Assembly: GCA_025462725.1 (NCBI GenBank)
Contig: JAOAPE010000011.1
Coordinates: 248,001 to 312,000, forward strand
Origin: Terriglobales bacterium
Lineage (GTDB): Bacteria > Acidobacteriota > Terriglobia > Terriglobales > Acidobacteriaceae
Direction: 5' to 3'
Length of the DNA stretch: 64,000 nt
Shown: one piece after another, positions 1 through 64,000 of the stretch
How positions within the stretch are numbered: the first letter of the stretch is position 1
How the letters are laid out: each line of letters starts with the position of its first letter
Program-made: the position numbers and the translations under genes
The notes under the pieces: generated by a model
Told to the model about the DNA's origin: nothing
The model's database searches: none
What the model saw: the letters and a program-made list of their open reading frames with translations, nothing else

Positions 1-19
1 TCCGGTTTTGAGGTGTCCA

Positions 20-739
20 GTGAGAATCATGCACGCAGTTTTTGCAGTGATATTTTCCATCTGCGCGTTTGCGCAGGAGCAAACGTCTGCTGCGCCAGCA
101 GCGCAACAAGGCCGTCAAGACAGAGGCCAGAGGTTTCCGGGTGCTCGCGGAGGAGGAGGCGGATTTCTGGGAAACGGGACAAGCGGAACCATTTCCGAGA
201 TCAAGGGCAACGTGCTTACGCTAAAGGGCGCTGAAGGCAAGACCTTCGCCGTAAAAATCGGTGACAACGCCAGATTGATCGGAAAAGATCGGGCGCAGAT
301 ATCACTAAAGGATCTAAAGGTTGGAGATTATGCGACTGCAGGTGGACAGCCGGGCACCGATGGCGTGATTGAAGCGCGAGTCGTGATGCTGATGGATGAA
401 GAGGCAGTGAAGCGCATGAAAGATGCGCAAGCCAACATGGGCAAAACGATGATAGCGGGCGAAGTGAAAGGGATCAACGAAACGAAGATCACGGTGCAGC
501 GAATGGATGGGCAGACACAGGTGATCGAGGTGGATGAGAACACGTCCCTGAAGAAGATGGGCGAGAGCATCACTCTGGCAGACATCAAAGTGGGCGATCG
601 AATCTCCGGGCCTGGGGAATTGAAAGGTGGAGTGTTCGTTGCGAAAGAACTGCGAGTAGGGCAGATGGGCGCTGGAGGACAACAAAGACGTTCAGGCCAG
701 ATGGACCGACCAGCAGAAAGCAAGCCTGACAAACCGTAA
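20..739 (+). CDS. Secreted DUF5666-type beta-barrel-repeat protein
   Basis: A 239-residue exported protein of unknown function. A short signal peptide (hydrophobic stretch HAVFAVIFSICAFA, then AQEQ) is followed by a Gln/Gly-rich linker and two similar beta-rich modules (about residues 55-125 and 145-215) with alternating G-x-V and T-x-I patterns typical of DUF5666/OB-like domains. I prefer the GTG at 20: a GAGG lies 6 bases upstream and it adds an Arg before the hydrophobic core. TTG at 8 and ATG at 29 are alternatives. The stop overlaps the next start (TAATG), so it is translationally coupled to the barrel protein that follows. Family assignment is by pattern only. Confidence 0.75.
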   Translation: MRIMHAVFAVIFSICAFAQEQTSAAPAAQQGRQDRGQRFPGARGGGGGFLGNGTSGTISEIKGNVLTLKGAEGKTFAVKIGDNARLIGKDRAQISLKDLKVGDYATAGGQPGTDGVIEARVVMLMDEEAVKRMKDAQANMGKTMIAGEVKGINETKITVQRMDGQTQVIEVDENTSLKKMGESITLADIKVGDRISGPGELKGGVFVAKELRVGQMGAGGQQRRSGQMDRPAESKPDKP

Positions 740-3700
740 TGCAAGAATCCCTCAAAATTTTGGGCATGGTTGGAGCGTGCGCGATGACGCTCACGCAGGC
801 GCTCGCGCAGCAGAGTGCGCCGACACAGGTCGCTGAGGCTTCTGCGGTGGTGGCAAAGGCGCCGGGAAAAATTGTGGGGTCAGTAAAGTCAGGTGGCGTT
901 CCGCTGCCGGGCGTTGCTGTTTCCGCAGCGAACACGCTTACAGGAAAGAAAGTATTCACGGCAACTGCGGCAGATGGGAGTTTTTCAATCCCCATTGCGA
1001 GCAGAGGGCGATGGGTGGTGCGCGCAGAACTAGCAGCATTCGCGCCGATCACGAAAGAGATCGTATTCAGCGCGGAGACGCTGGGCACAACTCAGCAGGC
1101 TGACCTTGAAATGATCCTGCTCTCACGTCAGCAGAAGATACAAGACCAACAGCAGACGCAATCGGCCGAGCAGCAGATCGCGAATGCGGTCGCGAGCGGT
1201 GGGTTCCAGAATCTTGGATTAACGCAGTCAGAAGCGATCACCGGAAACGAAAACAGCGCGGGCGGCGCAGGGCAACAGCAAAGTAATGGGGAATCGCTGG
1301 CAAACGCCATGCCCGTGGCGGCGATGGGCGGAAACGCTGCGGCGGATTCCGTGTCCGTCACAGGCAACATGGGGCGCACGGAGAACTTCAGCTTCGATGA
1401 AGGTGAACTCCGGCAGCGCATGGATGATGCGCGCGCTCAAGGTGGAGCGTTCCAGATCGGCGGCAACCAAGGTCAGTTCGGTGGCGGTGGAGGCGGTGGT
1501 GGCTTCGGTGGCGGTCCGGGTGGCGGCGGGATAACGATCGCTGGCGCGGGCGGTGCAGGTGGAAGATTCCGGGGCATTGACATCAACAAACCGCATGGGC
1601 AGCTTTATTACAACTTCGGGAATTCGGCGCTAGATGCGCGTCCGTATTCGCTCAACGGAGTCGGGGCAGAGAAGCCCAGTTATTCGCAAAGCCGATACGG
1701 CGCGACGATTGGCGGGCCGCTGAATATCCCACATATATATGAGGGCGGCACCAAGACAATGTACTTCCTCAACTATGTGGGGCAAACGGTTGCAAATCCT
1801 TTCGACGTGTTCGCAACCGTGCCGACGCTGCTAGAGCGGAGTGGGGATTTTTCGCAGACGCGTATCCGCAGCGGAGTGAATGCGGGAAACTTTGTGACGA
1901 TTTACGACCCGGTCACGCATTTGCCTATTCCGGGAAATAAGTTGACGTCGATCAATCCGGCGGCGCAGGGATTGCTGAGTTTTTTTCCGCTGCCGAACCA
2001 GCCGGGCAGCACGCAGAATTTTCATGATGTGGATTCGTCAAACACGAATTCCCAGAACGTAAACTTCCGGCTGAATCATACTTTTGGCGAGCCAGTGAGA
2101 CGACAGCCGGGAGCGCGCGGCGCTGGCGGTGGTCGGGGAGGGCGCGGAGGCGGAAGTCAAAAGTCCCTCAACCTGGCCTTCAACTACAGGACGAGCAGTT
2201 CCGATGTGAAAAATTATTCGCCGTTCCTGGGTGGCGCGTCTAGCGCGCATGGTTACAACATCAATGTTGGATACGTGCAGCCATTCCATGGACTGATCAC
2301 GAGGACGGGTTTCGTCATCAACAACAATCACATTGAGTCAGCCGGGCAGTACGCGAATGTGACTGACGTGGAAAATGCATTGGGCATTGCGGGTGTTTCC
2401 ACCAACCCCTTTGATTTTGGCGTGCCTACGCTTTCATTCACGAACTATAGCGGGTTGAGGGATGTAACTCCGCAGTTGCGCGATGACCTCACGTGGCAAC
2501 TGACAGAGAGCGTTTCGTGGAACCACAAGAAACACAATGTGCGATTCGGCGGGGATTTCCATCGGTCAGGCGAGGATCTTCGGTCGAACAGTAATCCGCG
2601 CGGAAGCTTTACTTTTACGGGAATCTCGACTGCGCTGGCGGCAACGAGCGGAACTGGATACGACTTCGCCGATTTCCTCTTGGGAAGGGCGCAACAGACG
2701 GCGGTGCAGTTCAGTCCGAACACTTATCACTACAACAACAATTCCTACAATCTGTTCGTGCAAGATGACTGGCGAGCGCGCGGGAAACTGACGCTCAATT
2801 TCGGACTGCGCTATGAGTATGTGTCGCCATGGAGCGAGAGCGGGAACCGCATCGTCAATCTTGATGCGGCGCCGGGATTCACCTCCGTGGCAGCAGTGCA
2901 GCCGGGGCAGGTGGGGCCGTTCACGGGAGCCTTTCCCGTGTCGCTAGTGAATCCTGACCGAAACAATTTCGCGCCGCGTGTGGGGATCGCATGGAGTCCG
3001 CGGAAGAAGACGGTCATCCGCGCGGGATATGGAGTGAATTACAACCTGGGACAGTATGGGTCGATCATCCAGCAGCTTGCGAACCAGCCTCCATTCGCGT
3101 TCACGGAGACGAACACAGCGACTGCTGCGACGCCGCTTACATTACAAAATGGATTTCCTGCTGCTCCCACAGGGCTGACGAATAATTTCGGTGTCGATAA
3201 AAATTATCGGCTGGGGTATTCGCAGACATGGAACGTGAATGTGCAGCAAGAAGTGCTGAGCGGGATGGTCGTCAACCTGGATTACACAGGCACGAAGGGC
3301 GCGAGCCTGGATCTGGAGCGCGCGCCGAATCGAGGGTCGGCGGGATTGCAATTGAACAACGTGCAGGCATTCATATGGGAGTCGTCTGGCGCGGATTCGA
3401 TCCTCCATGCAGGGACACTGCGAGTGCGCAAGCGGATGCAGCATGGAATATCGTTCGGCGGGAGCTATACGTATTCGAAGTCGATCGATGATGCGTCGAG
3501 CATTGGCGGCGGAGCTGTGGTGGTCGCGCAAAACGACCAGAACCTTGCAGCGGAACGTGGACTCTCAAGTTTTGATCAGCGGCATCGCTTCACAGCCGAT
3601 TACAACTACGAGTTGCCGTGGGGCACGAACAAGCATTGGCTGAACTCGCAGAACTGGGCGGGAAAGACATTCGGCGATTGGTCATTCAATGGATCAGTGA

Positions 3701-4119
3701 CCGTCGCCAGCGGGACTCCGTTCACGGCGCGAGTGGTGGGAGACTTCACAGACGTGGCGCGGGGAACCAATGGCACGCTTCGCGCAAACTACAACGGGCA
3801 GCCCATCTATCTTTCCGATCCGACGCTGCAACTCTGGTTCAATACCGCTGCGTTCAGTGTTCCCACCGCGGGAGCATTCGGGAACTCCGCGCGGAACATG
3901 ATCATAGGTCCGGGGACATTCAGCGTTAACACGTCATTGAGCAAGACGATTCCAATCAGGGATTCGAAGGCGTTTGAATTCAGGGCGTCGGCGACGAATC
4001 TTTTCAATCACCCAAATTATTCGAGCATCGACGCGGTTGTGAACTCGCCGACATTCGGCAGAGTGGTGAGTGTAGGCAGCATGCGCAAGATGCAGATACA
4101 AACGCGGTTCCGGTTCTGA
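739..4119 (+). CDS. TonB-dependent receptor-like outer-membrane protein (CarboxypepD_reg + Oar-type barrel)
   Basis: An 1126-residue outer-membrane protein. Order seen: signal peptide ending ALAQQ; carboxypeptidase-regulatory-like Ig fold (about 45-120, GSVKSGGVPLPGVAVSA); a plug-like region interrupted by a long Gly-rich tract (about 243-280); then a large beta-barrel rich in aromatic/Asn strands (for example NLFVQDDW, LTLNFGLRYEYVSPW) ending in the aromatic C-terminal strand TRFRF typical of barrels inserted by BamA. Members of this family are abundant in Acidobacteriota and Myxococcota (Oar) and are thought to import or export oligosaccharides or proteins; the substrate cannot be read here. 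No TonB box was identified with certainty. It overlaps both neighbours by one base. Confidence 0.9.
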   Translation: MQESLKILGMVGACAMTLTQALAQQSAPTQVAEASAVVAKAPGKIVGSVKSGGVPLPGVAVSAANTLTGKKVFTATAADGSFSIPIASRGRWVVRAELAAFAPITKEIVFSAETLGTTQQADLEMILLSRQQKIQDQQQTQSAEQQIANAVASGGFQNLGLTQSEAITGNENSAGGAGQQQSNGESLANAMPVAAMGGNAAADSVSVTGNMGRTENFSFDEGELRQRMDDARAQGGAFQIGGNQGQFGGGGGGGGFGGGPGGGGITIAGAGGAGGRFRGIDINKPHGQLYYNFGNSALDARPYSLNGVGAEKPSYSQSRYGATIGGPLNIPHIYEGGTKTMYFLNYVGQTVANPFDVFATVPTLLERSGDFSQTRIRSGVNAGNFVTIYDPVTHLPIPGNKLTSINPAAQGLLSFFPLPNQPGSTQNFHDVDSSNTNSQNVNFRLNHTFGEPVRRQPGARGAGGGRGGRGGGSQKSLNLAFNYRTSSSDVKNYSPFLGGASSAHGYNINVGYVQPFHGLITRTGFVINNNHIESAGQYANVTDVENALGIAGVSTNPFDFGVPTLSFTNYSGLRDVTPQLRDDLTWQLTESVSWNHKKHNVRFGGDFHRSGEDLRSNSNPRGSFTFTGISTALAATSGTGYDFADFLLGRAQQTAVQFSPNTYHYNNNSYNLFVQDDWRARGKLTLNFGLRYEYVSPWSESGNRIVNLDAAPGFTSVAAVQPGQVGPFTGAFPVSLVNPDRNNFAPRVGIAWSPRKKTVIRAGYGVNYNLGQYGSIIQQLANQPPFAFTETNTATAATPLTLQNGFPAAPTGLTNNFGVDKNYRLGYSQTWNVNVQQEVLSGMVVNLDYTGTKGASLDLERAPNRGSAGLQLNNVQAFIWESSGADSILHAGTLRVRKRMQHGISFGGSYTYSKSIDDASSIGGGAVVVAQNDQNLAAERGLSSFDQRHRFTADYNYELPWGTNKHWLNSQNWAGKTFGDWSFNGSVTVASGTPFTARVVGDFTDVARGTNGTLRANYNGQPIYLSDPTLQLWFNTAAFSVPTAGAFGNSARNMIIGPGTFSVNTSLSKTIPIRDSKAFEFRASATNLFNHPNYSSIDAVVNSPTFGRVVSVGSMRKMQIQTRFRF

Positions 4120-6275
4120 TGAGATTGCTGAGAAAAAAATCGGCAGCTTTGGTTGTGATGGCGGTGCTGATGGTGGGCGCGTCCGGGCAGGACGTCGCGA
4201 AACCGGCTGCGGGAAATCAGAGTGGGCAGCAGGAGTTTACGTTCAAGTCCACCAGCGATACCGTGCTGGTGAACGTTGTTGTGCGCGATAAGAGGGGAAA
4301 TCTTGTACGGGGGCTGAAGCAGGAAGATTTCACGCTACTGGAAGATGGCAAACAGCAACACGTTTCCGCTTTCGATTTTGAACAGATCGATATGGCGGTT
4401 ACCAGCGCCGAACCGACGGTGGTCCCCGAGGCTAAAGAAAAAGCCGTCGCCACCAAAGCGCAGCCGCTGGCGCCGCTAAATACGACGAAGCTTGATTCCA
4501 ATAACAAACGGTTGATCGTTTTATTTTTCGACTTCACCGGAATGGAAGTGGAAGAGGTCAACCGGTCTGTAGATTCAGCGCAGAAGTATGTGAGCAGCCA
4601 AATGCAACCGGCTGACCTGGTTGCGGTGATCTCGTTCAGTTCGTCATTGCGGGTAGAGCAAGATTTCACAAGCGACAAGATTGCTTTGCAAAAGACGCTG
4701 ACGCGATTCGGCGGAACCAGCGGCGCGGGATATTCCGCGGGTACAACCGGCGATTCCGATGGCACGCCTGATACGGGCACTGCGTTCAACGCGGACGACA
4801 GCGATTTCAATACCTTCAATGCGGACCGAAAGCTGCAAGCAATGCAAGCGCTTTCAGATGCGCTGGCAAAGATTCAGCAGAAGAAGTCTGTGATCTATTT
4901 CAGCGGCGGATTGCAGCAGAACGGAATCGAGAACCAGTCACAATTGCGAGCGACGATCAATTCAGCAATCAGGGGAAATGTTGTGATCTATTCCGTTGAT
5001 GCCCCGGGATTGCAAGCCATGGTACCGGGCGGAACGGCGGAGACGGCGAGCGTTCGTGGCACCGGCGCATTTACGGGAGCGAGCATGCGTTCCGCATACG
5101 ATGCGAATTTTGGCGCGACGGAGACTTTGTCCACCTTGGCGAAGGACACCGGCGGGAAGGCATTTCTGGACACCAATGATTTCGGCGGCGTGTTCACGCA
5201 GGTGCAGCAAGATACTTCTGCGTATTACGTGCTCAGTTACCGTAGTTCGAATTTGTTGAAGGATGGGCGCTACCGCAAGATCACGGTTAAGACTGGGCTC
5301 AAAGACGTGAAGCTGGAATACCGCACGGGCTATTATGCGCCACGGGATTTCGCGCACTTCAAGAAAGAAGACCGCGAAGAGCAGATGCAGACGGAACTCA
5401 ATTCCGACCTGCCGGCAACGGATTTCCCGGTGTTCCTGGCGGCTGCATACTTCCGTTTGAGCGATGACCGGTATTTTGTTCCGGTGTCACTGGTGGTGCC
5501 GGGTTCGGAGATACCGTTCGTTGATGCCGCCAATCAGGACAAGGCATCACTGGATGTGATCGGCAGTGTGAGAGTTGCGGACACGAAATTCCCCATCGCG
5601 AATGTCCGGGAGACAGTGAAGCTGGCTCTCGATAAGACGCAAAATGTTTCGCGCAAGAACGTGCAATACAACACGGGATTCATTCTGGCGCCGGGCGAGT
5701 ATCACGTGAAGCTCGTGGTGCGCGAGAACCAGACTGGAAAACTGGCGTCGTTTGAAACGGACCTCAACATCCCGGACTTGCGCAAACAGCAGCAGAAGAA
5801 AGGCGTGCGCATGAGTTCGGTCGTGCTGAGCGCGCAGATGAAACCTGCGACGAAGTCGCAAAAGGACAATCCACTTTCAAGAAACGGACAGGAACTGATC
5901 CCGAACATCAGCCATGTGTTTACTCCTGACCAGCATCTCTATGTTTACTACGAAGTCTATGACCCGGAGAAGGCGAAGGTAGAAGGGAACGCTGACGCCG
6001 GTGCTCCAAAGGTGAAGAACCCAGTGCGCGTGATCTCAAGCGTGGAATTCCTGCGCGATGACGTAAAGACATTCGAGACGCCGGTGCTGGAAGTGCGTGA
6101 GCTCTCGTCTGAGCGTAAAGCGGCAGTGTTTCAAATCGATGTGCCGTTGCAGAAGCTGCGTCCGGGATATTACATGTGCCAATTGAACATCGTGGACGAC
6201 ACGAGTGGCACGTTCATCTTTCCGCGTTTTCCCATCCTGATCAAACCTGAGGCGATCGCAGCCGCGAAGCCGTAG
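4119..6275 (+). CDS. VWFA-related acidobacterial domain protein
   Basis: A 718-residue secreted protein. The signal peptide (LVVMAVLMVGASGQ) precedes an N-terminal module (about 40-90; VNVVVRDKRGNLVRGL, FTLLEDGKQQ) and a von Willebrand A-like domain (about 125-350) with a degenerate MIDAS: FFDFTGM stands where DxSxS is expected. The C-terminal half has beta-sandwich repeats. The start overlaps the preceding stop (TGATG), making a three-gene coupled unit with the DUF5666 and barrel proteins. The family (VWFA-related acidobacterial domain) is expanded in Acidobacteriota; its role is unknown, and a part in surface adhesion or secretion is only inference. Confidence 0.88.
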   Translation: MRLLRKKSAALVVMAVLMVGASGQDVAKPAAGNQSGQQEFTFKSTSDTVLVNVVVRDKRGNLVRGLKQEDFTLLEDGKQQHVSAFDFEQIDMAVTSAEPTVVPEAKEKAVATKAQPLAPLNTTKLDSNNKRLIVLFFDFTGMEVEEVNRSVDSAQKYVSSQMQPADLVAVISFSSSLRVEQDFTSDKIALQKTLTRFGGTSGAGYSAGTTGDSDGTPDTGTAFNADDSDFNTFNADRKLQAMQALSDALAKIQQKKSVIYFSGGLQQNGIENQSQLRATINSAIRGNVVIYSVDAPGLQAMVPGGTAETASVRGTGAFTGASMRSAYDANFGATETLSTLAKDTGGKAFLDTNDFGGVFTQVQQDTSAYYVLSYRSSNLLKDGRYRKITVKTGLKDVKLEYRTGYYAPRDFAHFKKEDREEQMQTELNSDLPATDFPVFLAAAYFRLSDDRYFVPVSLVVPGSEIPFVDAANQDKASLDVIGSVRVADTKFPIANVRETVKLALDKTQNVSRKNVQYNTGFILAPGEYHVKLVVRENQTGKLASFETDLNIPDLRKQQQKKGVRMSSVVLSAQMKPATKSQKDNPLSRNGQELIPNISHVFTPDQHLYVYYEVYDPEKAKVEGNADAGAPKVKNPVRVISSVEFLRDDVKTFETPVLEVRELSSERKAAVFQIDVPLQKLRPGYYMCQLNIVDDTSGTFIFPRFPILIKPEAIAAAKP

Positions 6276-6301
6276 ATCTTTCTACGTTCGCTGACAACGC
6301 C

Positions 6302-6337
6302 TGCGCGCTTCCGAACAGCGGTTCTCAAAAGCGGACA
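6302..6337 (+). promoter_or_regulatory. Candidate tandem enhancer sites for a sigma-54 activator
   Basis: Two 16-base sites, 6302-6317 (ending CCGAACA) and 6322-6337 (ending GCGGACA), start exactly 20 bp apart and lie about 100-120 bp upstream of the predicted start point. They resemble the better palindrome at 9013-9028 (TGTTCGATATCGGACA), mainly in the CGGACA half. The same 20-bp spacing is found at the second promoter. Binding by the NtrC-class regulator encoded at 16467-17897 is inferred. Confidence 0.4.
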
Positions 6338-6396
6338 GCGTCAGTGCCGCGCGTCTGCTTCCCTTCCTTATTTTTCAGCGACTTGGAATTCCAAAG

Positions 6397-6413
6397 TTGG
6401 CTGGTTGATTGCA
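6397..6413 (+). promoter_or_regulatory. Sigma-54 (-24/-12) promoter
   Basis: TTGGCTGGTTGATTGCA has GG at 6399-6400 and GC at 6411-6412 with the required 10 bases between, and full matches to TGGC and TTGCA. Predicted start of transcription is near 6424, 36 bases before the ATG of the orphan permease. The rest of the 184-base gap before that gene holds the candidate enhancer sites. Confidence 0.7.
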
Positions 6414-6459
6414 CTTGTTGATATCGTAACTTCCTTCCAATCCTGCCGTCTAAGAGGGA

Positions 6460-8934
6460 ATGATGGAAACGCTAGTACAAGACGTGCGTTATGCAATCCG
6501 AAATTTTGCCAAGACCAAGGGCGTGACGATCGTCGCCATTGTCACTCTGGCTCTGGGCATTGGCGCGAACACCGCGATATTCAGCGTGATCAATGCGGTG
6601 CTATTGCAGCCGCTGCCTTTCCATGAACCGGGACAGTTAGTGCGGATGTACGAGACGGAAGCGGCGCCCGGAGAATATCCGATCAATGGCATGGATTACC
6701 TCGACTGGAAACGCGAGAACAAGAGTTTCCAGGACATGAGCTTCTTCAGTTGGACGCACAATATGAACCTGAGCGGCGATGGCAGCGCGCAGCAGGTGTC
6801 CGCGGTGCCGACAGAATGGAATTTCTTCTCGGTGATCGGCGCGCAGCCGATGCTGGGAAGAACGTTTGTATCAGGCGAAGACCAATCGGCTGACTCTCGG
6901 CTTGCGATCCTGAGCTTCGGACTGTGGCGGAGCATGTTCAATTCGGATCCCAACGTCCTGAACAAGACGGTGGAGTTGGACGCTGCGAAGTACACGGTGA
7001 TCGGAGTGATGGGGCCGACTTTTCGTTTTCCATCCGACGCGCAGATATGGGTGCCCGCCGACATGACTTCGAAGGGCATCGGGCCGCGAGGAAATCACGG
7101 GCCTGGTGCAATCGGAAGATTGAAACCGGGAATAACGGTGGAGCAGGCGAAAGCCGACTTGAACGTCATCTCCGCGCGGCTGGAACAACAATTCCCGGAC
7201 ACAAATCACAAAGTGAGCGCAATTGTTTATTCGCTCCATGACACGTTGGTAGGCAAGTCGCGCGACTCGCTGATGATGATGCTGTGGGCCGTGCTGCTAG
7301 TGCTGCTTATTGCGTGCGCGAACGTGGCCAATCTACTGCTTTCGCGAGCTGTGGCGAGACAACGCGAGATGGCGGTGCGCTGCGCGATGGGAGCAAGTCG
7401 ATTCCGCCTTGTTCGCCAACTGCTGACGGAAAGCGTTTTGCTCAGCGTGACGGGAGGCATTCTTGGGTTAGGCCTCGCTGCTGCGTGGATCAAGCTGTTG
7501 ACGAGCATGAAGAGCTTGGCGATTCCGGCTACGAACCCGGTGCAGATGAACATGACGGTATTGCTGTTTACGCTGGTTGTCGCAGTGGGATCGGGGATTC
7601 TCTTCGGAATGATTCCAGCGCTGCAGACTTCCAGCCCGGATCTGTACGAGGACCTCAAGGGTGGGGCGGGCAACACAGCAACGGCAGGAAAACAGAAACG
7701 GTTCACGAGCAATCTACTGGTAATCGCGGAAGTCGGATTTTCACTACTACTGTTGATCTCCGCGGGGCTGCTGTTGAAAGACTTTCGGACGATGCGGACG
7801 ACGAACATCGGCGTCCGCACTGATCATGTATGGACTGCTGCATTGCGATTGCCGCCGGCAAAATATGGAAAGCAAGAACAACAATTCCAAGTAGCACAAG
7901 CCATTCTTGAAAAAGTGCAGAACGTTCCCGGAGTAGAGACGGCGAGCATCAGCGACAGACTTCCGCTTTATGGTGGAGTCAATGGGTACATCCACCTTCC
8001 TGGACATGAGAACGAGCGACAAGGTGGACGCCTGGTGGAGAGCCACAACGTATCTCCGGAGTATTTTTCAGCGCTGAACATCGCGGTGGAGCAAGGCCGC
8101 TCGTTCAATCAGGAGGACCTCGACAACGAGATCCGGTTGGATGTGCAGGTAAGGGAGCTAACCAAGGATGGCGCGCCGCTCACGCCTGAACAGACAAAGA
8201 GCATGGTCTATCGTTCCGTCATTAACAGCACTATGGCGAAGCATTTCTGGCCGGGGCAGAACCCTGTAGGGCAGTTATATACGGGCAACGCGAGAAGCCC
8301 CTGGCACCAAGTGGTGGGCGTGGTTGCCGACGTTAAACAATGGGGACTGACGAACGAAGCGCAGCCTGAAACGTATGACGTCTTCGACGGGCAATCGGGT
8401 TTCTTTCTGGTGATTCACACGAAGGTTGATCCAGCGAGCATCACGAGCGCGGTGAGACAAGCGGTGGGCAGCGTCGACTCGGGATTGCCGCTGTTTCGGA
8501 TACGCACCATGCAAGACCTCGTAAATGACAATTCCGCGGGCGCGCAATTCGTGACAACTCTGCTGGGCGTATTCGCAGGATTGGCGCTGGTGCTTGCGGC
8601 AATCGGGATCTACGGAGTTCTCTCTTATCTCGTAACCCAGCGCACGCGAGAGATCGGTATCCGCATGGCTTTAGGAGCGACGCCGGGGAATGTCCTGCGA
8701 TTGGTACTGGCTCATGGCCTAAAGCTGGCGATTTGTGGGTTTCTTATCGGTGGTTTCGGCGCATACGCTACGCGGAAGGTCATCGCGAGTTCGCTGCTCA
8801 TGATCAAAGCGGAAGACCCGCTGATCTTCCTGGGCACGCCATTGTTGCTGCTATTCATAGCAGTCTTGGCGTGTTTGATCCCGGCATCGCGGGCGGCGAG
8901 GATCAGTCCGCTGGTGGCGTTGCGAGAAGATTAA
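6460..8934 (+). CDS. ADOP-type MacB-like ABC transporter permease
   Basis: An 824-residue inner-membrane permease. First TM helix near residues 20-45 (IVTLALGIGANTAIF), periplasmic MacB_PCD domain, three TM helices of a first FtsX unit (about 270-400), a second periplasmic domain, and a terminal FtsX unit (about 690-815) with REIGIRMALGA. This duplicated layout, without a fused ATPase, is that of acidobacterial duplicated orphan permeases; MacB-type systems are mechanotransmitters driving export through a TolC channel. It has its own sigma-54 promoter and a terminator directly behind it, but is presumably part of the same system as the genes from 9154 on. ATG at 6463 is an equally possible start. 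Confidence 0.9.
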   Translation: MMETLVQDVRYAIRNFAKTKGVTIVAIVTLALGIGANTAIFSVINAVLLQPLPFHEPGQLVRMYETEAAPGEYPINGMDYLDWKRENKSFQDMSFFSWTHNMNLSGDGSAQQVSAVPTEWNFFSVIGAQPMLGRTFVSGEDQSADSRLAILSFGLWRSMFNSDPNVLNKTVELDAAKYTVIGVMGPTFRFPSDAQIWVPADMTSKGIGPRGNHGPGAIGRLKPGITVEQAKADLNVISARLEQQFPDTNHKVSAIVYSLHDTLVGKSRDSLMMMLWAVLLVLLIACANVANLLLSRAVARQREMAVRCAMGASRFRLVRQLLTESVLLSVTGGILGLGLAAAWIKLLTSMKSLAIPATNPVQMNMTVLLFTLVVAVGSGILFGMIPALQTSSPDLYEDLKGGAGNTATAGKQKRFTSNLLVIAEVGFSLLLLISAGLLLKDFRTMRTTNIGVRTDHVWTAALRLPPAKYGKQEQQFQVAQAILEKVQNVPGVETASISDRLPLYGGVNGYIHLPGHENERQGGRLVESHNVSPEYFSALNIAVEQGRSFNQEDLDNEIRLDVQVRELTKDGAPLTPEQTKSMVYRSVINSTMAKHFWPGQNPVGQLYTGNARSPWHQVVGVVADVKQWGLTNEAQPETYDVFDGQSGFFLVIHTKVDPASITSAVRQAVGSVDSGLPLFRIRTMQDLVNDNSAGAQFVTTLLGVFAGLALVLAAIGIYGVLSYLVTQRTREIGIRMALGATPGNVLRLVLAHGLKLAICGFLIGGFGAYATRKVIASSLLMIKAEDPLIFLGTPLLLLFIAVLACLIPASRAARISPLVALRED

Positions 8935-8951
8935 ACAAGTTCACTCCTCCA

Positions 8952-8978
8952 GGGCGGCTTTAGGGGCCGCCCTTTTTT
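8952..8978 (+). terminator. Rho-independent terminator
   Basis: A perfect 7-bp stem GGGCGGC/GCCGCCC with a 7-base loop is followed by six T. It starts 18 bases after the permease stop codon and separates that gene from the fusion-protein operon. Confidence 0.9.
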
Positions 8979-9012
8979 GTCTAAAAAAGCTCATCCAGAA
9001 GGAATGTTTAGG

Positions 9013-9048
9013 TGTTCGATATCGGACACTTTCTTGCGTTAGCGGACA
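9013..9048 (+). promoter_or_regulatory. Candidate enhancer palindrome plus partial second copy
   Basis: TGTTCGATATCGGACA (9013-9028) is a 16-bp palindrome with one mismatched pair. A related site at 9033-9048 (ending AGCGGACA, 11 of 16 identical) begins 20 bp further on. They sit about 100-135 bp upstream of the predicted sigma-54 start point, the usual place for activator binding. Confidence 0.5.
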
Positions 9049-9120
9049 GTAAGTAGGTTTAAACTAGACGCAGGAGTCGGATAAACCACTTTATTTCAAT
9101 CGGTTACGGTTGATTTCAAT

Positions 9121-9137
9121 TTGGCAAGGAGCTTGCG
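9121..9137 (+). promoter_or_regulatory. Sigma-54 (-24/-12) promoter
   Basis: TTGGCAAGGAGCTTGCG has GG at 9123-9124 and GC at 9135-9136 with 10 bases between. The start point would be about 9148, only some 6 bases before the ATG at 9154, so the transcript would be almost leaderless. No Shine-Dalgarno sequence is seen before that ATG. The TTG at 9121 lies inside this promoter and is not the start codon. Confidence 0.7.
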
Positions 9138-9153
9138 TTACAACAATAAAGAT

Positions 9154-10407
9154 ATGGATATCAAACGACCAGATAACAAGGCTCAGAAACGGCGTCGGCA
9201 GATTGTCACTGTTGGGGTAATCCTGCTTGTATTGGTGGGTGTCACCCTCGGCCTTGCGAAATTGAAACCGGCAGCGCCTTCCGTAGATGGCGGCGCGATC
9301 TGGCCTGACACGGTGAAACGTGGGCCACTCCTCCGCCAAGTGCGCGGACTCGGAACGCTTGTTCCTGTAGATATCCGATGGATCCCTGCCGAGACGGAAG
9401 CGCGAGTGGAACGCATCCGCGTACTGCCTGGTACGCAGGTGGAAGCAGACACCGTCATCATGGAATTGAGCAATCCGCAAGCCGAGCAGGAAGCGGTTGA
9501 TGCCGAGTGGCAAGTGCGAGCGGCGGAGGCGGAATACAAGAATGCGCGCGTAAAAGTGGAAGGCGATCTGATGGCGCAGCAGGCATTGGCGGCGACGGTC
9601 AGCTCTGATTACGCGAATGCGCGTCGCCAGGCAGAGACGGATGCGGAGTTGGCGAAGTTGGGCGTGATCTCCGGACTGGCGCTGAAGTCCTCTGAGGGAA
9701 GAGCGCAGGAGATGTCAACCCGGCACGAGATTGAAAAGAAGCGGATCGATATCAACACGAAGGCGATTGAGTCGCAGATGGCGGTGTCAGAGGCGAAGGT
9801 GCAAGAAATGCGTGCATTGGCCGCACTTCGACAAAAAAATCTTGCGTCATTGAAGGTACGTGCGGGCATTGCGGGAGTCTTACAGGAAGTACCAGTGCAA
9901 CAGGGACAGCGCGTGAGTCCGGGAGCGACGTTGGCGAAGGTCGCCCAACCTACGCACTTGAAGGCGGAATTGAAGATCGCCGAGACGCAGGCGAAGGACA
10001 TCCTGATCGGACAGCCGGCTTCCATCGATACGCACAATGGCGTGATCAGCGGAACGGTGATGCGGGTGGATCCTGCGGTGTTGAATGGCACGGTCACCGT
10101 GGACGTGAAGCTTGAAGGCGAGTTGCCGAAGGGCGCGCGTCCTGACTTGAGCGTGGACGGCACCATCGATTTGGAGCGGCTTGCGAACGTGCTCTACATC
10201 GGGCGTCCGGCATTCGGACAAGAGAAGAGCACGGTAGGGATGTTCAAGATCGATCCGGATGGCAAGGCCGCATCGCGAGTGTCAGTGAAGTTGGGACGTA
10301 GCTCGGTCAATGCAATCGAGGTCCTCGAGGGCTTGAAGGAAGGGGATCGAGTGATCCTTTCCGATATGTCGCGATGGGACAACGTGGACCGAATCCGATT
10401 GGAGTAA
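9154..10407 (+). CDS. Periplasmic adaptor (HlyD/MacA-like membrane-fusion protein)
   Basis: A 417-residue inner-membrane-anchored adaptor linking an ABC permease to a TolC channel. Basic N-terminus (KAQKRRR), one TM helix (about 18-36), a beta-barrel/lipoyl half (RIRVLPGTQVEADTVIMELS), a long alpha-helical hairpin rich in Ala/Glu/Lys (about 105-235), the second lipoyl half (GIAGVLQEVPVQQGQRVSPG), then the barrel and membrane-proximal domains. First gene after a sigma-54 promoter, followed by ATPase, permease, ATPase and TolC-type genes, so it most likely completes a MacAB-TolC-like tripartite exporter. The substrate is unknown. Confidence 0.88.
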   Translation: MDIKRPDNKAQKRRRQIVTVGVILLVLVGVTLGLAKLKPAAPSVDGGAIWPDTVKRGPLLRQVRGLGTLVPVDIRWIPAETEARVERIRVLPGTQVEADTVIMELSNPQAEQEAVDAEWQVRAAEAEYKNARVKVEGDLMAQQALAATVSSDYANARRQAETDAELAKLGVISGLALKSSEGRAQEMSTRHEIEKKRIDINTKAIESQMAVSEAKVQEMRALAALRQKNLASLKVRAGIAGVLQEVPVQQGQRVSPGATLAKVAQPTHLKAELKIAETQAKDILIGQPASIDTHNGVISGTVMRVDPAVLNGTVTVDVKLEGELPKGARPDLSVDGTIDLERLANVLYIGRPAFGQEKSTVGMFKIDPDGKAASRVSVKLGRSSVNAIEVLEGLKEGDRVILSDMSRWDNVDRIRLE

Positions 10408-10462
10408 CCGCAAGGGTTTCCGGGAGTAATCAGGAAGAAATTTGGAAATAACAGGAGAAAAC

Positions 10463-11161
10463 ATGAACGTCAGCCAGCCCTTGATCCGTCTTGAGAATGT
10501 TGCGAAGGTGTTTTACACCGATGAAGTCGAAACGCACGCTCTTGCGGGCATCCACCTTGACATAAAAAAAGGCGAGTACGTTTCCATCTCCGGCCCATCG
10601 GGCTGCGGCAAGTCAACACTCTTGTCGATATTGGGACTGCTTGACTCGCCCAGCGATGGCGTCTACATGCTCGGTGAGAAGCCGGTACAGGGGCTCGATT
10701 TCTCTGACCGCGCTCGCATCCGCAATCAAGAGATCGGATTCATCTTCCAGAGTTTCAACCTGATCGGCGACCTTACGGTTTACGAGAACGTGGAACTGCC
10801 GCTGACTTATCGCAACATGTCCGCGACTGAGCGGAAGGAACGCGTGCAGAACGCGCTGGAAAAAGTGGGAATGGCGCATCGCATGCGGCACTATCCTTCG
10901 CAACTATCAGGCGGTCAACAGCAGCGTGTGGCAGTGGCGCGCGCACTGGCAGGGAAGCCACTCATCCTGCTGGCGGATGAACCTACCGGAAACTTGGATT
11001 CCCGCAACGGTGAAGCGGTGATGGAACTGCTGCAACAACTGCACCGCGAGGGCGCGACCATCTGCATGGTGACGCACGACGAACGCTTCGCTCGCCACGC
11101 CGATAGGACCGTTCACATGTTCGACGGGAAGGTAGTAGAGGAGAGCGTCGAAGTCGGATAA
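10463..11161 (+). CDS. ABC transporter ATP-binding protein (MacB/LolD-like)
   Basis: A 232-residue cytoplasmic ATPase of the LolD/MacB class. Walker A GPSGCGKST (about residue 43), Q-loop in GFIFQSFN, signature LSGGQQQRVA, Walker B ILLADEPTGNLD and H-loop VTHDE are all intact. ATG 10463 is preceded by AGGAG with good spacing, which decides against the upstream TTG at 10442. It lies between the adaptor and a permease, so it is the likely motor for the permease at 11214. Confidence 0.92.
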   Translation: MNVSQPLIRLENVAKVFYTDEVETHALAGIHLDIKKGEYVSISGPSGCGKSTLLSILGLLDSPSDGVYMLGEKPVQGLDFSDRARIRNQEIGFIFQSFNLIGDLTVYENVELPLTYRNMSATERKERVQNALEKVGMAHRMRHYPSQLSGGQQQRVAVARALAGKPLILLADEPTGNLDSRNGEAVMELLQQLHREGATICMVTHDERFARHADRTVHMFDGKVVEESVEVG

Positions 11162-11185
11162 CTACTTTCTCGTTCGGCCAAACAG

Positions 11186-11201
11186 GAGCGCATTAGCGCT
11201 C
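11186..11201 (+). other. Small hairpin inside the operon
   Basis: GAGCGC-ATTA-GCGCTC, a perfect 6-bp stem with a 4-base loop, fills the gap between ATPase and permease just before the AGGGG ribosome site (11205-11209). No T-run follows, so it is not a standard terminator; a role in mRNA processing or stability is possible. Confidence 0.35.
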
Positions 11202-11213
11202 GCTAGGGGACCA

Positions 11214-13760
11214 ATGGAAACTCTGTTGCAAGACCTCCGCTACAGTTTGCGCACGTTACGTAATTCGCCCGGGTTCACCGCGGTTGCGGTGCTTACCCTG
11301 GCATTGGGTATTGGGGCAAATACCGCAATCTTCACGCTGATCAATGCGGTGATGCTGAAGATGCTTCCCGCGCAAAACGCGCAGGAGCTAGTGGTGTTGG
11401 GAGATCCCACAGCGGCACACTCGCGATCAATGGGAACGCCGACCACCGAACTTTTCTCATATCCGCTATATCGCGAGTTGCGCGACCGCAACGCTGTGTT
11501 CAGCGGCGTGATGGCGGCGGGCGAAATGCATAAGTTGAAAGTGACTCGACCTTCAGGCGAAGGAGTGACCGATGACGCGCTCGGAGCCTTGGTGAGTGGA
11601 AACTATTTCTCCGTGCTGGGCGTGAACACCCTTATTGGGCGTCCCTTGACTGATGATGACGACAAATTGCCGGGCGCTCATCCGGTGGCGGTCATTAGTT
11701 ACTCATTGTGGAAACAAAAGTTTGCTCTCAGCCCTGACGTTCTCGGGCAATCGGTACGGCTGAATGGGTATCCGTTCACAATCATTGGAGTAACCCCGCA
11801 AGGTTTCTATGGCCAAGTGGTGGGAGACGTCCAAGAAGTTTGGATCCCCATCATGATGCAAGCCCAAGTCATGCCGGGGCGCAACTGGATCACTGAATCT
11901 GCTGCGGCAGGGAACCACCAACATCCTGAAAATGTTTCATGGCTCAATGTGATGGCCAGGCTAAAACCGGGAGTCACGGTGGAAGCGGCGAAAGCGAATG
12001 TGAATCTCGTCTTCAAGCAAATGCTGGAAGGAAGCTACGGAGCCAAGCTGACTTCCGACGACTTAGCCGAAGTAAAGAAGAACACGATCGATGTTGTACC
12101 CGGTGCGCGCGGACTTTCTGAACTGCGCGGCGATTTCCAAAAGCCGCTGTACTTGCTGATGGCGATCGTGGGACTGGTGTTGTTGATTGCCTGCGTGAAT
12201 GTCGCGAACCTGTTGCTGGCTAGAGCTTCCCAGCGCAAAAGAGAAATCGCGGTGCGGTTGGCATTGGGAGCGAAGCCTAGCCGGCTTGTCCGTCAATTGC
12301 TGACCGAGAGTGTAGTGCTGGCATTCTTTGGCGGTGCGTTTGGATTGTTTGCCGCGATGTGGGGTGCGCGCGTCCTGCTGAAAGTCAGTTCTCTCGACAC
12401 AGTCAAAAATGGATTGGAAGTACAGCCGGACTTGAAAGTACTTGCATTCACTGCGGGCATATGCGTTCTCACGGGATTGATCTTCGGGTTAGTCCCAGCT
12501 TTGCGTGCGGTGCATGTTGAACTAAATTCGACTTTGAAGAGCCAGGCACAAGGAAATGGTGGTTCCGGCGGTCGGGGGTGGAACTGGGGAAAACTGCTCG
12601 TAGTGTCACAGGTCGGCCTTTCACTGCTGGTGTTGTTCGCCGCGGGGTTGCTGGTGCGGAGCCTGCGAAATCTTCAAAACCTTGATGTGGGATATAACCG
12701 CCAACACCTTGTACTGGCATCAATCGATCCGGTAGCTGCCGGTTACAACAAGGAACAGATATCTGCGTTGGTCCCTGAACTTACGCAGAAGATGGCGAGA
12801 ATCCCGGGCGTGCAAGCGGCGAGTGTCTCAGCCATGGGGTTGTTCAGCGGAATCGAAAGCGCAAACACAGTAAAGGTGGAAGGCTTTGCCGCAGCCAACG
12901 ATCGAGACAAAGTCGCATACTTTGACCGCGTGGCCCCGGACTACTTCAAGGTGCTGGGAATCCCACTGCTTCTTGGAAGAGAGATCAGCGCCCAAGATCG
13001 CGAAGGCGCACCGGTGGTCGCCGTTATCAACGAGTCGATGGCGAAGTTCTATTTCAAGAATGAAAATCCAGTGGGAAGGAAATTCTGGATCGATGATGAA
13101 GAACACCGCAACAAGCCGATCCTGGTAGTGGGCGTCGCTAAGGATGCAAGGGACAGGCAACTGCGCGGTGAAGTGCGGCGAAGATATTACCTTTCCATCA
13201 CGCAACCCGAGGACGATCTCGGTAGCGCAATCTTCGAGATCCGCACCGTCGGAGATCCTGAAGGCGTCACGAATTCGGTCAGGTCCGAACTGAAGAACTT
13301 TAATTCCGCGATTCCGATCAACAGCGTCCGCACGCTGGACTACTTGGTGGACAACAGCATCAGCAACGAGATCATCATCGCGAAGCTATCCAGTTTCTTC
13401 GGCGGACTCGCGCTGCTGCTGGCGAGCATTGGGCTGTACGGCATCATGTCCTACACGGTGAATGGCAGGACCAAAGAGATCGGTGTACGGATGGCGCTTG
13501 GTGCGCAGCGAAAGAACGTGCTGTGGCTCATCCTTCGCGAAGCGATGATCCTGGTAGTGGCGGGAATCGCAGTGGGAATCCCGGCGGCCATCGCGAGCAC
13601 GAAGTTAATATCCAGCATGTTGTATGGACTGAGCGGAAGCGATCCAGTCTCGATGGCAGCGGTGATCCTGCTTCTGGGATCGATTGCGGTCGTCGCCAGT
13701 TACATTCCAGCTCGACGTGCGACAAAAGTGGATCCGATGGTGGCATTGAGATACGAGTGA
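11214..13760 (+). CDS. ADOP-type MacB-like ABC transporter permease
   Basis: An 848-residue paralogue of the permease at 6460, with the same opening (METLLQDLRYSLRTL, then LTLALGIGANTAIF). Layout: TM1, MacB_PCD periplasmic domain, FtsX unit (about 300-420; LLLARASQRKREIAVRLALGA), second periplasmic domain, C-terminal FtsX unit (TKEIGVRMALGAQRKNVL). It sits between two ATPase genes and has no ATPase domain of its own. Probable role is tripartite export with the adaptor at 9154 and the TolC-type protein at 14480. Confidence 0.9.
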   Translation: METLLQDLRYSLRTLRNSPGFTAVAVLTLALGIGANTAIFTLINAVMLKMLPAQNAQELVVLGDPTAAHSRSMGTPTTELFSYPLYRELRDRNAVFSGVMAAGEMHKLKVTRPSGEGVTDDALGALVSGNYFSVLGVNTLIGRPLTDDDDKLPGAHPVAVISYSLWKQKFALSPDVLGQSVRLNGYPFTIIGVTPQGFYGQVVGDVQEVWIPIMMQAQVMPGRNWITESAAAGNHQHPENVSWLNVMARLKPGVTVEAAKANVNLVFKQMLEGSYGAKLTSDDLAEVKKNTIDVVPGARGLSELRGDFQKPLYLLMAIVGLVLLIACVNVANLLLARASQRKREIAVRLALGAKPSRLVRQLLTESVVLAFFGGAFGLFAAMWGARVLLKVSSLDTVKNGLEVQPDLKVLAFTAGICVLTGLIFGLVPALRAVHVELNSTLKSQAQGNGGSGGRGWNWGKLLVVSQVGLSLLVLFAAGLLVRSLRNLQNLDVGYNRQHLVLASIDPVAAGYNKEQISALVPELTQKMARIPGVQAASVSAMGLFSGIESANTVKVEGFAAANDRDKVAYFDRVAPDYFKVLGIPLLLGREISAQDREGAPVVAVINESMAKFYFKNENPVGRKFWIDDEEHRNKPILVVGVAKDARDRQLRGEVRRRYYLSITQPEDDLGSAIFEIRTVGDPEGVTNSVRSELKNFNSAIPINSVRTLDYLVDNSISNEIIIAKLSSFFGGLALLLASIGLYGIMSYTVNGRTKEIGVRMALGAQRKNVLWLILREAMILVVAGIAVGIPAAIASTKLISSMLYGLSGSDPVSMAAVILLLGSIAVVASYIPARRATKVDPMVALRYE

Positions 13761-13772
13761 GTGGGAGAACGA

Positions 13773-14480
13773 ATGATTCAGCTTAAAGGTTTAGAGAAGA
13801 CCGTGAAGACGGCGGCGGGTACAACGTGGCTGCTGCGTCGAATTGGGCTCGACATCAAAGAAGGCGAGTTCATCACCATCATGGGGCCGTCTGGGGCCGG
13901 AAAGACGACACTGCTCAGCATTCTGGGACTGATGGATGACGCATGGACGGGTGAGTTCAACTTTCTTGAACAGCAAGTGCAGAAACTCAGCCGTTCGCAG
14001 CGTGCAGAACTTAGCAAGAAAAATATTGGATTCGTCTTCCAGAGTTATCACTTGCTCGATGACCTGACGGTTTTCGAAAACATCGACCTTCCACTGTCCT
14101 ATAAAGACATCAAAAAGTCACAACGCGAGAGCATGGTGTGCGATGTGTTGGACAAGTTCCAGATCGTGGGAAAGAAAGATCTGTATCCGAATCAACTCTC
14201 CGGTGGACAGCAACAGTTGGTGGCCATTGCCCGCGCGGTGATCAACAAACCGAAAGTGGTCTTCGCGGATGAGCCCACGGGAAACCTGCATACGAACCAG
14301 GCGAGAGAGATCATGGAATTGTTCCGAACGCTGAATGATGAAGGAACAACGATCATCCAAGTGACGCACTCGGAAGCGAATGCCGCATACGGCAGCAGAA
14401 CGATCAACCTCGTGGACGGATGGCTGGTGAGTGACTCGGCGCATCCGGAGATCGGCGCGGCGGGCAAGGTGGCAGGTTAA
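13773..14480 (+). CDS. ABC transporter ATP-binding protein, second copy
   Basis: A 235-residue ATPase with Walker A GPSGAGKTT, signature LSGGQQQLVA, Walker B VVFADEPTGNLH and H-loop VTHSE. It differs from its neighbour at 10463 in having His instead of Asp at the end of the D-loop (GNLH for GNLD) and a signature ending QLVA. ATG 13773 has GGGAG five bases upstream, so it is preferred over GTG 13761. The stop TAA shares its last base with the TolC start. Two ATPases of this class in one operon suggest a pair of exporters, or a regulatory second motor. Confidence 0.88.
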   Translation: MIQLKGLEKTVKTAAGTTWLLRRIGLDIKEGEFITIMGPSGAGKTTLLSILGLMDDAWTGEFNFLEQQVQKLSRSQRAELSKKNIGFVFQSYHLLDDLTVFENIDLPLSYKDIKKSQRESMVCDVLDKFQIVGKKDLYPNQLSGGQQQLVAIARAVINKPKVVFADEPTGNLHTNQAREIMELFRTLNDEGTTIIQVTHSEANAAYGSRTINLVDGWLVSDSAHPEIGAAGKVAG

Positions 14481-16456
14481 TGATGCAGACCGGAGATTCA
14501 GGAACAGAGACAGTGAAGCAGAAAACGAGTTTCGCAGCGTCCTTGAGGAAGTGCATCGCGACTTGTCTTGTTGCGGCAACAACGGTGACGGCCAGCGGGC
14601 AGTCGCTGCGGCCGGATTATAAGAAGCCGCGTCCGCAATTCCCAACGTTCGTCGCGCCATATATCGGGCGAGAAGTCCCGGAGCCGTCGTTCAGCAATTC
14701 TCCGCGCATTGAGCAGTTGTTGAAAGACGGCAAGATCATGTTGTCACTCAGCGACGCTGTAGCGCTGGCTCTGGAAAACAACCTTGATCTCGCAATCGCG
14801 AGATACAACCTGGACATCGCCGACACAGACATTTTGCGCACGAAGGCGGGTTCATCCGCGCGTGGTGTGGCCAGCGGATTGGTGCAGGGAACACCGGGCG
14901 GCGGGGTCGGCGGATTCGGAAGCGGCGCGCCAGGAGCAGGCGCTGGCGGAACTTCCGGTGGCGCAGGCGGAGCGGGAACTGGCACCGGCGGCATTGTGCA
15001 ATCGACTATCGGCGCGGGTGCGGCTATCGAATCTTTTGATCCTGCAGTGATCTCGAGTTTCAACATTGAACACGCAGCGTTTCCGCTGGCAAATACGGTA
15101 ACTACCGGAACTGCATTGCTTCGTCAGAATTCGACCAACGGAAGTCTGGGATTTTCGCAAGCGTTTCCCACGGGAACTAGTGTGCAGATGTCGATGGATA
15201 ACACGCGGCAAACCACCAACAGTTTGTTCAGCACGTTCGTGCCGGTATTAAATTCGTCGTATAGATTCAGCTTCCGGCAGCGGTTGTTGTCCGGATTCGG
15301 CACCGGGCCAAATCGCCGTTTCATTCGTATCGCCAACAACAATCGTGAGATCACTGAGATTGGGTTTCGAAACCAGCTCATTGCCACCGTCACACAGATA
15401 CAAAACATTTACTGGGATTTGGTCAACGCGGTTGAAGACGTGAAAGTAAAAGAGCGGTCATACGGCCTCGCGAAGAAAACTCTGGAGGACAGCAAGAAGC
15501 AGGTGGAGTTGCAAGCCATCGCGCCCATCGAGGTAGAACGTTCGAAGTCCGAATCTGACAATCGTTACCAAGAATTGATTGTTGCGCAGAGCACGCTTGA
15601 GTTGCAGCAACTGCTGATGAAGAACGCGGTCACGCGGGATTTGAGCGACCCAGTGTTGGCATCCGCGCCAGTGGTCCCGACGGACACGATGACGGTCAGT
15701 GATACGGAACAAGTGGTTCCTACTCAAGATCTGATCGCCGACGCGCTGCGGGACCGGCCGGAACTGCAGCAAGCACAATACGATCTTACAAACCGCGAGA
15801 TCACTCGCAAAGCTGCGCGAAATGCCCTCTTGCCGAACTTAGACTTGGTCAGTTTCTACGGAGGCTCAGGTTTGGGCGGAGTTCAGAACCTCAATACTCC
15901 CGGAGGCGCAGGCACGCTGATCCCGACAACGGGATTGTGGGATGTGCTGGGCCGCACATTCAACAACACTTCTCCAGACTATTCGATCGGTTTCAGCCTA
16001 AGCATCCCTTTGCGCAACCGCTCAGCTCAAGCGGACCAAGTGCGATCGGAACTGGAGTATCGGCAGGCGCAACTCCGATTGAAGCAATTGCAAAACCAGA
16101 TCGGGATTGAAGTGCGCAATGCGCAGTTCGCATTGCGACAAAATCGTGCGCGAGTAGATGCAGCCCGCAAAGCGCGAGACCTTTCGCAGCGCGCATTCGA
16201 TATCGAGCAGAAGAAATTTCAGCTGGGCGCATCCACAGGCTTGCTTGTTCTGCAGGCAGGCAGGGACTTCGCCGTGGCGTCGTCAAACTTAGTGGCCGCG
16301 ACCACTACTTATGAGAAGTCGCGCGTAGAACTTGATCGCGCGATCGGCGCAACGCTTGTGCGAAACGGCATCAGCCTTCAAGACACTGAAGCGGGCGTGG
16401 TGAAAGCACAGCCGCAGATACCAGGACTGACCCAACGGGTAGAAACCCCTAGATAG
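14480..16456 (+). CDS. TolC-family outer-membrane channel protein
   Basis: A 658-residue outer-membrane factor. Signal-like segment near residues 25-40, then two OEP repeats. The first (SLSDAVALALENNLDLAIARYN) is interrupted after about residue 130 by a Gly/Ala-rich insertion of some 45 residues. Long coiled-coil helices follow (for example LRLKQLQNQIGIEVRNAQFA) and a second repeat ends LVAATTTYEKSRVELDRAIG. It gives the outer-membrane exit for the adaptor/permease genes upstream. At 658 residues it is longer than E. coli TolC (about 490), owing to the insertion and extended N-terminus. Confidence 0.88.
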   Translation: MMQTGDSGTETVKQKTSFAASLRKCIATCLVAATTVTASGQSLRPDYKKPRPQFPTFVAPYIGREVPEPSFSNSPRIEQLLKDGKIMLSLSDAVALALENNLDLAIARYNLDIADTDILRTKAGSSARGVASGLVQGTPGGGVGGFGSGAPGAGAGGTSGGAGGAGTGTGGIVQSTIGAGAAIESFDPAVISSFNIEHAAFPLANTVTTGTALLRQNSTNGSLGFSQAFPTGTSVQMSMDNTRQTTNSLFSTFVPVLNSSYRFSFRQRLLSGFGTGPNRRFIRIANNNREITEIGFRNQLIATVTQIQNIYWDLVNAVEDVKVKERSYGLAKKTLEDSKKQVELQAIAPIEVERSKSESDNRYQELIVAQSTLELQQLLMKNAVTRDLSDPVLASAPVVPTDTMTVSDTEQVVPTQDLIADALRDRPELQQAQYDLTNREITRKAARNALLPNLDLVSFYGGSGLGGVQNLNTPGGAGTLIPTTGLWDVLGRTFNNTSPDYSIGFSLSIPLRNRSAQADQVRSELEYRQAQLRLKQLQNQIGIEVRNAQFALRQNRARVDAARKARDLSQRAFDIEQKKFQLGASTGLLVLQAGRDFAVASSNLVAATTTYEKSRVELDRAIGATLVRNGISLQDTEAGVVKAQPQIPGLTQRVETPR

Positions 16457-16466
16457 AGACGGAAAA

Positions 16467-17897
16467 GTGACGGAAGCAGTTGCACAATCGGGCGTTGAGC
16501 GGCGTGTACAATCAGGCGCAGATATGCCCTCAAGCCTAAGTTTTCCCGCGCAAATACTCGTCGCAGACGATCAGGCGGACGTGCGTGAAGCGTTGCGCCT
16601 GTTGCTGAAAAGCGAAGGCTATGCAATCGAAGCTGTGGAGACGCCAGCCGCGGCGCTCGAGGCGTTGCAGCGTCGCGATTTCGATGTAGTACTCATTGAC
16701 CTCAACTACAGCCGTGACACTACATCCGGCGAAGAGGGATTGGACCTGCTGTCGCGCATTCAAGCAATCGACAGCGGACTAGCTGTGGTCGTGATGACTG
16801 CATGGGGCAGCGTGGAGATCGCCGTAGAAGCGATGCGACGCGGCGCGCGCGATTTCGTCCAGAAGCCGTGGGACAATCCGCGACTTCTCAGCATCCTGCG
16901 CACGCAAGTGGAACTCAATCGCGCATTGCGCAATGCGCAAAAGCTGGAAGCAGAGAACAGGCTGCTGCGTGCGCAAGGGCGTCCAACGTTTATTGCAGAA
17001 GCGAAGTCCATGCAGCCGGTGCTTGACCTGATCACGCGCGTGGGACCAAGCGGCGCAAACATCCTGATCACGGGTGAACACGGGACAGGCAAAGAAGTGG
17101 TCGCGCAAACATTACATGCGCTTTCGGCGCGCGCGCCAAAGACGATGGTCACCGTGAACACGGGTGGGCTTCCGGAAGGCACATTCGAAAGCGAACTCTT
17201 CGGTCACGTGAAAGGCGCCTTCACTGACGCGCGCATGGACCGTGTAGGAAGGTTCGAGTTAGCCGATGGCGGAACACTTTTCCTGGACGAGATTGCAAAC
17301 GTCCCGATGAAGCAGCAGGCGAAGCTTTTGCGCGTTTTGGAAACGGGCGAGATGGAGCGCGTAGGTTCTTCGCGTACGCGGAAGGTGGATGTCCGTGTGC
17401 TATCCGCGACCAATGCCGATCTAAAAATTGAAAGTGCAGAGGGCCGCTTTCGCACAGACCTGCTGTTCCGGTTGAACACCATCGAGTTGCACATTCCGCC
17501 GCTGCGCGAGCGCAAAGAAGATATCCCGCTGCTCGCAGCGCATTTTCTCAAGCTGTATGGCAATCGTTACCGCAAGCCTGCCGCGAGGTTTGACAATGCG
17601 GCATTGCAGTTAATGAATGAATACTACTGGCCGGGCAACGTGCGTGAGATCGATCACGCAGTTGAACGAGCTGTGCTGATGAGCCAGGGAGAAGTGATCC
17701 GCTCGAGCGACCTTGGATTGTCAATGGAACGTTCCGGCGCAACGGGCTCGATCGACGAGATGAGCCTGGAAGAAGTGGAATGTCTGCTCATTAAGAAGAC
17801 GTTGACCCGGCACACGGGCAACATCAGTCACGCTGCAGAGGCGCTCGGATTGAGCCGAAGCGCTCTGTATCGTCGAATCCAAAAGTACGGGTTGTGA
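16467..17897 (+). CDS. NtrC-class sigma-54 response regulator with GAFTDA motif
   Basis: A 476-residue activator: receiver (about 28-150), AAA+ ATPase (about 170-400) and Fis-type HTH (HAAEALGLSRSALYRRIQ). The receiver has the Asp pair (ADDQ), acceptor Asp in VLIDLNYS and Lys in QKPWD, with an unusual loop after the acceptor (NYSRDTTSGEEG). In the AAA+ domain Walker A reads GEHGTGKE, Walker B LFLDEI, and the sigma-54-contacting loop reads GAFTDA where GAFTGA is the rule. With kinase and phosphatase genes downstream and two sigma-54 promoters upstream it is the likely activator of this export locus. ATG 16524 is an alternative start. Confidence 0.9.
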   Translation: MTEAVAQSGVERRVQSGADMPSSLSFPAQILVADDQADVREALRLLLKSEGYAIEAVETPAAALEALQRRDFDVVLIDLNYSRDTTSGEEGLDLLSRIQAIDSGLAVVVMTAWGSVEIAVEAMRRGARDFVQKPWDNPRLLSILRTQVELNRALRNAQKLEAENRLLRAQGRPTFIAEAKSMQPVLDLITRVGPSGANILITGEHGTGKEVVAQTLHALSARAPKTMVTVNTGGLPEGTFESELFGHVKGAFTDARMDRVGRFELADGGTLFLDEIANVPMKQQAKLLRVLETGEMERVGSSRTRKVDVRVLSATNADLKIESAEGRFRTDLLFRLNTIELHIPPLRERKEDIPLLAAHFLKLYGNRYRKPAARFDNAALQLMNEYYWPGNVREIDHAVERAVLMSQGEVIRSSDLGLSMERSGATGSIDEMSLEEVECLLIKKTLTRHTGNISHAAEALGLSRSALYRRIQKYGL

Positions 17898-17907
17898 GGG
17901 CCGAACC

Positions 17908-19074
17908 GTGGGCAGCGTAGCCAACTTGAGCAAGGGAGAGATCGCAGCGGAACGTCCGAGAATACTGGTTGCGGAAGACCAAGAAGATGTGATCGAGGCG
18001 TTGCGACTGCTGCTCAAAGTCCACGGTTACGATGCAGAGTTTGTTGATAACCCCGCTGATGCGCTAGTGAAATTGAAGTCCAGCCGGTTCGACGGCATGC
18101 TCATGGACTTAAACTATTCCCGCGACACCACATCCGGCACAGAAGGTTTGCATCTGCTCACCGAAGTGCAAGCCCTCGACAGTACTCTCGCTATCGTGGT
18201 GATGACTGCGTGGGGCAGCATCGAGCTGGCTGTGGATGCGATGCATCGGGGCGCATGTGACTTCGTTCAGAAGCCGTGGGACAACACACAGTTGATCAAG
18301 ACCTTAAGTGATCAGTTGAAACGTTCGAAAGCGTTGCGCGCGCGCTTCATGCAGGAGCAGTTTGAGAGTGAAGAGGCCGCGGAAGTGCAGCGCGCGTTAA
18401 TGTCTTCAGGGAAGTGTGACGTACGCGGATTCAGTATCGCCACATTCTTTCGTTCGGTACGCAACGTAGGCGGTGATTACTACGACGTGATCGGCATCAA
18501 TGAGAATCGTATGGGCCTTTGCATCGGAGACGTCGTCGGCAAAGGGGTAGGGGCAGCACTGCTGATGTCTAATCTGCAAGCGGCTGTCCGAACCGCGGCG
18601 CCTCAAGCGGTCGAACCTAAGGACCTCTGCACGCGTGTGAACCGGGTCATCTGCGCAAACAAGGTCCCAGGTAAGTTCATCACCTTTTGTTACTGCATTC
18701 TCGATTCTGAAAAGCGGACCTTGCAATATACGAACGCGGGACATAACGCTCCGATGCTTGTTCGCGCAAACGGGGAACAAGTGTCACTGAGCGGCGAAGA
18801 CTCCGTGCTTGGTACGTTCGCAAAATGGGATTACCATCAACATCAACTGGAGCTGTGCAGGGGCGACCGCCTGGTGTTATTTACAGACGGGATCACAGAG
18901 TCAACAGACGGCGACGACATCGAATTCGGCGAGGATGCACTTGCAGAGTTGATCGCGGCAAATGTCCAGAGCACGGCAGACGAGCTGAAGACCACCATCA
19001 TGGAAGCTGTGGTCAGGCATAATGGCGGCCGGTATGCGGATGATGCGACACTCATTGTGATCGGTGTCGAATAA
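17908..19074 (+). CDS. Response regulator with PP2C-type (SpoIIE/RsbU) phosphatase output
   Basis: A 388-residue protein: receiver (about 18-140) and PP2C-like phosphatase domain (about 175-385). The receiver closely resembles that of the preceding activator, with the same post-Asp loop (NYSRDTTSGTEG), so the two arose by duplication. Phosphatase metal-binding motifs are visible: GGDYYDVI, IGDVVGKGVGAALLMSN, NAGHNAP, FTDGITE and ADDATLIVI. GTG 17908 has GAGGG seven bases upstream. Such proteins normally dephosphorylate a Ser/Thr-phosphorylated anti-anti-sigma or adaptor protein; no STAS partner lies next to it, so the target is unknown. Confidence 0.88.
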   Translation: MGSVANLSKGEIAAERPRILVAEDQEDVIEALRLLLKVHGYDAEFVDNPADALVKLKSSRFDGMLMDLNYSRDTTSGTEGLHLLTEVQALDSTLAIVVMTAWGSIELAVDAMHRGACDFVQKPWDNTQLIKTLSDQLKRSKALRARFMQEQFESEEAAEVQRALMSSGKCDVRGFSIATFFRSVRNVGGDYYDVIGINENRMGLCIGDVVGKGVGAALLMSNLQAAVRTAAPQAVEPKDLCTRVNRVICANKVPGKFITFCYCILDSEKRTLQYTNAGHNAPMLVRANGEQVSLSGEDSVLGTFAKWDYHQHQLELCRGDRLVLFTDGITESTDGDDIEFGEDALAELIAANVQSTADELKTTIMEAVVRHNGGRYADDATLIVIGVE

Positions 19075-19077
19075 TCT

Positions 19078-20478
19078 TTGAACGGAGCAGCGACGCAAGT
19101 GATAAAGCGGCCCAAAGCTCGCTCCTCAGAACCGATCTCAAAGGCAAGACTTTTTAGTTTTCAAAATCGCATTCTGCTGTCGGCGCTGCTTATCTCCACT
19201 CCTGGTTTTGGTTTCGCACAATACCTGCTTTGGACTTCAGATTTCACCCTACAGAACAAATGGACCATCTGCATTTTGCTAGCGGTGGCGTGGGCGCTAG
19301 GCGCGTTATTTTTGCAATCGCAAGTGATGCGTCCTCTGCAAACGATGGCCAACATGGTGGCAGCGTTGCGCGAGGACGATTTTTCGTTTCGCGCGCGCGG
19401 GGCCAGCAGGCATGATGCCCTAGGCGAACTTGTCCTCGAATTGAACCTGCTGTCAGACAATCTTCAGTCGCATCGGCTGGGTGCGCTGGAAGCGGTGGCG
19501 TTGTTGAAGAAAGTGTTGATGGAGATTGATGTAGCCGTCTTCACGTTTGATCCGAAACAGAGGTTGCGCATCGTGAATCGAGCAGGCGAGCAATTGATGG
19601 CCTTGACCGCCGAGAACATGCTCGGCAAGACGGCCGAGGAACTCAGTCTGCACGAGCTTCTTAAATCAGGCGGCCCACAAACGGTTCGCATGACCTTCCC
19701 CGGGAAAGAAGGGCGTTGGGCGATCCAACATACGAAGTTCCGCGAAGCAGGCGTGCCGCATGAGCTTTTGCTGATCTCAGATCTAAGCCGCGCGCTTCGG
19801 GAAGAAGAGCGGCAAGCCTGGCAAAGATTGATCCGAGTGCTGGGACACGAACTCAACAACTCCCTGGCGCCGATCAAGTCCATCGCAGGAACGCTGATCA
19901 CATACGGGTCGCGAAATCCGTTGCCGGCGGATTGGCAGCAAGACGTGCAGCGCGGGCTGGGAGTAATAGAGGGCCGTGCAGACTCACTTAGCCGCTTCAT
20001 GCAGGCATACACCAAACTTGCGAAGTTGCCGGCGCCATCGATCACGAAAGTGGATGTGAGTTCGTTGGTGCATCGAGCCGCATCGTTGGAGACGCGACTT
20101 CCGGTGCAAGTGGAAGATGGCGAGCCGGTGACTATCGAAGCCGATCCCGATCAGTTGGAACAGCTACTCATTAACATTATCCGTAATGCAGTTGATGCAA
20201 CGCTTGACCCCACAATCAAAACCCCTGGCAATGTGCGAGTGAGTTGGAATGTGAACGGAAGAGGGTTGCAGGTTTATGTCCGCGACGAAGGCCCGGGGCT
20301 GCTCAATAGCAAAAACCTTTTTGTGCCATTCTTCACAACCAAGACGAATGGAAGCGGTATCGGCCTGGTGTTGAGCCGTCAGATCGCCGAGGCGCACGGA
20401 GGAAGTTTTACGCTAAAAAATCGGGTAGACCACACCGGGTGCGAGGCGGAACTCAGGCTTCCGATCGCGGGGAAGTAG
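19078..20478 (+). CDS. NtrY-like membrane histidine kinase
   Basis: A 466-residue sensor kinase: two TM helices (about 28-75), HAMP (about 78-130), PAS (about 150-235), DHp with the phosphoacceptor His in VLGHELNNSLAPIKS, and a HATPase domain with N-box NIIRNAVDA, G1 RDEGPGL, F-box FVPFFTTK and G2 GSGIGLVLSRQ. The HELNNSLAP type pairs with NtrC-class regulators, so the activator at 16467 and the receiver-phosphatase at 17908 are its probable partners. The start is uncertain: TTG 19078 has no good ribosome site, and GTG 19099 follows GGAG at a long spacing. The stop codon lies 2 bases before the island boundary. Confidence 0.88.
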   Translation: MNGAATQVIKRPKARSSEPISKARLFSFQNRILLSALLISTPGFGFAQYLLWTSDFTLQNKWTICILLAVAWALGALFLQSQVMRPLQTMANMVAALREDDFSFRARGASRHDALGELVLELNLLSDNLQSHRLGALEAVALLKKVLMEIDVAVFTFDPKQRLRIVNRAGEQLMALTAENMLGKTAEELSLHELLKSGGPQTVRMTFPGKEGRWAIQHTKFREAGVPHELLLISDLSRALREEERQAWQRLIRVLGHELNNSLAPIKSIAGTLITYGSRNPLPADWQQDVQRGLGVIEGRADSLSRFMQAYTKLAKLPAPSITKVDVSSLVHRAASLETRLPVQVEDGEPVTIEADPDQLEQLLINIIRNAVDATLDPTIKTPGNVRVSWNVNGRGLQVYVRDEGPGLLNSKNLFVPFFTTKTNGSGIGLVLSRQIAEAHGGSFTLKNRVDHTGCEAELRLPIAGK

Positions 20479-20480
20479 AT

Positions 20481-20528
20481 AAATGGTAGGCACGAGGAGA
20501 CTCGAACTCCTGACCTCTACCGTGTCAA
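20481..20528 (-). repeat. att repeat, left end (partial tRNA-Val copy)
   Basis: A 48-bp sequence identical to 58361-58408. It covers the tRNA 3' end with CCA, T arm, variable region and 3' half of the anticodon arm, then diverges inside the anticodon loop. The D arm and 5' acceptor strand are absent, so it is not a working tRNA. Confidence 0.93.
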
Positions 20529-20612
20529 AGTTCTAAACTACATGGAATCAATAACTTATGGGGCACGGGTGGCTCTGGTTTGACCTGTAAGAAACTGCAA
20601 GAAATCCTTATT

Positions 20613-20634
20613 GTTCCCAGATTGTTCCCAGATC
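20613..20634 (+). repeat. Integrase arm-type sites, left end
   Basis: Two direct copies of GTTCCCAGAT at 20613-20622 and 20624-20633, 11 bp apart, lie about 85-105 bp inside the left att repeat. The same motif pair, same spacing and orientation, lies inside the right end (58312-58334). This is the pattern of arm binding sites for lambda-type integrases. Confidence 0.6.
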
Positions 20635-21245
20635 AATGCGCAAGAGCACTCTACCAAATTAGGGTAGCGTTCATTAAAAAAGCCTGGAAGGGAAGAGCCT
20701 CCGAGTTGTGAAATTGACAAGCCTCAAGCATTTCGCCCTGATCACGTCGGATTATTCCAACAACGCTACGGCAACGTTGACCGGTTCGCAATGCTACACA
20801 GGGCTTATGGTACAGCTTCTGAATCCTCAGTTGAGCGGGGGGAATGGAATGGGCCTCTCGAAAGCGGGGGCCACAGAAGCGTTGGACCCAACGGAATTCC
20901 TGAGCACGCTTTTGTCCACCAGTTACAAAGTTTGCTTTTTGTTAATCTACGCCTCGGTGATCTGAATACGCATCTTCTTGATCATATCCTCGGCCCACCC
21001 GTGGTGAGTGACATCGAGATGCAATTGCAGATTGTTCTGTCCCAGAGTGCTCGTGAATGAGCAGAGAAAACACACTAAAGGTTTGATGGGGAGCGCTACT
21101 CGTTTCCGAGTTAGAAGAGCTGGTCTGCGCATAGGAGGCCTTGATTCTACTCTCGATTTCATTAGGCCATCTATCTTTGACAGAATCTCTGGACAGACCA
21201 GGGGTGCTGTTTGAACCACGATCAAAAAATGTGGCATGATTGCTC
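20635..21245. other. Gene-poor left end of island
   Basis: Only short overlapping reading frames occur here (for example 20708-20965 +, 20791-21060 +, 20947-21237 -). None has a recognisable domain, and none has a clear ribosome site together with plausible composition. The minus-strand frame of 96 residues (20947-21237) is the best of them but is unsupported. Probably decayed cargo. Confidence 0.4.
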
Positions 21246-21380
21246 ATGCCGAAAAATCGCAAAATAGATTACTCAGCACATCAGGCTGACGCATCCCGAA
21301 AATCTAAGCAGCCGGGAGTCTTAAAGGGCAGGATCAAAGCTAAGATCAAGACCAAGCGAGCAGCCAAAAGAGAACCTTAA
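21246..21380 (+). CDS. Possible 44-residue basic protein
   Basis: A short frame from ATG (MPKNRKIDYSAHQ) with a Lys/Arg/Ala-rich C-terminus (KAKIKTKRAAKREP), which would be strongly basic. No clear ribosome site and no family recognised. It could be a small nucleic-acid-binding protein or chance. From its stop to 21713 I see no gene. Confidence 0.25.
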   Translation: MPKNRKIDYSAHQADASRKSKQPGVLKGRIKAKIKTKRAAKREP

Positions 21381-21713
21381 CCAAATTAGACAACATAAAA
21401 GCCTACTAGGTACGTCGGTTTTCCTCTGACGACTCTTTAACTTCGCCGCCTAAGTAGAATAAGGTTCACCAAGTGTGGGAGTTTAGGCGCATACTGTTGC
21501 AATGCCCACCCAAAGCCCGCAAAACTCAATCCGTTCGCTGTCCATGTGCATGCGGGACAAGCACTTAGAAATTGTGATAAGTGCAACTAGCCTGATGACT
21601 TGATGGACCTCCTTGGTTACATGGCATGATCGGACGGTCGAGATTTAGTGTTCCCTCTGCTGTGAGCACTTCTGACCAGACCCTACTCCGAAGCAACTGC
21701 TACCTTCATTTGT

Positions 21714-22208
21714 ATGTACGAGGGTCTGAACGCAAATTCTTACCGCACACTGGCAATTGTGCTTTGCGCCACGACAACGATCTTTTCACCGTCGATGGCC
21801 AAATCCCAAGATCGCAATTCCAATGCCTCGCAAAACGCAGCTAGCGACCATGTCGACTCGGATGGCCAACGGAAATGGGAACAAGATCCGATTGTTTTCA
21901 GCGTACGAGATCGCAACATCATTCGCAATTACTACAGAAGCAACGACCTGCAACTTACGGGACAAAGTGGCACTCCTTCACCATCACTGAAGCAGCGACT
22001 GCAGCGGAACGCCACGTTTCCGATTAACTTGCAAGCACTTTTTGAGCCGCTCATGCCCAATCTCGAAAGTCGCCTACAGCCACTGAATAGCAATTATGCC
22101 CGTGGCTTGATCGGAAAAGATGTCGTAATCATTGAAAACCGCAGCAGACGGATTAAGGACATCGTTCGCAATGTAACAGGCGGTACTCAACTTCCGGCAA
22201 AGATTTAA
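21714..22208 (+). CDS. CigR/RcnB-like periplasmic protein
   Basis: A 164-residue protein with an N-terminal hydrophobic signal (LAIVLCATTTIFSPSMA) and a C-terminal region matching the CigR/RcnB style: FSVRDRNIIRNYYR (about 65-78), a spaced leucine/proline stretch, LESRLQPLNSNYARGLIGKD, then VVIIENRSRRIKDIVRNV. In this family the end reads like xPLPxGYxRVxIGxDVVLID followed by a short terminal helix, as here. CigR is known in Salmonella as an anti-virulence effector and RcnB in nickel/cobalt homeostasis; which if either applies is unknown. It precedes the glycosyltransferase by 46 bases. Confidence 0.6.
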   Translation: MYEGLNANSYRTLAIVLCATTTIFSPSMAKSQDRNSNASQNAASDHVDSDGQRKWEQDPIVFSVRDRNIIRNYYRSNDLQLTGQSGTPSPSLKQRLQRNATFPINLQALFEPLMPNLESRLQPLNSNYARGLIGKDVVIIENRSRRIKDIVRNVTGGTQLPAKI

Positions 22209-22213
22209 ACAGA

Positions 22214-22231
22214 CGTCTTCGCAAGAAGACG
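22214..22231 (+). other. Hairpin with GCAA tetraloop
   Basis: CGTCTTC-GCAA-GAAGACG, a perfect 7-bp stem closed by a GNRA tetraloop, lies 5 bases after the CigR-like stop and before the glycosyltransferase start. No T-run follows. It may be a weak terminator or an mRNA processing or stability element. Confidence 0.4.
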
Positions 22232-22254
22232 GTTCGAAATTCGACGCGAGCACA

Positions 22255-24660
22255 ATGCCAATACCGAACATATTAATATCCAACTTGGAAGCCGAGGTCC
22301 CTTCGATTGCGGCGGGCGGTAGAGCTCTGTTACGAGCACAGCGAACGCTGCCTAGCCGGATTGCGGTAATCGGGAACTATCTCCCCCGTCAATGCGGCAT
22401 TGCCACATTCACAACTGACCTGTGTGCCGCCATCTCGGCGGAATTTGGCGACATTCGATTGATGGCCTTGCCGGTGAACGACACAGAGCAGGGATACGAT
22501 TATCCCGCGCGGGTGAGGTGGTCGGTCGACCAGGACAACATTGGTTCTTACGAAGAAGCCGCTGGGTTTTTGAACTTCAACAACATCGACATGGTTTGCC
22601 TTCAACATGAGTATGGAATCTTCGGCGGGCCGGCAGGAAGCAACATTTTGTATCTGTTACGCAACTTGAAGATGCCGGTTGTGACAACTCTGCATACAGT
22701 ACTACGCGAGCCGAACCGTGATCAACGGATGGTGCTGGAGGAAATCGCAGAGCTTTCAGATCGCCTCATTGTCATGAGCCAGCTCTCGTCGCAGTTTTTG
22801 CAAGAGATTTACAAAGTTCCAGGCAACAAGATTGATATGGTCCCCCACGGCGTTCCAGACCTGCCGTTCCTGGATCCAAATTTCTTCAAAGATCGCTTTG
22901 GTGTGCAAGGGAAGGCGGTCCTCTTGACCTTCGGACTGATCTCCCCGAACAAGGGGATCGAAAACGTCATTCAGGCGCTGCCCCAAATCTTGTCTAAACA
23001 CAAGAATGTCGTTTACATGGTGGCTGGCGCTACCCACCCGCACATTCTTCGTCGCGAGGGCGATCACTATAGGGAATACTTAAAAGCTCTGGCGAAAGAA
23101 GTGGGCGTGGAATCGAATGTGATCTTCCACAATCAATTTGTCAGCCCTGAGGAAATGGTCGAGTTCATCGGTGCGGCGGACATTTACATAACGCCCTACC
23201 GACATGAAGCGCAGGTGGTTTCAGGGACGCTCGCATATGCTCTCGGTGCGGGGAAGGCAATTATATCGACGCCTTACTGGCATGCGATTGAGTTGTTGGA
23301 TGACCGCAGGGGAGCACTGGTTCCCTTTCAGGATCCTGAAGCCATCGCGCAAAAAACAGTCGAACTCCTGGATACTCCGGCCATACGTCACACCATGCGC
23401 AAAAGGGCTTACTTGTTTGCGAGGGAGATGGTTTGGAAGCGAGTAGCGCAAGGTTACATGGAGAGTTTCGCCCGGGTGCGACACGAACGAATGCAGCGCC
23501 CGCAAGTCCAGTACTCTGCCCGCACTAGTCACAAGCAGCTGGATCGGTTACCCGAATTCAACCTCAACCACTTGCATCGCCTGACCGACGATACCGGAAT
23601 GCTACAACATGCGATTTTCACGTCGCCGAATCGCGGCGAAGGTTACACGACCGACGACAATGCTCGCGCGCTGATATTTGCGGTGCTGCTGGAGCAAGTG
23701 CAAGAGAAGCGATTTCGCAGTACCTATTCAGCCAGCGCAGATTTGTCTTTTAGGTACCTGGCATTTTTAGAGCATGCCTTCAATCCCGCAAACGGCAGGT
23801 TTAGAAACTTCCTCAACTACGATCGACAGTGGAATGAAATCGAAGGTTCGGAAGATTGTCATGGCCGCACACTGTGGTCTCTTGGAACGGTCTTAGGTCG
23901 ATCGAAGGATCAGGGATTGAGGAGTGCCGCGGGGCGCCTGTTTGAATTTTCGTTTCCCGCAGCTCTTGAACTTCGAAGCCCGCGATCATGGGCATACACC
24001 CTGTTAGGAATCGACGAATACCTCGGCTCCTTTGCTGGGGACCGCGATATCCGAAAAGCAAGATTAGTGCTAGCCGGACGATTGCTGGAGATGTATGAAT
24101 CAGTCCGGAGCCCAGATTGGAACTGGTTCGAAGATGTTTTAGCTTACGCGAATGCGAGATTGCCCCAAGCGCTGTTGCTGACGGGTTCCGCGTGCTCTGA
24201 CCGTCGCATGATCTCGGCCGGTTTGGAATCACTCGAGTGGCTTCTGAAGATGCAGCATTGTGAAACCAACCGACATTTTGTGCCAATCGGCTCCCAAGGT
24301 TTCTATCCGAAGGGGGGCGAAAAAGCCCGCTTCGATCAACAACCCATCGAGGCCGCAGGAATGGTCGCAGCCTGTTTACAAGCTTTCCGCGTGACCCGTG
24401 ATAGCCGCTGGCGCGCCGAGGCGTGGGCAGCTTTCAACTGGTTCCTTGGTGATAACGACCTGCAGCTTCCGCTTTACGACTCGGCGACAGGCGGCTGCCG
24501 AGATGGTTTACATCCCGAACGCGCTAACGAGAACCAAGGGGCAGAATCGACGCTTTCATTCCTAATGGCACTCCTGGAAATGCGCTCGTTACAAGATTCG
24601 GCGCAGATGGAAATTCCGAGACAAACCGACATAAATCCATATGAGCTTACTGAGCACTAG
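22255..24660 (+). CDS. GT4 glycosyltransferase fused to an alpha-toroid (glycoside hydrolase-like) domain
   Basis: An 801-residue two-part protein. Residues about 35-400 are a GT-B glycosyltransferase of family 4: RIAVIGNYLPRQCGIATFTT at the start, LQHEYGIFGG, LLTFGLISPNKGIENVI and a donor-site region QVVSGTLAYALGAGKAII. Residues about 430-800 are helix-rich with repeated Trp/Asn/Glu motifs (TSPNRGEGYTTDDNARAL, SWAYTLLGIDEYL), typical of (alpha/alpha)6 domains. The gene overlaps the GH130 gene by 20 bases. The pair suggests making and trimming of a mannose-type or other beta-linked glycan in the cytoplasm; the sugar is not readable. Confidence 0.85.
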   Translation: MPIPNILISNLEAEVPSIAAGGRALLRAQRTLPSRIAVIGNYLPRQCGIATFTTDLCAAISAEFGDIRLMALPVNDTEQGYDYPARVRWSVDQDNIGSYEEAAGFLNFNNIDMVCLQHEYGIFGGPAGSNILYLLRNLKMPVVTTLHTVLREPNRDQRMVLEEIAELSDRLIVMSQLSSQFLQEIYKVPGNKIDMVPHGVPDLPFLDPNFFKDRFGVQGKAVLLTFGLISPNKGIENVIQALPQILSKHKNVVYMVAGATHPHILRREGDHYREYLKALAKEVGVESNVIFHNQFVSPEEMVEFIGAADIYITPYRHEAQVVSGTLAYALGAGKAIISTPYWHAIELLDDRRGALVPFQDPEAIAQKTVELLDTPAIRHTMRKRAYLFAREMVWKRVAQGYMESFARVRHERMQRPQVQYSARTSHKQLDRLPEFNLNHLHRLTDDTGMLQHAIFTSPNRGEGYTTDDNARALIFAVLLEQVQEKRFRSTYSASADLSFRYLAFLEHAFNPANGRFRNFLNYDRQWNEIEGSEDCHGRTLWSLGTVLGRSKDQGLRSAAGRLFEFSFPAALELRSPRSWAYTLLGIDEYLGSFAGDRDIRKARLVLAGRLLEMYESVRSPDWNWFEDVLAYANARLPQALLLTGSACSDRRMISAGLESLEWLLKMQHCETNRHFVPIGSQGFYPKGGEKARFDQQPIEAAGMVAACLQAFRVTRDSRWRAEAWAAFNWFLGDNDLQLPLYDSATGGCRDGLHPERANENQGAESTLSFLMALLEMRSLQDSAQMEIPRQTDINPYELTEH

Positions 24661-25624
24661 CTATCAGCCATTGCTTCTCCGGCATTCTGCCAACCCAATC
24701 CTTACGAGCAAGGATTGGCCCTACCCCGTGAACAGTGTTTTCAATGCAGGTGCAACTCTTCTTGAGGATGGCACCACTCTGCTTTTTTGCCGTGTCGAGG
24801 ATCGGCGCGGCTTATCGCATCTTTGTGCGGCGCGCTCTCGCAACGGAGTCAATGATTGGCAAATCGATAAGGAACCAACGATGATGCCAAACGCCAGGGA
24901 CTATCCCGAGGAAGTCTGGGGCATCGAAGATCCGCGCATCACTTTCGTTCCGGAACTGCAGCAATATGTAGTTACTTACACTTCCTACTCGCGCGGTGGC
25001 CCCGGCGTGTCGTTGGCGTTGACTAAAGACTTCCGCACCTTTGAGCGATACGGCGTCATCATGCCGCCGGATGACAAGGATTCAGCGCTGTTGCCGCGAC
25101 GGATCGATGGATACTGGGCACTCATTCACCGGCCGATGACCAATCTGGGAGCGCACATGTGGATCTCATACTCTCCCGATCTGCGGCATTGGGGAAGACA
25201 CAGGCTCATGTTGGAGGCCCGTCGCGGAGCTTGGTGGGATGCAAACAAGATTGGTTTGTCGCCGCCGCCTATCGAGACCGCGAAGGGGTGGCTCGTGTTT
25301 TACCACGGGGTTCGGCAGACACCCTCTGGCTGCCTGTATCGATTAGGGCTGGCCCTATTTGATTTGGATAATCCGGAGAAGTGCTTGCAACGAGGCGATT
25401 CGTGGATCTTCGGTCCTGAAGCAGATTACGAGCGACACGGGGACGTCAAAGATGTGGTGTTCCCCTGCGGAACCACGATGGATCTAGATGGGGACACCGT
25501 CAACATCTACTACGGAGCTGCTGATTGTTCGATTGCGCTGGCCCAAGCAAGCGTGCGTTCCTTACTTGATTGGCTCGACAATCATGAGAGTATCGAGCCC
25601 TTGCAGCGGGTGAAGGATTTGTGA
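24641..25624 (+). CDS. GH130-family glycosidase / mannoside phosphorylase
   Basis: A 327-residue five-bladed beta-propeller enzyme. The family hallmark is visible as EEVWGIEDPRITFV (about 85-98), followed by VVTYTSYSRGG, ALLPRRIDGYWALIHRP and FYHGV; a terminal blade contains YGAADCSIALA. GH130 enzymes act on beta-1,2- or beta-1,4-linked mannosides by phosphorolysis or hydrolysis; the subfamily cannot be called by eye. The start overlaps the end of the glycosyltransferase gene, so the two are translationally coupled. Confidence 0.85.
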   Translation: MSLLSTSYQPLLLRHSANPILTSKDWPYPVNSVFNAGATLLEDGTTLLFCRVEDRRGLSHLCAARSRNGVNDWQIDKEPTMMPNARDYPEEVWGIEDPRITFVPELQQYVVTYTSYSRGGPGVSLALTKDFRTFERYGVIMPPDDKDSALLPRRIDGYWALIHRPMTNLGAHMWISYSPDLRHWGRHRLMLEARRGAWWDANKIGLSPPPIETAKGWLVFYHGVRQTPSGCLYRLGLALFDLDNPEKCLQRGDSWIFGPEADYERHGDVKDVVFPCGTTMDLDGDTVNIYYGAADCSIALAQASVRSLLDWLDNHESIEPLQRVKDL

Positions 25625-25955
25625 TGCGTGTGCGCTTACACAACAACCTGACAGATTGGAATCACAAATGGGAATAGGCATCCGTAACAGACGTGCAGAC
25701 GCATTGCAGCAGATCATTGCAGAGCATGCGATTTCAGATATGACTGACGAGGGCTGCCAAGATCTTTCCTGGAAGAGAACAAATCGCACTGCTCGAAAGG
25801 ATCACCTGACTAAGGGAGTCAATAATTTACGGCTCGTCAGAGACTTATAACTTACGGACTTTATGCGTGCTTTTCCTCTCCCCGCTCGCATATTAGATTG
25901 AAAATGCACTTGTGCAAAATGGTTTTCGCTAGCGCGAAGCACGGCTACTCTAAGG
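25625..25955. other. Intergenic stretch after GH130
   Basis: 331 bases without a convincing gene. A 60-residue frame from ATG 25668 (stop at 25850) has no ribosome site or recognisable motif. I see no terminator. Confidence 0.4.
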
Positions 25956-26465
25956 ATGTTCGTCCATGACGACACTGATGGTGAACGGCGAAGATTCTGC
26001 GATTCTCGCTTGGAAGTTTTTAACCGACCCGGAACTGTTCAGTTGGAAACACTACTAGTCAAAGGACCATTGCATCGCACGGAGGCCGATGATCCGGAAT
26101 ACGTGCGCCTAAAAGAAAAGTGCAGATTGGGTGCTTCTGGTGGAATAACTGTTGAAACCGGCAGGCACGTTTTTTGTGATGTTCATAGGCTGCCGATGCT
26201 GGCGAGTGGCGTGGCAGCACAGGCAGAGCTGTGGCCTTTTCCAGGTCTTCGATGCCAGAGCCAGGGATGCAAACGCCACTTTGTGGAGTCGCTCGGTTAC
26301 TTTGACATTTCATCCGGTACCATGGACATCCCCGTCCGACGGGTGATGCATTGTCCGGCACACGTTGGTTCGATGGCAATTACGGCGCTTCACGGATCTG
26401 CGCTTTTTTGGCATTGCGTCCATGTCGGCTGTGAAGCGTTCATCCCGCGATTCACCCAAACATAA
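25956..26465 (+). CDS. Hypothetical Cys/His-rich protein
   Basis: A 169-residue protein of no recognised family. It carries several possible metal-ligand pairs: CDVHRLP (about residue 74), CQSQGCKRH (about 100), MHCPAH (about 130) and HCVHVGCEAF (about 150), spaced as for two zinc sites. The ATG at 25956 has AAGG immediately before it, too close for a good ribosome site, so the start may differ. It opens a run of small Cys-containing genes (to 27519) on the same strand. Confidence 0.5.
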   Translation: MFVHDDTDGERRRFCDSRLEVFNRPGTVQLETLLVKGPLHRTEADDPEYVRLKEKCRLGASGGITVETGRHVFCDVHRLPMLASGVAAQAELWPFPGLRCQSQGCKRHFVESLGYFDISSGTMDIPVRRVMHCPAHVGSMAITALHGSALFWHCVHVGCEAFIPRFTQT

Positions 26466-26512
26466 AAACATCTTGACCATGAAACAACGAATCCCAGCAG
26501 AGTAAATCCCAC

Positions 26513-26677
26513 ATGAACTTATCAATATTCTCTATCGGCGGATGTTCCCACGACTTTGCCTTTCCGCGTAGTACTACTAACGGGCGCTATTCTCAGGTAT
26601 GTCGCGTGTGCGGTGCCGAATACGAGTATGACTGGCAAGAAATGCGTCGCAAGAAACGCATCGAAGTATCAGAATGA
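26513..26677 (+). CDS. Small zinc-ribbon-like protein, copy 1
   Basis: A 54-residue protein with conserved CSHDFAFPRS near the start, then QVCRVCGAEYEYDW and a basic tail QEMRRKKRIE. It is clearly homologous to the 64-residue product at 38779-38973 (same SHDFAFPRS, CR-x-CGAEYEYDW and RRKKRIE blocks); amino acids are conserved while codons differ, which argues that both are real genes. The C-x2-C pair plus the upstream Cys-x-His could bind one zinc. Function unknown. Confidence 0.7.
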   Translation: MNLSIFSIGGCSHDFAFPRSTTNGRYSQVCRVCGAEYEYDWQEMRRKKRIEVSE

Positions 26678-26885
26678 CTGTCCAACAACAACCGCATACC
26701 AGGTGAATCTTGCGACCGTGTCAATCGGCCCACTCCCACTCTGCCTGAGCGTTTGAAGTGAACATTGTCAGAGAGCGGATTGCGCCAGCATGGTTCGCCC
26801 CGAACCCCGGCGAGCAATAGTGAACAGACGTTCCGGTCCGCGCTGTTTATCGTTACTGAGAGCAGGCTCGCTTAAAGGATGTGGA

Positions 26886-27263
26886 ATGAGAAGACAGTAT
26901 CTTCACCTATGTATTTACCGCTGCGACAACTGTGAAGGGCCGGTGGTTACAGGGTCGCTCGCGGTGCGCGAAAACGAGATTTCCGAGAGGAGTGAGATTC
27001 GCGAGTTGGGGGCAATGTGCCTATCCTGCGGCAAGAAACAAGCAAAGCCCGCAGATTCGCATGACGCCCGGGATATTTCGCCAGTTCCATGGGAACAAAC
27101 CTCAGCGCTTGATGCCGTGCGCATTGCGACTGCACCTTTAGATTACATAACCACGAATTGCCCTGAAGAGATTGCACCAAAAATTGCAGTGCCACAGAGT
27201 CGGATGTTATTGGTTGAACTCGAGACAGTGGTACCAATCCCTCAGGAGACGCCGCTCTCTTAA
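26886..27263 (+). CDS. Hypothetical protein with two CxxC motifs
   Basis: A 125-residue protein. The N-terminal half carries YRCDNCEGPV and AMCLSCGKKQ, a four-Cys zinc-ribbon spacing with a beta-rich segment between; the C-terminal half has no recognisable fold. ATG 26886, preceded by AGGATGTGG, is chosen over the frame's upstream start at 26790 because only the downstream part has protein-like composition. It belongs to the run of small Cys-containing genes. Function unknown. Confidence 0.55.
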   Translation: MRRQYLHLCIYRCDNCEGPVVTGSLAVRENEISERSEIRELGAMCLSCGKKQAKPADSHDARDISPVPWEQTSALDAVRIATAPLDYITTNCPEEIAPKIAVPQSRMLLVELETVVPIPQETPLS

Positions 27264-27273
27264 GGCTGTACTC

Positions 27274-27519
27274 ATGACAATCTTTGCGAGTGCGCAACCG
27301 ACTGACAAGTTAATAGGCGATCTGACCACACAAAATAGCATGCACGTAGAGAGAAATGGCCACGCTGCTCATATCTTCATCAGCAATAATGCTGGGGCTC
27401 CCCTGTTTCATTACACGGTCCACCGGATCGGGTCACCCGAAATTCTTCATTGGGGACAGGAACCTTCTATGGCAGAGGCGAGATCCGCGGTGGACGAAGT
27501 CTTAGATTCGAAAACATAG
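27274..27519 (+). CDS. Hypothetical protein
   Basis: An 81-residue protein, MTIFASAQPTDK at the start, with a beta-rich middle (HIFISNNAGAPLFHYTVHR) and an acidic end. It starts 10 bases after the preceding stop, suggesting co-transcription. No family recognised. The frame is open further upstream but overlaps the neighbour there. Confidence 0.45.
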   Translation: MTIFASAQPTDKLIGDLTTQNSMHVERNGHAAHIFISNNAGAPLFHYTVHRIGSPEILHWGQEPSMAEARSAVDEVLDSKT

Positions 27520-27540
27520 AAGAACGCCACGGCGGTGTTT

Positions 27541-27570
27541 GAGGTAGACATTCACCAACGGTGAAACCTC
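27541..27570. other. Bulged hairpin between convergent genes
   Basis: TTCACC-AAC-GGTGAA forms a 6-bp inner stem; the outer GAGGT (27541-27545) pairs with ACCTC (27566-27570) across a 5-base bulge. Its place between convergent genes suggests a shared transcription stop, although no T-run follows. Confidence 0.35.
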
Positions 27571-27591
27571 CTCTTGCGCAATCTATGACAT

Positions 27592-27990
27592 TTAAGTCCC
27601 GTAGCCCCGGTGTGGCTGGGCCGCAAGCTCTTTATCGCTAGGCCAGGCAATCGACAGAAGGAATGCAGAGTCCTCCAGAGCCTCAACGGAATGCTTGATG
27701 GTACGGTCCAACGCTAGTAAGTGGCCTGAGGTCATCTCCAGAGTTTTTCCTGCAACCTCCAGCCGCAAGGAACCGCACAGTACATGAACAGAAATACGGC
27801 CATCGTTATGGTGTTCTTGCATCTTCGCTCCGGACTGCATCGCGATGAGAACGATTCTTAGGTCGGCGCTCTTCAGCAAAGTTTTCGATGCGAGCTTTTG
27901 AGGCCAAGGTTTGCGAGATTCAAGGCTCGTCAACTCCAATTTAAGATCAAACACTTCTCTGAACCCCGCGTCACCAGTGTTCTGACTCAT
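27592..27990 (-). CDS. Cupin-domain protein
   Basis: A 132-residue protein with one cupin barrel (about 40-125): RIVLIAMQSGAKMQEHHNDG supplies the His-His-Asp-type metal motif, then VHVLCGSLRLEVAG and GHLLALDRTIKHSVEALED with the second His. GGAG lies 7 bases before the ATG. The start overlaps the stop of a weak upstream frame (ATGA). Small single cupins of this kind often sense or bind small molecules; the ligand is unknown. Confidence 0.75.
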   Translation of the reverse strand: MSQNTGDAGFREVFDLKLELTSLESRKPWPQKLASKTLLKSADLRIVLIAMQSGAKMQEHHNDGRISVHVLCGSLRLEVAGKTLEMTSGHLLALDRTIKHSVEALEDSAFLLSIAWPSDKELAAQPHRGYGT

Positions 27991-28286
27991 AGACTTTCTC
28001 CTTGCCGAGCCCCGAAATTCAACTCACACCTGCCAACCGTAGCGACGCAAACTGCGCATGGATAGTGCGCTGAAGGGCTTCTCACGACTGCAGCCGCTCT
28101 AGCTCGCAGCTGCCGTGAGCGATCCTTTGCTGAGCGGAAGCGTTCGCAACTCGAGATGTCTCCCGCCAGGTTTGTTTTGATGACCAGGTACTTAAAATCA
28201 ATGTCAGCACTTCTCATGCGAGATCGCAGCGCGAAGATTACTTCGTGAGTTTGCTCCCGTTTCCACGTGACCTGTTCACGGGACAT
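27987..28286 (-). CDS. Doubtful small protein upstream of cupin gene
   Basis: A 99-residue frame with an ATG start, Arg-rich centre (RSAKDRSRQLRARAAAVV) and three Cys near the end. The only support is the ATGA overlap with the cupin start and a readable N-terminal part. No family recognised; the composition of the second half looks like an out-of-frame read, so this may be a decayed gene. Confidence 0.25.
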   Translation of the reverse strand: MSREQVTWKREQTHEVIFALRSRMRSADIDFKYLVIKTNLAGDISSCERFRSAKDRSRQLRARAAAVVRSPSAHYPCAVCVATVGRCELNFGARQGESL

Positions 28287-28440
28287 GCACCGGGACGGGG
28301 TTTATTCTGATCGCGTCACACACAACATTTCAAGCGGTGGTACACGGCTTTTAGCACGACTTATTAACGGCCCACAGAGAAATCAGAGTGAGCCAGTACA
28401 GCGAGACTTCAAACTATTCGGCAGTGAAGGAAGACAGATC

Positions 28441-29115
28441 CTAATCGTGGAGAAGCATTGCCAAGAGTGAGCTGTTCACCGAGATGCGTCCGTTGTACTC
28501 AATAAAACCCATGCGGCGGAACTTGTTCATGAAGGAACTCACTCGGGAGCGTGAAGTTCCCACCATCTCTGCCAGAACTTCCTGGCTTATCTTGGGAATG
28601 ATCGGCTCGGGCTTACCCTCTTTACCGTAATGCGCTAACACTAGCAGTATCCGGGCGAGTCGTTTTTCGCTGGAATTGAAGAGTTGGTCCACCAGGTCTT
28701 CCTGAAATCGAACATTCCTCGCGAGGACGTGAGCAAGAAAAACGTCGGCAAGTTCTTTGTGCAGGTGTAATGCTTCCATCAAGGCTGTCTTCTCGATCTT
28801 GAGCAGGCTGCCATCCGTCAATGCCGTGGCGGTTTCCAGTCGCAGGTTGTGCCCGGTAATGCAGCTCTCGCCAAAAAACTCTTTTGGCGCGAGGATAGCG
28901 ACCGTTGCTTCCTTTCCCCGCTTGGAGACTACAGACAGACGGAACTTGCCCGACTGAATGTAATAAACAGCGGAGCAGGACTCCCCCTGGGAGTAGACCT
29001 TTTCCTTCTTCTTGAACTCCATGAGATTGCGACCGGCGCCGATCGTCTTAAGAAACTTCTTCGCATTAAAAGGCGGCAATGCGACTCCGTTAGAGGCGCC
29101 TCTCTTAGTGGCCAT
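28441..29115 (-). CDS. Crp/Fnr-family transcriptional regulator
   Basis: A 224-residue regulator: cyclic-nucleotide-binding-type beta-barrel (about 30-125; VYSQGESCSAVYYIQSGKFR, FFGESCITGH), dimerisation helix (about 130-160) and winged helix with ISQEVLAEMVGTSRSRVSSF as the recognition region. The phosphate-binding cassette is not a canonical cAMP-binding RxS, and there is no N-terminal Cys cluster for an FeS sensor, so the signal is unknown. It is divergent from a response regulator. The region between them has two perfect TGTTC-N6-GAACA sites with the 16-bp geometry of this family, so self-control is likely. Confidence 0.9.
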   Translation of the reverse strand: MATKRGASNGVALPPFNAKKFLKTIGAGRNLMEFKKKEKVYSQGESCSAVYYIQSGKFRLSVVSKRGKEATVAILAPKEFFGESCITGHNLRLETATALTDGSLLKIEKTALMEALHLHKELADVFLAHVLARNVRFQEDLVDQLFNSSEKRLARILLVLAHYGKEGKPEPIIPKISQEVLAEMVGTSRSRVSSFMNKFRRMGFIEYNGRISVNSSLLAMLLHD

Positions 29116-29179
29116 CGGTCAACTCCTTGTATTAATTTTAATTGAACTGTGAGCATATTTTCGGTGATTCGAGCTGTAC

Positions 29180-29195
29180 TGTTCAAAAGGGAACA
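29180..29195. promoter_or_regulatory. Crp/Fnr-type operator 1
   Basis: TGTTC-AAAAGG-GAACA: perfect 5-bp inverted half-sites with a 6-base spacer, the same architecture as TGTGA-N6-TCACA. It is centred about 72 bp from the regulator's start codon and about 134 bp from the response regulator's. Confidence 0.6.
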
Positions 29196-29235
29196 CTTCT
29201 CAAAAAAAGCGGCACACCACCGGAATCTTGCTAAC

Positions 29236-29251
29236 TGTTCTTTTGGGAACA
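29236..29251. promoter_or_regulatory. Crp/Fnr-type operator 2
   Basis: TGTTC-TTTTGG-GAACA, flanked by C and G to give 6-bp arms. It lies 56 bp from operator 1 centre to centre. A further GAACA half-site follows at 29258-29262. Confidence 0.6.
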
Positions 29252-29321
29252 GATTTCGAACAGGCAATTTGAGAGACTTTCGTCCAGCGCTGCAATCTCC
29301 AATGCAGAGGGAAGTCAACCC

Positions 29322-29807
29322 GTGCCCAACAACCTGAAAATCATCGAGAGTAAACGTCGAATCCTGATCGTGGACGACGATAAGAGTATCCGCAATATGC
29401 TAGCCCTGATAATGGCCGCAGAGGGCTATGAAGTTGCGAAAGCTTCGAATGGCTTCGATGCACTTGAGCATGTGAAGAACAGTCTCCCGGCTCTCGTCAT
29501 CTCGGACTTGAATATGCCGCTGATGTCGGGTTTCGAGTTGCTTTCAGTGCTGCGCCGCCGCTTCCCTAAAATAGTAGTTGTTGCCATGAGCAGCGCATAT
29601 CACTCTGGTGATGAGATACCCGGGGGAGTGATTGCCGATGGGTTTTACCCCAAGGGCGGGGGCAAATTGCCGGACTTTCTCACGAAGTTGGTGGCAGACT
29701 TATTCTTGATCTCATCTTCGGGGGAAACAGGCCTAGCAGGACGTGGGTCCAGGTTTGGGTTCCCCGCAATGGAATCAACTCACAAGGAACAGCTTATATC
29801 GTGCTGA
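29322..29807 (+). CDS. Single-domain response regulator
   Basis: A 161-residue receiver protein: acidic pair in ILIVDDDKSIRN, acceptor Asp in LVISDLNMPLMSG, Ser in VVAMSSAYH, Lys in FYPKGGG, then a short tail without an output domain. GTG start with AGAGGGA upstream. Divergent from the Crp/Fnr gene and behind its operators, so probably in its regulon. No kinase is directly adjacent. From the stop to 30039 (232 bases) I see no further gene. Confidence 0.85.
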   Translation: MPNNLKIIESKRRILIVDDDKSIRNMLALIMAAEGYEVAKASNGFDALEHVKNSLPALVISDLNMPLMSGFELLSVLRRRFPKIVVVAMSSAYHSGDEIPGGVIADGFYPKGGGKLPDFLTKLVADLFLISSSGETGLAGRGSRFGFPAMESTHKEQLISC

Positions 29808-30039
29808 CGTGCACGGAGGTTCCTTTCATCTGGATGTGGGAGTAGAAGTCACTTCGACCGTCATGAGGACGACGTGCATCTACTATCCCAATGAAATTCC
29901 GTACATTATCGATTCTTCGGTTTCCATGGTGTCACAAAAAAACCGTCGACAACCGGCGATGAGCCGAACAGTTTTTCGGCCGGCTCACGCTAAATGATCT
30001 ACGAAATCAAGCAACGCGACGAAAGCGAAGGGCGGATCC

Positions 30040-30951
30040 GTGACGACTCCGATTGTTTCTAAGTCACTACCCAAGGACCAGGCCGCGGCGGTAGAAAGCA
30101 TTCTGCTGGTGCAAACGCGCGTTCCAGAAATCACTTCCCTACACCGCGCACTGCGAGACACGGGGTTTGAGGTTGTCGTGGCATCCACGGTCAGGGAAGC
30201 CCTGGGCCTCATCGTTTCAGACAAATTTTCTGCCTTGATCTGTAACCTTCACGCCCCAGCGCCAGGTGACGGTTTCACGTTAATAAATGCCATGCGGCAC
30301 GCGCAACCTCATGCTGTCACCATGATCTTGACGGACTATCCAGCATTAAAGGAATCCTTGGTCGCATTGCTTCCAATCGCGGACGAACTCGTGGTCACGC
30401 CCGTTCCCCTAACCGAAATCATTGCCCTGTTAAAAGACAGGCTGAAAACGCCGCGCCCCAAACGATTGAAAGTCCTCCAACCCGTCGCCACCATCTTGGA
30501 GCGCAATGCCAAGCAGACAATTTCGGATTGGCTGGTCCGCGTGAACGCGGTCAAGGACTTGGTAGATCAGCCTCTCAGCGATGAAGGGCGCACTGGGCAC
30601 CTGCCCAGGCTCTTGCAGGAGGTCATCAAGCGACTGCGCACGCCGCGCCTTGATGAAGGCGACGCTGCCACTTCCTTAGCAGCCATCAGCCATGGAAAGG
30701 TGCGCCGCGAGCAGGGCTATACCGCTGCCATGCTTGTGACGGAATCGCGCATCCTTCAAGTCTGTATTTTCAAGATGCTGCGCAACAATCTCGGTTCCTT
30801 GGACTGGACCATGGTTCTTACAGACGTGATGACCATTGCCGATGAAGTGGATTCGCAACTCGCACAAACAACGGCAAGCTTTTCACGGGAAAAGCTGAAG
30901 AGGAAAAAGCGGACCGCCAAACCAGAAAGAGATTTGCTGACCGCTTGTTAG
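30040..30951 (+). CDS. Pseudo-receiver fused to an RsbR N-terminal-type domain
   Basis: A 303-residue protein. Residues about 20-130 have the receiver fold but lack its chemistry: the acidic pair is replaced (ILLVQTRVP), the acceptor Asp is Asn (LICNLHAP), and the Lys is absent (VVTPVPL). Residues about 145-285 match the RsbRD N-terminal helical domain (ERNAKQTISDWLVRV at its start; GYTAAMLVTESRILQVCIF near its end). There is no STAS domain. It stands just before the stressosome genes, so it may be a sensory or regulatory partner of the RsbR protein. A broken copy of its C-terminal part is at 37564-37769. Confidence 0.75.
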   Translation: MTTPIVSKSLPKDQAAAVESILLVQTRVPEITSLHRALRDTGFEVVVASTVREALGLIVSDKFSALICNLHAPAPGDGFTLINAMRHAQPHAVTMILTDYPALKESLVALLPIADELVVTPVPLTEIIALLKDRLKTPRPKRLKVLQPVATILERNAKQTISDWLVRVNAVKDLVDQPLSDEGRTGHLPRLLQEVIKRLRTPRLDEGDAATSLAAISHGKVRREQGYTAAMLVTESRILQVCIFKMLRNNLGSLDWTMVLTDVMTIADEVDSQLAQTTASFSREKLKRKKRTAKPERDLLTAC

Positions 30952-31108
30952 GCCCGATATTCAAGTGAGGGTTGGTAGTAACTTGCGCATGTAAAGTCCG
31001 CAATATTCATTACACGATGCCCGATGGAGAACTTGGATGTACTGATTTAGATCGTGACATGTTTTCCGTTTGTAATTTACTCGTGGTACTTAGACGTAAG
31101 GAGCCGTA

Positions 31109-31990
31109 GTGAGCAAATTAGCCGAGATCTTTGAAAAGTATCAGGCCGATATTATTACCGATTGGATTAAAGAGATGTCTGCTGCCAATCGGCGAAAAGA
31201 CTTGATGTCTGAATCCGAACTGAAGCTGCAAACAAATGAGTTGCTACATGCCATAACTGATGCTTCCAAGAACGGCAATAGCTCTGACATCAATGCTCCG
31301 CATTGGGCACCAGTCCGCGAAATGATCACTTCCATTTCGAGTTCTCGAGCCAAGCAGGGCTTCACTCCCACTGAGACTGCTAGTTTCGTATTCTCATTGA
31401 AGCAGCCTATATCCAACCGGATCCGCAAAGAATTCGGAAAAGATCCGGACGCGCTCTTCGAGGAGCTGTCTGCCTCCAACTTCTTGATCGACAATCTTGG
31501 CCTGTACTCGGCTGATGCTTACGTCAAGACGCGAGAGCAAATCATTGTCCGTCAGCAAGAGGAGATGCTGGAGCTCTCCACTCCGGTCGTGAAGTTGTGG
31601 GACGGTATTCTGGCGCTTCCCTTGATCGGAACGCTGGATAGTGCGCGCACCCAAGTAGTCATGGAATCTTTGCTGCGTACCATTGTCGAGACGAATTCAC
31701 AGATTGCCATCATTGACATTACAGGTGTGCCAACTGTGGACACCAAAGTCGCTCAGCATCTGCTGAAAACTGTTACCGCCGCCCGTTTAATGGGGGCTGA
31801 ATGTATCATCAGCGGCATCCGCCCGCAGATTGCCCAGACCATTGTCCATTTGGGTATCAATTTGACCGACATCATCACGAAATCGAAGATGTCCGATGCA
31901 TTTGCCTTGGCGCTGCAACGCACGGGCAAGACTGTCGTCAAACGGATGCAGCCACTTATCCCAAGCACGAACAGCGGGGCGGTCAGTTAG
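31109..31990 (+). CDS. rsbR: RsbR-type stressosome scaffold protein
   Basis: A 293-residue protein with an N-terminal helical sensory domain (about 1-150, RsbRD-type) and a C-terminal STAS domain (about 160-275). The STAS part is very like Bacillus RsbR: LALPLIGTLDSARTQVV, IIDITGVPTVDTKVAQHLL and GIRPQIAQTIVHLGI. Threonines at the DITGVPTVDT site fit the phosphorylation site used by RsbT. GTG start with AAGGAG 7 bases upstream; the stop overlaps the next GTG (TAGTG). Role: builds the stressosome with RsbS and holds RsbT until a stress signal arrives. Confidence 0.9.
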   Translation: MSKLAEIFEKYQADIITDWIKEMSAANRRKDLMSESELKLQTNELLHAITDASKNGNSSDINAPHWAPVREMITSISSSRAKQGFTPTETASFVFSLKQPISNRIRKEFGKDPDALFEELSASNFLIDNLGLYSADAYVKTREQIIVRQQEEMLELSTPVVKLWDGILALPLIGTLDSARTQVVMESLLRTIVETNSQIAIIDITGVPTVDTKVAQHLLKTVTAARLMGAECIISGIRPQIAQTIVHLGINLTDIITKSKMSDAFALALQRTGKTVVKRMQPLIPSTNSGAVS

Positions 31991-32385
31991 TGGAACGCAT
32001 ACCTATCCTTCGCATGGGCGTGTTCCTCATCGTCACTATTCAAGTGGACATGCATGATCAGCTTGCTATGAAGTTGCAGGACGATCTGACTTCGGCCATC
32101 GCTAAGTCCGAGTCCCGGGGGGTATTGATCGACATCTCTTCCCTTGAGATCGTTGATTCTTTTATCGGACGCATGCTAGCCAACATTGCTGCCATGTCAC
32201 GTGTGCTGGATGCCCACACCGTACTTGTCGGCATGCAACCGGCCGTCGCCATCACCCTAGTGGAATTAGGCATGTCTCTTCCCGGAGTGCGTACCGCTCT
32301 CAATGTGGAATCCGGAATGGCCCTTTTACATTCACTGAGCGATCACCCAAAGGAGTCAGAAGAAGATGCCTCCTCGGACACTTGA
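31990..32385 (+). CDS. rsbS: RsbS-type STAS antagonist
   Basis: A 131-residue single STAS domain: IPILRMGVFLIVTIQVDMHD, then VLIDISSLEIVDSFIGRMLA, where the Ser in DISSLE/VDSFI corresponds to the RsbS phospho-Ser region, and VGMQPAVAITLVELGM. It overlaps rsbR by one base and rsbT by 20. Role by family: core stressosome subunit that sequesters RsbT and is phosphorylated by it on activation. Confidence 0.9.
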   Translation: MERIPILRMGVFLIVTIQVDMHDQLAMKLQDDLTSAIAKSESRGVLIDISSLEIVDSFIGRMLANIAAMSRVLDAHTVLVGMQPAVAITLVELGMSLPGVRTALNVESGMALLHSLSDHPKESEEDASSDT

Positions 32386-32770
32386 GACGCTGACCCTCGC
32401 GTCCGTGTCTGACATTGTTATAGCTAGGCAACGAGCAAGACACTGGGCCATTGAGATGAAGTTTTCACTTGTGGAGCAGACCAAAATCGTTACTGCGGCC
32501 AGTGAATTGGCACGCAATACCGTGGAGCATGGTGGTGGAGGGACGATGGTCATATCGACCGATGGAAACAGAATTCGCCAGGCGTTGAAGTTGACTTTCG
32601 AAGACAAAGGACTGGGGATCGCCGACGTGGAACAGGCCATGCGAGATGGATTCACCACTTCTGGTGGGATGGGATTGGGACTCGGCGGTAGCAAGCGACT
32701 AATGAACCAGTTTGAGATTGACAGCAGACTAGGGCAGGGGACGCGGGTCACAGTAACCAGATGGAAATAA
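32366..32770 (+). CDS. rsbT: RsbT-type serine/threonine switch kinase
   Basis: A 134-residue GHKL ATPase: ASELARNTVEHGGGG (N-box), EDKGLGI (G1), GMGLGLGGSKRLMNQF (G2). In Bacillus RsbT phosphorylates RsbR/RsbS and, once released, activates the phosphatase RsbU. No rsbU/rsbV/rsbW/sigB genes follow here; two further proteins with the same ATPase module at their N-termini do. It overlaps rsbS by 20 bases and the next gene by 10. Confidence 0.9.
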   Translation: MPPRTLETLTLASVSDIVIARQRARHWAIEMKFSLVEQTKIVTAASELARNTVEHGGGGTMVISTDGNRIRQALKLTFEDKGLGIADVEQAMRDGFTTSGGMGLGLGGSKRLMNQFEIDSRLGQGTRVTVTRWK

Positions 32771-33801
32771 CGTTGTTTGCTTACCCCACATTTCGCACTG
32801 TCCCCGTAGACGATTTGAGCCAGCCCGGGGAGGCTCGCAGAATAGCGTCTGCCATGGCGGGAAATCTATCCTTCAATGAAGTACAACGCGGCCAAGTGGA
32901 GATTATCGTCACGGAACTGGCGATGAATATCGTCATTCACGGAGGCGGCGGTCACGTGATCCTTTCAGGACAGAGGTTCAAGAACAAAAGCCGAATGGAC
33001 ATCATCGCCGTTGACAGAGGGCATGGTATTGCCAATGTGGGTGCCGCACTCGAAGACGGTTTTTCTACTGCCGGCACTGCCGGAACAGGATTGGGTGCCG
33101 TTTCGCGATTAGCGAGTCTCTTTGAAATATTTACTCAGCCTGATAATGGCACCGTTGTTTTGGCACGGGTGAGCGACCGGCCTATAGAGCAATGGCCCTT
33201 GAGCGTCGGTGGGGTCTCCATCCCCCTCGCGAGCGAACGGGCTTGTGGAGATGCCTTCGCCACTGCACAGTCCTCTTCTCGGTCTGTCTTTATGGTCGCG
33301 GACGGTCTAGGGCACGGCCCGGAAGCTGCTGAGGCCGCTACCGCCTCACTAGAGGCATTCGAGAAATACCGCGCTGACTCGCCGGCGGAAATTATCGAGC
33401 AGTTGCATGGGGCGATGAAATCCACCAGAGGCGCTGCGGTTGCTGTCGCGGACATACGACATGACCTCGGCTTAGTCACTTATTGTGGAATAGGTAACAT
33501 CGCGGGAGTCGTACTCATGCCGGAAGATGGCTTATCGCGCAACATGATTTCTCATAACGGCATTGTAGGCCACCAAATGAACCATGTCGCGGAATTCACC
33601 TATCCGTGGCCTCCCAAAGCCAAGCTGATCATGCACTCTGACGGCCTCAATAACCACTGGAACCTAGAATCCTATCCCGGCCTCTTGAACAAAGACCCCG
33701 CGCTTATTGCGGCCGTCTTGTACCGTGACCAGAGTCGAAAAGGTGATGATGCCACCGTATTGGTGGCAGGACCCCGCAACGGAGAGGTGAAGGCAGCATG
33801 A
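32761..33801 (+). CDS. RsbT/RsbW-like ATPase fused to RsbX-type PP2C phosphatase
   Basis: A 346-residue fusion. Residues about 20-135 are a GHKL domain related to the preceding kinase (TELAMNIVIHGGGG, AVDRGHGI, GTGLGAVSRLASLF). Residues about 145-335 are a PP2C-like phosphatase of the RsbX class (SVFMVADGLGHGPEAAEAA, TYCGIGNI, LIMHSDGL, KGDDATVLV). RsbX resets stressosomes by removing phosphates from RsbR/RsbS, so this protein may combine kinase-like binding with reset. The gene overlaps both neighbours. Confidence 0.85.
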   Translation: MEITLFAYPTFRTVPVDDLSQPGEARRIASAMAGNLSFNEVQRGQVEIIVTELAMNIVIHGGGGHVILSGQRFKNKSRMDIIAVDRGHGIANVGAALEDGFSTAGTAGTGLGAVSRLASLFEIFTQPDNGTVVLARVSDRPIEQWPLSVGGVSIPLASERACGDAFATAQSSSRSVFMVADGLGHGPEAAEAATASLEAFEKYRADSPAEIIEQLHGAMKSTRGAAVAVADIRHDLGLVTYCGIGNIAGVVLMPEDGLSRNMISHNGIVGHQMNHVAEFTYPWPPKAKLIMHSDGLNNHWNLESYPGLLNKDPALIAAVLYRDQSRKGDDATVLVAGPRNGEVKAA

Positions 33802-35945
33802 TGCTGGAGACAATCTTCACCGTCGATCTTCAGTTCGAGAACGATGTCGTACAAGCCCGCCAACGCGCTCGTGAGATCGCGGCATCCTTGGGCTTCGATC
33901 ATCAAGAGCAGATCCGCATCGCCACGGCAACTTCAGAGATCGCACGAAACGCTTTTCGCTACGCCACCCGTGGGCGCGTGATCTTTTCTGTTTCGTTAGG
34001 CACTCCCCAGTCGCTACAGGTTGAAGTTGAAGACAAAGGCGGCGGGATCCTTGCGCTAGAACAGATACTGGCAGGTAGATATAAATCTCAATCGGGCATG
34101 GGTATGGGCATACTCGGCACTAAACGCTTAATGGATAAGTTTGCGATCCATTCCAGTGCAACGGGGACTGCAGTACTGTTTGCCAAGCACTTACCCAAGG
34201 GTGCGATCTTTCTTACACCGTCCGCAGTCGGCAAGGCTCGCCAAGACGTGACGATGCGGAGCCCTGAAAGCCCGTACGACGAGATTCAGCAGCAAAACGC
34301 CGAGTTGATGAAGACGCTCTCCGAGCTTCGCACCCGTCAGGAAGAACTCGCTCTTCTCAATCGCGAACTGGAAGACACGAATCGCGGAGTAGTGGCGCTT
34401 TATGCTGAATTGGAGGACCGGGCTGACTATTTGCGACGCACGGCAGAACTCAAGTCCGGGTATTTGTCGAACATGTCGCACGAGTTCCGCACACCTCTTA
34501 ACTCGATCATTTCGCTCACCCGTATGCTGGGCGAGTCGCCCAGCAATCCTTTAGGCCCCGAGCAGCAAATTGAAGTTGTGCACATCCAAAATTCGGCGAA
34601 AGACTTACTAGAGCTTGTAAATGATCTTTTGGATATGGCTAAGATCGAGGCGGGCAAGTTACAGGTAAAACCGAAGGACTTTGAGATCACTCATCTGTTT
34701 GGCGCTCTTCGAGGAATGTTGAAGCCGCTGTTGTCAGAAGCCTCTATGGTCCTGATTTTCGAGGAACCAGAAGGGATGGCGTCCCTACACACTGACGAAG
34801 GGAAACTTTCGCAGATATTAAGAAACCTGACATCCAACGCCATTAAATTCACGCGGAAAGGTGAGATTCGCATTAGTGCTGTCCTCGAAGGCGAAAAGGA
34901 CATCTGTTTCACCGTGGCGGACACGGGAATCGGCATCGCTCATTCTGATCTAGAAACCATTTTCAATGAATTCGGTCAAATAGATAACGACCTTCAGACC
35001 AGGTTCCGGGGGACGGGGCTCGGATTACCCCTGTCACAGAACCTAGCGAGTCTTCTTGGAGGATCCATTTCGGTCAAGAGCCAGCCCGGTGTAGGGTCCG
35101 TCTTCTCGGTCAAGATACTAAGGAACTATGTGAATGAGGGAGGAGCGGCCCAGGAATTCATGCCCGTTCCCGAGATTGACCGCAGCCGCACAACCGTGTT
35201 GGTACTCGAAGACAATCACGAGACGCAATTTCTATATAGGTCGTTCCTTGAGAAATCGTCGTTTCAGATGATTGGAGCGATCAGCGTCGCCGAAGCTCGG
35301 AGATGCCTGGAAAAGCACACTCCTGCCCTCATCGTTTGTGATCTGTTCATCGACTCAAGGATTGAAACGGAGTTTATCCGGGAACTCAGAGAACGACCAG
35401 ACACTCGCGACATCCCGATACTCGCAATCAGTACCGCTTCAGAGGAGCAACTTTGCCTGGCAGCGGGAGCCACAGCTTTTCGATTGAAGCCTGTGCAATC
35501 TGAGGCATTTCTGGACCTTTTGCATCGACTCACGAAGCGTGAACGTACAGGCAATATCCTTCTGATCGATGATGAGGAAGCCTCACGATACATTTTGCGC
35601 CAACATTTGCCTCAAGAAGCTTATGTAATACGCGAGGCGCGAACCGGGCGTGAAGGCCTCACTATGGCTAAGTCCGAAAAGCCGGACCTGATCTTTCTAG
35701 ACCTAAACATGCCAGACCTAGACGGCTACAGCGTCTTATCTGCTTTAAAACAAGACCCCGATACCCGTCGCACACCCGTCGTCATACATACCTCGCAAAC
35801 CATTTCTGATGTTCTCCGCAGCAAATTGTCAGAGGTCTTCGAGATTCTTCCAAAAAGCGCTCTCGCCGACGAAAACGCTGAGGTGAGAGTGGCAGCACTG
35901 TTGGCACGGGCAGGGATTACAACGTCAAAGGGGGTGCATGTCTAA
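33798..35945 (+). CDS. Hybrid histidine kinase with N-terminal RsbT-like module
   Basis: A 715-residue protein. Order: RsbT-like GHKL domain (about 5-135; TSEIARNAFRYATRG, EDKGGGI, GMGMGILGTKRLMDKF), coiled coil (about 160-215), DHp with MSHEFRTPLNSIISL, HATPase (NLTSNAIKF, ADTGIGI, GTGLGLPLSQNLA), receiver 1 (acceptor Asp in LIVCDLFID) and receiver 2 (acceptor in LIFLDLNMPDLDG). The start overlaps the previous stop. It appears to carry the stressosome output straight into a phosphorelay, in place of the sigma-B partner switch of Bacillus. Confidence 0.88.
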   Translation: MMLETIFTVDLQFENDVVQARQRAREIAASLGFDHQEQIRIATATSEIARNAFRYATRGRVIFSVSLGTPQSLQVEVEDKGGGILALEQILAGRYKSQSGMGMGILGTKRLMDKFAIHSSATGTAVLFAKHLPKGAIFLTPSAVGKARQDVTMRSPESPYDEIQQQNAELMKTLSELRTRQEELALLNRELEDTNRGVVALYAELEDRADYLRRTAELKSGYLSNMSHEFRTPLNSIISLTRMLGESPSNPLGPEQQIEVVHIQNSAKDLLELVNDLLDMAKIEAGKLQVKPKDFEITHLFGALRGMLKPLLSEASMVLIFEEPEGMASLHTDEGKLSQILRNLTSNAIKFTRKGEIRISAVLEGEKDICFTVADTGIGIAHSDLETIFNEFGQIDNDLQTRFRGTGLGLPLSQNLASLLGGSISVKSQPGVGSVFSVKILRNYVNEGGAAQEFMPVPEIDRSRTTVLVLEDNHETQFLYRSFLEKSSFQMIGAISVAEARRCLEKHTPALIVCDLFIDSRIETEFIRELRERPDTRDIPILAISTASEEQLCLAAGATAFRLKPVQSEAFLDLLHRLTKRERTGNILLIDDEEASRYILRQHLPQEAYVIREARTGREGLTMAKSEKPDLIFLDLNMPDLDGYSVLSALKQDPDTRRTPVVIHTSQTISDVLRSKLSEVFEILPKSALADENAEVRVAALLARAGITTSKGVHV

Positions 35946-37425
35946 GCAGAAACAGATCAGAATCCTCCATGTAGATGATCGGGCGGAAAATCGCTATATA
36001 GTTTCCAAAATCCTTCGTAACGCCGGTTTCCAAGTGATCGAAGGCAAAACGGGGCGAGAGGCTTTGCAATTGGCGGCAGAGCAACCGGATCTGATCATCC
36101 TTGATGTGCGCTTACCTGACATCATCGGATACGAGGTCGCTAAACGCATCAAATCGAATCCGGCCACAAGCTCCATCCCTATTATTCAGCTTTCTGCGAG
36201 TTTCATCACCGATGAAAGCAAGGTACAAGCCCTGGACAGTGGTGCCGATCAATTTTTGACCCAGCCCGTGGAAGGACCGGTCTTGATCGCTTCGGTAAAA
36301 GCGCTTTTACGGATGCGGAACGCGGAAACGATTTCGCGGCTTTCTGCGCATCAATGGCAAACGACCTTTGACGCGCTCTCGGAGGGCATTGGACTGTTAG
36401 ACAATGACCAAAATATATTGCGCTGCAACCGCCGCATGAGCGAACTCTTGGCATTGCCTTACCCTGAAATCGAAGGACGGAATTGTACCGAAATCCTCAA
36501 TTCTGCTTTTGGTATCTCACGCGACAGGGTAAAAGCCTTTTCTTTACGTCAGGTATTTGAGTCGAGAGTAGGCAGGCAGTGGTTTCGCACTACTATTGAT
36601 CCTGTTGTGGACTACGCTGGCGATCCTGTCGGCAGCATCCTTGTGATTGCCGAAATTACAGACCAAAAACTGGCGGAAGAAGCCTTGATGGTCACAGAAA
36701 AACTTGCTGCCACTGGCCGCTTGGCCCATAGTATCGCTCACGAGATAAATAATCCGCTTAGTTCCATTACGAACGTGATTTTCTTGCTGAAACACTCGCT
36801 TAAAAGCAACCCTGAAGCCCAAGAGTACCTTGAGATTGCTGACGCCGAGCTACTACGCGTAAGTCTTATCACCAAACAAACTCTTTCATTTCATCGTGAC
36901 AGCTCACACCCCGTAAAGGTCTCACTCTCAGAAATTGTTGACAGCGCCTTGTCAATTTACAGCCTTCAACTCAAGCAGAAACAGATCGTCGTGGATAAGA
37001 GGTTCGAGGCGAAGGGCTTTGTTCATGCCTTTCCTGGGCAGCTCAGGCAAGTATTCTCTAATATGCTCGCCAATGCACTGGACGCTTCAATTGCAAAGAG
37101 CAAGTTCACCATTCATGTTTACGATTCTCATTCCTGGCGCGGCACGGGGAGTAAGGGAGTCAGGGTAGTTTTTTCTGATACAGGCAAGGGCATTTCCGCC
37201 AGCGATAAAACCCATCTTTGTGAAGCATTCTTTACCACCAAGGAACAAAAGGGCTCAGGTCTTGGCCTGTGGCTAAGCATGGCAATAATCAATCAACATG
37301 GAGGCGGGATAAGTGTCCGCAGCAGAGTAACGTCTCCGAGCGGTACGTGTTTCTCATTATTCTTTCCGACAGCGTTTGCCTTCGAGGAGAACCTACCAAT
37401 TGACGTTGGCTCCCAGTCGCCTTGA
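35938..37425 (+). CDS. Receiver-PAS-histidine kinase
   Basis: A 495-residue kinase: N-terminal receiver (HVDDRAENRY; acceptor Asp in LIILDVRLPDIIG), PAS (about 140-245), DHp with LAHSIAHEINNPLSSITNV, HATPase (NMLANALDAS, SDTGKGI, GSGLGLWLSMAI). It overlaps the hybrid kinase gene by 8 bases and ends the operon. The receiver could be phosphorylated by the upstream hybrid kinase, making it the next step of the relay. Confidence 0.88.
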   Translation: MSKQKQIRILHVDDRAENRYIVSKILRNAGFQVIEGKTGREALQLAAEQPDLIILDVRLPDIIGYEVAKRIKSNPATSSIPIIQLSASFITDESKVQALDSGADQFLTQPVEGPVLIASVKALLRMRNAETISRLSAHQWQTTFDALSEGIGLLDNDQNILRCNRRMSELLALPYPEIEGRNCTEILNSAFGISRDRVKAFSLRQVFESRVGRQWFRTTIDPVVDYAGDPVGSILVIAEITDQKLAEEALMVTEKLAATGRLAHSIAHEINNPLSSITNVIFLLKHSLKSNPEAQEYLEIADAELLRVSLITKQTLSFHRDSSHPVKVSLSEIVDSALSIYSLQLKQKQIVVDKRFEAKGFVHAFPGQLRQVFSNMLANALDASIAKSKFTIHVYDSHSWRGTGSKGVRVVFSDTGKGISASDKTHLCEAFFTTKEQKGSGLGLWLSMAIINQHGGGISVRSRVTSPSGTCFSLFFPTAFAFEENLPIDVGSQSP

Positions 37426-37563
37426 CCAATCATGAATGACATTACAGGATAGGAAGTTGAATTGGACCTCGTAGACAGCAAGCGGAATGTTTTTTTCGTT
37501 GAATAGTTACCTGTCGAAAGCGGCGGGGGGCCACCCCGGGGTTGTGTAGAGGGACAACAATTG

Positions 37564-37769
37564 CGCCACCGCCATGCTCGTTGTTGAGTCTCGAATTCTT
37601 CAAGTATGCATTTTAAAGATATCGCGCAGCAACCTAAATGCCTTTGGATTGGACGCTGGTCCTTACCGATGTAATAACCATTGCTGATGAAGTAAATTCG
37701 CGGCTCACACAGACAATGGCCAGCTATTACGACGAGACTCGGAAGACTAAGCGCAAGGTGGTAGCGTGA
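37564..37769 (+). pseudogene. Fragment of an RsbRD-type domain gene
   Basis: The reading ATAMLVVESRILQVCIL, then after a frameshift DWTLVLTDVITIADEVNS, matches the C-terminal part of the pseudo-receiver/RsbRD protein at 30040 (TAAMLVTESRILQVCIF and DWTMVLTDVMTIADEVDS). Only about 65 codons remain, with a frame change near 37650. A decayed partial duplicate placed directly after the stressosome operon. The flanks 37426-37560 and 37770-37970 hold nothing I can call. Confidence 0.8.
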
Positions 37770-37970
37770 TTGAGTATGGCTTGGCGCAATTCGCGAATCG
37801 TCCAGCTGGAGCGCCAACGCTGGTCGGTTCCGCGGAGCGGATGCGAAGTAATCGCAGCGATCAATCTACTAGAAGCGTTCGCCTGCTTTTAGTGTTGGAT
37901 CGAGATACAGTCAGAAGCTGAGTAGCTGTTTACTACATCTGCCGAGTTCCACAGGTCGTCGGCAGAGGTT

Positions 37971-38435
37971 CTAACCATTGATAGACCGCGTTTTGCGACC
38001 ACTTATCGTTTGGTATCCGATTCGGTAGATGCCTACAGTGTTCGATCGCTGCAATGGACCAAACCACGTGTGGGCAATTGCAGGTGTGAGTGACGGCTTC
38101 ACTAACTGTATGAAGCCCCAAGCAGTCTTCTTCTCTTCCGCGTCTACCAACAGCTCTGCACGACCGGTGAAGATAACGCTCGACCAGAAAGTCTCATTTT
38201 GAACTTCTTCCACTTGCAAGCAGACCTCAGGGTTTGTTTCGATGAACTCGGTCTTCATGCCGCGAGTGGTAAAGATGTAGACGTCGGGCTTCGCATAGAC
38301 GTAGTGGATTGGGATCACGTAAGGACAGCCATGCCGAGAACATCCAAGATGGCCAAATCCCACTCTGCTTAGCAGTGATTCCATCTCCTCGTTGCTCATC
38401 TGAACGATTTCCACCATTGTCACTGTCGGATGCAT
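37971..38435 (-). CDS. Pyridoxamine 5'-phosphate oxidase-like FMN-binding protein
   Basis: A 154-residue split-barrel protein: LLSRVGFGHLGCSRHGCPYVIPIHYVY at the start, split here as GFGHLGCS and PYVIPIHYVY; then YIFTTRGMKTEFI, VCLQVEEV, and SVIFTGRAELL, the usual order in the Pyridox_ox_2/NimA-like group. These small proteins bind FMN or a related flavin or haem and often act on nitro compounds or in redox stress; the substrate here is unknown. It stands alone between convergent and divergent neighbours. Confidence 0.8.
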   Translation of the reverse strand: MHPTVTMVEIVQMSNEEMESLLSRVGFGHLGCSRHGCPYVIPIHYVYAKPDVYIFTTRGMKTEFIETNPEVCLQVEEVQNETFWSSVIFTGRAELLVDAEEKKTAWGFIQLVKPSLTPAIAHTWFGPLQRSNTVGIYRIGYQTISGRKTRSING

Positions 38436-38778
38436 TTCAACGGATTTGTGAACCGCTCAGATTCGTGGACGCAACCATACCTGGTAAATTCCTCGTCGCT
38501 GCATCTAAGCTTCGATGTCCGGGCACGTAGAAAGAATAAGAGTGACTGCCCCGTGGTTGCGTGGGCCCTTGACGTTCGCCTTATATCGCCATGATAACGG
38601 CTCCATGCCGGCCAACGCAGCACCAATCAGACAGCATTAAGCTAAATGCAAAGATGATGCGATCAGGATCCAGCACTGGCGCGAACATGCAAAATCGCCC
38701 AGGCGTTTACCATCCGGATGCTGCTAGGTGGAACTGCCGATTCTCCGCTATTAACTTCTCGTAGATATTGAGTTGCCG

Positions 38779-38973
38779 ATGAAATTCAACCTGTTTTCGC
38801 TTACGACTTGTTCCCATGACTTTGCGTTCCCGCGCAGCACACCACATGGTGACTTCTCCCAAGTATGTCGCTTGTGCGGCGCGGAGTACGAATACGATTG
38901 GGAGCAGATGCGGCGCAAGAAACGGATCGAGAACAGAATAAATGCGCAGACAAGCCCTGCCGCTACCCTCTAG
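38779..38973 (+). CDS. Small zinc-ribbon-like protein, copy 2
   Basis: A 64-residue paralogue of the product of 26513-26677, with CSHDFAFPRS, QVCRLCGAEYEYDW and EQMRRKKRIE conserved and a short extra tail. ATG 38779 is chosen over TTG 38773 by analogy with the paralogue. Function unknown; possibly a single-zinc regulator or RNA-binding protein. The 260 bases after it hold no gene. Confidence 0.7.
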   Translation: MKFNLFSLTTCSHDFAFPRSTPHGDFSQVCRLCGAEYEYDWEQMRRKKRIENRINAQTSPAATL

Positions 38974-39233
38974 CAAGCGGCAGGGCAGCCAGCCACCAAC
39001 TTGAGGTGTGGTGACCGGAGTGACCCCATGTTGCCTGATGCTACCCATGAAAGTAGAGGAAATTTGATTTTGTCCTGTTTACGTAACAAGATTCGAATCA
39101 TGTTTTTCGTGGATTCTAGACGCTAAGCTTGTCAACGCAATCGTTTCCGGCGAGGTCGGCGTCCGAGCCAGTTAGAACAAAACTCAAATGCACTCGCAAC
39201 AACCTAAGAAGACCGATGCCAGTATCGGTCAGG

Positions 39234-40613
39234 TCAGTTCTTGACTTCGGCGGAGTCGATCTCGAATTCTTTGATCTTGCTGTAAAGGGTTGTTCGAGAA
39301 ATGCCCAGTATCTTGGCGGCCGCGGTCACTTCTCCTTTGCAACTTTGCAGAATCTTTGTAATGTGCAACTGCTCAATGCAAGAGAGGCTTGAGTCCAATA
39401 ACGCTGCTTCATCTGAATGCGTCTTAACGAATTGAAAATCAATATCTTTGGGGTCCAATTGATCATGGTCAGTGAAAAGTACGGCGCGCTCCAGAGTGTT
39501 CCGCAACTCACGGATGTTCCCCGGCCATGGATATGATTTCAGTGAAGCCATAGCATCGCTTGAGAGGGTCAGATTCTTCCGTGACACATCAGAGGAAATC
39601 CGACGAAGCAATTGTTCCGCGATCATCGGAATGTCTTCCACTCGCTCGCGCAAAGAAGGAACACGGATTGGAATCGTGCTGATGCGAAAAAACAAGTCTT
39701 GTCTAAAAGTGCCCTTTCTTGTCATGTCAGCCAAATCGCGATGGCTGGCAGCTATCAAGCGAATATCCACTTTGCGATCCTTTACTTCCCCTAACCTTCT
39801 GAACCGTTTTTCTTCGAGCACTTTAAGCAGCTTCGGTTGAATGGCGGAATCAACGTCCCCGATCTCGTCTAGAAACACGGTACCTCTGTTCGCGACTTCC
39901 AGAAGTCCTTGTTTTGCAGTCACCGCGCCAGTGAAAGCGCCTTTTTCGTGGCCGAAAAGTTCACTTTCAAACAATTCTCTGGTCAATCCTCCACAATTCA
40001 AATCTACAAACGGCTCTGCGGCCCTAGAACTCTGAACATGGATGTGGTTTGCCAGTACTCCCTTTCCGCTGCCTGTCTCCCCTTGAAGCAGTACCGGACT
40101 CTCCGTGCGCACGATCTTTTCTACCTGATTCCGCAACAACTTGATCGCGGAACTTGTGCCCAAGAAAGGGTCGGGTCTTGTAGATTCCATTCGAGTGTCG
40201 CTGAGCAACTGTTTTCGACGAAGACGCGAACCGTCCAACGTCCTTTCGATGATCACCAGTAGAGCATCGAGACGCACAGGTTTCGTTAGAAACTGTTCGG
40301 CTCCAGCCTTGATAGCTCCAACAGCCAATTCGATAGATCCGAACCCAGTAAGCAAAATACATGGAACGGATGGACCGAGCGCCTTGAGTTTAGGCAACAA
40401 CTCCAGTGCGTTTCCGTCTGGCAACGAATAATCGAGAATTACTAGATCAGGATGGAACGACTCAAATGCCGTTATCGCACTCTGGCAAGTGTCGGCTTCC
40501 ATCACTTCATAGTTCCGAGATTTAAGATAATCTCGAACCGTGTGACGAATAACTTCATCATCGACCAGTAAGACCTTGTGACCAGACATTTTGATATTTT
40601 CCAAATCAGCCAC
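39234..40613 (-). CDS. NtrC-class sigma-54 response regulator (GAFTGA)
   Basis: A 459-residue activator: receiver (acidic pair LVDDEV, acceptor Asp LVILDYSLPDG, Lys FLTKPVR), AAA+ domain (Walker A GETGSGKG, GAFTGA loop intact, Walker B VFLDEIGD, NIRELRNTLER) and Fis HTH (AAAKILGISRTTLYSKIKEF). The GTG at 40613 has GGAG 7 bases upstream; a longer frame to 40751 would overlap the kinase gene and is rejected, and ATG 40589 is possible. It is the last gene of a four-gene minus-strand operon of sensors, which probably control it. Confidence 0.9.
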   Translation of the reverse strand: MADLENIKMSGHKVLLVDDEVIRHTVRDYLKSRNYEVMEADTCQSAITAFESFHPDLVILDYSLPDGNALELLPKLKALGPSVPCILLTGFGSIELAVGAIKAGAEQFLTKPVRLDALLVIIERTLDGSRLRRKQLLSDTRMESTRPDPFLGTSSAIKLLRNQVEKIVRTESPVLLQGETGSGKGVLANHIHVQSSRAAEPFVDLNCGGLTRELFESELFGHEKGAFTGAVTAKQGLLEVANRGTVFLDEIGDVDSAIQPKLLKVLEEKRFRRLGEVKDRKVDIRLIAASHRDLADMTRKGTFRQDLFFRISTIPIRVPSLRERVEDIPMIAEQLLRRISSDVSRKNLTLSSDAMASLKSYPWPGNIRELRNTLERAVLFTDHDQLDPKDIDFQFVKTHSDEAALLDSSLSCIEQLHITKILQSCKGEVTAAAKILGISRTTLYSKIKEFEIDSAEVKN

Positions 40614-40638
40614 CCTATTCTCCGAAGAAAACGTTCTA

Positions 40639-43347
40639 CTACTTGCCGTCCAGCACCTGTCTGACCTTTCGTGCCAATGCTGTTGGGCTGAACGGCTTTT
40701 GCACGAATGCGATTCCTTCGGCGAGGTCACCTTGACGGTTGACTGAATCACCTGTGTAGCCCGATATGAACAATAATTTCACTGACGGGAGCACTGACTT
40801 TATTTTGCGAGCAAGTTCTGTGCCGCTCATCTCAGGCATGATTACATCACTGATCACAAGGTGAATAGGTTCCTTGTGGCGGCTCGCAACTTCAAGCGCC
40901 ACCCTTCCATTTGAGGCTTCTAGCACCGTGTAACCATGATCCCTTAGCATTTCCGCTACGACCTCCCGGAGAGCATCCTGGTCTTCCACAAACAACAAAG
41001 TTTCTGAGCCCCAAGAAGGGGCAGTCTGTCTTACTAGTTTGGGAAGCTCTGTTTTGTGACGCGGGAAATAGACTCCAAACGTAGTTCCTTTACCCGGTTC
41101 ACTATTAACCCAAATATGTCCATTACTCTGCTTGACGATCCCATAAACCATTGCTAGTCCTAACCCAGTCCCTTTTCCTGCAGCCTTCGTGGTAAAAAAT
41201 GGTTCGAATATTCTTTCCCTGACTTTCTCCGTCATGCCGTCCCCGGTATCAGTCACTGATAAGAGGACGTAGTCTTGGGGAGTGGGTGAAAGTTCATTCG
41301 TCCCACGCAATTCCGTCTTTGCGACGTTTGCAGTTTCGATAATGAGCTTGCCTCCTCTGGGCATCGCGTCCCGCGAGTTTATTGCGAGATTAAGCAGGAC
41401 CTGCTGTAACTGTCCCGCATCAGCATTGACGGTCCACAAGTCTGTCTCAAGTTTCGTGACGACTTGCACTTCTTCGCCTAGGGTGCGGCCTAACAATTTG
41501 ACCGTCTCAACAACCAAACTATTCAATGACAAGAGAGTGAGCTCAACCTCTTGCTTTCGGCTGAACGCCAGGAGTTGATTTGCGAGCGATGCGCCGCGAT
41601 CCGCGGCTTGCATTATCGAATTTGCGCGGCTGCGTAGTGACTCATCTTGTAACTTGTCAGCAAGGAGTTCAGCTTGTCCCATGATCACGCCAAGCAGATT
41701 GTTGAAGTCATGGGAGACTCCCCCGGCCAGCTGACCTATTGCTTCCAGCTTTTGCGTTTCTTGCTGTTGTTCCTGAATTCGCTTCTGATCAGTCACATCT
41801 TTGGCCAGACAGATGATCGCCTGTCGTCCGGCTAAATCGACTCTATGGACCAAGATCTCCATATCGATCAATTCGCCAGACTTAGCTTTGTGTTTCCATA
41901 TACCAGCCTCCCTCTTATAAATCGGCAAACTGCTTCTAATCGCAATTTCCTCGAGCAGTTTAGGAGCTTCCTCTTCGGGGCGAATGTCCAGAATCGTCAT
42001 CGTCGACAGTTCTTCCTGCGAATAGCCATAGCGACGGATCGCGGCCCCATTCACGTCCAGGAACATCAGGGTTTCGTAGTCATAGACATACATTGGGAGC
42101 GGGTTCTCGTCGAACAAGATACGATAGCGCTGATCGGAAGACCGAAGGGCTTCCTCAGATTGGCGCAGCTTCTCCCCTGCTTCGCGTTGGTCTGTAATGT
42201 CGCGAGTGATCTTAAGTGCGTAGGCTTCGCCGCCGAATGTAATCAATTCGGCAGAAAGTAGGGCAAGGCGAATCTCGCCTGCCTTCGTCCGATAGTTCCA
42301 ATCGACGTCCTTCACTCGCTCCTCGACCCTAAATTTTTCCATCAGCTCACGCCGCTGTTCAGGTTTCTGCCACATTCCGAGTTCTTCGGTGGTGTGCCCG
42401 ATAATCTCGTTGCGACTGTAGCCCATCAGTCGGAGATAGGCCTCATTTACGTCCACAATGCGGCCTGATTTAACTTCGGATATTGAGAGCGCATCCGGAC
42501 TCAAGCGGAAGGCTTTCGCAAATCCCTCTTCGGCAACATGGAGGTGACGCTCCGCTTTTCTTGTTGAGGTTTGATCGACGATGAACCCGATGCAATTGCT
42601 TTCAGAATCGTCGATTCGGGCGATGGAAATTGAAACGGGAACATGCGTACCATCTTTGCGGATGTACTCAGTCTGCAAAGACTCTGAAACGCCGGTTGCG
42701 CGCACCTGCTTAGCAGCCAACTTGTGCATGTGCTGGAATTCAGGAGGAGAAAGTTGTGGCCACTTGAGGAGCCCCGACGCGAGGTCCTGTCGCGTGTAGC
42801 CGAGGGTCGAAAGGAGAGTTCCATTGGCTTCGACAATGGTGCCGTTAAATTGGCCAACTGCTATGCCCACCAGGTTGGAGTCGATCAACCTCCTGAACCG
42901 GGCTTCACTAGAGCGAAGGGCAGTGGCGGCTTCGACCTGCTCGCGTTTCCTTGCGAATTCTTCGAGTGCCCTCGGTACCGCCACCTCGAGGCGGGTCAAA
43001 GCACCCTTCAGAACGTAGTCGGTAGCTCCCCGCCTAATGTACTCAACAGCGTCTACATCGCCGACAGTCCCTGAGACAATGATGAAAGGGATCGATTTGC
43101 CGCTGGCCTGCAAAATCTCCAGTGCTTCGAGTCCATTCCACATGGACATATTGAAGTCGGCGAAGATGATTTCATAATCCTTCTCGAGCAGGCGCGCTTC
43201 GTACTCAGCGCGAGTGGAAAGCACATCTGCGGTGAGCACATAACCCACCTTCCTCAATTCGTAGATCAAAAGTTCGGAATCTGCAGGGTTGTCCTCCAGG
43301 ACCAATGCACGTAACGGCCTTCGCGAGATCTTGGCTGCAGGTATCAT
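40639..43347 (-). CDS. Multi-PAS hybrid histidine kinase
   Basis: A 902-residue cytoplasmic sensor: N-terminal receiver (acceptor Asp in IIFADFNMSMWNG), three PAS domains (about 150-265, 280-390 and 405-520), DHp (LAGGVSHDFNNLLGVIMG), HATPase (NLAINSRDAM, TDTGDGM, GTGLGLAMVYGI) and C-terminal receiver (acceptor in LVISDVIMPEMSG). No TM segments. The start overlaps the preceding response regulator's stop (ATGA). The SHDFNNLL DHp type with a terminal receiver is a common partner of NtrC-class regulators such as the next gene. Confidence 0.9.
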   Translation of the reverse strand: MIPAAKISRRPLRALVLEDNPADSELLIYELRKVGYVLTADVLSTRAEYEARLLEKDYEIIFADFNMSMWNGLEALEILQASGKSIPFIIVSGTVGDVDAVEYIRRGATDYVLKGALTRLEVAVPRALEEFARKREQVEAATALRSSEARFRRLIDSNLVGIAVGQFNGTIVEANGTLLSTLGYTRQDLASGLLKWPQLSPPEFQHMHKLAAKQVRATGVSESLQTEYIRKDGTHVPVSISIARIDDSESNCIGFIVDQTSTRKAERHLHVAEEGFAKAFRLSPDALSISEVKSGRIVDVNEAYLRLMGYSRNEIIGHTTEELGMWQKPEQRRELMEKFRVEERVKDVDWNYRTKAGEIRLALLSAELITFGGEAYALKITRDITDQREAGEKLRQSEEALRSSDQRYRILFDENPLPMYVYDYETLMFLDVNGAAIRRYGYSQEELSTMTILDIRPEEEAPKLLEEIAIRSSLPIYKREAGIWKHKAKSGELIDMEILVHRVDLAGRQAIICLAKDVTDQKRIQEQQQETQKLEAIGQLAGGVSHDFNNLLGVIMGQAELLADKLQDESLRSRANSIMQAADRGASLANQLLAFSRKQEVELTLLSLNSLVVETVKLLGRTLGEEVQVVTKLETDLWTVNADAGQLQQVLLNLAINSRDAMPRGGKLIIETANVAKTELRGTNELSPTPQDYVLLSVTDTGDGMTEKVRERIFEPFFTTKAAGKGTGLGLAMVYGIVKQSNGHIWVNSEPGKGTTFGVYFPRHKTELPKLVRQTAPSWGSETLLFVEDQDALREVVAEMLRDHGYTVLEASNGRVALEVASRHKEPIHLVISDVIMPEMSGTELARKIKSVLPSVKLLFISGYTGDSVNRQGDLAEGIAFVQKPFSPTALARKVRQVLDGK

Positions 43348-43805
43348 GGTGTTGGCTTCTCCAGAATGCGCGGGGGCGGTTGGTTGATGACAAGCCAGTA
43401 CATGCCAATGTGGCGAATGGTCTCGCGGAACTGGTCGAAATCAAGTGGCTTCTGGATGTAACTATTTACACCCAGCTTGTAACTCTCCACTACATCCTTG
43501 TCCTCTTTGGATGAGGTCATAACGACTATGGGAATAGTCTTCAATGTTGGGTTGTTTTTGATTTCTCGAAGGACTTCAATACCTGACACTTTAGGCAACT
43601 TCAAGTCCAACAAAATCAGCTTGGGTTGACCTATCGGCCTAGCTGAGTAAGCACCACGGAAGAACAGGTAATCCAGCGCTTCCTCGCCATCGCGGGCAAC
43701 ATCGATCTTATTCACGAGATTTTCTTTTCGCAACGCATGAATAGTGAGTTCTACATCTGCTGAGCTATCTTCCACCAGCAAGATTTCACATCGATTGGAA
43801 TTCAT
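43344..43805 (-). CDS. RcpA-like single-domain response regulator
   Basis: A 153-residue receiver: ILLVEDSSADVELTIHAL, acceptor Asp in LILLDLKLPKVSG, VVMTSSKEDKD and Lys in IQKPLDFDQF. The long segment before the acceptor (DYLFFRGAYSAR) marks the RcpA/phytochrome-partner subgroup. ATG 43805 has GGAG 6 bases upstream; the longer frame overlaps the kinase gene and is not used. It lies between two kinase genes, so it probably shuttles phosphate between them. Confidence 0.88.
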   Translation of the reverse strand: MNSNRCEILLVEDSSADVELTIHALRKENLVNKIDVARDGEEALDYLFFRGAYSARPIGQPKLILLDLKLPKVSGIEVLREIKNNPTLKTIPIVVMTSSKEDKDVVESYKLGVNSYIQKPLDFDQFRETIRHIGMYWLVINQPPPRILEKPTP

Positions 43806-43830
43806 TGTCATCTCCGTGGACTTAAGGTGC

Positions 43831-45768
43831 TTAATCTTTAGAAGTGCCGAGTTCGAAATAGAAAGTTGCTCCCTGATCCAGTTCTGCGTAGGCCCAGACA
43901 CTGCCTCCATGTTTCTGAATAATTCGTTGCAATGTCGCTAGTCCGATCCCCGTACCCTCAAAGTCTTCAGCCCGATGAAGCCGTTGAAACACCCCGAAAA
44001 GCTGGTTGGCGTGCTTCATATTGAAACCGACGCCGTTATCACGAACAAAAATCCTTTGCCTTCCACCTGCGTTGCCGGATTCCATGCCAATCTCAATCAT
44101 TGCTTTGGCACGTGGACGCGTGTACTTCAACGCATTTGAAAGCAGGTTTCCTATAGCAATTTTCATCAATGCGGGATCGCAATCTACAAACGGAAGGTTC
44201 CCGATGTTCCACTCAACATTGCGGTCTTGCATCTCCGGACGCAGATCCGCGATAACCTCATCGATGAGTGCTCTCAATCCCGTGACCTGCCAGCGGACTG
44301 CCTGACGGCCCACTTGAGCGAGAGCAAGCAACTCGTCGATCAAGACCGCCATCCGCGTCGCGCCTTCTTCGATCCGAGTCAGGTGATGTTGTGCTCGCAT
44401 ATCGAGTTGGTTGCCGTGGTCTTCTGCCAGTATTTTCACAAAACCTTGAATTTGGCGAATAGGTGCGCGCAGGTCATGGGAAACGGAGTAGCTGAATGCT
44501 TCCAGTTCCTTGTTACTGTCTTCAAGTTCGAGGCTACGTTTCTCCAAGTCCTTATTCGATTGGCGTAGAGATTCTTCCGCTCGTTTGCGCTCGGTGATGT
44601 CATTGCTAAACTGAAGAATCCCCTTCGAGTCGCCATTTTGGTTCCTTTGCAGGGTCCATCGACTTCCCACCACAACCTTTGCTCCCTGTCGGGTCGTTTG
44701 GGTTATTTCTCCTTCCCAATGTCCTGTAATAGATAGTTTTCTCTCGATCTCCTCCAAGGGCTCCGGGAACTGAGATTGCAGAATCGAACTGGTCTGTCCC
44801 ACAGCTTCTTCTCTTGACCAGCCGTACCTCAGTTCGGCGCCGCGGTTCCAGAATTGGATCACGTTGTTCATGTCGCGGACAAAAATGGCATCATTTGTAA
44901 GTTCAAGCAGTTCCGCTTGGTCCTTCAGCTTGGTTTCTCCCAGCTTGCGCTGCGTAATGTCCCTAATCGCACTGATAACTAATGTGCCTTCTTCGGTTTT
45001 CAATGGGCTGAGACTGATCTCAATAGGAAATCCGTCGCCATTTTTTCGCAGCCCGAAGAGTTCCAGTCCCGCTCCCATCGCTCTTACATGTGGATCGCTG
45101 AGGAACGACTCCGGGGCGGTGGGACTGATGTTCCAAAAATCGTCTGGAATAAGCATCTCAATCTTCTGGCCTAGTAATTCTTGCTTCGAAAAGCCAAATA
45201 CCTTTTCTGTCTGCGAGTTGACCAGAACGATTGCGCCGTTAGTGTTCACGATCACCATGGCGTCCGGTGCTGAATCCAGCAGAGTTTGGAATCGTTCTTC
45301 GCTCTTTGTTGATGAGGCTGCGTCAGCTGCGTCGCTGATAATCTTCGGGACAAAAATTGAAAGGGCGATTGCGGTGGTCACCGATGCGATGGCGGTGATT
45401 GCTTTCACATAGCCCGCGAGCCAATACAACGGCTTCCAAATCATTACCACTTCCATAAGGTGAGTGAAGCCACACGCAATGATGAAGATGCCAAATGCAA
45501 TAAACATCCAATGGAAAGGCACATGGTCGCGCCCTTTGTAAACTAAGAAGGCAAGGGATCCAGCTATCGCAACATAGGAAAGGAAAATCAGTAGGTCTGA
45601 AATCAGATGAAGTGTGAGAAGTTGGGGGTTCCAAAGGTAACAGAACCCGTGTGGCAGAAAGTTTGAAGCCGTCGTTGTCTTTAGCGCCAGCGGAATCGCC
45701 ACTAATGCCGCACATGCGGCGAAGCCGACAAAAACATATTTAGTTTGAGTTGTGGGGCGAGGGAGCAC
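43831..45768 (-). CDS. Ethylene-receptor-like (ETR1-type) histidine kinase
   Basis: A 645-residue membrane kinase. After a first TM helix, three TM helices (about 55-140) match the ethylene-binding domain of plant ETR1 and cyanobacterial SynEtr1: SDLLIFLSY has Asp and Tyr 7 apart (as Asp25/Tyr32), and FIIACGFTHL has Ile-x2-Cys-x3-His (as Ile62/Cys65/His69, the copper ligands). Two PAS domains (about 165-275, 285-400), DHp (SYSVSHDLRAPIRQIQGF) and HATPase (NLLSNALKY, GVGF, GTGIGLATLQRI) follow. It leads an operon with an RcpA-like regulator, as bacterial ethylene-type sensors often do. Confidence 0.88.
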   Translation of the reverse strand: MLPRPTTQTKYVFVGFAACAALVAIPLALKTTTASNFLPHGFCYLWNPQLLTLHLISDLLIFLSYVAIAGSLAFLVYKGRDHVPFHWMFIAFGIFIIACGFTHLMEVVMIWKPLYWLAGYVKAITAIASVTTAIALSIFVPKIISDAADAASSTKSEERFQTLLDSAPDAMVIVNTNGAIVLVNSQTEKVFGFSKQELLGQKIEMLIPDDFWNISPTAPESFLSDPHVRAMGAGLELFGLRKNGDGFPIEISLSPLKTEEGTLVISAIRDITQRKLGETKLKDQAELLELTNDAIFVRDMNNVIQFWNRGAELRYGWSREEAVGQTSSILQSQFPEPLEEIERKLSITGHWEGEITQTTRQGAKVVVGSRWTLQRNQNGDSKGILQFSNDITERKRAEESLRQSNKDLEKRSLELEDSNKELEAFSYSVSHDLRAPIRQIQGFVKILAEDHGNQLDMRAQHHLTRIEEGATRMAVLIDELLALAQVGRQAVRWQVTGLRALIDEVIADLRPEMQDRNVEWNIGNLPFVDCDPALMKIAIGNLLSNALKYTRPRAKAMIEIGMESGNAGGRQRIFVRDNGVGFNMKHANQLFGVFQRLHRAEDFEGTGIGLATLQRIIQKHGGSVWAYAELDQGATFYFELGTSKD

Positions 45769-46050
45769 ACGATCTCAGAGTCCCAACTGGTTTAGGGCGG
45801 GGGCAACTTTTTACTTCCTAGGTGATAATTGTTAATTGTGGTGACATTAGCACGAATATAACCATATTGCATGCTTATAAGTTCTTGTCCGGATTTCGTA
45901 ACAGGGACAGATAGGGAAATAATCGCCAGCCCGGACTGCCCGAGGTGGCGCATGGCTCTTGTCCGCAAGTATCTGGCTTCGAGCTAAGGTACTTTCTACC
46001 GTATTGATGCATTGTCCAACCTTACGCGCCCTGCCGCTTACCTTGCACCT

Positions 46051-46072
46051 GCCGTCCAATCCTTTGGACGGC
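46051..46072. repeat. Perfect inverted repeat
   Basis: GCCGTCCAA-TCCT-TTGGACGGC: 9-bp arms and a 4-base centre, in the 441-base gap between the divergent ethylene-type kinase gene and the gene at 46210. There is no T-run, so it is a candidate operator or a structured RNA rather than a terminator. The remaining gap has no gene I can support. Confidence 0.5.
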
Positions 46073-46209
46073 ACTTCGCTTTCTGAACGTTTTCGTGATG
46101 CGAGAGTTTTTTCTTGCGTTTGAAATGAGCAGTTTACGCACCCGCGAGGATTGGCTTCCCGATTGCATTTCATAGGACCAAGATCAAATCAGTCACCAGG
46201 AGAAGTGAG

Positions 46210-46563
46210 ATGGTATCCCAGCCCCTCGTCGAAAGAATCAAGTCTGTGACTGAACAGCTCATGGAGATTGAGAAGGAGATTCTCCTTCGAGACAACATTC
46301 AAAATCCGGAGTACATCTCCAGGCTCACTGAGCTCAAGACAGTAACGGACGACTTACGGACTTCGATCTGGTGTTCCTTGCTGCCGCGAGTGAGTACCCC
46401 CGAGGAAGTAAAGAAGTTGCTGGATCAGCACCGAATGAAGCGCGTACTCGAGATGTTAAGAAACATGGCTCCAGAGGACGTGACCGACAAGATTAATGAT
46501 GAAGTTGAGGTCGGTTGCCAGCCTCTTCGAAGTTCAGACAAGCGCATTCTCGCGCAATATTGA
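46210..46563 (+). CDS. Hypothetical helical protein
   Basis: A 117-residue, highly charged, mostly alpha-helical protein (VERIKSVTEQLMEIEKEIL; ELKTVTDDLRTSIW; PEEVKKLLDQHRMKRVLEML). GGAGAAG lies before the ATG. No domain recognised. It is 30 bases upstream of the REC-HD-GYP gene, so it is probably an accessory of that signalling cluster. Confidence 0.7.
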   Translation: MVSQPLVERIKSVTEQLMEIEKEILLRDNIQNPEYISRLTELKTVTDDLRTSIWCSLLPRVSTPEEVKKLLDQHRMKRVLEMLRNMAPEDVTDKINDEVEVGCQPLRSSDKRILAQY

Positions 46564-46593
46564 TTCAGATAACGGATAAGGACGGAGAACAAC

Positions 46594-47724
46594 ATGGTAA
46601 CGAATGCACAACCGAGAGTTTTAGTGGTAGATGATGAGCCTCAAATGCGGAAAGTCCTTGCAGATGCATTGCAATCAAAATTGTCTCAAGTAAGCACAGC
46701 TGATTGCGCAGAGAGTGCTGCAGGATTGATCCGAAAGGGAGACGTTGACGTTGTGCTGCTTGACGTCTACATGCCCGGTGCCTCTGGGCTTGAGTTGCTT
46801 GATCAGGCGAATAGAGGGAAGTGGGACGCGGCTTTCATTTTAATCTCCGGAACGCCCGTAATGGACGGTGTTATTTCCGCAATGCGTCTTCACGCTGCGG
46901 ATTTCTTGACTAAGCCGGTTCGCGCACAAGCTCTGCATGATTCCATAAACAAGGCTTATGAAAGCTTAATGAGAACTCGGGAATCACGCATTTATCAAAT
47001 CGGTCTTGAAACAACGCTGCAGGAGCGCTCGCGTGAGCTACAGCAGGCACTAGTGTTGATGGAGTCAAATTACTCAGAAACGCTGATGTCGCTCACCACA
47101 GCCTTGGATGCACGTGAACACGCCACGTGTGCACATTCCTATCGAGTGCGGGCTTACACGTCGTACATGGCTGAGCTTCTTCATTACCCTGTTGAGGATT
47201 TAAGAAATCTCCACAATGCTGCTCTTCTGCACGACATCGGGAAAATTGGGATCCCTGATTCGATCCTTCTGAAACCCGGCAAATTGTCAGCTGAAGAAAC
47301 GGAAGTGATGAAACAACACCCGGTCATCGGAGAAGAGATGCTGAACAATATTCCATTCCTCCGCCCGTCAGCATCTATCATTCGCCACCACCATGAGCGG
47401 TTTGACGGGCGTGGCTATCCCGATAATTTGGCAGGGGAGGAAATACCTTTGGGTGCTCGTATATTCGCGCTGGCTGACACACTCGATGCCATGACATCGT
47501 CACGTTGTTATCGCGAGTCGCCGGGTTTTGAGGCTGTTCGTTCTGAGGTCTCGCGTGGCATGGGTACGCAGTTCGATCCAGAAATTGCACGAGTCTTTCT
47601 CGAGGTTCCGGAGCGTGCCTGGAAAGGAATTCGTGAAGGAGTCGAGCTCGCCTATGAATCAAATCTTTGGTCCACCAGCAGACAGGCTGAGTCTTTGCGC
47701 GCAAAACTTCAACTTATGCATTGA
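46594..47724 (+). CDS. Response regulator with HD-GYP c-di-GMP phosphodiesterase domain
   Basis: A 376-residue protein: receiver (LVVDDEPQMR; acceptor Asp in VVLLDVYMPGASG; Lys in FLTKPVR), a connecting coiled coil (about 128-165) and HD-GYP (about 165-345). HD-GYP motifs are complete: AHSYRV, LLHDIGKIGIPD, HPVIGEEML, HHHERFDGRGYP and DTLDAMTSSRCYR. Predicted to hydrolyse c-di-GMP under phosphorylation control. No GGDEF cyclase is in the window. Confidence 0.9.
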   Translation: MVTNAQPRVLVVDDEPQMRKVLADALQSKLSQVSTADCAESAAGLIRKGDVDVVLLDVYMPGASGLELLDQANRGKWDAAFILISGTPVMDGVISAMRLHAADFLTKPVRAQALHDSINKAYESLMRTRESRIYQIGLETTLQERSRELQQALVLMESNYSETLMSLTTALDAREHATCAHSYRVRAYTSYMAELLHYPVEDLRNLHNAALLHDIGKIGIPDSILLKPGKLSAEETEVMKQHPVIGEEMLNNIPFLRPSASIIRHHHERFDGRGYPDNLAGEEIPLGARIFALADTLDAMTSSRCYRESPGFEAVRSEVSRGMGTQFDPEIARVFLEVPERAWKGIREGVELAYESNLWSTSRQAESLRAKLQLMH

Positions 47725-47765
47725 TTACCTTTGAGGATTAGGAAACGAAGAAAGGCGGCACAACA

Positions 47766-48176
47766 GTGAACCTTGGATTTTCACAACTCGGTGATGGCGA
47801 ACGGCAACCACCAACGCCCATCTCTGCCGTCGTGTTTGACCGTCAGGTATTGCTTGAGACAGTCGGCTACGATAACGGTTTGTTGCGCGGACTCGTACTA
47901 CTCTTCCAGGAAGACGCGCCGCTCAGGGTTGCGGAATTAGGCACAACTCTCAAGCGTGTTTGGAGTGCTTCTCTGGCAACTACTGCCTACGCGCTCAAGG
48001 GAATGGTGTCGAACTTTGCCTCCGGTCCCGCATATAAGACAGCATCAACTCTGGAATGCATGGGACGATCCTGCGAGTGGACTAATGCGGGCTTCCTAAT
48101 AGCGGAATTGAACCTCCAGATCCAACAACTGAATACAGATTTGAATGAACTTCTTGAGGAGACTTCATCCCTATGA
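47766..48176 (+). CDS. Hpt-fold protein lacking the phosphorylatable histidine
   Basis: A 136-residue four-helix protein resembling a histidine phosphotransfer domain: a helix with LLRGLVLLFQEDAPLRVAEL, then the signature region ATTAYALKGMVSNFAS, where the usual AHALKGxxxN(F/L)GA carries Tyr in place of the phosphoacceptor His. It overlaps the next receiver gene (ATGA). It might bind a receiver without transferring phosphate, as an inhibitor or scaffold. GTG start. Confidence 0.7.
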   Translation: MNLGFSQLGDGERQPPTPISAVVFDRQVLLETVGYDNGLLRGLVLLFQEDAPLRVAELGTTLKRVWSASLATTAYALKGMVSNFASGPAYKTASTLECMGRSCEWTNAGFLIAELNLQIQQLNTDLNELLEETSSL

Positions 48177-48649
48177 ACACTGTACTAGTTGTGGATGACG
48201 ACCGGACAGTGACTTCACTTATGGCGGCCTGGCTCCGGAAGCTAGGCTGCTTGCCTGTGATTTCGTTTGATGCTCCCGATGCTATCCGAGTTTTGCAATC
48301 AGAATGGATCGATGCGGTTCTCCTGGATCTTCATATGCCAGGACAAAATGGTATAGAAGTGATTCGGCACATAAGATCCGGCTCCCTGTCTAGCCGCATA
48401 CCAATCGTAGTCGTTAGCGCGAATGAGGACCCTAGTGTCATCGCGAGCGTCATTTTGTCAGGAGCAAATTTATTCCTGGCAAAGCCCACCGACTTCATTC
48501 AGATCGAATTTGCGCTGAGCAGAGTACTCCCAAGCGGATCGTCCGCGCAGAAGGTGAATGGTTGCGAAGCCCACCATTCGACCAATAACGATCAGACGGA
48601 AGATAGCCCCGCCTTATCTCCTGCAAGTCGCGGCCACTGGGCGCTTTAA
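48173..48649 (+). CDS. Single-domain response regulator
   Basis: A 158-residue receiver: VLVVDDDRTVTSL, acceptor Asp in AVLLDLHMPGQNG, VVVSANED, Lys in FLAKPTDF; the tail (about 125-158) is polar and has no output domain. Translationally coupled to the degenerate Hpt gene, its likely partner. From its stop to 48771 nothing else is seen. Confidence 0.88.
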   Translation: MNTVLVVDDDRTVTSLMAAWLRKLGCLPVISFDAPDAIRVLQSEWIDAVLLDLHMPGQNGIEVIRHIRSGSLSSRIPIVVVSANEDPSVIASVILSGANLFLAKPTDFIQIEFALSRVLPSGSSAQKVNGCEAHHSTNNDQTEDSPALSPASRGHWAL

Positions 48650-48771
48650 ACAGCATTATTCTTCTCTGAATCCGTCGCGCCACGGTAAGGCTTGCTGAAA
48701 CTGAATTTAGTCCCATCTGTCACCTTGTGTTCGGAATCTGAAGACTTCCGTTCAGTAAATAGAAAACAAGA

Positions 48772-48948
48772 GGGGTCCGCGACACTGCAATTTACCCTTT
48801 TCCGATACGGGCATTGTATTTCCGCAGCGAAGATAGACTCAATCTTCAACCCTTTACTCAGGCTGATACATCCACAACTCGAAAGTACGGCGGAACTGGT
48901 CTTGAACTAACAACCGTGAGTCATATCGTTTCGCTAATAACAACATGA
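48772..48948 (+). pseudogene. Remnant of a histidine kinase ATPase domain
   Basis: CISAAKIDSIFNP in one frame continues in the next as FTQADTSTTRKYGGTGLEL and TTVSHIVSLI before a stop. This is the end of a hybrid-kinase HATPase domain (the usual IFxPFTQADxSTTRKYGGTGLGL); one T missing near 48853 explains the shift, and SDTGI upstream is in a third frame. The rest of the kinase is gone. The 370 bases after it, up to the next gene, show only unsupported frames. Confidence 0.75.
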
Positions 48949-49246
48949 AACCAACACCAAACACTCGATTTCGAGAATTCCCCCTATCTCTGAGAAGGTT
49001 TTCTTCCCATAAACTTGGTCTTTCTACGATACTGCTGGGCTTCCCCCTCCGTGATTCTTGACAACCACGGAACAACCAGCGGAATCGATGCCATTCTTGA
49101 GAAAAGACTGTGGGTGTGTTGCAACTGTAGTGTTTCGATACTACAGTTCGCTTTCTGTACATCCATTCATGAATGCGAATCACATTAACTGCGATTACAG
49201 AGTTGAAATGGTCGGAAATGCAGCACTTAGCTCCTCGTAGGGCTTT

Positions 49247-49260
49247 GGTGACGTAAGTGC
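49247..49260 (+). promoter_or_regulatory. Weak sigma-54-like promoter candidate
   Basis: TGGTGACGTAAGTGC has GG (49247-49248) and GC (49259-49260) with 10 bases between, but only partial agreement around them. It lies about 60 bases before the secreted-protein start. Confidence 0.25.
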
Positions 49261-49318
49261 CCTTAGTAGAAGTGCAAGCGGCGTTCATGTCGCTATGACT
49301 TCAAACGAGGACACCAAA

Positions 49319-50728
49319 ATGAAAAGCTTCGTCATCACAATTCTCTTAGGCACACTGCTACTCACTGCTCCACTCTTTGGTCAAAATGACTTAGCCAAAG
49401 GCGAGATTACTACCAGCCTTCCGAATGACGCCATCCTGTCACAGGCCCTCCCCCGCACGCTGTCCGTAAGCAATGTGTCGTGTGCGAGCTATCCGAATTC
49501 CGTGACATTCAGTCTCTACAACAATGAGTCGGATTCTTCGCCGGTATGGCAGGAGATTCAAATAGTGGTCAGCCATCCAGGGAGTTATAACCACATCGCT
49601 CTGGTAGGCGCTACCACGAACGGTGTGCCGGCAGACGTCTTCTCCTCTCAAAATGCTCATTGGCTGGGGATCAAATGCAATGGTGAAGTCGAGATGACGC
49701 GCACCATTCTCACTGCTACTTCTTATTCAGTTCACTCTGCAAATTCGGATAGCCTTGGTGGTAAACCGGCATCGGCCTACGCTCTTGCGGATTCAGCTAA
49801 CTCCATTAACACGACCGCCCTAAATGCGAACCTTAACAGCGAGAGCTCGCGAGCTCAGATCGCCGAAAGCAATTTGGCTCAACAGATGGTCACGGAAACG
49901 GCAGCACGAAACGACGCAATGACGGCAATGACAACTACGAGTCAAACAACCATGCTGCGGAGCGACCAGCCTAATTCCTTCACCAGCAGCAACTCAAACG
50001 GTCACTCCGTAAGTGCAAAGGTGACCACGTTTGGAAACTCAGGGTATGAAGGCCTGCGCGCCGAAACTGATCACCCGTACGGCATGGCTGTAGTCGGCAT
50101 TGGGAAAGCGTCCGGCCTGAGTGCGACGGGAGTCTATGGATTAACCTACGGAGAAAACGGTGGTTCAGGCGTCTGGGGCTCGACGAATGCAGCCCATGGC
50201 AGCAACTCGGCTGGGGTATATGGGGACACTAATGGAGCGGGTGTAGGTGGTTGGTTTGAAGCATATCCTGAACAGGGCTCCGCCACAGCGCTTTTTGCCA
50301 GAAGTTACACCTCGGAAACAATACCCGCAGTGTTTGCTAATGCCGGTACCGGGAAAATCATGAGCTTGCAAACGGGCTTGAACGCTACTTCGGTCACTAA
50401 CGCGACAGAGGTATTGAGCGTAATGACTTCAGGCGACCTAACAACCATTGGAAAAGTGACGGCGGCATCTTTTGTGGGGGACGGCTCTCTTTTAACGGGA
50501 GTGGCTTCGCAGGTCAGTATCACTAGTGAGGCATCACGAGCGCAAGCAGCCGAAGCTAACCTCATCGCAACCGTAAATACCCTGAGTGCCCTCGTTACCA
50601 GTTTGCAAACGGAACTTTCCGCTCTGCGCGCTAATAGCACCACTGTTACTACCAGCGCCAGCCCGGCCAGATTGACAGTCAATAACTCCGCGCCAATCAG
50701 CGCTCGAATACAGCGTCCTTCACGGTAG
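49319..50728 (+). CDS. Secreted repeat/coiled-coil surface protein
   Basis: A 469-residue exported protein: signal peptide (SFVITILLGTLLLTAPLFG), a beta-sandwich-like domain with two Cys (about 50-135), a coiled-coil segment (SESSRAQIAESNLAQQM), a Gly/Ser/Asn-rich beta-repeat region (GVYGLTYGENGGSGVWGS) resembling tail-fibre or trimeric adhesin stalks, and a second coiled coil (ASRAQAAEANLIATVNTL). ATG 49319 has GAGG 8 bases upstream; ATG 49295 is the alternative. Similar proteins are frequent in Acidobacteriota. A surface or matrix role is inference. A strong terminator follows. Confidence 0.8.
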   Translation: MKSFVITILLGTLLLTAPLFGQNDLAKGEITTSLPNDAILSQALPRTLSVSNVSCASYPNSVTFSLYNNESDSSPVWQEIQIVVSHPGSYNHIALVGATTNGVPADVFSSQNAHWLGIKCNGEVEMTRTILTATSYSVHSANSDSLGGKPASAYALADSANSINTTALNANLNSESSRAQIAESNLAQQMVTETAARNDAMTAMTTTSQTTMLRSDQPNSFTSSNSNGHSVSAKVTTFGNSGYEGLRAETDHPYGMAVVGIGKASGLSATGVYGLTYGENGGSGVWGSTNAAHGSNSAGVYGDTNGAGVGGWFEAYPEQGSATALFARSYTSETIPAVFANAGTGKIMSLQTGLNATSVTNATEVLSVMTSGDLTTIGKVTAASFVGDGSLLTGVASQVSITSEASRAQAAEANLIATVNTLSALVTSLQTELSALRANSTTVTTSASPARLTVNNSAPISARIQRPSR

Positions 50729-50762
50729 AGCAAGGATAATCATTTCTACTTTCACTGATTAG

Positions 50763-50786
50763 GGGGCCTTTAAGAAGGCCCCTTTT
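50763..50786 (+). terminator. Rho-independent terminator
   Basis: A perfect 8-bp stem GGGGCCTT/AAGGCCCC with loop TAAG, then TTTTG, 34 bases after the secreted-protein stop. Confidence 0.88.
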
Positions 50787-51088
50787 GTATTGAGTAGCTC
50801 GCGGTCACCATTTTCAATCATCCGAATGGAACGCAGGAGTGATTCTTTGAGCAGGGAAACGTGAGCCGTTGTAGGCAAAAGGCGACAGTGAAAGCATCCA
50901 ACATCAAGAAGCCTCAACAGCCTTAAACAAGTCGACTGCAACTCATTCAAGAAGAAGCGTGCCTGAAACATCCCGCTCCGCAAATCCCTATACTACGTCG
51001 GGCGATTTGGACTGGAAAAAGCGCTCTCGTGATCTGTAAGTCCCGTCAAAGTGATAATCCTGTGTGAAAAACACACTCTCAGTTACTT

Positions 51089-52415
51089 GTGTCATCGCTA
51101 CGTTGGAAAAAGGGAGATGGCATCCCTCCAGCTCCGGATCCGGTACGGACTAAGTGGATGCGGTCAGCGAAAGACAAGAAGATCGAAAGAGAGGCCAATC
51201 AGTTCTTTGCTGCACTCTATAAGGAAACAGCCAGACTGCTGGCCGGTGTCGAAGGCGGCGCTCATACCGGACAAATTCCATCAGAGATACGTCAGGCGCG
51301 GGAACAGCAATTCCGAGAGGGGCGATTAGAAGCTCTCTTCTGTTCCCCTACCATGGAGCTTGGAATAGATATCCGCGACTTGAACGTGGTGCACATGCGG
51401 AACATTCCACCCACGCCAGCAAACTATGCGCAACGTAGCGGTCGAGCCGGCCGTGGCGGACAGCCAGCTTTGGTGGGGCTTTACGCTCGACCTTAAGACT
51501 GGCTTCTGGTCAAAAAAGCCTGGGGAAGATGGTCCTAAGGACCTAGAAGGCGCACAGCTCTTGCCCGGAGTTCAACCATTCGTACAAGACACTCGCAATC
51601 TGCTCTTAGCTAAGGTCAACTTGGATTCAGCAGGTGCAAGAAAAGAAGATTTTCTTGCGAGCCTCAGCTTTGCTCTGCAGCGCGGTATGCAGGCGCTGTT
51701 TCAAGTCGAGGAACAGGAAATTGCCGTTTCGAGAATTGGAGAAGATGAGGAGCGTCGAATCTTGTACTGGGAGGCGGCAGAGGGTGGGAACGGTGTCTGG
51801 GCAAGACTTATGCAAGAGCCTGACGCGCTCGCGCAAGTCGCGTCCGAAGCACTAAAGATTTGTCACTTCAATCCTCAAACGGGCGATGATGAAGCTGACA
51901 AGGATATGTGCAGCAGGGCCTGCTATCGATGTTTACTGAGCTACTCAAACCAAATGGACCATCCGAAGCTGGATCGCTTGCTGATTCGGGACTATCTGTT
52001 GAGCATGAGCAAGGCTGTTACAACGAAAGTTGCCAAAGGACGCACCTACGAAGAACAGTACGATTGGCTCCAAAAGAAGAGAGATCTAAATTCAAGTTTG
52101 GAATCACAGTTCCTATCGATACTGAGTAAAGGAAGGAGACGCTTACCGGACCGTGCGCAATATAGACCAGAGAAGAATGCTTATTGTGAAGCAGACTTTT
52201 TTTATGATCGCGATGGCCTAAAAGGAGTGGCGGTTTTCATCGATGGCCCCCATCACGACGAGCCAGAGTGCAAGAAGAAAGACTTGCAAGAACGGGCAAA
52301 GCTGGACGACGCGGGGTATCGTGTGCTGGTGATTCGATACGACAGCTCGCTAGAAGAGCAGATAGCTTCCAATGAGGACGTCTTTGGTCCGGGAGCGAAA
52401 GCTGCGGGCCAATGA
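51089..52415 (+). pseudogene. Broken DUF1998-type helicase with C-terminal nuclease-like domain
   Basis: Two frames carry successive parts of one large protein. The first (51089-51496) is the end of a superfamily 2 helicase: LEALFCSPTMELGIDIRDL (motif V) and NYAQRSGRAGRGGQPAL (motif VI). The second (from about 51490 to 52415) has the DUF1998/MZB zinc motif CSRACYRCLLSYSNQ and an endonuclease-like end (YCEADFFYD, VFIDGPHHDEPE, YRVLVIRYD), the E-x-D...D pattern of short-patch or restriction-type folds. The N-terminal helicase domains and the link between the two parts are missing. Intact relatives occur in defence loci (DISARM-like helicases). Confidence 0.75.
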
Positions 52416-52577
52416 AGGTTGTCTTAAACCTACCGGTGAAATCGTTGAACCTCAGTACTTGGGCGAAGCGTTAGATCATTCTCGATCTTTGAGTTGCTCC
52501 AATCGAAAAATCCTTCGTGTTTGACTAGAACGCTCACGCGTTCATTGTTCGGAAATCGTAAATTTTCAGTTTTAGCG

Positions 52578-52605
52578 TTGATGTTCGCAGGCTCTCGGAT
52601 ACAAT
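52578..52605 (+). promoter_or_regulatory. Sigma-70-type promoter of the defence-like genes
   Basis: TTGATG (52578-52583) and TACAAT (52600-52605) with a 16-base spacer; predicted start near 52612. AGGAGG (52619-52624) follows, 5 bases before the GTG at 52630. Confidence 0.6.
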
Positions 52606-52629
52606 TGCGCCCATTTTCAGGAGGGGTCT

Positions 52630-54456
52630 GTGGCGTCGAGTCCAGCGGTTAAACAACAAACGGTAGGACAAAAGTATTCGGTAACTCCTCATCCGGTTAG
52701 TACGCTCCTCACTTGGGTGCAGTCAGGCGAGATTGCCATTCCCGAGATTCAACGGCCGTTCGTTTGGGATGCCACCAAGGTACGAAACCTACTGGATTCG
52801 CTGCATAAGGGGTTTCCAATCGGCTATTTGATTTCTTGGAAAAATCCGGACGTGAAGCTGAAAGATGGGACACGTTCCGAAGGTAAAAGGATTCTCATTG
52901 ACGGACAGCAGAGAGTCACTGCCCTGATGGCTTGCATCTTGGGGAAGCAAGTCCTAACTAAGGATTACGAGCAGGTGAGGATCACGATAGCCTTCAATCC
53001 TCTCGAACACCGCTTTGAAGTGGCCAATCCGGCGATCCAAAAGGATTCAGCATGGATACCCGACATTGCGCAAGTCTTTGACCCGAAATGCAGCATCCTC
53101 ACATTGGTTCAAGAATTCACCACGAAGAACAAGGGCGCCTCTCAAGACGACGTTTTCCGCAGCATCGAGGCACTAAAGTCGATTGTGAATAATCACGTGG
53201 GCCTCATCGAACTGAATTCAGACTTGGACATCGAAACAGTGACTGAGATCTTTATTCGGGTTAACTCCGAAGGCAGTCCGTTAAGCCAGGCCGATTTCGT
53301 AATGTCTAAGATTGCGGCCAATGAAGCATTTAAGGGCAACGAGTTGCGTAAGGCGATCGACTACTTCTGCCACATGGCAAAGTGGCCGGACTTCTATAAC
53401 ACCGTCAAGCAGAATGACAAAGAATTCGCGAAGTCTGAGCTATTCGCGAAAATGTCTTGGCTCAAGTCCGAAACCGATGACATATACGACCCTTCATATA
53501 CCGACATGCTTCGCGTCGCGTTTACGTCTGAGTTTCGCAGAGGGAAACTGCAGGACTTAGTGGCTTTGCTCTCCGGCAGGAACTTTGAGACGAAGCAGTT
53601 CGAAGAAGCAGTTGCGGAAGAATCCTTTGCAAAGCTGCGAACGGGAGTAGTCAATTTCATGAATGAGACGCATTTCAAGCGTTTCGTCATGATCATCCGC
53701 TCGGCTGGTTTTGTTGTTCCGGACATGATTAGCTCCGGAAACGCTCTGAATGTCGCTTACGTCCTTTATTTGACGCTCCGGTCGAAAGGCCTTGACGGGG
53801 CGAGTATCGAATCTCCAGTCCGACGATGGTTTGTGATGTCTCAGCTGCTTGGCCGATATTCGGGATCGGCGGAGTCGCAGATGGATTTCGATATCCGTCA
53901 GATGCACGATAAAGGTGTGGACGCATATCTGGAACTCGAGGAGCGGGGGCAGCTCTCGGAGGCTTTCTGGGAGTCGGCGTTGCCTCAGGCTATGAATACC
54001 TCGTCTTCCAGCAGTCCGTATTACAAGGTCTATTTGGCTGCGCAAGTCAAAGCGAACGACCGCGGATTCCTGTCCAGGGACATCGGCGTGACGGATTTGA
54101 TACTCAATCGAGCCGACGCTCACCACATCTTCCCGAAAGATTTTCTGAAGAAGGCTAGCTTTTCAAAGGGCCGCTACAACCAAATCGCGAACTTTGCACT
54201 TACTCAGACCGAGATCAATATCGGTATTGGAAACAAGGCACCGAGCGTGTATCTCGCAGAGGTTTTCGCGCAATGTAACGGCGGGAAGTTGAAGCACGGC
54301 GGAATCACCGACGAGGCGGAATTTCTCAAGAACCTTAAGATGCATTGCGTCCCCGAGGAAGCGAGGTCGTGGGGCGCAGATGAATACGAGAAGTTCCTCG
54401 AAGAGCGAAGACAGCTAATGGCAGCCAAGATGAAGAACTACTATTCCTCACTTTGA
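52630..54456 (+). CDS. DUF262/HNH protein (GmrSD-like type IV restriction)
   Basis: A 608-residue protein. The N-terminal DUF262 (GmrS-like, ParB-related) domain has [11 protein letters not shown] (about 37-47), [10 protein letters not shown] and the hallmark [14 protein letters not shown] (about 88-101). The C-terminal part carries an HNH-type site, [13 protein letters not shown], with the downstream Asn-rich helix [13 protein letters not shown], as in DUF1524/GmrD-like nucleases. Such proteins cleave modified (for example glucosylated hydroxymethylcytosine) phage DNA in an NTP-dependent way. The strong ribosome site (AGGAGG) and own promoter suggest it leads a three-gene unit with the next two genes. 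Confidence 0.85.
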
Positions 54457-54491
54457 TTCACCACGTACTAAGCAAGCAATTGGCAAGGCAA

Positions 54492-55265
54492 ATGGCTACT
54501 CAAATCAGCGAAAAAGAGATCTTTCCCGAAGAGCACTGCCGTACATGCTTTTCGGAGCTTGGTTACTGGACTTCACTCGAACACATTCTCGCGGCAGCTC
54601 GGCTGATCGAGAATCGACCGTTAGCGACCGATGGGCCTTCGGAGAAGTTGTTAGTGCCTCTCGTTGATAGCGATTTATTTGAGTTTGTGGCCGTGAAATG
54701 TCTTGAATTGTTGATTGTTAGCTATCGAGTACCCTCCGTAAAGATTAGTTTGGCAAGGATATTAGATCCAGAAATCACAGAACAAACTGTGGAGAAACTA
54801 AGAGGTCTACGATGGAAACCGACCATTCGAAATGTTAAGAAGGGTTCTCTAATGCAAACTGCCCCTGATCTCGCGATCGAAGATTGTCAAAGATGCTTCC
54901 TCATAGAAGATTCAGTTGAGTCGATTGAGTTGATACAGAATCCAGTTCGTTGTCTTATTGACATGATGTCGCGAACCTGGCAAATCGTTCCGCACCTTCA
55001 ATCACTAGAAGACGTGTCGAAACCAAAAGTTGTTCGCCCGAACATCTTCCACCAGCCTTATACGGATGGGCCACTGATTGCCCTTGTTGAAGCAATGTTT
55101 TTTTACAGCTGTGGATTAACGATTGGACCGGTAGGAAGTAGATCAAACTCAGCAATTAATTTGGGATTTCGGTGCGTGGACGTCATAGCGAAACCTCCGG
55201 TTGATACTCGCTTGATTGATGTCGCCCATAAGGCTTTAGAAAGTATGTTTGAGCAATTGAGATAG
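54492..55265 (+). CDS. Unknown protein between DUF262 and FRG genes
   Basis: A 257-residue protein of no recognised family. Two C-x2-C pairs are seen (EEHCRTCFSELG near 20, EDCQRCF near 140), with a helix-rich C-terminal region (GPLIALVEAMFFYSCGLTIG). The frame is open from TTG 54453, which overlaps the previous stop; ATG 54492 with AAGG before it is preferred. More AT-rich than its neighbours upstream. Its position suggests a partner of the DUF262 or FRG protein. Confidence 0.6.
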   Translation: MATQISEKEIFPEEHCRTCFSELGYWTSLEHILAAARLIENRPLATDGPSEKLLVPLVDSDLFEFVAVKCLELLIVSYRVPSVKISLARILDPEITEQTVEKLRGLRWKPTIRNVKKGSLMQTAPDLAIEDCQRCFLIEDSVESIELIQNPVRCLIDMMSRTWQIVPHLQSLEDVSKPKVVRPNIFHQPYTDGPLIALVEAMFFYSCGLTIGPVGSRSNSAINLGFRCVDVIAKPPVDTRLIDVAHKALESMFEQLR

Positions 55266-55306
55266 GGAGAAAACAACTGTTCCCACACTTAACAAATATT
55301 CGTGGT

Positions 55307-56350
55307 GTGCAGGATCGTATATCCAGCGCTGCTAACGTGCTAGAGCTCGGGTCTATCGATAAGGACGAGCCATATACTGATCCACATTATGGACACACAT
55401 GGAGCTATGTTCCAAGACTCGGGTCTGCCGTCTATGGGATGACTGGGAACTTCGCATCTTCACCGATTGATCACTTTGCTAAGGGAGTGTTTTTACGCGT
55501 TCCTTTTAGAAGAATCCCCGTAATGGAAGTTGGATCAATTGAGGAGCTTTTTTCGTTTGCCGGGAGAATCCACTCACCCGACCCGACCATTAAAGTAATG
55601 TGGCGGGGCCAGACTCAAGAATATCTGATGTCACGGTCAGCGGAGCAATCGAAGAGACTATTTGGCGAAGCCCAGGTTATGGAGCCATCGTTATTGCCCT
55701 CGGCATCGCGTGCCAGTGTGGATTTCTCGTCTGTATTCGCGTCATGGTGTGCTGTGCTGGACGCTTATTTGATGGACAAATCCCAAATGTTTTCATCTTC
55801 TTCTTCAGATGACAGTTCACTAAACGAACTGAGGAGTTTCCAGGCGAGTTACAACTACAGACTGTGGGCACTCGCTACAGCACAGCATTATGGATTACCT
55901 AGCATTGGTCTAGATGTCACACCGAACCTTGATGTCGCGATTCTGTTTGCACTCTATTCCTTTACAGTCGATCGAAATACAGGGAAGACAGCCATGCGAC
56001 GACTCGAAGAGGAGGAGTCTCCTGTTGTATATGCAATGAGCGCCTTCGAAAACGATTTGCTGGATGACGCAACGATTTCGTCTCCATTCCTCCAGTGCGC
56101 ACGCCCCAAAGCTCAAAGTGCGCACTTTCTGTGCACAAGTTGGGGGTTGGCTCCAAATAAAGCTGCGGAACGCATCTTCGTAGCAATAAGATTAAAAAAT
56201 CACAGAAACTGGAGGCTACCGAAGGATGTTAGGGATTTGTTCCCTTCGTCACGAATCGACGAGTTCGTAGCCTTTCTGCTGGAAATTCGGTCTAAATGGC
56301 CTAAAGTGTCCGAAGATGGATTGCTGAATCGAGTCTATTACATGGACTAA
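55307..56350 (+). CDS. FRG-domain protein
   Basis: A 347-residue protein. The FRG domain is visible as IKVMWRGQTQEYLMSRS (about 96-112, the F/W-R-G motif) and AQHYGLPSIGLDVTPNLDVA (about 193-212), matching the HYGLPTRLLDWT-type block of the family, followed by FALYSF. FRG proteins are common in defence islands and toxin-like loci, with unknown biochemistry. GTG start with no clear ribosome site. No toxin immunity gene is adjacent. Confidence 0.8.
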   Translation: MQDRISSAANVLELGSIDKDEPYTDPHYGHTWSYVPRLGSAVYGMTGNFASSPIDHFAKGVFLRVPFRRIPVMEVGSIEELFSFAGRIHSPDPTIKVMWRGQTQEYLMSRSAEQSKRLFGEAQVMEPSLLPSASRASVDFSSVFASWCAVLDAYLMDKSQMFSSSSSDDSSLNELRSFQASYNYRLWALATAQHYGLPSIGLDVTPNLDVAILFALYSFTVDRNTGKTAMRRLEEEESPVVYAMSAFENDLLDDATISSPFLQCARPKAQSAHFLCTSWGLAPNKAAERIFVAIRLKNHRNWRLPKDVRDLFPSSRIDEFVAFLLEIRSKWPKVSEDGLLNRVYYMD

Positions 56351-56838
56351 CTGTTGAAGGCGACTTAATCCACAGGTTTTCAAACGCAAAAGAACGCGAT
56401 TTTAGAGCCTGCGTTTTCAAGAGGTTGATATTGCGAGCGGAGGTAGCCTTTCTACACGGGAATCCGCCTGTTTCTTTGGGATTTGCGCGTATGAAAAGGC
56501 CTGTTGCATGTTGGGGAAGGCAGAGCCCTTTCCAGACGGATGTTTAAAACCCGATCGAGCGTGAGCTTTGCAATTTAAGCTAGCTAGCTCACCTTGCATT
56601 TTGTCGGATACTTTAAGCCAACACAATTCATCTAAGTAGATGAACCAAGTTGTGAGTACTCCTGCTTGGCTCAAAACCGAGTGTCGCGGTTAAACGACAA
56701 AGTGGCAAGACGATGTTGTGCACGCCGCAGCCGACCCGTGCTACCAAGTGGCTGAGAAACCATTGCGGAGTTTCGGCGCAGACGACACACTTCGAAAGGC
56801 CGCGTACCCAATAAAGGAGAATGAATATACAAACTTAA
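56351..56838. other. Intergenic region before the excisionase gene
   Basis: 488 bases with no supported gene: only short frames such as 56417-56674 (-). The stretch is a natural place for the integration-module promoter, but no clear -35/-10 pair was found. Confidence 0.4.
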
Positions 56839-57141
56839 ATGCAAGCCCGCGAATCGGAGACGAAGCGAAAGCGCGTTTCCGCGTTGCAACCCACTGGGGA
56901 TTCTCACCCTGGTAACCTCAACAGAGAGTGCCCGGTCACTGCACAAGTGGCCGCCGATTTCCTTCACCTCGACCCCAAGACCCTGCTGCGCAGGGCCCGA
57001 CACGGAGAGCTGCCCGCTCATCCCGTAACCGATGGACAGAGGCGGCGGTGGCTCTTTTACCTCTCAGAACTTTCCTCCTGGTTGCAGACTCGCATAAACT
57101 CTTACTGCCACCCGTGCCCCAACATTAAAGGAGATCAATAA
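56839..57141 (+). CDS. Excisionase-like HTH protein
   Basis: A 100-residue protein with a MerR/excisionase-type winged helix: VTAQVAADFLHLDPKTLLRR is the helix-turn-helix (about 33-52), then ARHGELPAHPVT and RRRWLFYLSELSSWL, the pattern of HTH_17 proteins. Its stop TAA overlaps the integrase ATG, so both are made together. Probable recombination directionality factor for excision of the island. Confidence 0.8.
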   Translation: MQARESETKRKRVSALQPTGDSHPGNLNRECPVTAQVAADFLHLDPKTLLRRARHGELPAHPVTDGQRRRWLFYLSELSSWLQTRINSYCHPCPNIKGDQ

Positions 57142-58310
57142 TGTTGCGTGCACGTTATCAGCAAGGCTGTCTCTATCGTGAAAAGCGGCGCACCGGCCCC
57201 GACGTCTGGGTCTTCCGTTGGCGGGAGAGCAATGCCGACGGTGTTCGGCGCCTCCGCAAGATCACGGTGGGAACGGTAAAAGAGTATCCCAACCAATCCG
57301 CCGCGCAGCTCAGTCTTGCTGCGCGGCGGCAGACCATCAACCAACAAGCTAGGGGAAAGGAGGAGATGACGGTGGGAAAACTGTCGGAGCATTTCACAAT
57401 GAACGAACTCGTGTCCGGCTCCGCACGCCGCACTCAGGCCACCAATGAGTGCTACACCCTCAATCTCAAGAACTGGATCCTACCGCGCTGGGGCAGCGTA
57501 CTTCTGTCCGAAGTGAAAGCAGTCGAGGTGGAAGCCTGGTTACAAGACCTCGATCTGGCGGCTCCCACCAAGTCCAAGCTGCGCAACCAACTCAGCTGCA
57601 TCTTCAATCACGCTCTGCGTTACGAGTTTGCCGACCGCAATCCCATCAAGTCCGTTCGGCAAGGCTCAAAACGAGCGCATCGTCCGGTGGTGCTCGAACT
57701 CCATGAGCTTAAGGCGCTGCTGGCCGTGCTCGCTTTGCGCGAGCGTGTCTTGGTGTTGCTCGACGTTGCCACCGGTCTTCGTGTGAGCGAATTGCTGGGA
57801 CTGAAATGGTCGGACGTGGATTTTGAGAGGCGGCAGATGAACGTCACCAGGTCGATCGTGCAGCAGGTCGAAGGGCCATGCAAGACCGAAGCTTCGCAGG
57901 CGCCGATGCCGCTCGATGCGATGTTGGTGGCGGAGCTGCGAGCATGGAAGAAGCAGACGCTGTTTGATCACCCGGACGATTGGGTCTTTGCCAGCGCCTC
58001 CATGTGCGGCAAGCAACCCTACTGGCCGGAGAATCTGCTGCGCAATTTCGTGCGGCCGGCGGCCAAGAGTGTTGGTATAACCAAACACATCGGCTGGCAT
58101 ACCTTCCGGCGCACCTTCGCCACATTGCTCAAGAGCAACGGCGAAGACGTCAAGGTGATGCAAGAGCTGATGCGCCACGCCGATCCCCGCACCGCCATGA
58201 CGCTCTATGCCCAGGCGGTCGGTACAGATAAACGGCGGGCGCAGACGCGCATCGTGAAAATGGTGGCGGGAACCGCGAAAACACAGGGGAAGGCAGCCAT
58301 GGCCTCTTAA
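57141..58310 (+). CDS. int: Tyrosine-type site-specific integrase
   Basis: A 389-residue recombinase: N-terminal arm-binding region, SAM-like core-binding domain (about 75-165) and catalytic domain (about 180-375). Catalytic residues seen: Arg in ATGLRVSELLGLKW, Lys region KTEASQAPMPLD, His-x2-Arg in HTFRRTF, His in LMRHADPRTAM, and nucleophile Tyr in TLYAQAV. It lies 51 bp from the right att repeat and next to the tRNA gene, as usual for islands that insert in tRNA 3' ends. Appears intact, so the island may still excise. Confidence 0.93.
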   Translation: MLRARYQQGCLYREKRRTGPDVWVFRWRESNADGVRRLRKITVGTVKEYPNQSAAQLSLAARRQTINQQARGKEEMTVGKLSEHFTMNELVSGSARRTQATNECYTLNLKNWILPRWGSVLLSEVKAVEVEAWLQDLDLAAPTKSKLRNQLSCIFNHALRYEFADRNPIKSVRQGSKRAHRPVVLELHELKALLAVLALRERVLVLLDVATGLRVSELLGLKWSDVDFERRQMNVTRSIVQQVEGPCKTEASQAPMPLDAMLVAELRAWKKQTLFDHPDDWVFASASMCGKQPYWPENLLRNFVRPAAKSVGITKHIGWHTFRRTFATLLKSNGEDVKVMQELMRHADPRTAMTLYAQAVGTDKRRAQTRIVKMVAGTAKTQGKAAMAS

Positions 58311-58311
58311 T

Positions 58312-58334
58312 GTTCCCTTAACGTTCCCAGATTG
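58312..58334 (+). repeat. Integrase arm-type sites, right end
   Basis: GTTCCC at 58312-58317 and GTTCCCAGATTG at 58323-58334, 11 bp apart, in direct orientation just after the integrase stop. They match the pair at the left end (20613-20634). Confidence 0.6.
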
Positions 58335-58360
58335 CGAGGGGGCTTTGGCTAAGTGATTGA

Positions 58361-58408
58361 AAATGGTAGGCACGAGGAGACTCGAACTCCTGACCTCTAC
58401 CGTGTCAA
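58361..58408 (-). repeat. att repeat, right end (within tRNA-Val)
   Basis: A 48-bp copy identical to 20481-20528. It includes the 3' part of the intact tRNA-Val gene; the sequences part company in the anticodon loop (58409), where the crossover limit must lie. Confidence 0.93.
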
Positions 58409-58440
58409 GGTAGCGCTCTAACCAACTGAGCTACGCGCCT
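58364..58440 (-). tRNA. tRNA-Val (anticodon GAC)
   Basis: A 77-base cloverleaf on the minus strand. Acceptor strands AGGCGCG/CGTGCCT (one G-U pair), discriminator A and encoded CCA; D arm AGCTCAGTTGGTTAGAGC; anticodon stem CTACC/GGTAG around TTGACAC (anticodon GAC); T loop GTTCGAGTC. Its 3' end faces the island, and the 3' portion is restored by the inserted element. Confidence 0.95.
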
Positions 58441-58614
58441 ACATCAAAGTGCGGGTATCATTCATTCTACTGGTAGTGGCGGTTTCGGGCAACGGGCGCA
58501 ATCCGGCGCGGATCGTTACGGATGCAATCCCGAAAGCTACACGAAACCTGAGTTGAACGGAAGCACACTCAGCTTCAGGAATGCCGGAGCGCTACTGTCG
58601 CAGCGGAGGCAACA

Positions 58615-58935
58615 GTGTCAGACGAGAAAACCGATCTTTTTGCTCCGGGCGCAGTCGTGCTTGTCACGCTAAACAATCCTCGTGAGAAGTATTGGGGAGC
58701 GGTGATCGCTATCAGCACTGCCGGCATCAGTCTGCGCGGCGTGGATTTGAACTCCTTTGAGGATTTCACCCGTCTCGTGAAAGCCGGAGAAGATGTTGCG
58801 CTGAACGCAGTCTTTTTCCCGATGCATCGGGTGGAGCGCGTCGAAATGGATTCGCGCAGTGGCGATATACAATCCATGCAAGACCGTTTCCATAGCAAAA
58901 CAGGCCGTAGTTTTGCTCAGATGATCGAAGGATAG
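58615..58935 (+). CDS. Conserved hypothetical protein (small beta-barrel-like)
   Basis: A 106-residue protein: VVLVTLNNPREKYWGAVIA, ISTAGISLRGVDLNSF and NAVFFPMHRVERVEMD suggest an Sm/SH3-like small barrel, with a helical tail. GTG start with GGAGG upstream. First gene to the right of the island, 37 bases before pgsA. Function unknown. Confidence 0.75.
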   Translation: MSDEKTDLFAPGAVVLVTLNNPREKYWGAVIAISTAGISLRGVDLNSFEDFTRLVKAGEDVALNAVFFPMHRVERVEMDSRSGDIQSMQDRFHSKTGRSFAQMIEG

Positions 58936-58972
58936 AGCGGAACCGATCTGCGCTTCGGCTAGAATCAATCTG

Positions 58973-59545
58973 ATGCTGCAACAACTGAAAGCCACGCCGA
59001 ATCAGCTAACGCTTTTGCGACTGATTTTTATCCCCTTCATCGCCATGGCGGTGATGGATGGATATTTCGGTTGGGCGTTGGGCTTGTTTATTTGCGCGGG
59101 GCTTAGTGATGGGCTAGACGGATATCTCGCGCGTCGAATGAATCAGCGCACTACATTGGGACAATATCTTGACCCGATCGCGGACAAGCTTTTGCTCAGC
59201 ACGTTATTCTTGGTCTTGGCGCTGACGCACAAAGTTCCGTGGAAGATCACGATTATGGTTTTCAGCCGTGACATCGGCATGCTACTCGTATCTGCCTTGC
59301 TTTTCCTCACCACGCAACTGCGCGATTTCACGCCTAGCATTTTCGGCAAGGCTAATACGGTCGCGCAGATATTCACAGTCCTGCTCGTCTTGCTCGATGA
59401 ACTGAGTGACGCGCACTGGGTCACTTCGTTCAAGGTTGTTGCAATGTGGACTGCCTTCGCGCTTACATTGATATCGTGGATCCACTACACGATCATCGTT
59501 GGACAGCGATTGAAGGCTGCTAGCGGTCGCTCCGCCGCTGCGTAA
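58973..59545 (+). CDS. pgsA: CDP-diacylglycerol-glycerol-3-phosphate phosphatidyltransferase-like protein
   Basis: A 190-residue integral-membrane enzyme of the CDP-alcohol phosphatidyltransferase family. The catalytic motif is complete: DGLDGYLARR, then GQYLDPIADK (D-x2-D-G-x2-A-R-x8-G-x3-D-x3-D). Five to six TM helices. Size and the N-terminal NQLTLLRLIFIPFIA pattern fit PgsA (phosphatidylglycerophosphate synthesis); other alcohol acceptors cannot be excluded. Confidence 0.85.
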   Translation: MLQQLKATPNQLTLLRLIFIPFIAMAVMDGYFGWALGLFICAGLSDGLDGYLARRMNQRTTLGQYLDPIADKLLLSTLFLVLALTHKVPWKITIMVFSRDIGMLLVSALLFLTTQLRDFTPSIFGKANTVAQIFTVLLVLLDELSDAHWVTSFKVVAMWTAFALTLISWIHYTIIVGQRLKAASGRSAAA

Positions 59546-59611
59546 GTATCTCCCGAAGCGAGTCTCTGATTTGCCGGAATCCAGCCTCCCCTTTAAGATT
59601 CAAAGTTCACC

Positions 59612-61084
59612 ATGCTGCGGCTGACCAATACGCTTTCCAGCAAGACCGAGGAGTTTCGTCCGCTTGAGGCGAAGAGCGTTGGCATGTATTCCTGTGGGCC
59701 AACGGTTTACGACTACGGTCACATCGGGAATTTCCGCACATTTGTATTTGTCGATCTCCTGCGCCGGTTCTTGCGCCAGAGCGGATACAAACTGAATCAC
59801 GTGATGAACATCACGGATGTTGACGACAAGATTATCCGCAATGCAGCGCAGCATAAGCTCAGTGTCCGCGATTACTCGAGCAAGTATGAGGCGGCATTTC
59901 TCGAAGACATGAACACGCTGAATCTGCAGCGTCCTGAACAATTGGTTCGAGCGACGGATTACATCCAGCAGATGGCGAAGTTCATTGCCGCTCTCGAGAA
60001 AAAAGGATTCGCATACAAGACAGACGATGGCTCGTATTATTTCCGCATCGCGAAATTTCCGGCGTATGGAAAGCTGTCTAAGAAAGACTTCGCGGGAATG
60101 ACGGACGGCGCGCGGGTGGACGTCGATGAATACGAGAAAGACAACGCCCGCGATTTCGCGCTTTGGAAATCGCCAAAACCGGGCGAAGCTTTTTGGGAGA
60201 CGGAGATCGGCCCCGGGCGGCCGGGTTGGCACATCGAATGTTCGGTGATGGCCCGGGAATTCCTCGGCGATTCATTTGATATCCATCTTGGCGGTGAGGA
60301 CCTCGTCTTTCCGCACCATGAGAATGAGATCGCTCAATCGGAGTCGCTGACAGGAAAGCCGTTCGCGCATTTCTGGGTGCATTGCCGCTTCTTGCTCGTT
60401 GAGGGCGAGAAGATGTCGAAGAGCCTTGGGAATTTCTATACGTTGCGCGATCTGTTGGTAATGGGCCACAAGGCGTCGTCTATTCGATATCTTCTCTCGT
60501 CGGTTCCATACACCCGGCAGCTCAATTTTACTTTGGATGGATTGAAGCAGGCTGCACACTCGGTCGAGCGCCTGCGCAATTTCAAATTGCGTTTGGAAAC
60601 TGGGAAGTTCGGGGAAGGGTCGTCGCCAAAATTTGCAGAGCTCGCGCAGCAGACAATAGCGAAGATGCAGGCCGGTCTTGATGACGACATGAACACGGCA
60701 GTGGCACTGGCCGCGGTCTTCGACATGGTTCGCGAAGTGAATGCGGCAGCCGACACGAACGAACTGAAACAAGGCGACACTACGCCGCTGCTCTCTGTGT
60801 TGAAGTGCTTCGATGAGATATTCGATGTGATCCGCGACGGGGACGCTGAGAAATCCCGGGCGGCCATGGAGTGGGCCCGGTCGGCAGGGAAGATATCGGC
60901 CGAGCAAGCTGCCGCTCTTGAGCACACGTTGAGTGACGCGCAGGTTGAGGAACTCATTGCGGATCGCAATCAGGCGAAGCGAAGTCGCGATTTCGCGAAG
61001 TCAGATGCTATCCGCGATCAGCTCGCAGAGGGGGGAATCATTCTGGAAGATACGAAGGATGGGGTTCGGTGGAAGCGGAAGTGA
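59612..61084 (+). CDS. cysS: Cysteinyl-tRNA synthetase
   Basis: A 490-residue class I aminoacyl-tRNA synthetase. Zinc/active-site Cys and the HIGH-type motif in YSCGPTVYDYGHIGNFRTF, second zinc ligands in HIECSVMA and FPHHENEIAQSE, KMSKS in EKMSKSLGNFYTL; the C-terminal helical and anticodon-binding regions end ILEDTKDGVRWKRK. Full length for the family. It attaches cysteine to tRNA-Cys in the cytoplasm. Confidence 0.96.
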   Translation: MLRLTNTLSSKTEEFRPLEAKSVGMYSCGPTVYDYGHIGNFRTFVFVDLLRRFLRQSGYKLNHVMNITDVDDKIIRNAAQHKLSVRDYSSKYEAAFLEDMNTLNLQRPEQLVRATDYIQQMAKFIAALEKKGFAYKTDDGSYYFRIAKFPAYGKLSKKDFAGMTDGARVDVDEYEKDNARDFALWKSPKPGEAFWETEIGPGRPGWHIECSVMAREFLGDSFDIHLGGEDLVFPHHENEIAQSESLTGKPFAHFWVHCRFLLVEGEKMSKSLGNFYTLRDLLVMGHKASSIRYLLSSVPYTRQLNFTLDGLKQAAHSVERLRNFKLRLETGKFGEGSSPKFAELAQQTIAKMQAGLDDDMNTAVALAAVFDMVREVNAAADTNELKQGDTTPLLSVLKCFDEIFDVIRDGDAEKSRAAMEWARSAGKISAEQAAALEHTLSDAQVEELIADRNQAKRSRDFAKSDAIRDQLAEGGIILEDTKDGVRWKRK

Positions 61085-61166
61085 TTTTCTAGCGGTTCCA
61101 CTTTCGTCACTATGTCTGCTCCGATTGCTCCGGTATCATTAATCCATCCGACTCCTTGATTCATCC

Positions 61167-63719
61167 TTGAAGACGTACAGGATTCTGTTTCTCCTCGCCA
61201 GAATCTGCTTTGGCCTGTTCGTTTTCGTCACTTCCATTTATTGCCTGCTCGCGTACATTCCTTTCACTTTTTATTGGTTTATCAAGTACCCGCTAATACC
61301 GTGGCTTCCGGTTCTGATCAACTTTCATCCCACGCTTTCGTTCTTGGTTGTGAGTGCAGCATGCGTGACGCTCCTTCCGGATTTGCGGAATCCCAAGACA
61401 AAGCGACTTGCTTTCGGCTTTCTTGTGGCGCAAGCCTTATTTGCAGTGCTCTATTTTCGTTATGCATTTCTCTCAAAGCTGCCGAATGATTACAGGAGTT
61501 TTCTCACAAGCTTGGGATTGATGCTGCCCTTGTTGTGGATAGCAGCCATCGATTTTGCAAGTTCCCCGGCGCGAGGGGATGGTAAGAACGAATCTGCAGA
61601 CCTGCGATTCTCACCGGCACCGGCGTTCTATTCCGCGATTTTCATTGCGCTGCTGTATTCAGCATTTTCGGCGATGCACCAAGCCGTAAAAGGAGAAGTA
61701 ACATTCGGGGCAGCAGAAATTGCCGGGATTGCGATAACGCTACTCACGCATCTGGGAGTATTCAGTGTGATCTTCCTGATGCTCGCAGGCGCGTTCGCTG
61801 TCTGGAGACGGTGGGTTCCGCTACGCGCTCGATTTCTTGCCTTCTGCACGGTGGGATTCATCGTTGGCGCCGTGATCGTCCGAAAATTGATATTGGCGCC
61901 ATTGAGTTTCTACAGTCCGTGGGCAACCGCTTATTCGATCGTCCTTGCATTTTCTGTGGTCGTGTTCATTGCTGGTTTAGTGTGGCGAAACGCGAGTTGG
62001 TCGCGAACCTCAGCAACGGACAGAAATAGAAAGGGCGCATTCGCCGCACCTGGTAGGTACATCTGGCTCGTATGCCTGGGTGCCATAGCCTACTTCGGAC
62101 CCAACATGATCGGCGCCATGGATTGGAACCAACTTCTTCAAAAGCTGTTCACCATCCTGCTCTGGGTCGCCGTGTTCATACTCTTCTACCGAAACATCGA
62201 CAAAGCCCGAGGGCGCACGGACCCGAACTCCCGCTTCGCTCTGATTACCGCTGCTGTTTTAGCGTTAGTCACGATTGCCGGATACGTCGCATTCAACGCA
62301 CCCGGCTCGCCGCTTCCAGGCTTGCAGATCGCCGGCAGTTCGGACTTGGAAAATGTGATCGAGCAGTATGCCGGACGCGACCTCTCTTACAAGGTTGCGC
62401 GCGACATCCTCACGCCTTCGATGTATGACAGTTCCTATCAGGCCTTCTATACGTTCTTGCAACAGAACAGCGAGTTGCCGGAATCCGTTCATGCTGATTC
62501 CGTGGACATCAAACTTGTTGACGAGCTGAAGCCGAGTCCGATCAAGAAGAAGCCAAACCTCTTCGTGTTCGTGATCGACAGCCTGCGGCGCGACTACGTT
62601 TCCTCTTACAACAAGTCAGTCACGTTTACTCCGAACCTCGAGGCCTTCGGGCGCGAGAGTGTCGTGATGGAAAACGCTTTTACCAGATACAGCGGCACGG
62701 TCCTGTCGGAGCCTGCGATCTGGACCGGGACGCTGCAACTGCATAAGCAATACATCACTCCGTTCGCGCCGATGAATTCGTTGCAGAAACTCATGGACAT
62801 GGATGGCTACGATCAGTGGGTGAGCATGGATCCCGTGGTGCAGATCATCATGCGTGAAGACCCGGCGATCATCCGGAACGAGTTGGACAAGCAAACTGGC
62901 CGCTGGGTGAATCTTGATCTTAGCGGGACGGCAAGAGAGATCGAGTCGCGACTGGAACATCGCGCAGCTGACGCAAAGCCGGTTTTCGTTTACACCCAAT
63001 CGCAAAACTTGCATCCAGTGCGATTGATGCGAACACGCATGGGCGCAACGAAGGTTGTATACAAGAAGTCGTATCCGGGATTCGATCCGCTCTACGCATC
63101 GGAGTTGGAGCGCATCGATCAGGGCTTCGGCGAATTCATCCAGTTCCTGAAATCGCACGACCTATATGACAACAGCATCGTGGTGGTCACCTCTGATCAC
63201 GGCGATTCGCTTGGGGAATTCGGCCGTTGGGGACACGTGCAAAACATGTTCCCGGAGGTCATCCGCATTCCGCTCATGATCCATCTGCCTTCGGCGATGC
63301 AGCAGAATCTGTACACCGACCCGAAAGCCATTTCATTCTCAATGGACGTGACGCCCAGCCTCTACTACCTGCTCGGACACAAGCCCATCGCGAACGATGA
63401 GTTGTTTGGTCGGCCGCTGTTCACGGAGACAAAGCAGGAGCACGATTCGTATTTGCGCGATTCTTATTTGCTGGTTTCGAGTTACGGGGCGGTTTATGCA
63501 ACGCTGCGCGACCACGGGCAATCTTTGTTCATCGTGGATGCCGTTGCGTATAAGAATTATTTCTATGATCTCAGCCGAGATCCGCGAACAATGCACAGTC
63601 GGCTCACGAGGGAAGTGCTAGCGGATAATGAAGCGTTCATCCGACACAGCATTAACGCCATTAACAAGTTCTACAACGTGCGTAGCAGTGAACCAGTCGC
63701 TACGGCGCAAAAGAACTAA
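61167..63719 (+). CDS. Membrane sulfatase-fold protein (LtaS/phosphoethanolamine-transferase-like)
   Basis: An 850-residue membrane protein. About ten TM helices fill residues 1-400; the rest is an alkaline-phosphatase/sulfatase-fold domain (about 460-790). Motifs: LFVFVIDSLRRDYVSSY (first metal Asp), TRYSGTVLSEPAIWTG (region of the Ser/Thr or Cys nucleophile), VVVTSDHGDSLGE (metal Asp-His) and RWGHVQNMFPEVIRIP (metal His). There is no C/S-x-P-x-R sulfatase maturation site, so a phospho-group transferase or hydrolase is likelier than a true sulfatase. TTG start with no strong ribosome site. Confidence 0.8.
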   Translation: MKTYRILFLLARICFGLFVFVTSIYCLLAYIPFTFYWFIKYPLIPWLPVLINFHPTLSFLVVSAACVTLLPDLRNPKTKRLAFGFLVAQALFAVLYFRYAFLSKLPNDYRSFLTSLGLMLPLLWIAAIDFASSPARGDGKNESADLRFSPAPAFYSAIFIALLYSAFSAMHQAVKGEVTFGAAEIAGIAITLLTHLGVFSVIFLMLAGAFAVWRRWVPLRARFLAFCTVGFIVGAVIVRKLILAPLSFYSPWATAYSIVLAFSVVVFIAGLVWRNASWSRTSATDRNRKGAFAAPGRYIWLVCLGAIAYFGPNMIGAMDWNQLLQKLFTILLWVAVFILFYRNIDKARGRTDPNSRFALITAAVLALVTIAGYVAFNAPGSPLPGLQIAGSSDLENVIEQYAGRDLSYKVARDILTPSMYDSSYQAFYTFLQQNSELPESVHADSVDIKLVDELKPSPIKKKPNLFVFVIDSLRRDYVSSYNKSVTFTPNLEAFGRESVVMENAFTRYSGTVLSEPAIWTGTLQLHKQYITPFAPMNSLQKLMDMDGYDQWVSMDPVVQIIMREDPAIIRNELDKQTGRWVNLDLSGTAREIESRLEHRAADAKPVFVYTQSQNLHPVRLMRTRMGATKVVYKKSYPGFDPLYASELERIDQGFGEFIQFLKSHDLYDNSIVVVTSDHGDSLGEFGRWGHVQNMFPEVIRIPLMIHLPSAMQQNLYTDPKAISFSMDVTPSLYYLLGHKPIANDELFGRPLFTETKQEHDSYLRDSYLLVSSYGAVYATLRDHGQSLFIVDAVAYKNYFYDLSRDPRTMHSRLTREVLADNEAFIRHSINAINKFYNVRSSEPVATAQKN

Positions 63720-63722
63720 TCA

Positions 63723-64000
63723 TCAATCATCCGCACCAGCTTCACAGGCTGCCAACTCTGGTTTCTTCATTTCCGGCTGAGAAGCCTCCCCTGCTTTTAC
63801 CTTCGAGGTGGTGACCAGGATCACTCCGGCGATGATCACGGCTGAGCCAGCAAGAATGTATCCGTCCAATTTCTCATGCAGGACCACGACGCCGAGTATC
63901 ACGGCGACGATAGGATTGACATACGCGTACGTCGCTACCTTCGCAGTGGGCACGTGATCCAGCAACCATATATATGCTGTAAATCCGAGCAGTGAGCCGC
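63723..64000 (-). CDS. EamA-family transporter, C-terminal part (runs off window)
   Basis: The frame is open to the window end: reading on the minus strand from 64000 gives GSLLGFTAYIWLLDHVPTAK, then VATYAYVNPIVAVILGVVVL, HEKLDGYILAGSAVIIAGVI and a hydrophilic tail. This is the last two to three TM helices of a DMT-superfamily (EamA/RhaT-like) transporter; the N-terminal part and start lie beyond the window. Convergent with the sulfatase-fold gene, with only 3 bases between the two stops. Confidence 0.85.
   Translation of the reverse strand, partial: GSLLGFTAYIWLLDHVPTAKVATYAYVNPIVAVILGVVVLHEKLDGYILAGSAVIIAGVILVTTSKVKAGEASQPEMKKPELAACEAGADD

Follow-up and report, generated by a model that had tools for sequence, protein, structure and literature searches.

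A Conserved Stressosome Cassette with RsbT-like Modules Fused to a Phosphatase and to a Hybrid Histidine Kinase

Results

Six overlapping genes

The window (the whole 64,000-nucleotide stretch of Terriglobales DNA analyzed here) contains, between positions 31109 and 37425, six genes on the + strand in the order rsbR, rsbS, t1, t2-X, t3-HK, and K. The features are as follows, with t1, t2, and t3 standing for three RsbT-like modules.

31109..31990, + strand: RsbR, an RsbRD_N sensor and a STAS domain (Pfam RsbRD_N, E 8.5e-28; STAS, E 2.6e-14; alignment to solved Listeria RsbR)
31990..32385, + strand: RsbS, a single STAS domain, from a putative GTG start (match to solved RsbS, E 1.8e-28)
32366..32770, + strand: t1, a free RsbT-like GHKL kinase (Pfam; own clade)
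32761..33801, + strand: t2-X, an RsbT-like module (about residues 1-138) and an RsbX-type PP2C phosphatase (about residues 146-346) (Pfam HATPase_c_2, E 5.6e-9; SpoIIE, E 1.4e-13)
33798..35945, + strand: t3-HK, an RsbT-hybrid histidine kinase fusion, whole gene (Pfam: HATPase_c_2, HisKA, HATPase_c, two receivers)
33798..34217, + strand: t3, the RsbT-like module with which the hybrid kinase begins (about residues 1-140; Pfam HATPase_c_2, E 2.8e-15, at residues 16-129)
34218..34442, + strand: helical linker of t3-HK, containing ELEDTNRGVVALYAEL (alignments; AF2)
34443..35945, + strand: HisKA (His228), HATPase_c, and two receivers (Asp515 and Asp635) of t3-HK (Pfam; positions from the translation)
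35938..37425, + strand: K, a receiver-PAS-histidine kinase (Pfam)

The open reading frame listed for rsbS runs from 31801 to 32385 (Pfam STAS, E 6e-9), and its true start, judged from the sequence, is most likely the GTG at 31990. Counted from that start, the overlaps are 1 (rsbR/rsbS), 20 (rsbS/t1), 10 (t1/t2-X), 4 (t2-X/t3-HK), and 8 (t3-HK/K) bases. An earlier note on this DNA had described an overlapping chain of rsbR, rsbS, rsbT, an RsbX-like gene, a hybrid kinase, and a receiver-PAS kinase, and had counted an RsbT-like module three times in a row (alone, on the phosphatase, and as the N-terminal part of the hybrid kinase). The chain, with its overlaps of 1 to 20 bases and common strand, was confirmed, and both Pfam and the separate clades described below bear out the three modules. 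Scans for promoters and terminators returned sites no more numerous than in shuffled sequences, and no DNA-binding regulator or other final output is encoded within the cassette.

The first three genes encode recognizable RsbRST components. RsbR combines an N-terminal sensor with a STAS domain carrying both phospho-threonine positions: Thr212 and Thr244 align with Thr209 and Thr241 of the solved Listeria protein, and both positions are present in 11 of the 11 loci compared. RsbS is a single STAS domain with the phospho-serine position, its Ser57 aligning with Ser56 of solved Listeria RsbS and being invariant in all 21 loci aligned. Listeria RsbS Ser56 and RsbR Thr209 and Thr241 are phosphorylation sites according to the available text of PMC9237128. 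In t1, which has a mean identity of 41% to Listeria RsbT, the GHKL motifs are intact in 88 of 88 sequences.

The X half of t2-X matches solved RsbX 3w40 (E 8.4e-16) and phosphatase 3zt9 (E 1.8e-12) in the PDB, and the AF2 model of t2-X (pLDDT 91.1) had 3zt9 and 3w40 as its top Foldseek matches, with SpoIIAB further down the list. An RsbX-type PP2C domain is thus present, and the fused RsbT-like module is an addition to it. A first scan of genome contigs with the fused phosphatase as query gave no confirmed relative.

The hybrid histidine kinase has a HisKA domain with its histidine, a HATPase_c domain, and receivers with their aspartates. In its linker, ELEDTNRGVVALYAEL begins at residue 190 and is nearly invariant in the alignments; the AF2 model (pLDDT 87.7) predicts one helix from residue 159 to residue 246, continuous into HisKA (His228). 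Alignment of 29 downstream proteins (28 chosen from 74 found, plus the window's own) showed that the receiver of K keeps Asp56 and has Gln at residue 109, where Lys is presumably usual.

No RsbU_N match and no SigBFG match above the cut-off

The earlier note also held that RsbU, RsbV, RsbW, and sigma-B are missing. This was correct at the locus, where none of the four was found among nine proteins scanned between 28441 and 37425, and genome-wide for RsbU_N and SigBFG. RsbU_N gave no match at E ≤ 1 in this genome, in a search that scored above the cut-off in one of 14 control genomes, and the best SigBFG score was 131.3 bits against a cut-off of 234.35; a SigB match above that cut-off, or an RsbU_N elsewhere in the genome, was ruled out on these results. 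Nor was RsbU_N found by Pfam in the effector itself (33798-35945), which is therefore not an RsbU_N-coupled effector. A strong HATPase_c_2 match (90.7 bits), encoded at another site in the genome, may be an RsbW-like protein.

Three distinct RsbT-like modules

In our trees the module types t1, t2, and t3 separate into one clade each, apart from plain RsbT, and FastTree (segments of 110 residues or fewer removed, 288 to 285) placed 88 of 88 t1 and 93 of 93 t3 sequences in clades of their own. Because the modules group by type across loci, their occurrence in a row is more than chance, and chance similarity of three GHKL domains was rejected on this ground. FastTree joins t1 and t3 at 0.646; a careful tree (few columns, bootstrap not settled) sets t3 apart and places the free RsbT of locus L185 outside the t1 group. 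For the second clade tree, segments of 105 residues or fewer were removed, and neither the free RsbT of L185 nor the two of L194 were given the t1 label. The clade trees contain no RsbW reference, because the fragment from Listeria was too short and had been excluded.

That t2 and t3 are generally decayed copies was likewise rejected, since the motif patterns are present in 89-90 of 90 t2 and 91-93 of 94 t3 sequences. The exceptions to an intact t3 are L040, whose t3 is damaged and has no ATP-lid glycines, and L141, whose kinase has no recognizable t3; an intact t3 is therefore not always needed.

With residue numbers of B. subtilis RsbT, transferred via Listeria RsbT, R19 is kept in 87/88 t1, 89/89 t2, and 93/93 t3 sequences, R23 in 88/88 t1 and 91/93 t3, and Glu45 in 88/88, 89/89, and 92/93, respectively. 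Asp92 is kept by t1 (87/88) and lost from t3, which has Gly in 89/93. In B. subtilis, Asp92 touches the RsbU linker. The top Foldseek matches of t3 were SpoIIAB and RsbW, both of which bind STAS proteins. A phmmer search with t3 as query found only weakly matching sequences in the PDB (best E 0.29). As far as the available texts go, R19 and R23 of the B. subtilis protein have been implicated in its binding to RsbU (PMC12143880) and Glu45 is the proposed base (PMC9237128). R19 and R23, which correspond to R21 and R25 in the window's t3, may also serve STAS binding.

Distribution of the cassette

A search for relatives returned at least 594 stretches, of which at least 567 were confirmed and the best 80 kept. 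All six genes occurred together (same strand, within 6.5 kb, in any order) in 69 of these 80 best-matching loci, from five phyla, a fraction that therefore describes close relatives. They also lie together on plasmid MP1 of Deinococcus radiodurans R1 (DR_RS15570-DR_RS15595), where DR_RS15580 is t1 and DR_RS15590 contains t3. Recurrence across loci and phyla ruled out a feature peculiar to this genome.

Among 250 genomes of the class, at least 16 have t3 with the linker, and cassette-type RsbS lies about 2 kb away in 16/16; the domains after t3 were examined in seven (G000, G016, G035, G074, G193, G201, and G220). We found t3 near t1 in 6/6 cases in the Nostoc phylum (146 genomes), in 10/11 in the Pseudomonadota (398 genomes), and in 26/35 in one family (97 genomes), where seven were away from t1 and two at contig starts. 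Nearness was counted by eye from tables, and each of these last three sets includes its center genome, picked for having the cassette. At most 12 (class), 20 (Nostoc phylum), seven (Pseudomonadota), and 31 (family) candidates were scored per genome, so further t3 proteins may have been missed.

Each of the seven t3 proteins located away from t1 comes from a genome that also holds a t1-linked t3: cassette RsbR and RsbS were seen in the DNA of G756, G901, G926, and G935, and t1 beside t3 in G870, G912, and G931. Two of the seven (L178 and L180) sit divergently beside an extra RsbR; for the other five, the DNA stretch examined held no stressosome gene. L178 and L180 look like near-copies of each other.

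Variant and partial loci

In L145 (E 1.2e-43) and L146 (E 1.3e-43) t3 is fused to GGDEF, and in L185 to a HisKA_2/HWE kinase; these naturally exchanged outputs suggest an adaptor role for t3. Related genomes also contain plain R-S-T-X loci (L041-L051), which likewise bring RsbR, RsbS, RsbT, and RsbX together, but no RsbT-like module was found on their X, they have no t3, and their RsbT groups apart from t1; in some (L046 and L047) a kinase without t3 follows X. Loci L142-L144 share t1 and t2-X with the cassette, with modules sister to its t1 and t2 and no t3 found (RsbR was not recognized in L143); they may represent an earlier stage, or t3 may have been lost. The L120 and L123 genomes contain t2-X and t3-HK, and RsbS was not found in them at 1e-12; both are metagenome-assembled, so this absence may reflect incompleteness.

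Discussion

Stressosome modules with two-component outputs have been described (PMC9237108). One close arrangement is rsbRSTX-D1-D2 of Vibrio vulnificus, in which genes for a sensor kinase and for another signaling protein come after RsbR, RsbS, RsbT, and RsbX, with no SigB cascade; its RsbR has a globin sensor, its RsbX is described as a phosphatase of one domain, and the available text does not mention a kinase-borne RsbT-like module (PMC9237108; PMC10014275). Here, in contrast, the sensor of RsbR is RsbRD_N, and an RsbT-like module is present on both RsbX and the kinase. The cassette also resembles the RsbU_N-coupled effectors (B. subtilis RsbU, the Moorella MtG GGDEF protein, and NreB-type kinases in RST operons), which, in the text available, have an N-terminal stressosome-coupling domain, a helical linker, and exchangeable outputs (phosphatase, GGDEF, or kinase); those effectors, however, carry the RsbT-binding domain RsbU_N, whereas this one carries RsbT itself (PMC12143880). 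The SpoIIAB/RsbW anti-sigma kinases, which bind STAS proteins, have the fold and GHKL motifs of the cassette modules, but the cassette has no sigma factor gene. The unusual part is the fusion of RsbT itself to an effector and to a phosphatase, for neither of which did we find a description in the open PMC literature searched, whose coverage is partial.

We think it fairly probable that this is a conserved stressosome-phosphorelay cassette in which t3 anchors the kinase to the RsbR/RsbS core by docking and the signal passes in cis. The basis at hand is gene order, domains, conservation, clades, kept residues, and swapped outputs. By comparison with relatives, RsbR and RsbS would build the STAS core, and free t1 would be the switch kinase, phosphorylating RsbS and RsbR once RsbR senses stress. 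The t2 module may bind the same STAS proteins and so carry the RsbX phosphatase to the core for reset, and t3 would be a copy of RsbT that holds the histidine kinase there. Phosphorylation would then alter or break the docking of t3, whichever the direction of the switch; the change would travel along the long helix between t3 and HisKA and switch the kinase, and phosphate would pass to the receivers of t3-HK and to K. Several observations speak against this reading: Asp92 is lost from t3, R19 and R23 are described for RsbU binding, the kinases of L141 and L040 have a missing or damaged t3, RsbS was not found in the L120 and L123 genomes, five of the seven away t3 proteins had no stressosome gene in the DNA examined, a kinase without t3 follows X in L046 and L047, and the free RsbT of L185 falls outside t1.

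A different reading, which we regard as unlikely, is that t1 acts in trans, leaving the core, binding t3 or the linker of t3-HK, and switching the kinase as RsbT switches RsbU, with t3 as a receptor for t1 rather than a docking module. It would account for the retention by t1 of the RsbU-contact residues R19 (87/88), R23 (88/88), and D92 (87/88) though RsbU_N was not found in the genome, and for kinases with missing or damaged t3 (L141 and L040), which could still be reached through the linker; moreover, the available text of PMC12143880 describes RsbU of B. subtilis as activated through the ordering of its linker by RsbT. Yet t3 itself keeps R19 and R23, which a mere receptor would not need, and it is a GHKL module rather than an RsbU_N domain, with STAS-binding kinases as its nearest folds. 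The near-universal retention of the GHKL motifs and Glu45 in t1, t2, and t3 could also mean that t2 and t3 are additional serine/threonine kinases for RsbS, RsbR, or other STAS proteins, setting thresholds at the core while the attached kinase answers mainly to another signal. This appears distinctly improbable, as it leaves unexplained both the exchange of outputs (HisKA, HisKA_2/HWE, and GGDEF) on a constant t3 and the conservation of the helical linker among the HisKA members.

That the kinases merely adjoin the stressosome genes and act independently of RsbT finds some support in V. vulnificus, whose RsbT, in the text available, gave no positive interaction with the downstream kinase VvD1 (PMC9237108). 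Against it stand the preservation of the unit in 69 of the best 80 of at least 567 confirmed relatives, the single clade formed by t3, and the confinement of the seven away t3 proteins to genomes with a t1-linked t3, and we consider it very improbable. These sequence comparisons best support a direct handover of the stressosome signal to a kinase: the same genes recur together in several phyla, t3 resembles RsbT at positions for partner binding and catalysis, the output domain differs between relatives, and the away t3 proteins occur in genomes with a t1-linked t3. The interpretation of the earlier note, which proposed such a handover, is thus supported in part; stressosome modules with two-component genes in place of sigma-B had already been described, as the available text of PMC9237108 makes clear.

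More broadly, RsbT may be a general plug-in adaptor, a proposal that we judge to be evenly balanced between right and wrong. An old tripling would have yielded a free kinase, a phosphatase tether, and an effector tether, so that one stressosome surface could bear a reset enzyme and one or several exchangeable effectors (histidine kinases and a diguanylate cyclase). Among these effectors would be distant t3-kinases paired with additional RsbR sensors. The HisKA hybrid, the HisKA_2/HWE kinase, and the GGDEF protein make a natural swap series for one adaptor. The cassette bears on how stressosomes without RsbU and SigB pass their signal on, and because the effector carries its own RsbT, the contact is directly testable with defined domains and residues. 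If the docking reading is true, stressosome coupling can be reversed, with RsbT placed on the effector instead of RsbU_N.

Organization of the cassette

The stressosome genes of the window run by successive overlaps into two kinase genes, as an earlier note on this DNA had claimed:

31109–37425, + strand: rsbR–rsbS–t1–t2-X–t3-HK–K, six genes in this order, each overlapping the next (t1, free RsbT; t2-X, RsbT-like module fused to RsbX phosphatase; t3-HK, RsbT-like module fused to a hybrid histidine kinase; K, receiver-PAS-kinase)

RsbS most likely starts, by its sequence, with the GTG at 31990. Ser57 of RsbS and Thr212 and Thr244 of RsbR align with the Listeria phosphosites (sites from an excerpt of PMC9237128), and the X half of t2-X matches a solved RsbX structure.

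According to the earlier note, RsbU, RsbV, RsbW and σB are absent. The genome (4.33 Mb in 91 contigs, the window being G000:C51:248001-312000) yielded no RsbU_N at E ≤ 1 and nothing above the cut-off for SigBFG, but it does contain a candidate for RsbW: among its 13 matches to HATPase_c_2, three of which are in the cassette locus, the strongest (90.7 bits) is located outside that locus and could be RsbW-like. Elsewhere in the genome (L054, 6540–8967, G000:C20) a receiver-HATPase_c_2 protein is found near a separate HATPase_c_2 protein, a pair that is possibly another partner switch.

Directly 5′ of the cassette is a gene (30040–30951), a relative of which also lies 5′ of the cassette in locus L035. 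Its product has a weak receiver (E = 2.4e-6, under the cut-off), with Asn, by eye, at the expected phospho-Asp position, and a weakly RsbRD_N-like C-terminus (E = 9.7e-4, also under the cut-off), and could connect two-component signals with the RsbR sensor domain. On the 3′ side, the − strand (39234–43347) carries what appear by eye to be genes for a σ54-type response regulator and a PAS hybrid kinase; we found no connection of these genes to the cassette.

Three RsbT paralogues

The three RsbT-like modules noticed earlier as standing in succession proved to belong to three exclusive clades. A FastTree phylogeny of 285 modules grouped t1 (88/88, support 0.999), t2 (89/89, 1.0) and t3 (93/93, 0.973), with 14 plain RsbT proteins and Listeria RsbT separate from all three. 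A tree of 323 modules gave 97/97, 99/99 and 109/109, respectively, the free RsbT of L185 and both RsbT proteins of L194 being left out of the t1 count. A mixture-model tree (75 rows, few columns) supported t3 (98/99), t2 (100/95) and t1 (88/99), placed GGDEF-fused and orphan t3 modules within the t3 clade, and made the modules of the t3-less loci L142–L144 sisters of t1 and t2. Counter to this tidy picture, the free RsbT of L185 is a long branch near the t2 stem. L194 (2433–3891) has a tandem pair of RsbT genes followed by RsbX, on which no RsbT module was found; the second RsbT lies beside t2 in the mixture-model tree (98/73), although its closest rows by distance in the 323-module set are plain RsbT. 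This arrangement may represent a stage preceding the T-X fusion.

Mean identity to Listeria RsbT is 41% for t1, 37% for t3 and 28% for t2. In B. subtilis RsbT numbering, transferred via Listeria RsbT (alignment columns minus two), R19 is kept in 87/88 t1, 89/89 t2 and 93/93 t3 modules, R23 in 88/88 t1 and 91/93 t3 (in t2 the position is mostly Leu, Ala, Ile, Val or Met), and Glu45 in 88/88, 89/89 and 92/93. D92 is present in 87/88 t1 and 89/89 t2 modules and is replaced by Gly in 89/93 t3 modules. Excerpts of PMC12143880 implicate R19, R23 and N24 in binding RsbU and D92 in contacting the RsbU linker; Glu45 is the proposed base (excerpt of PMC9237128). Judged by alignment, t3 retains the partner-binding arginines and the base, but the residue that contacts the RsbU linker is gone, a loss that would fit a module with a linker of its own.

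An AlphaFold2 model extending from t3 through the linker to HisKA (50 sequences; pLDDT 87.7, pTM 0.63) predicts a GHKL domain up to residue 131 and a single helix (159–246) leading from the linker into HisKA. The linker stretch ELEDTNRGVVALYAEL is almost invariant in alignments of 22 and of 50 sequences. Foldseek ranked SpoIIAB and RsbW entries, mostly in complex with STAS partners, first for t3, and 3zt9 and RsbX 3w40 first for the t2-X model (42 sequences; pLDDT 91.1, pTM 0.91), with SpoIIAB further down.

Spread and linkage

Eleven of 100 relatives, this genome included, have t3 with the linker; in every one of the 11, R, S, t1, t2-X and t3-HK stand together, and 10 have K after t3-HK (it is absent in L036). 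A scan of the species-genome collection with t3 and linker gave at least 567 confirmed relatives, and among the best 80 of these, 69 loci contain all six genes. Six of the other 11 end at record boundaries (L077, L090, L092, L100, L118 and L135) and five deviate: L114 has a receiver-kinase gene 5′ of rsbR and not after t3-HK, L133 has t3 without adjoining K, L121 has R-S-T divergent from the rest and about 4 kb off, and L120 and L123 lack R, S and t1 within the stretch. RsbS was found in the genomes of L090, L092 and L121; none was found at 1e-12 in those of L120 and L123. The matches listed come from Acidobacteriota, Cyanobacteria, Rokuibacteriota, Pseudomonadota genera, Planctomycetota and Binatia. 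Plasmid MP1 of Deinococcus radiodurans R1 bears the cassette, as does a Sphingomonas plasmid, but the latter has no K after t3-HK.

In wider samples, where t3 counts are lower bounds among the matches listed, t3 mostly lay near stressosome genes. In the class, t3 and linker occurred in at least 16 of 250 genomes, with cassette-type RsbS (at least 198 bits) nearby in 16/16; a 17th genome with this RsbS, G161 (L141), has a kinase without recognisable t3. With centre genomes counted in, t1 was near t3 for 6/6 proteins listed in the phylum of Nostoc (6/146 genomes) and for 10/11 in Pseudomonadota (10/398 genomes). The family of Pseudoduganella, its centre genome likewise counted, has at least 35 t3 proteins across 27/97 genomes; of the 35 listed, 26 are near t1, two are at contig starts and seven are apart from t1, each of these seven in a genome that also has a t1-linked t3. 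Beside two of the seven (L178, 2521–5018; L180, 3743–6240), both t3-kinases and apparently near-copies of one another, the divergent neighbour encodes an additional RsbR (in L178, Pfam RsbRD_N, E = 2.1e-11; STAS, E = 2.5e-13), with no RsbS or RsbT in the fetched stretches; no stressosome genes were found in the fetched stretches around the other five.

Exchanged outputs

One genus contains both forms of the fusion: two of its genomes, L145 and L146, carry t3 joined to GGDEF, and a third, L147, has the kinase form. In L185 the output fused to t3 is a HisKA_2/HWE kinase. Each of 29 proteins at the K position has a receiver; HATPase_c is present in 28 of them and GGDEF in one. In D. psychrotolerans the gene there is annotated as a diguanylate cyclase. 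All 29 aligned receivers have the Asp (Asp56 in K), and Ser86 is also retained. Residue 109, usually the switch lysine in receivers, is Q in 12 proteins, E in nine, H in six, D in one and A in one. The receiver of K (35938–37425) is, on this alignment, atypical in lacking that lysine, as are those of the downstream proteins.

Proposed mechanism

RsbRST modules are already known to feed into two-component, c-di-GMP or phosphatase outputs (excerpt of PMC9237108), and kinases and cyclases bearing RsbU_N are known too (excerpt of PMC12143880). In the latter RsbU_N is on the kinase or cyclase, whereas in the cassette RsbT itself is on the effector and on RsbX; in the open literature searched, we found no description of either fusion.

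The main rival explanation is that free t1 works in trans on t3-HK. The final step of the relay has no gene in the cassette. The likeliest reading is that the kinase would be held on the STAS core through t3, in the same manner as RsbT docks elsewhere. On this view t1, perhaps along with t2 or t3, would phosphorylate RsbS and RsbR; docking would thereby be altered and the kinase switched via the continuous helix, and t2 would bring the phosphatase for the reset.
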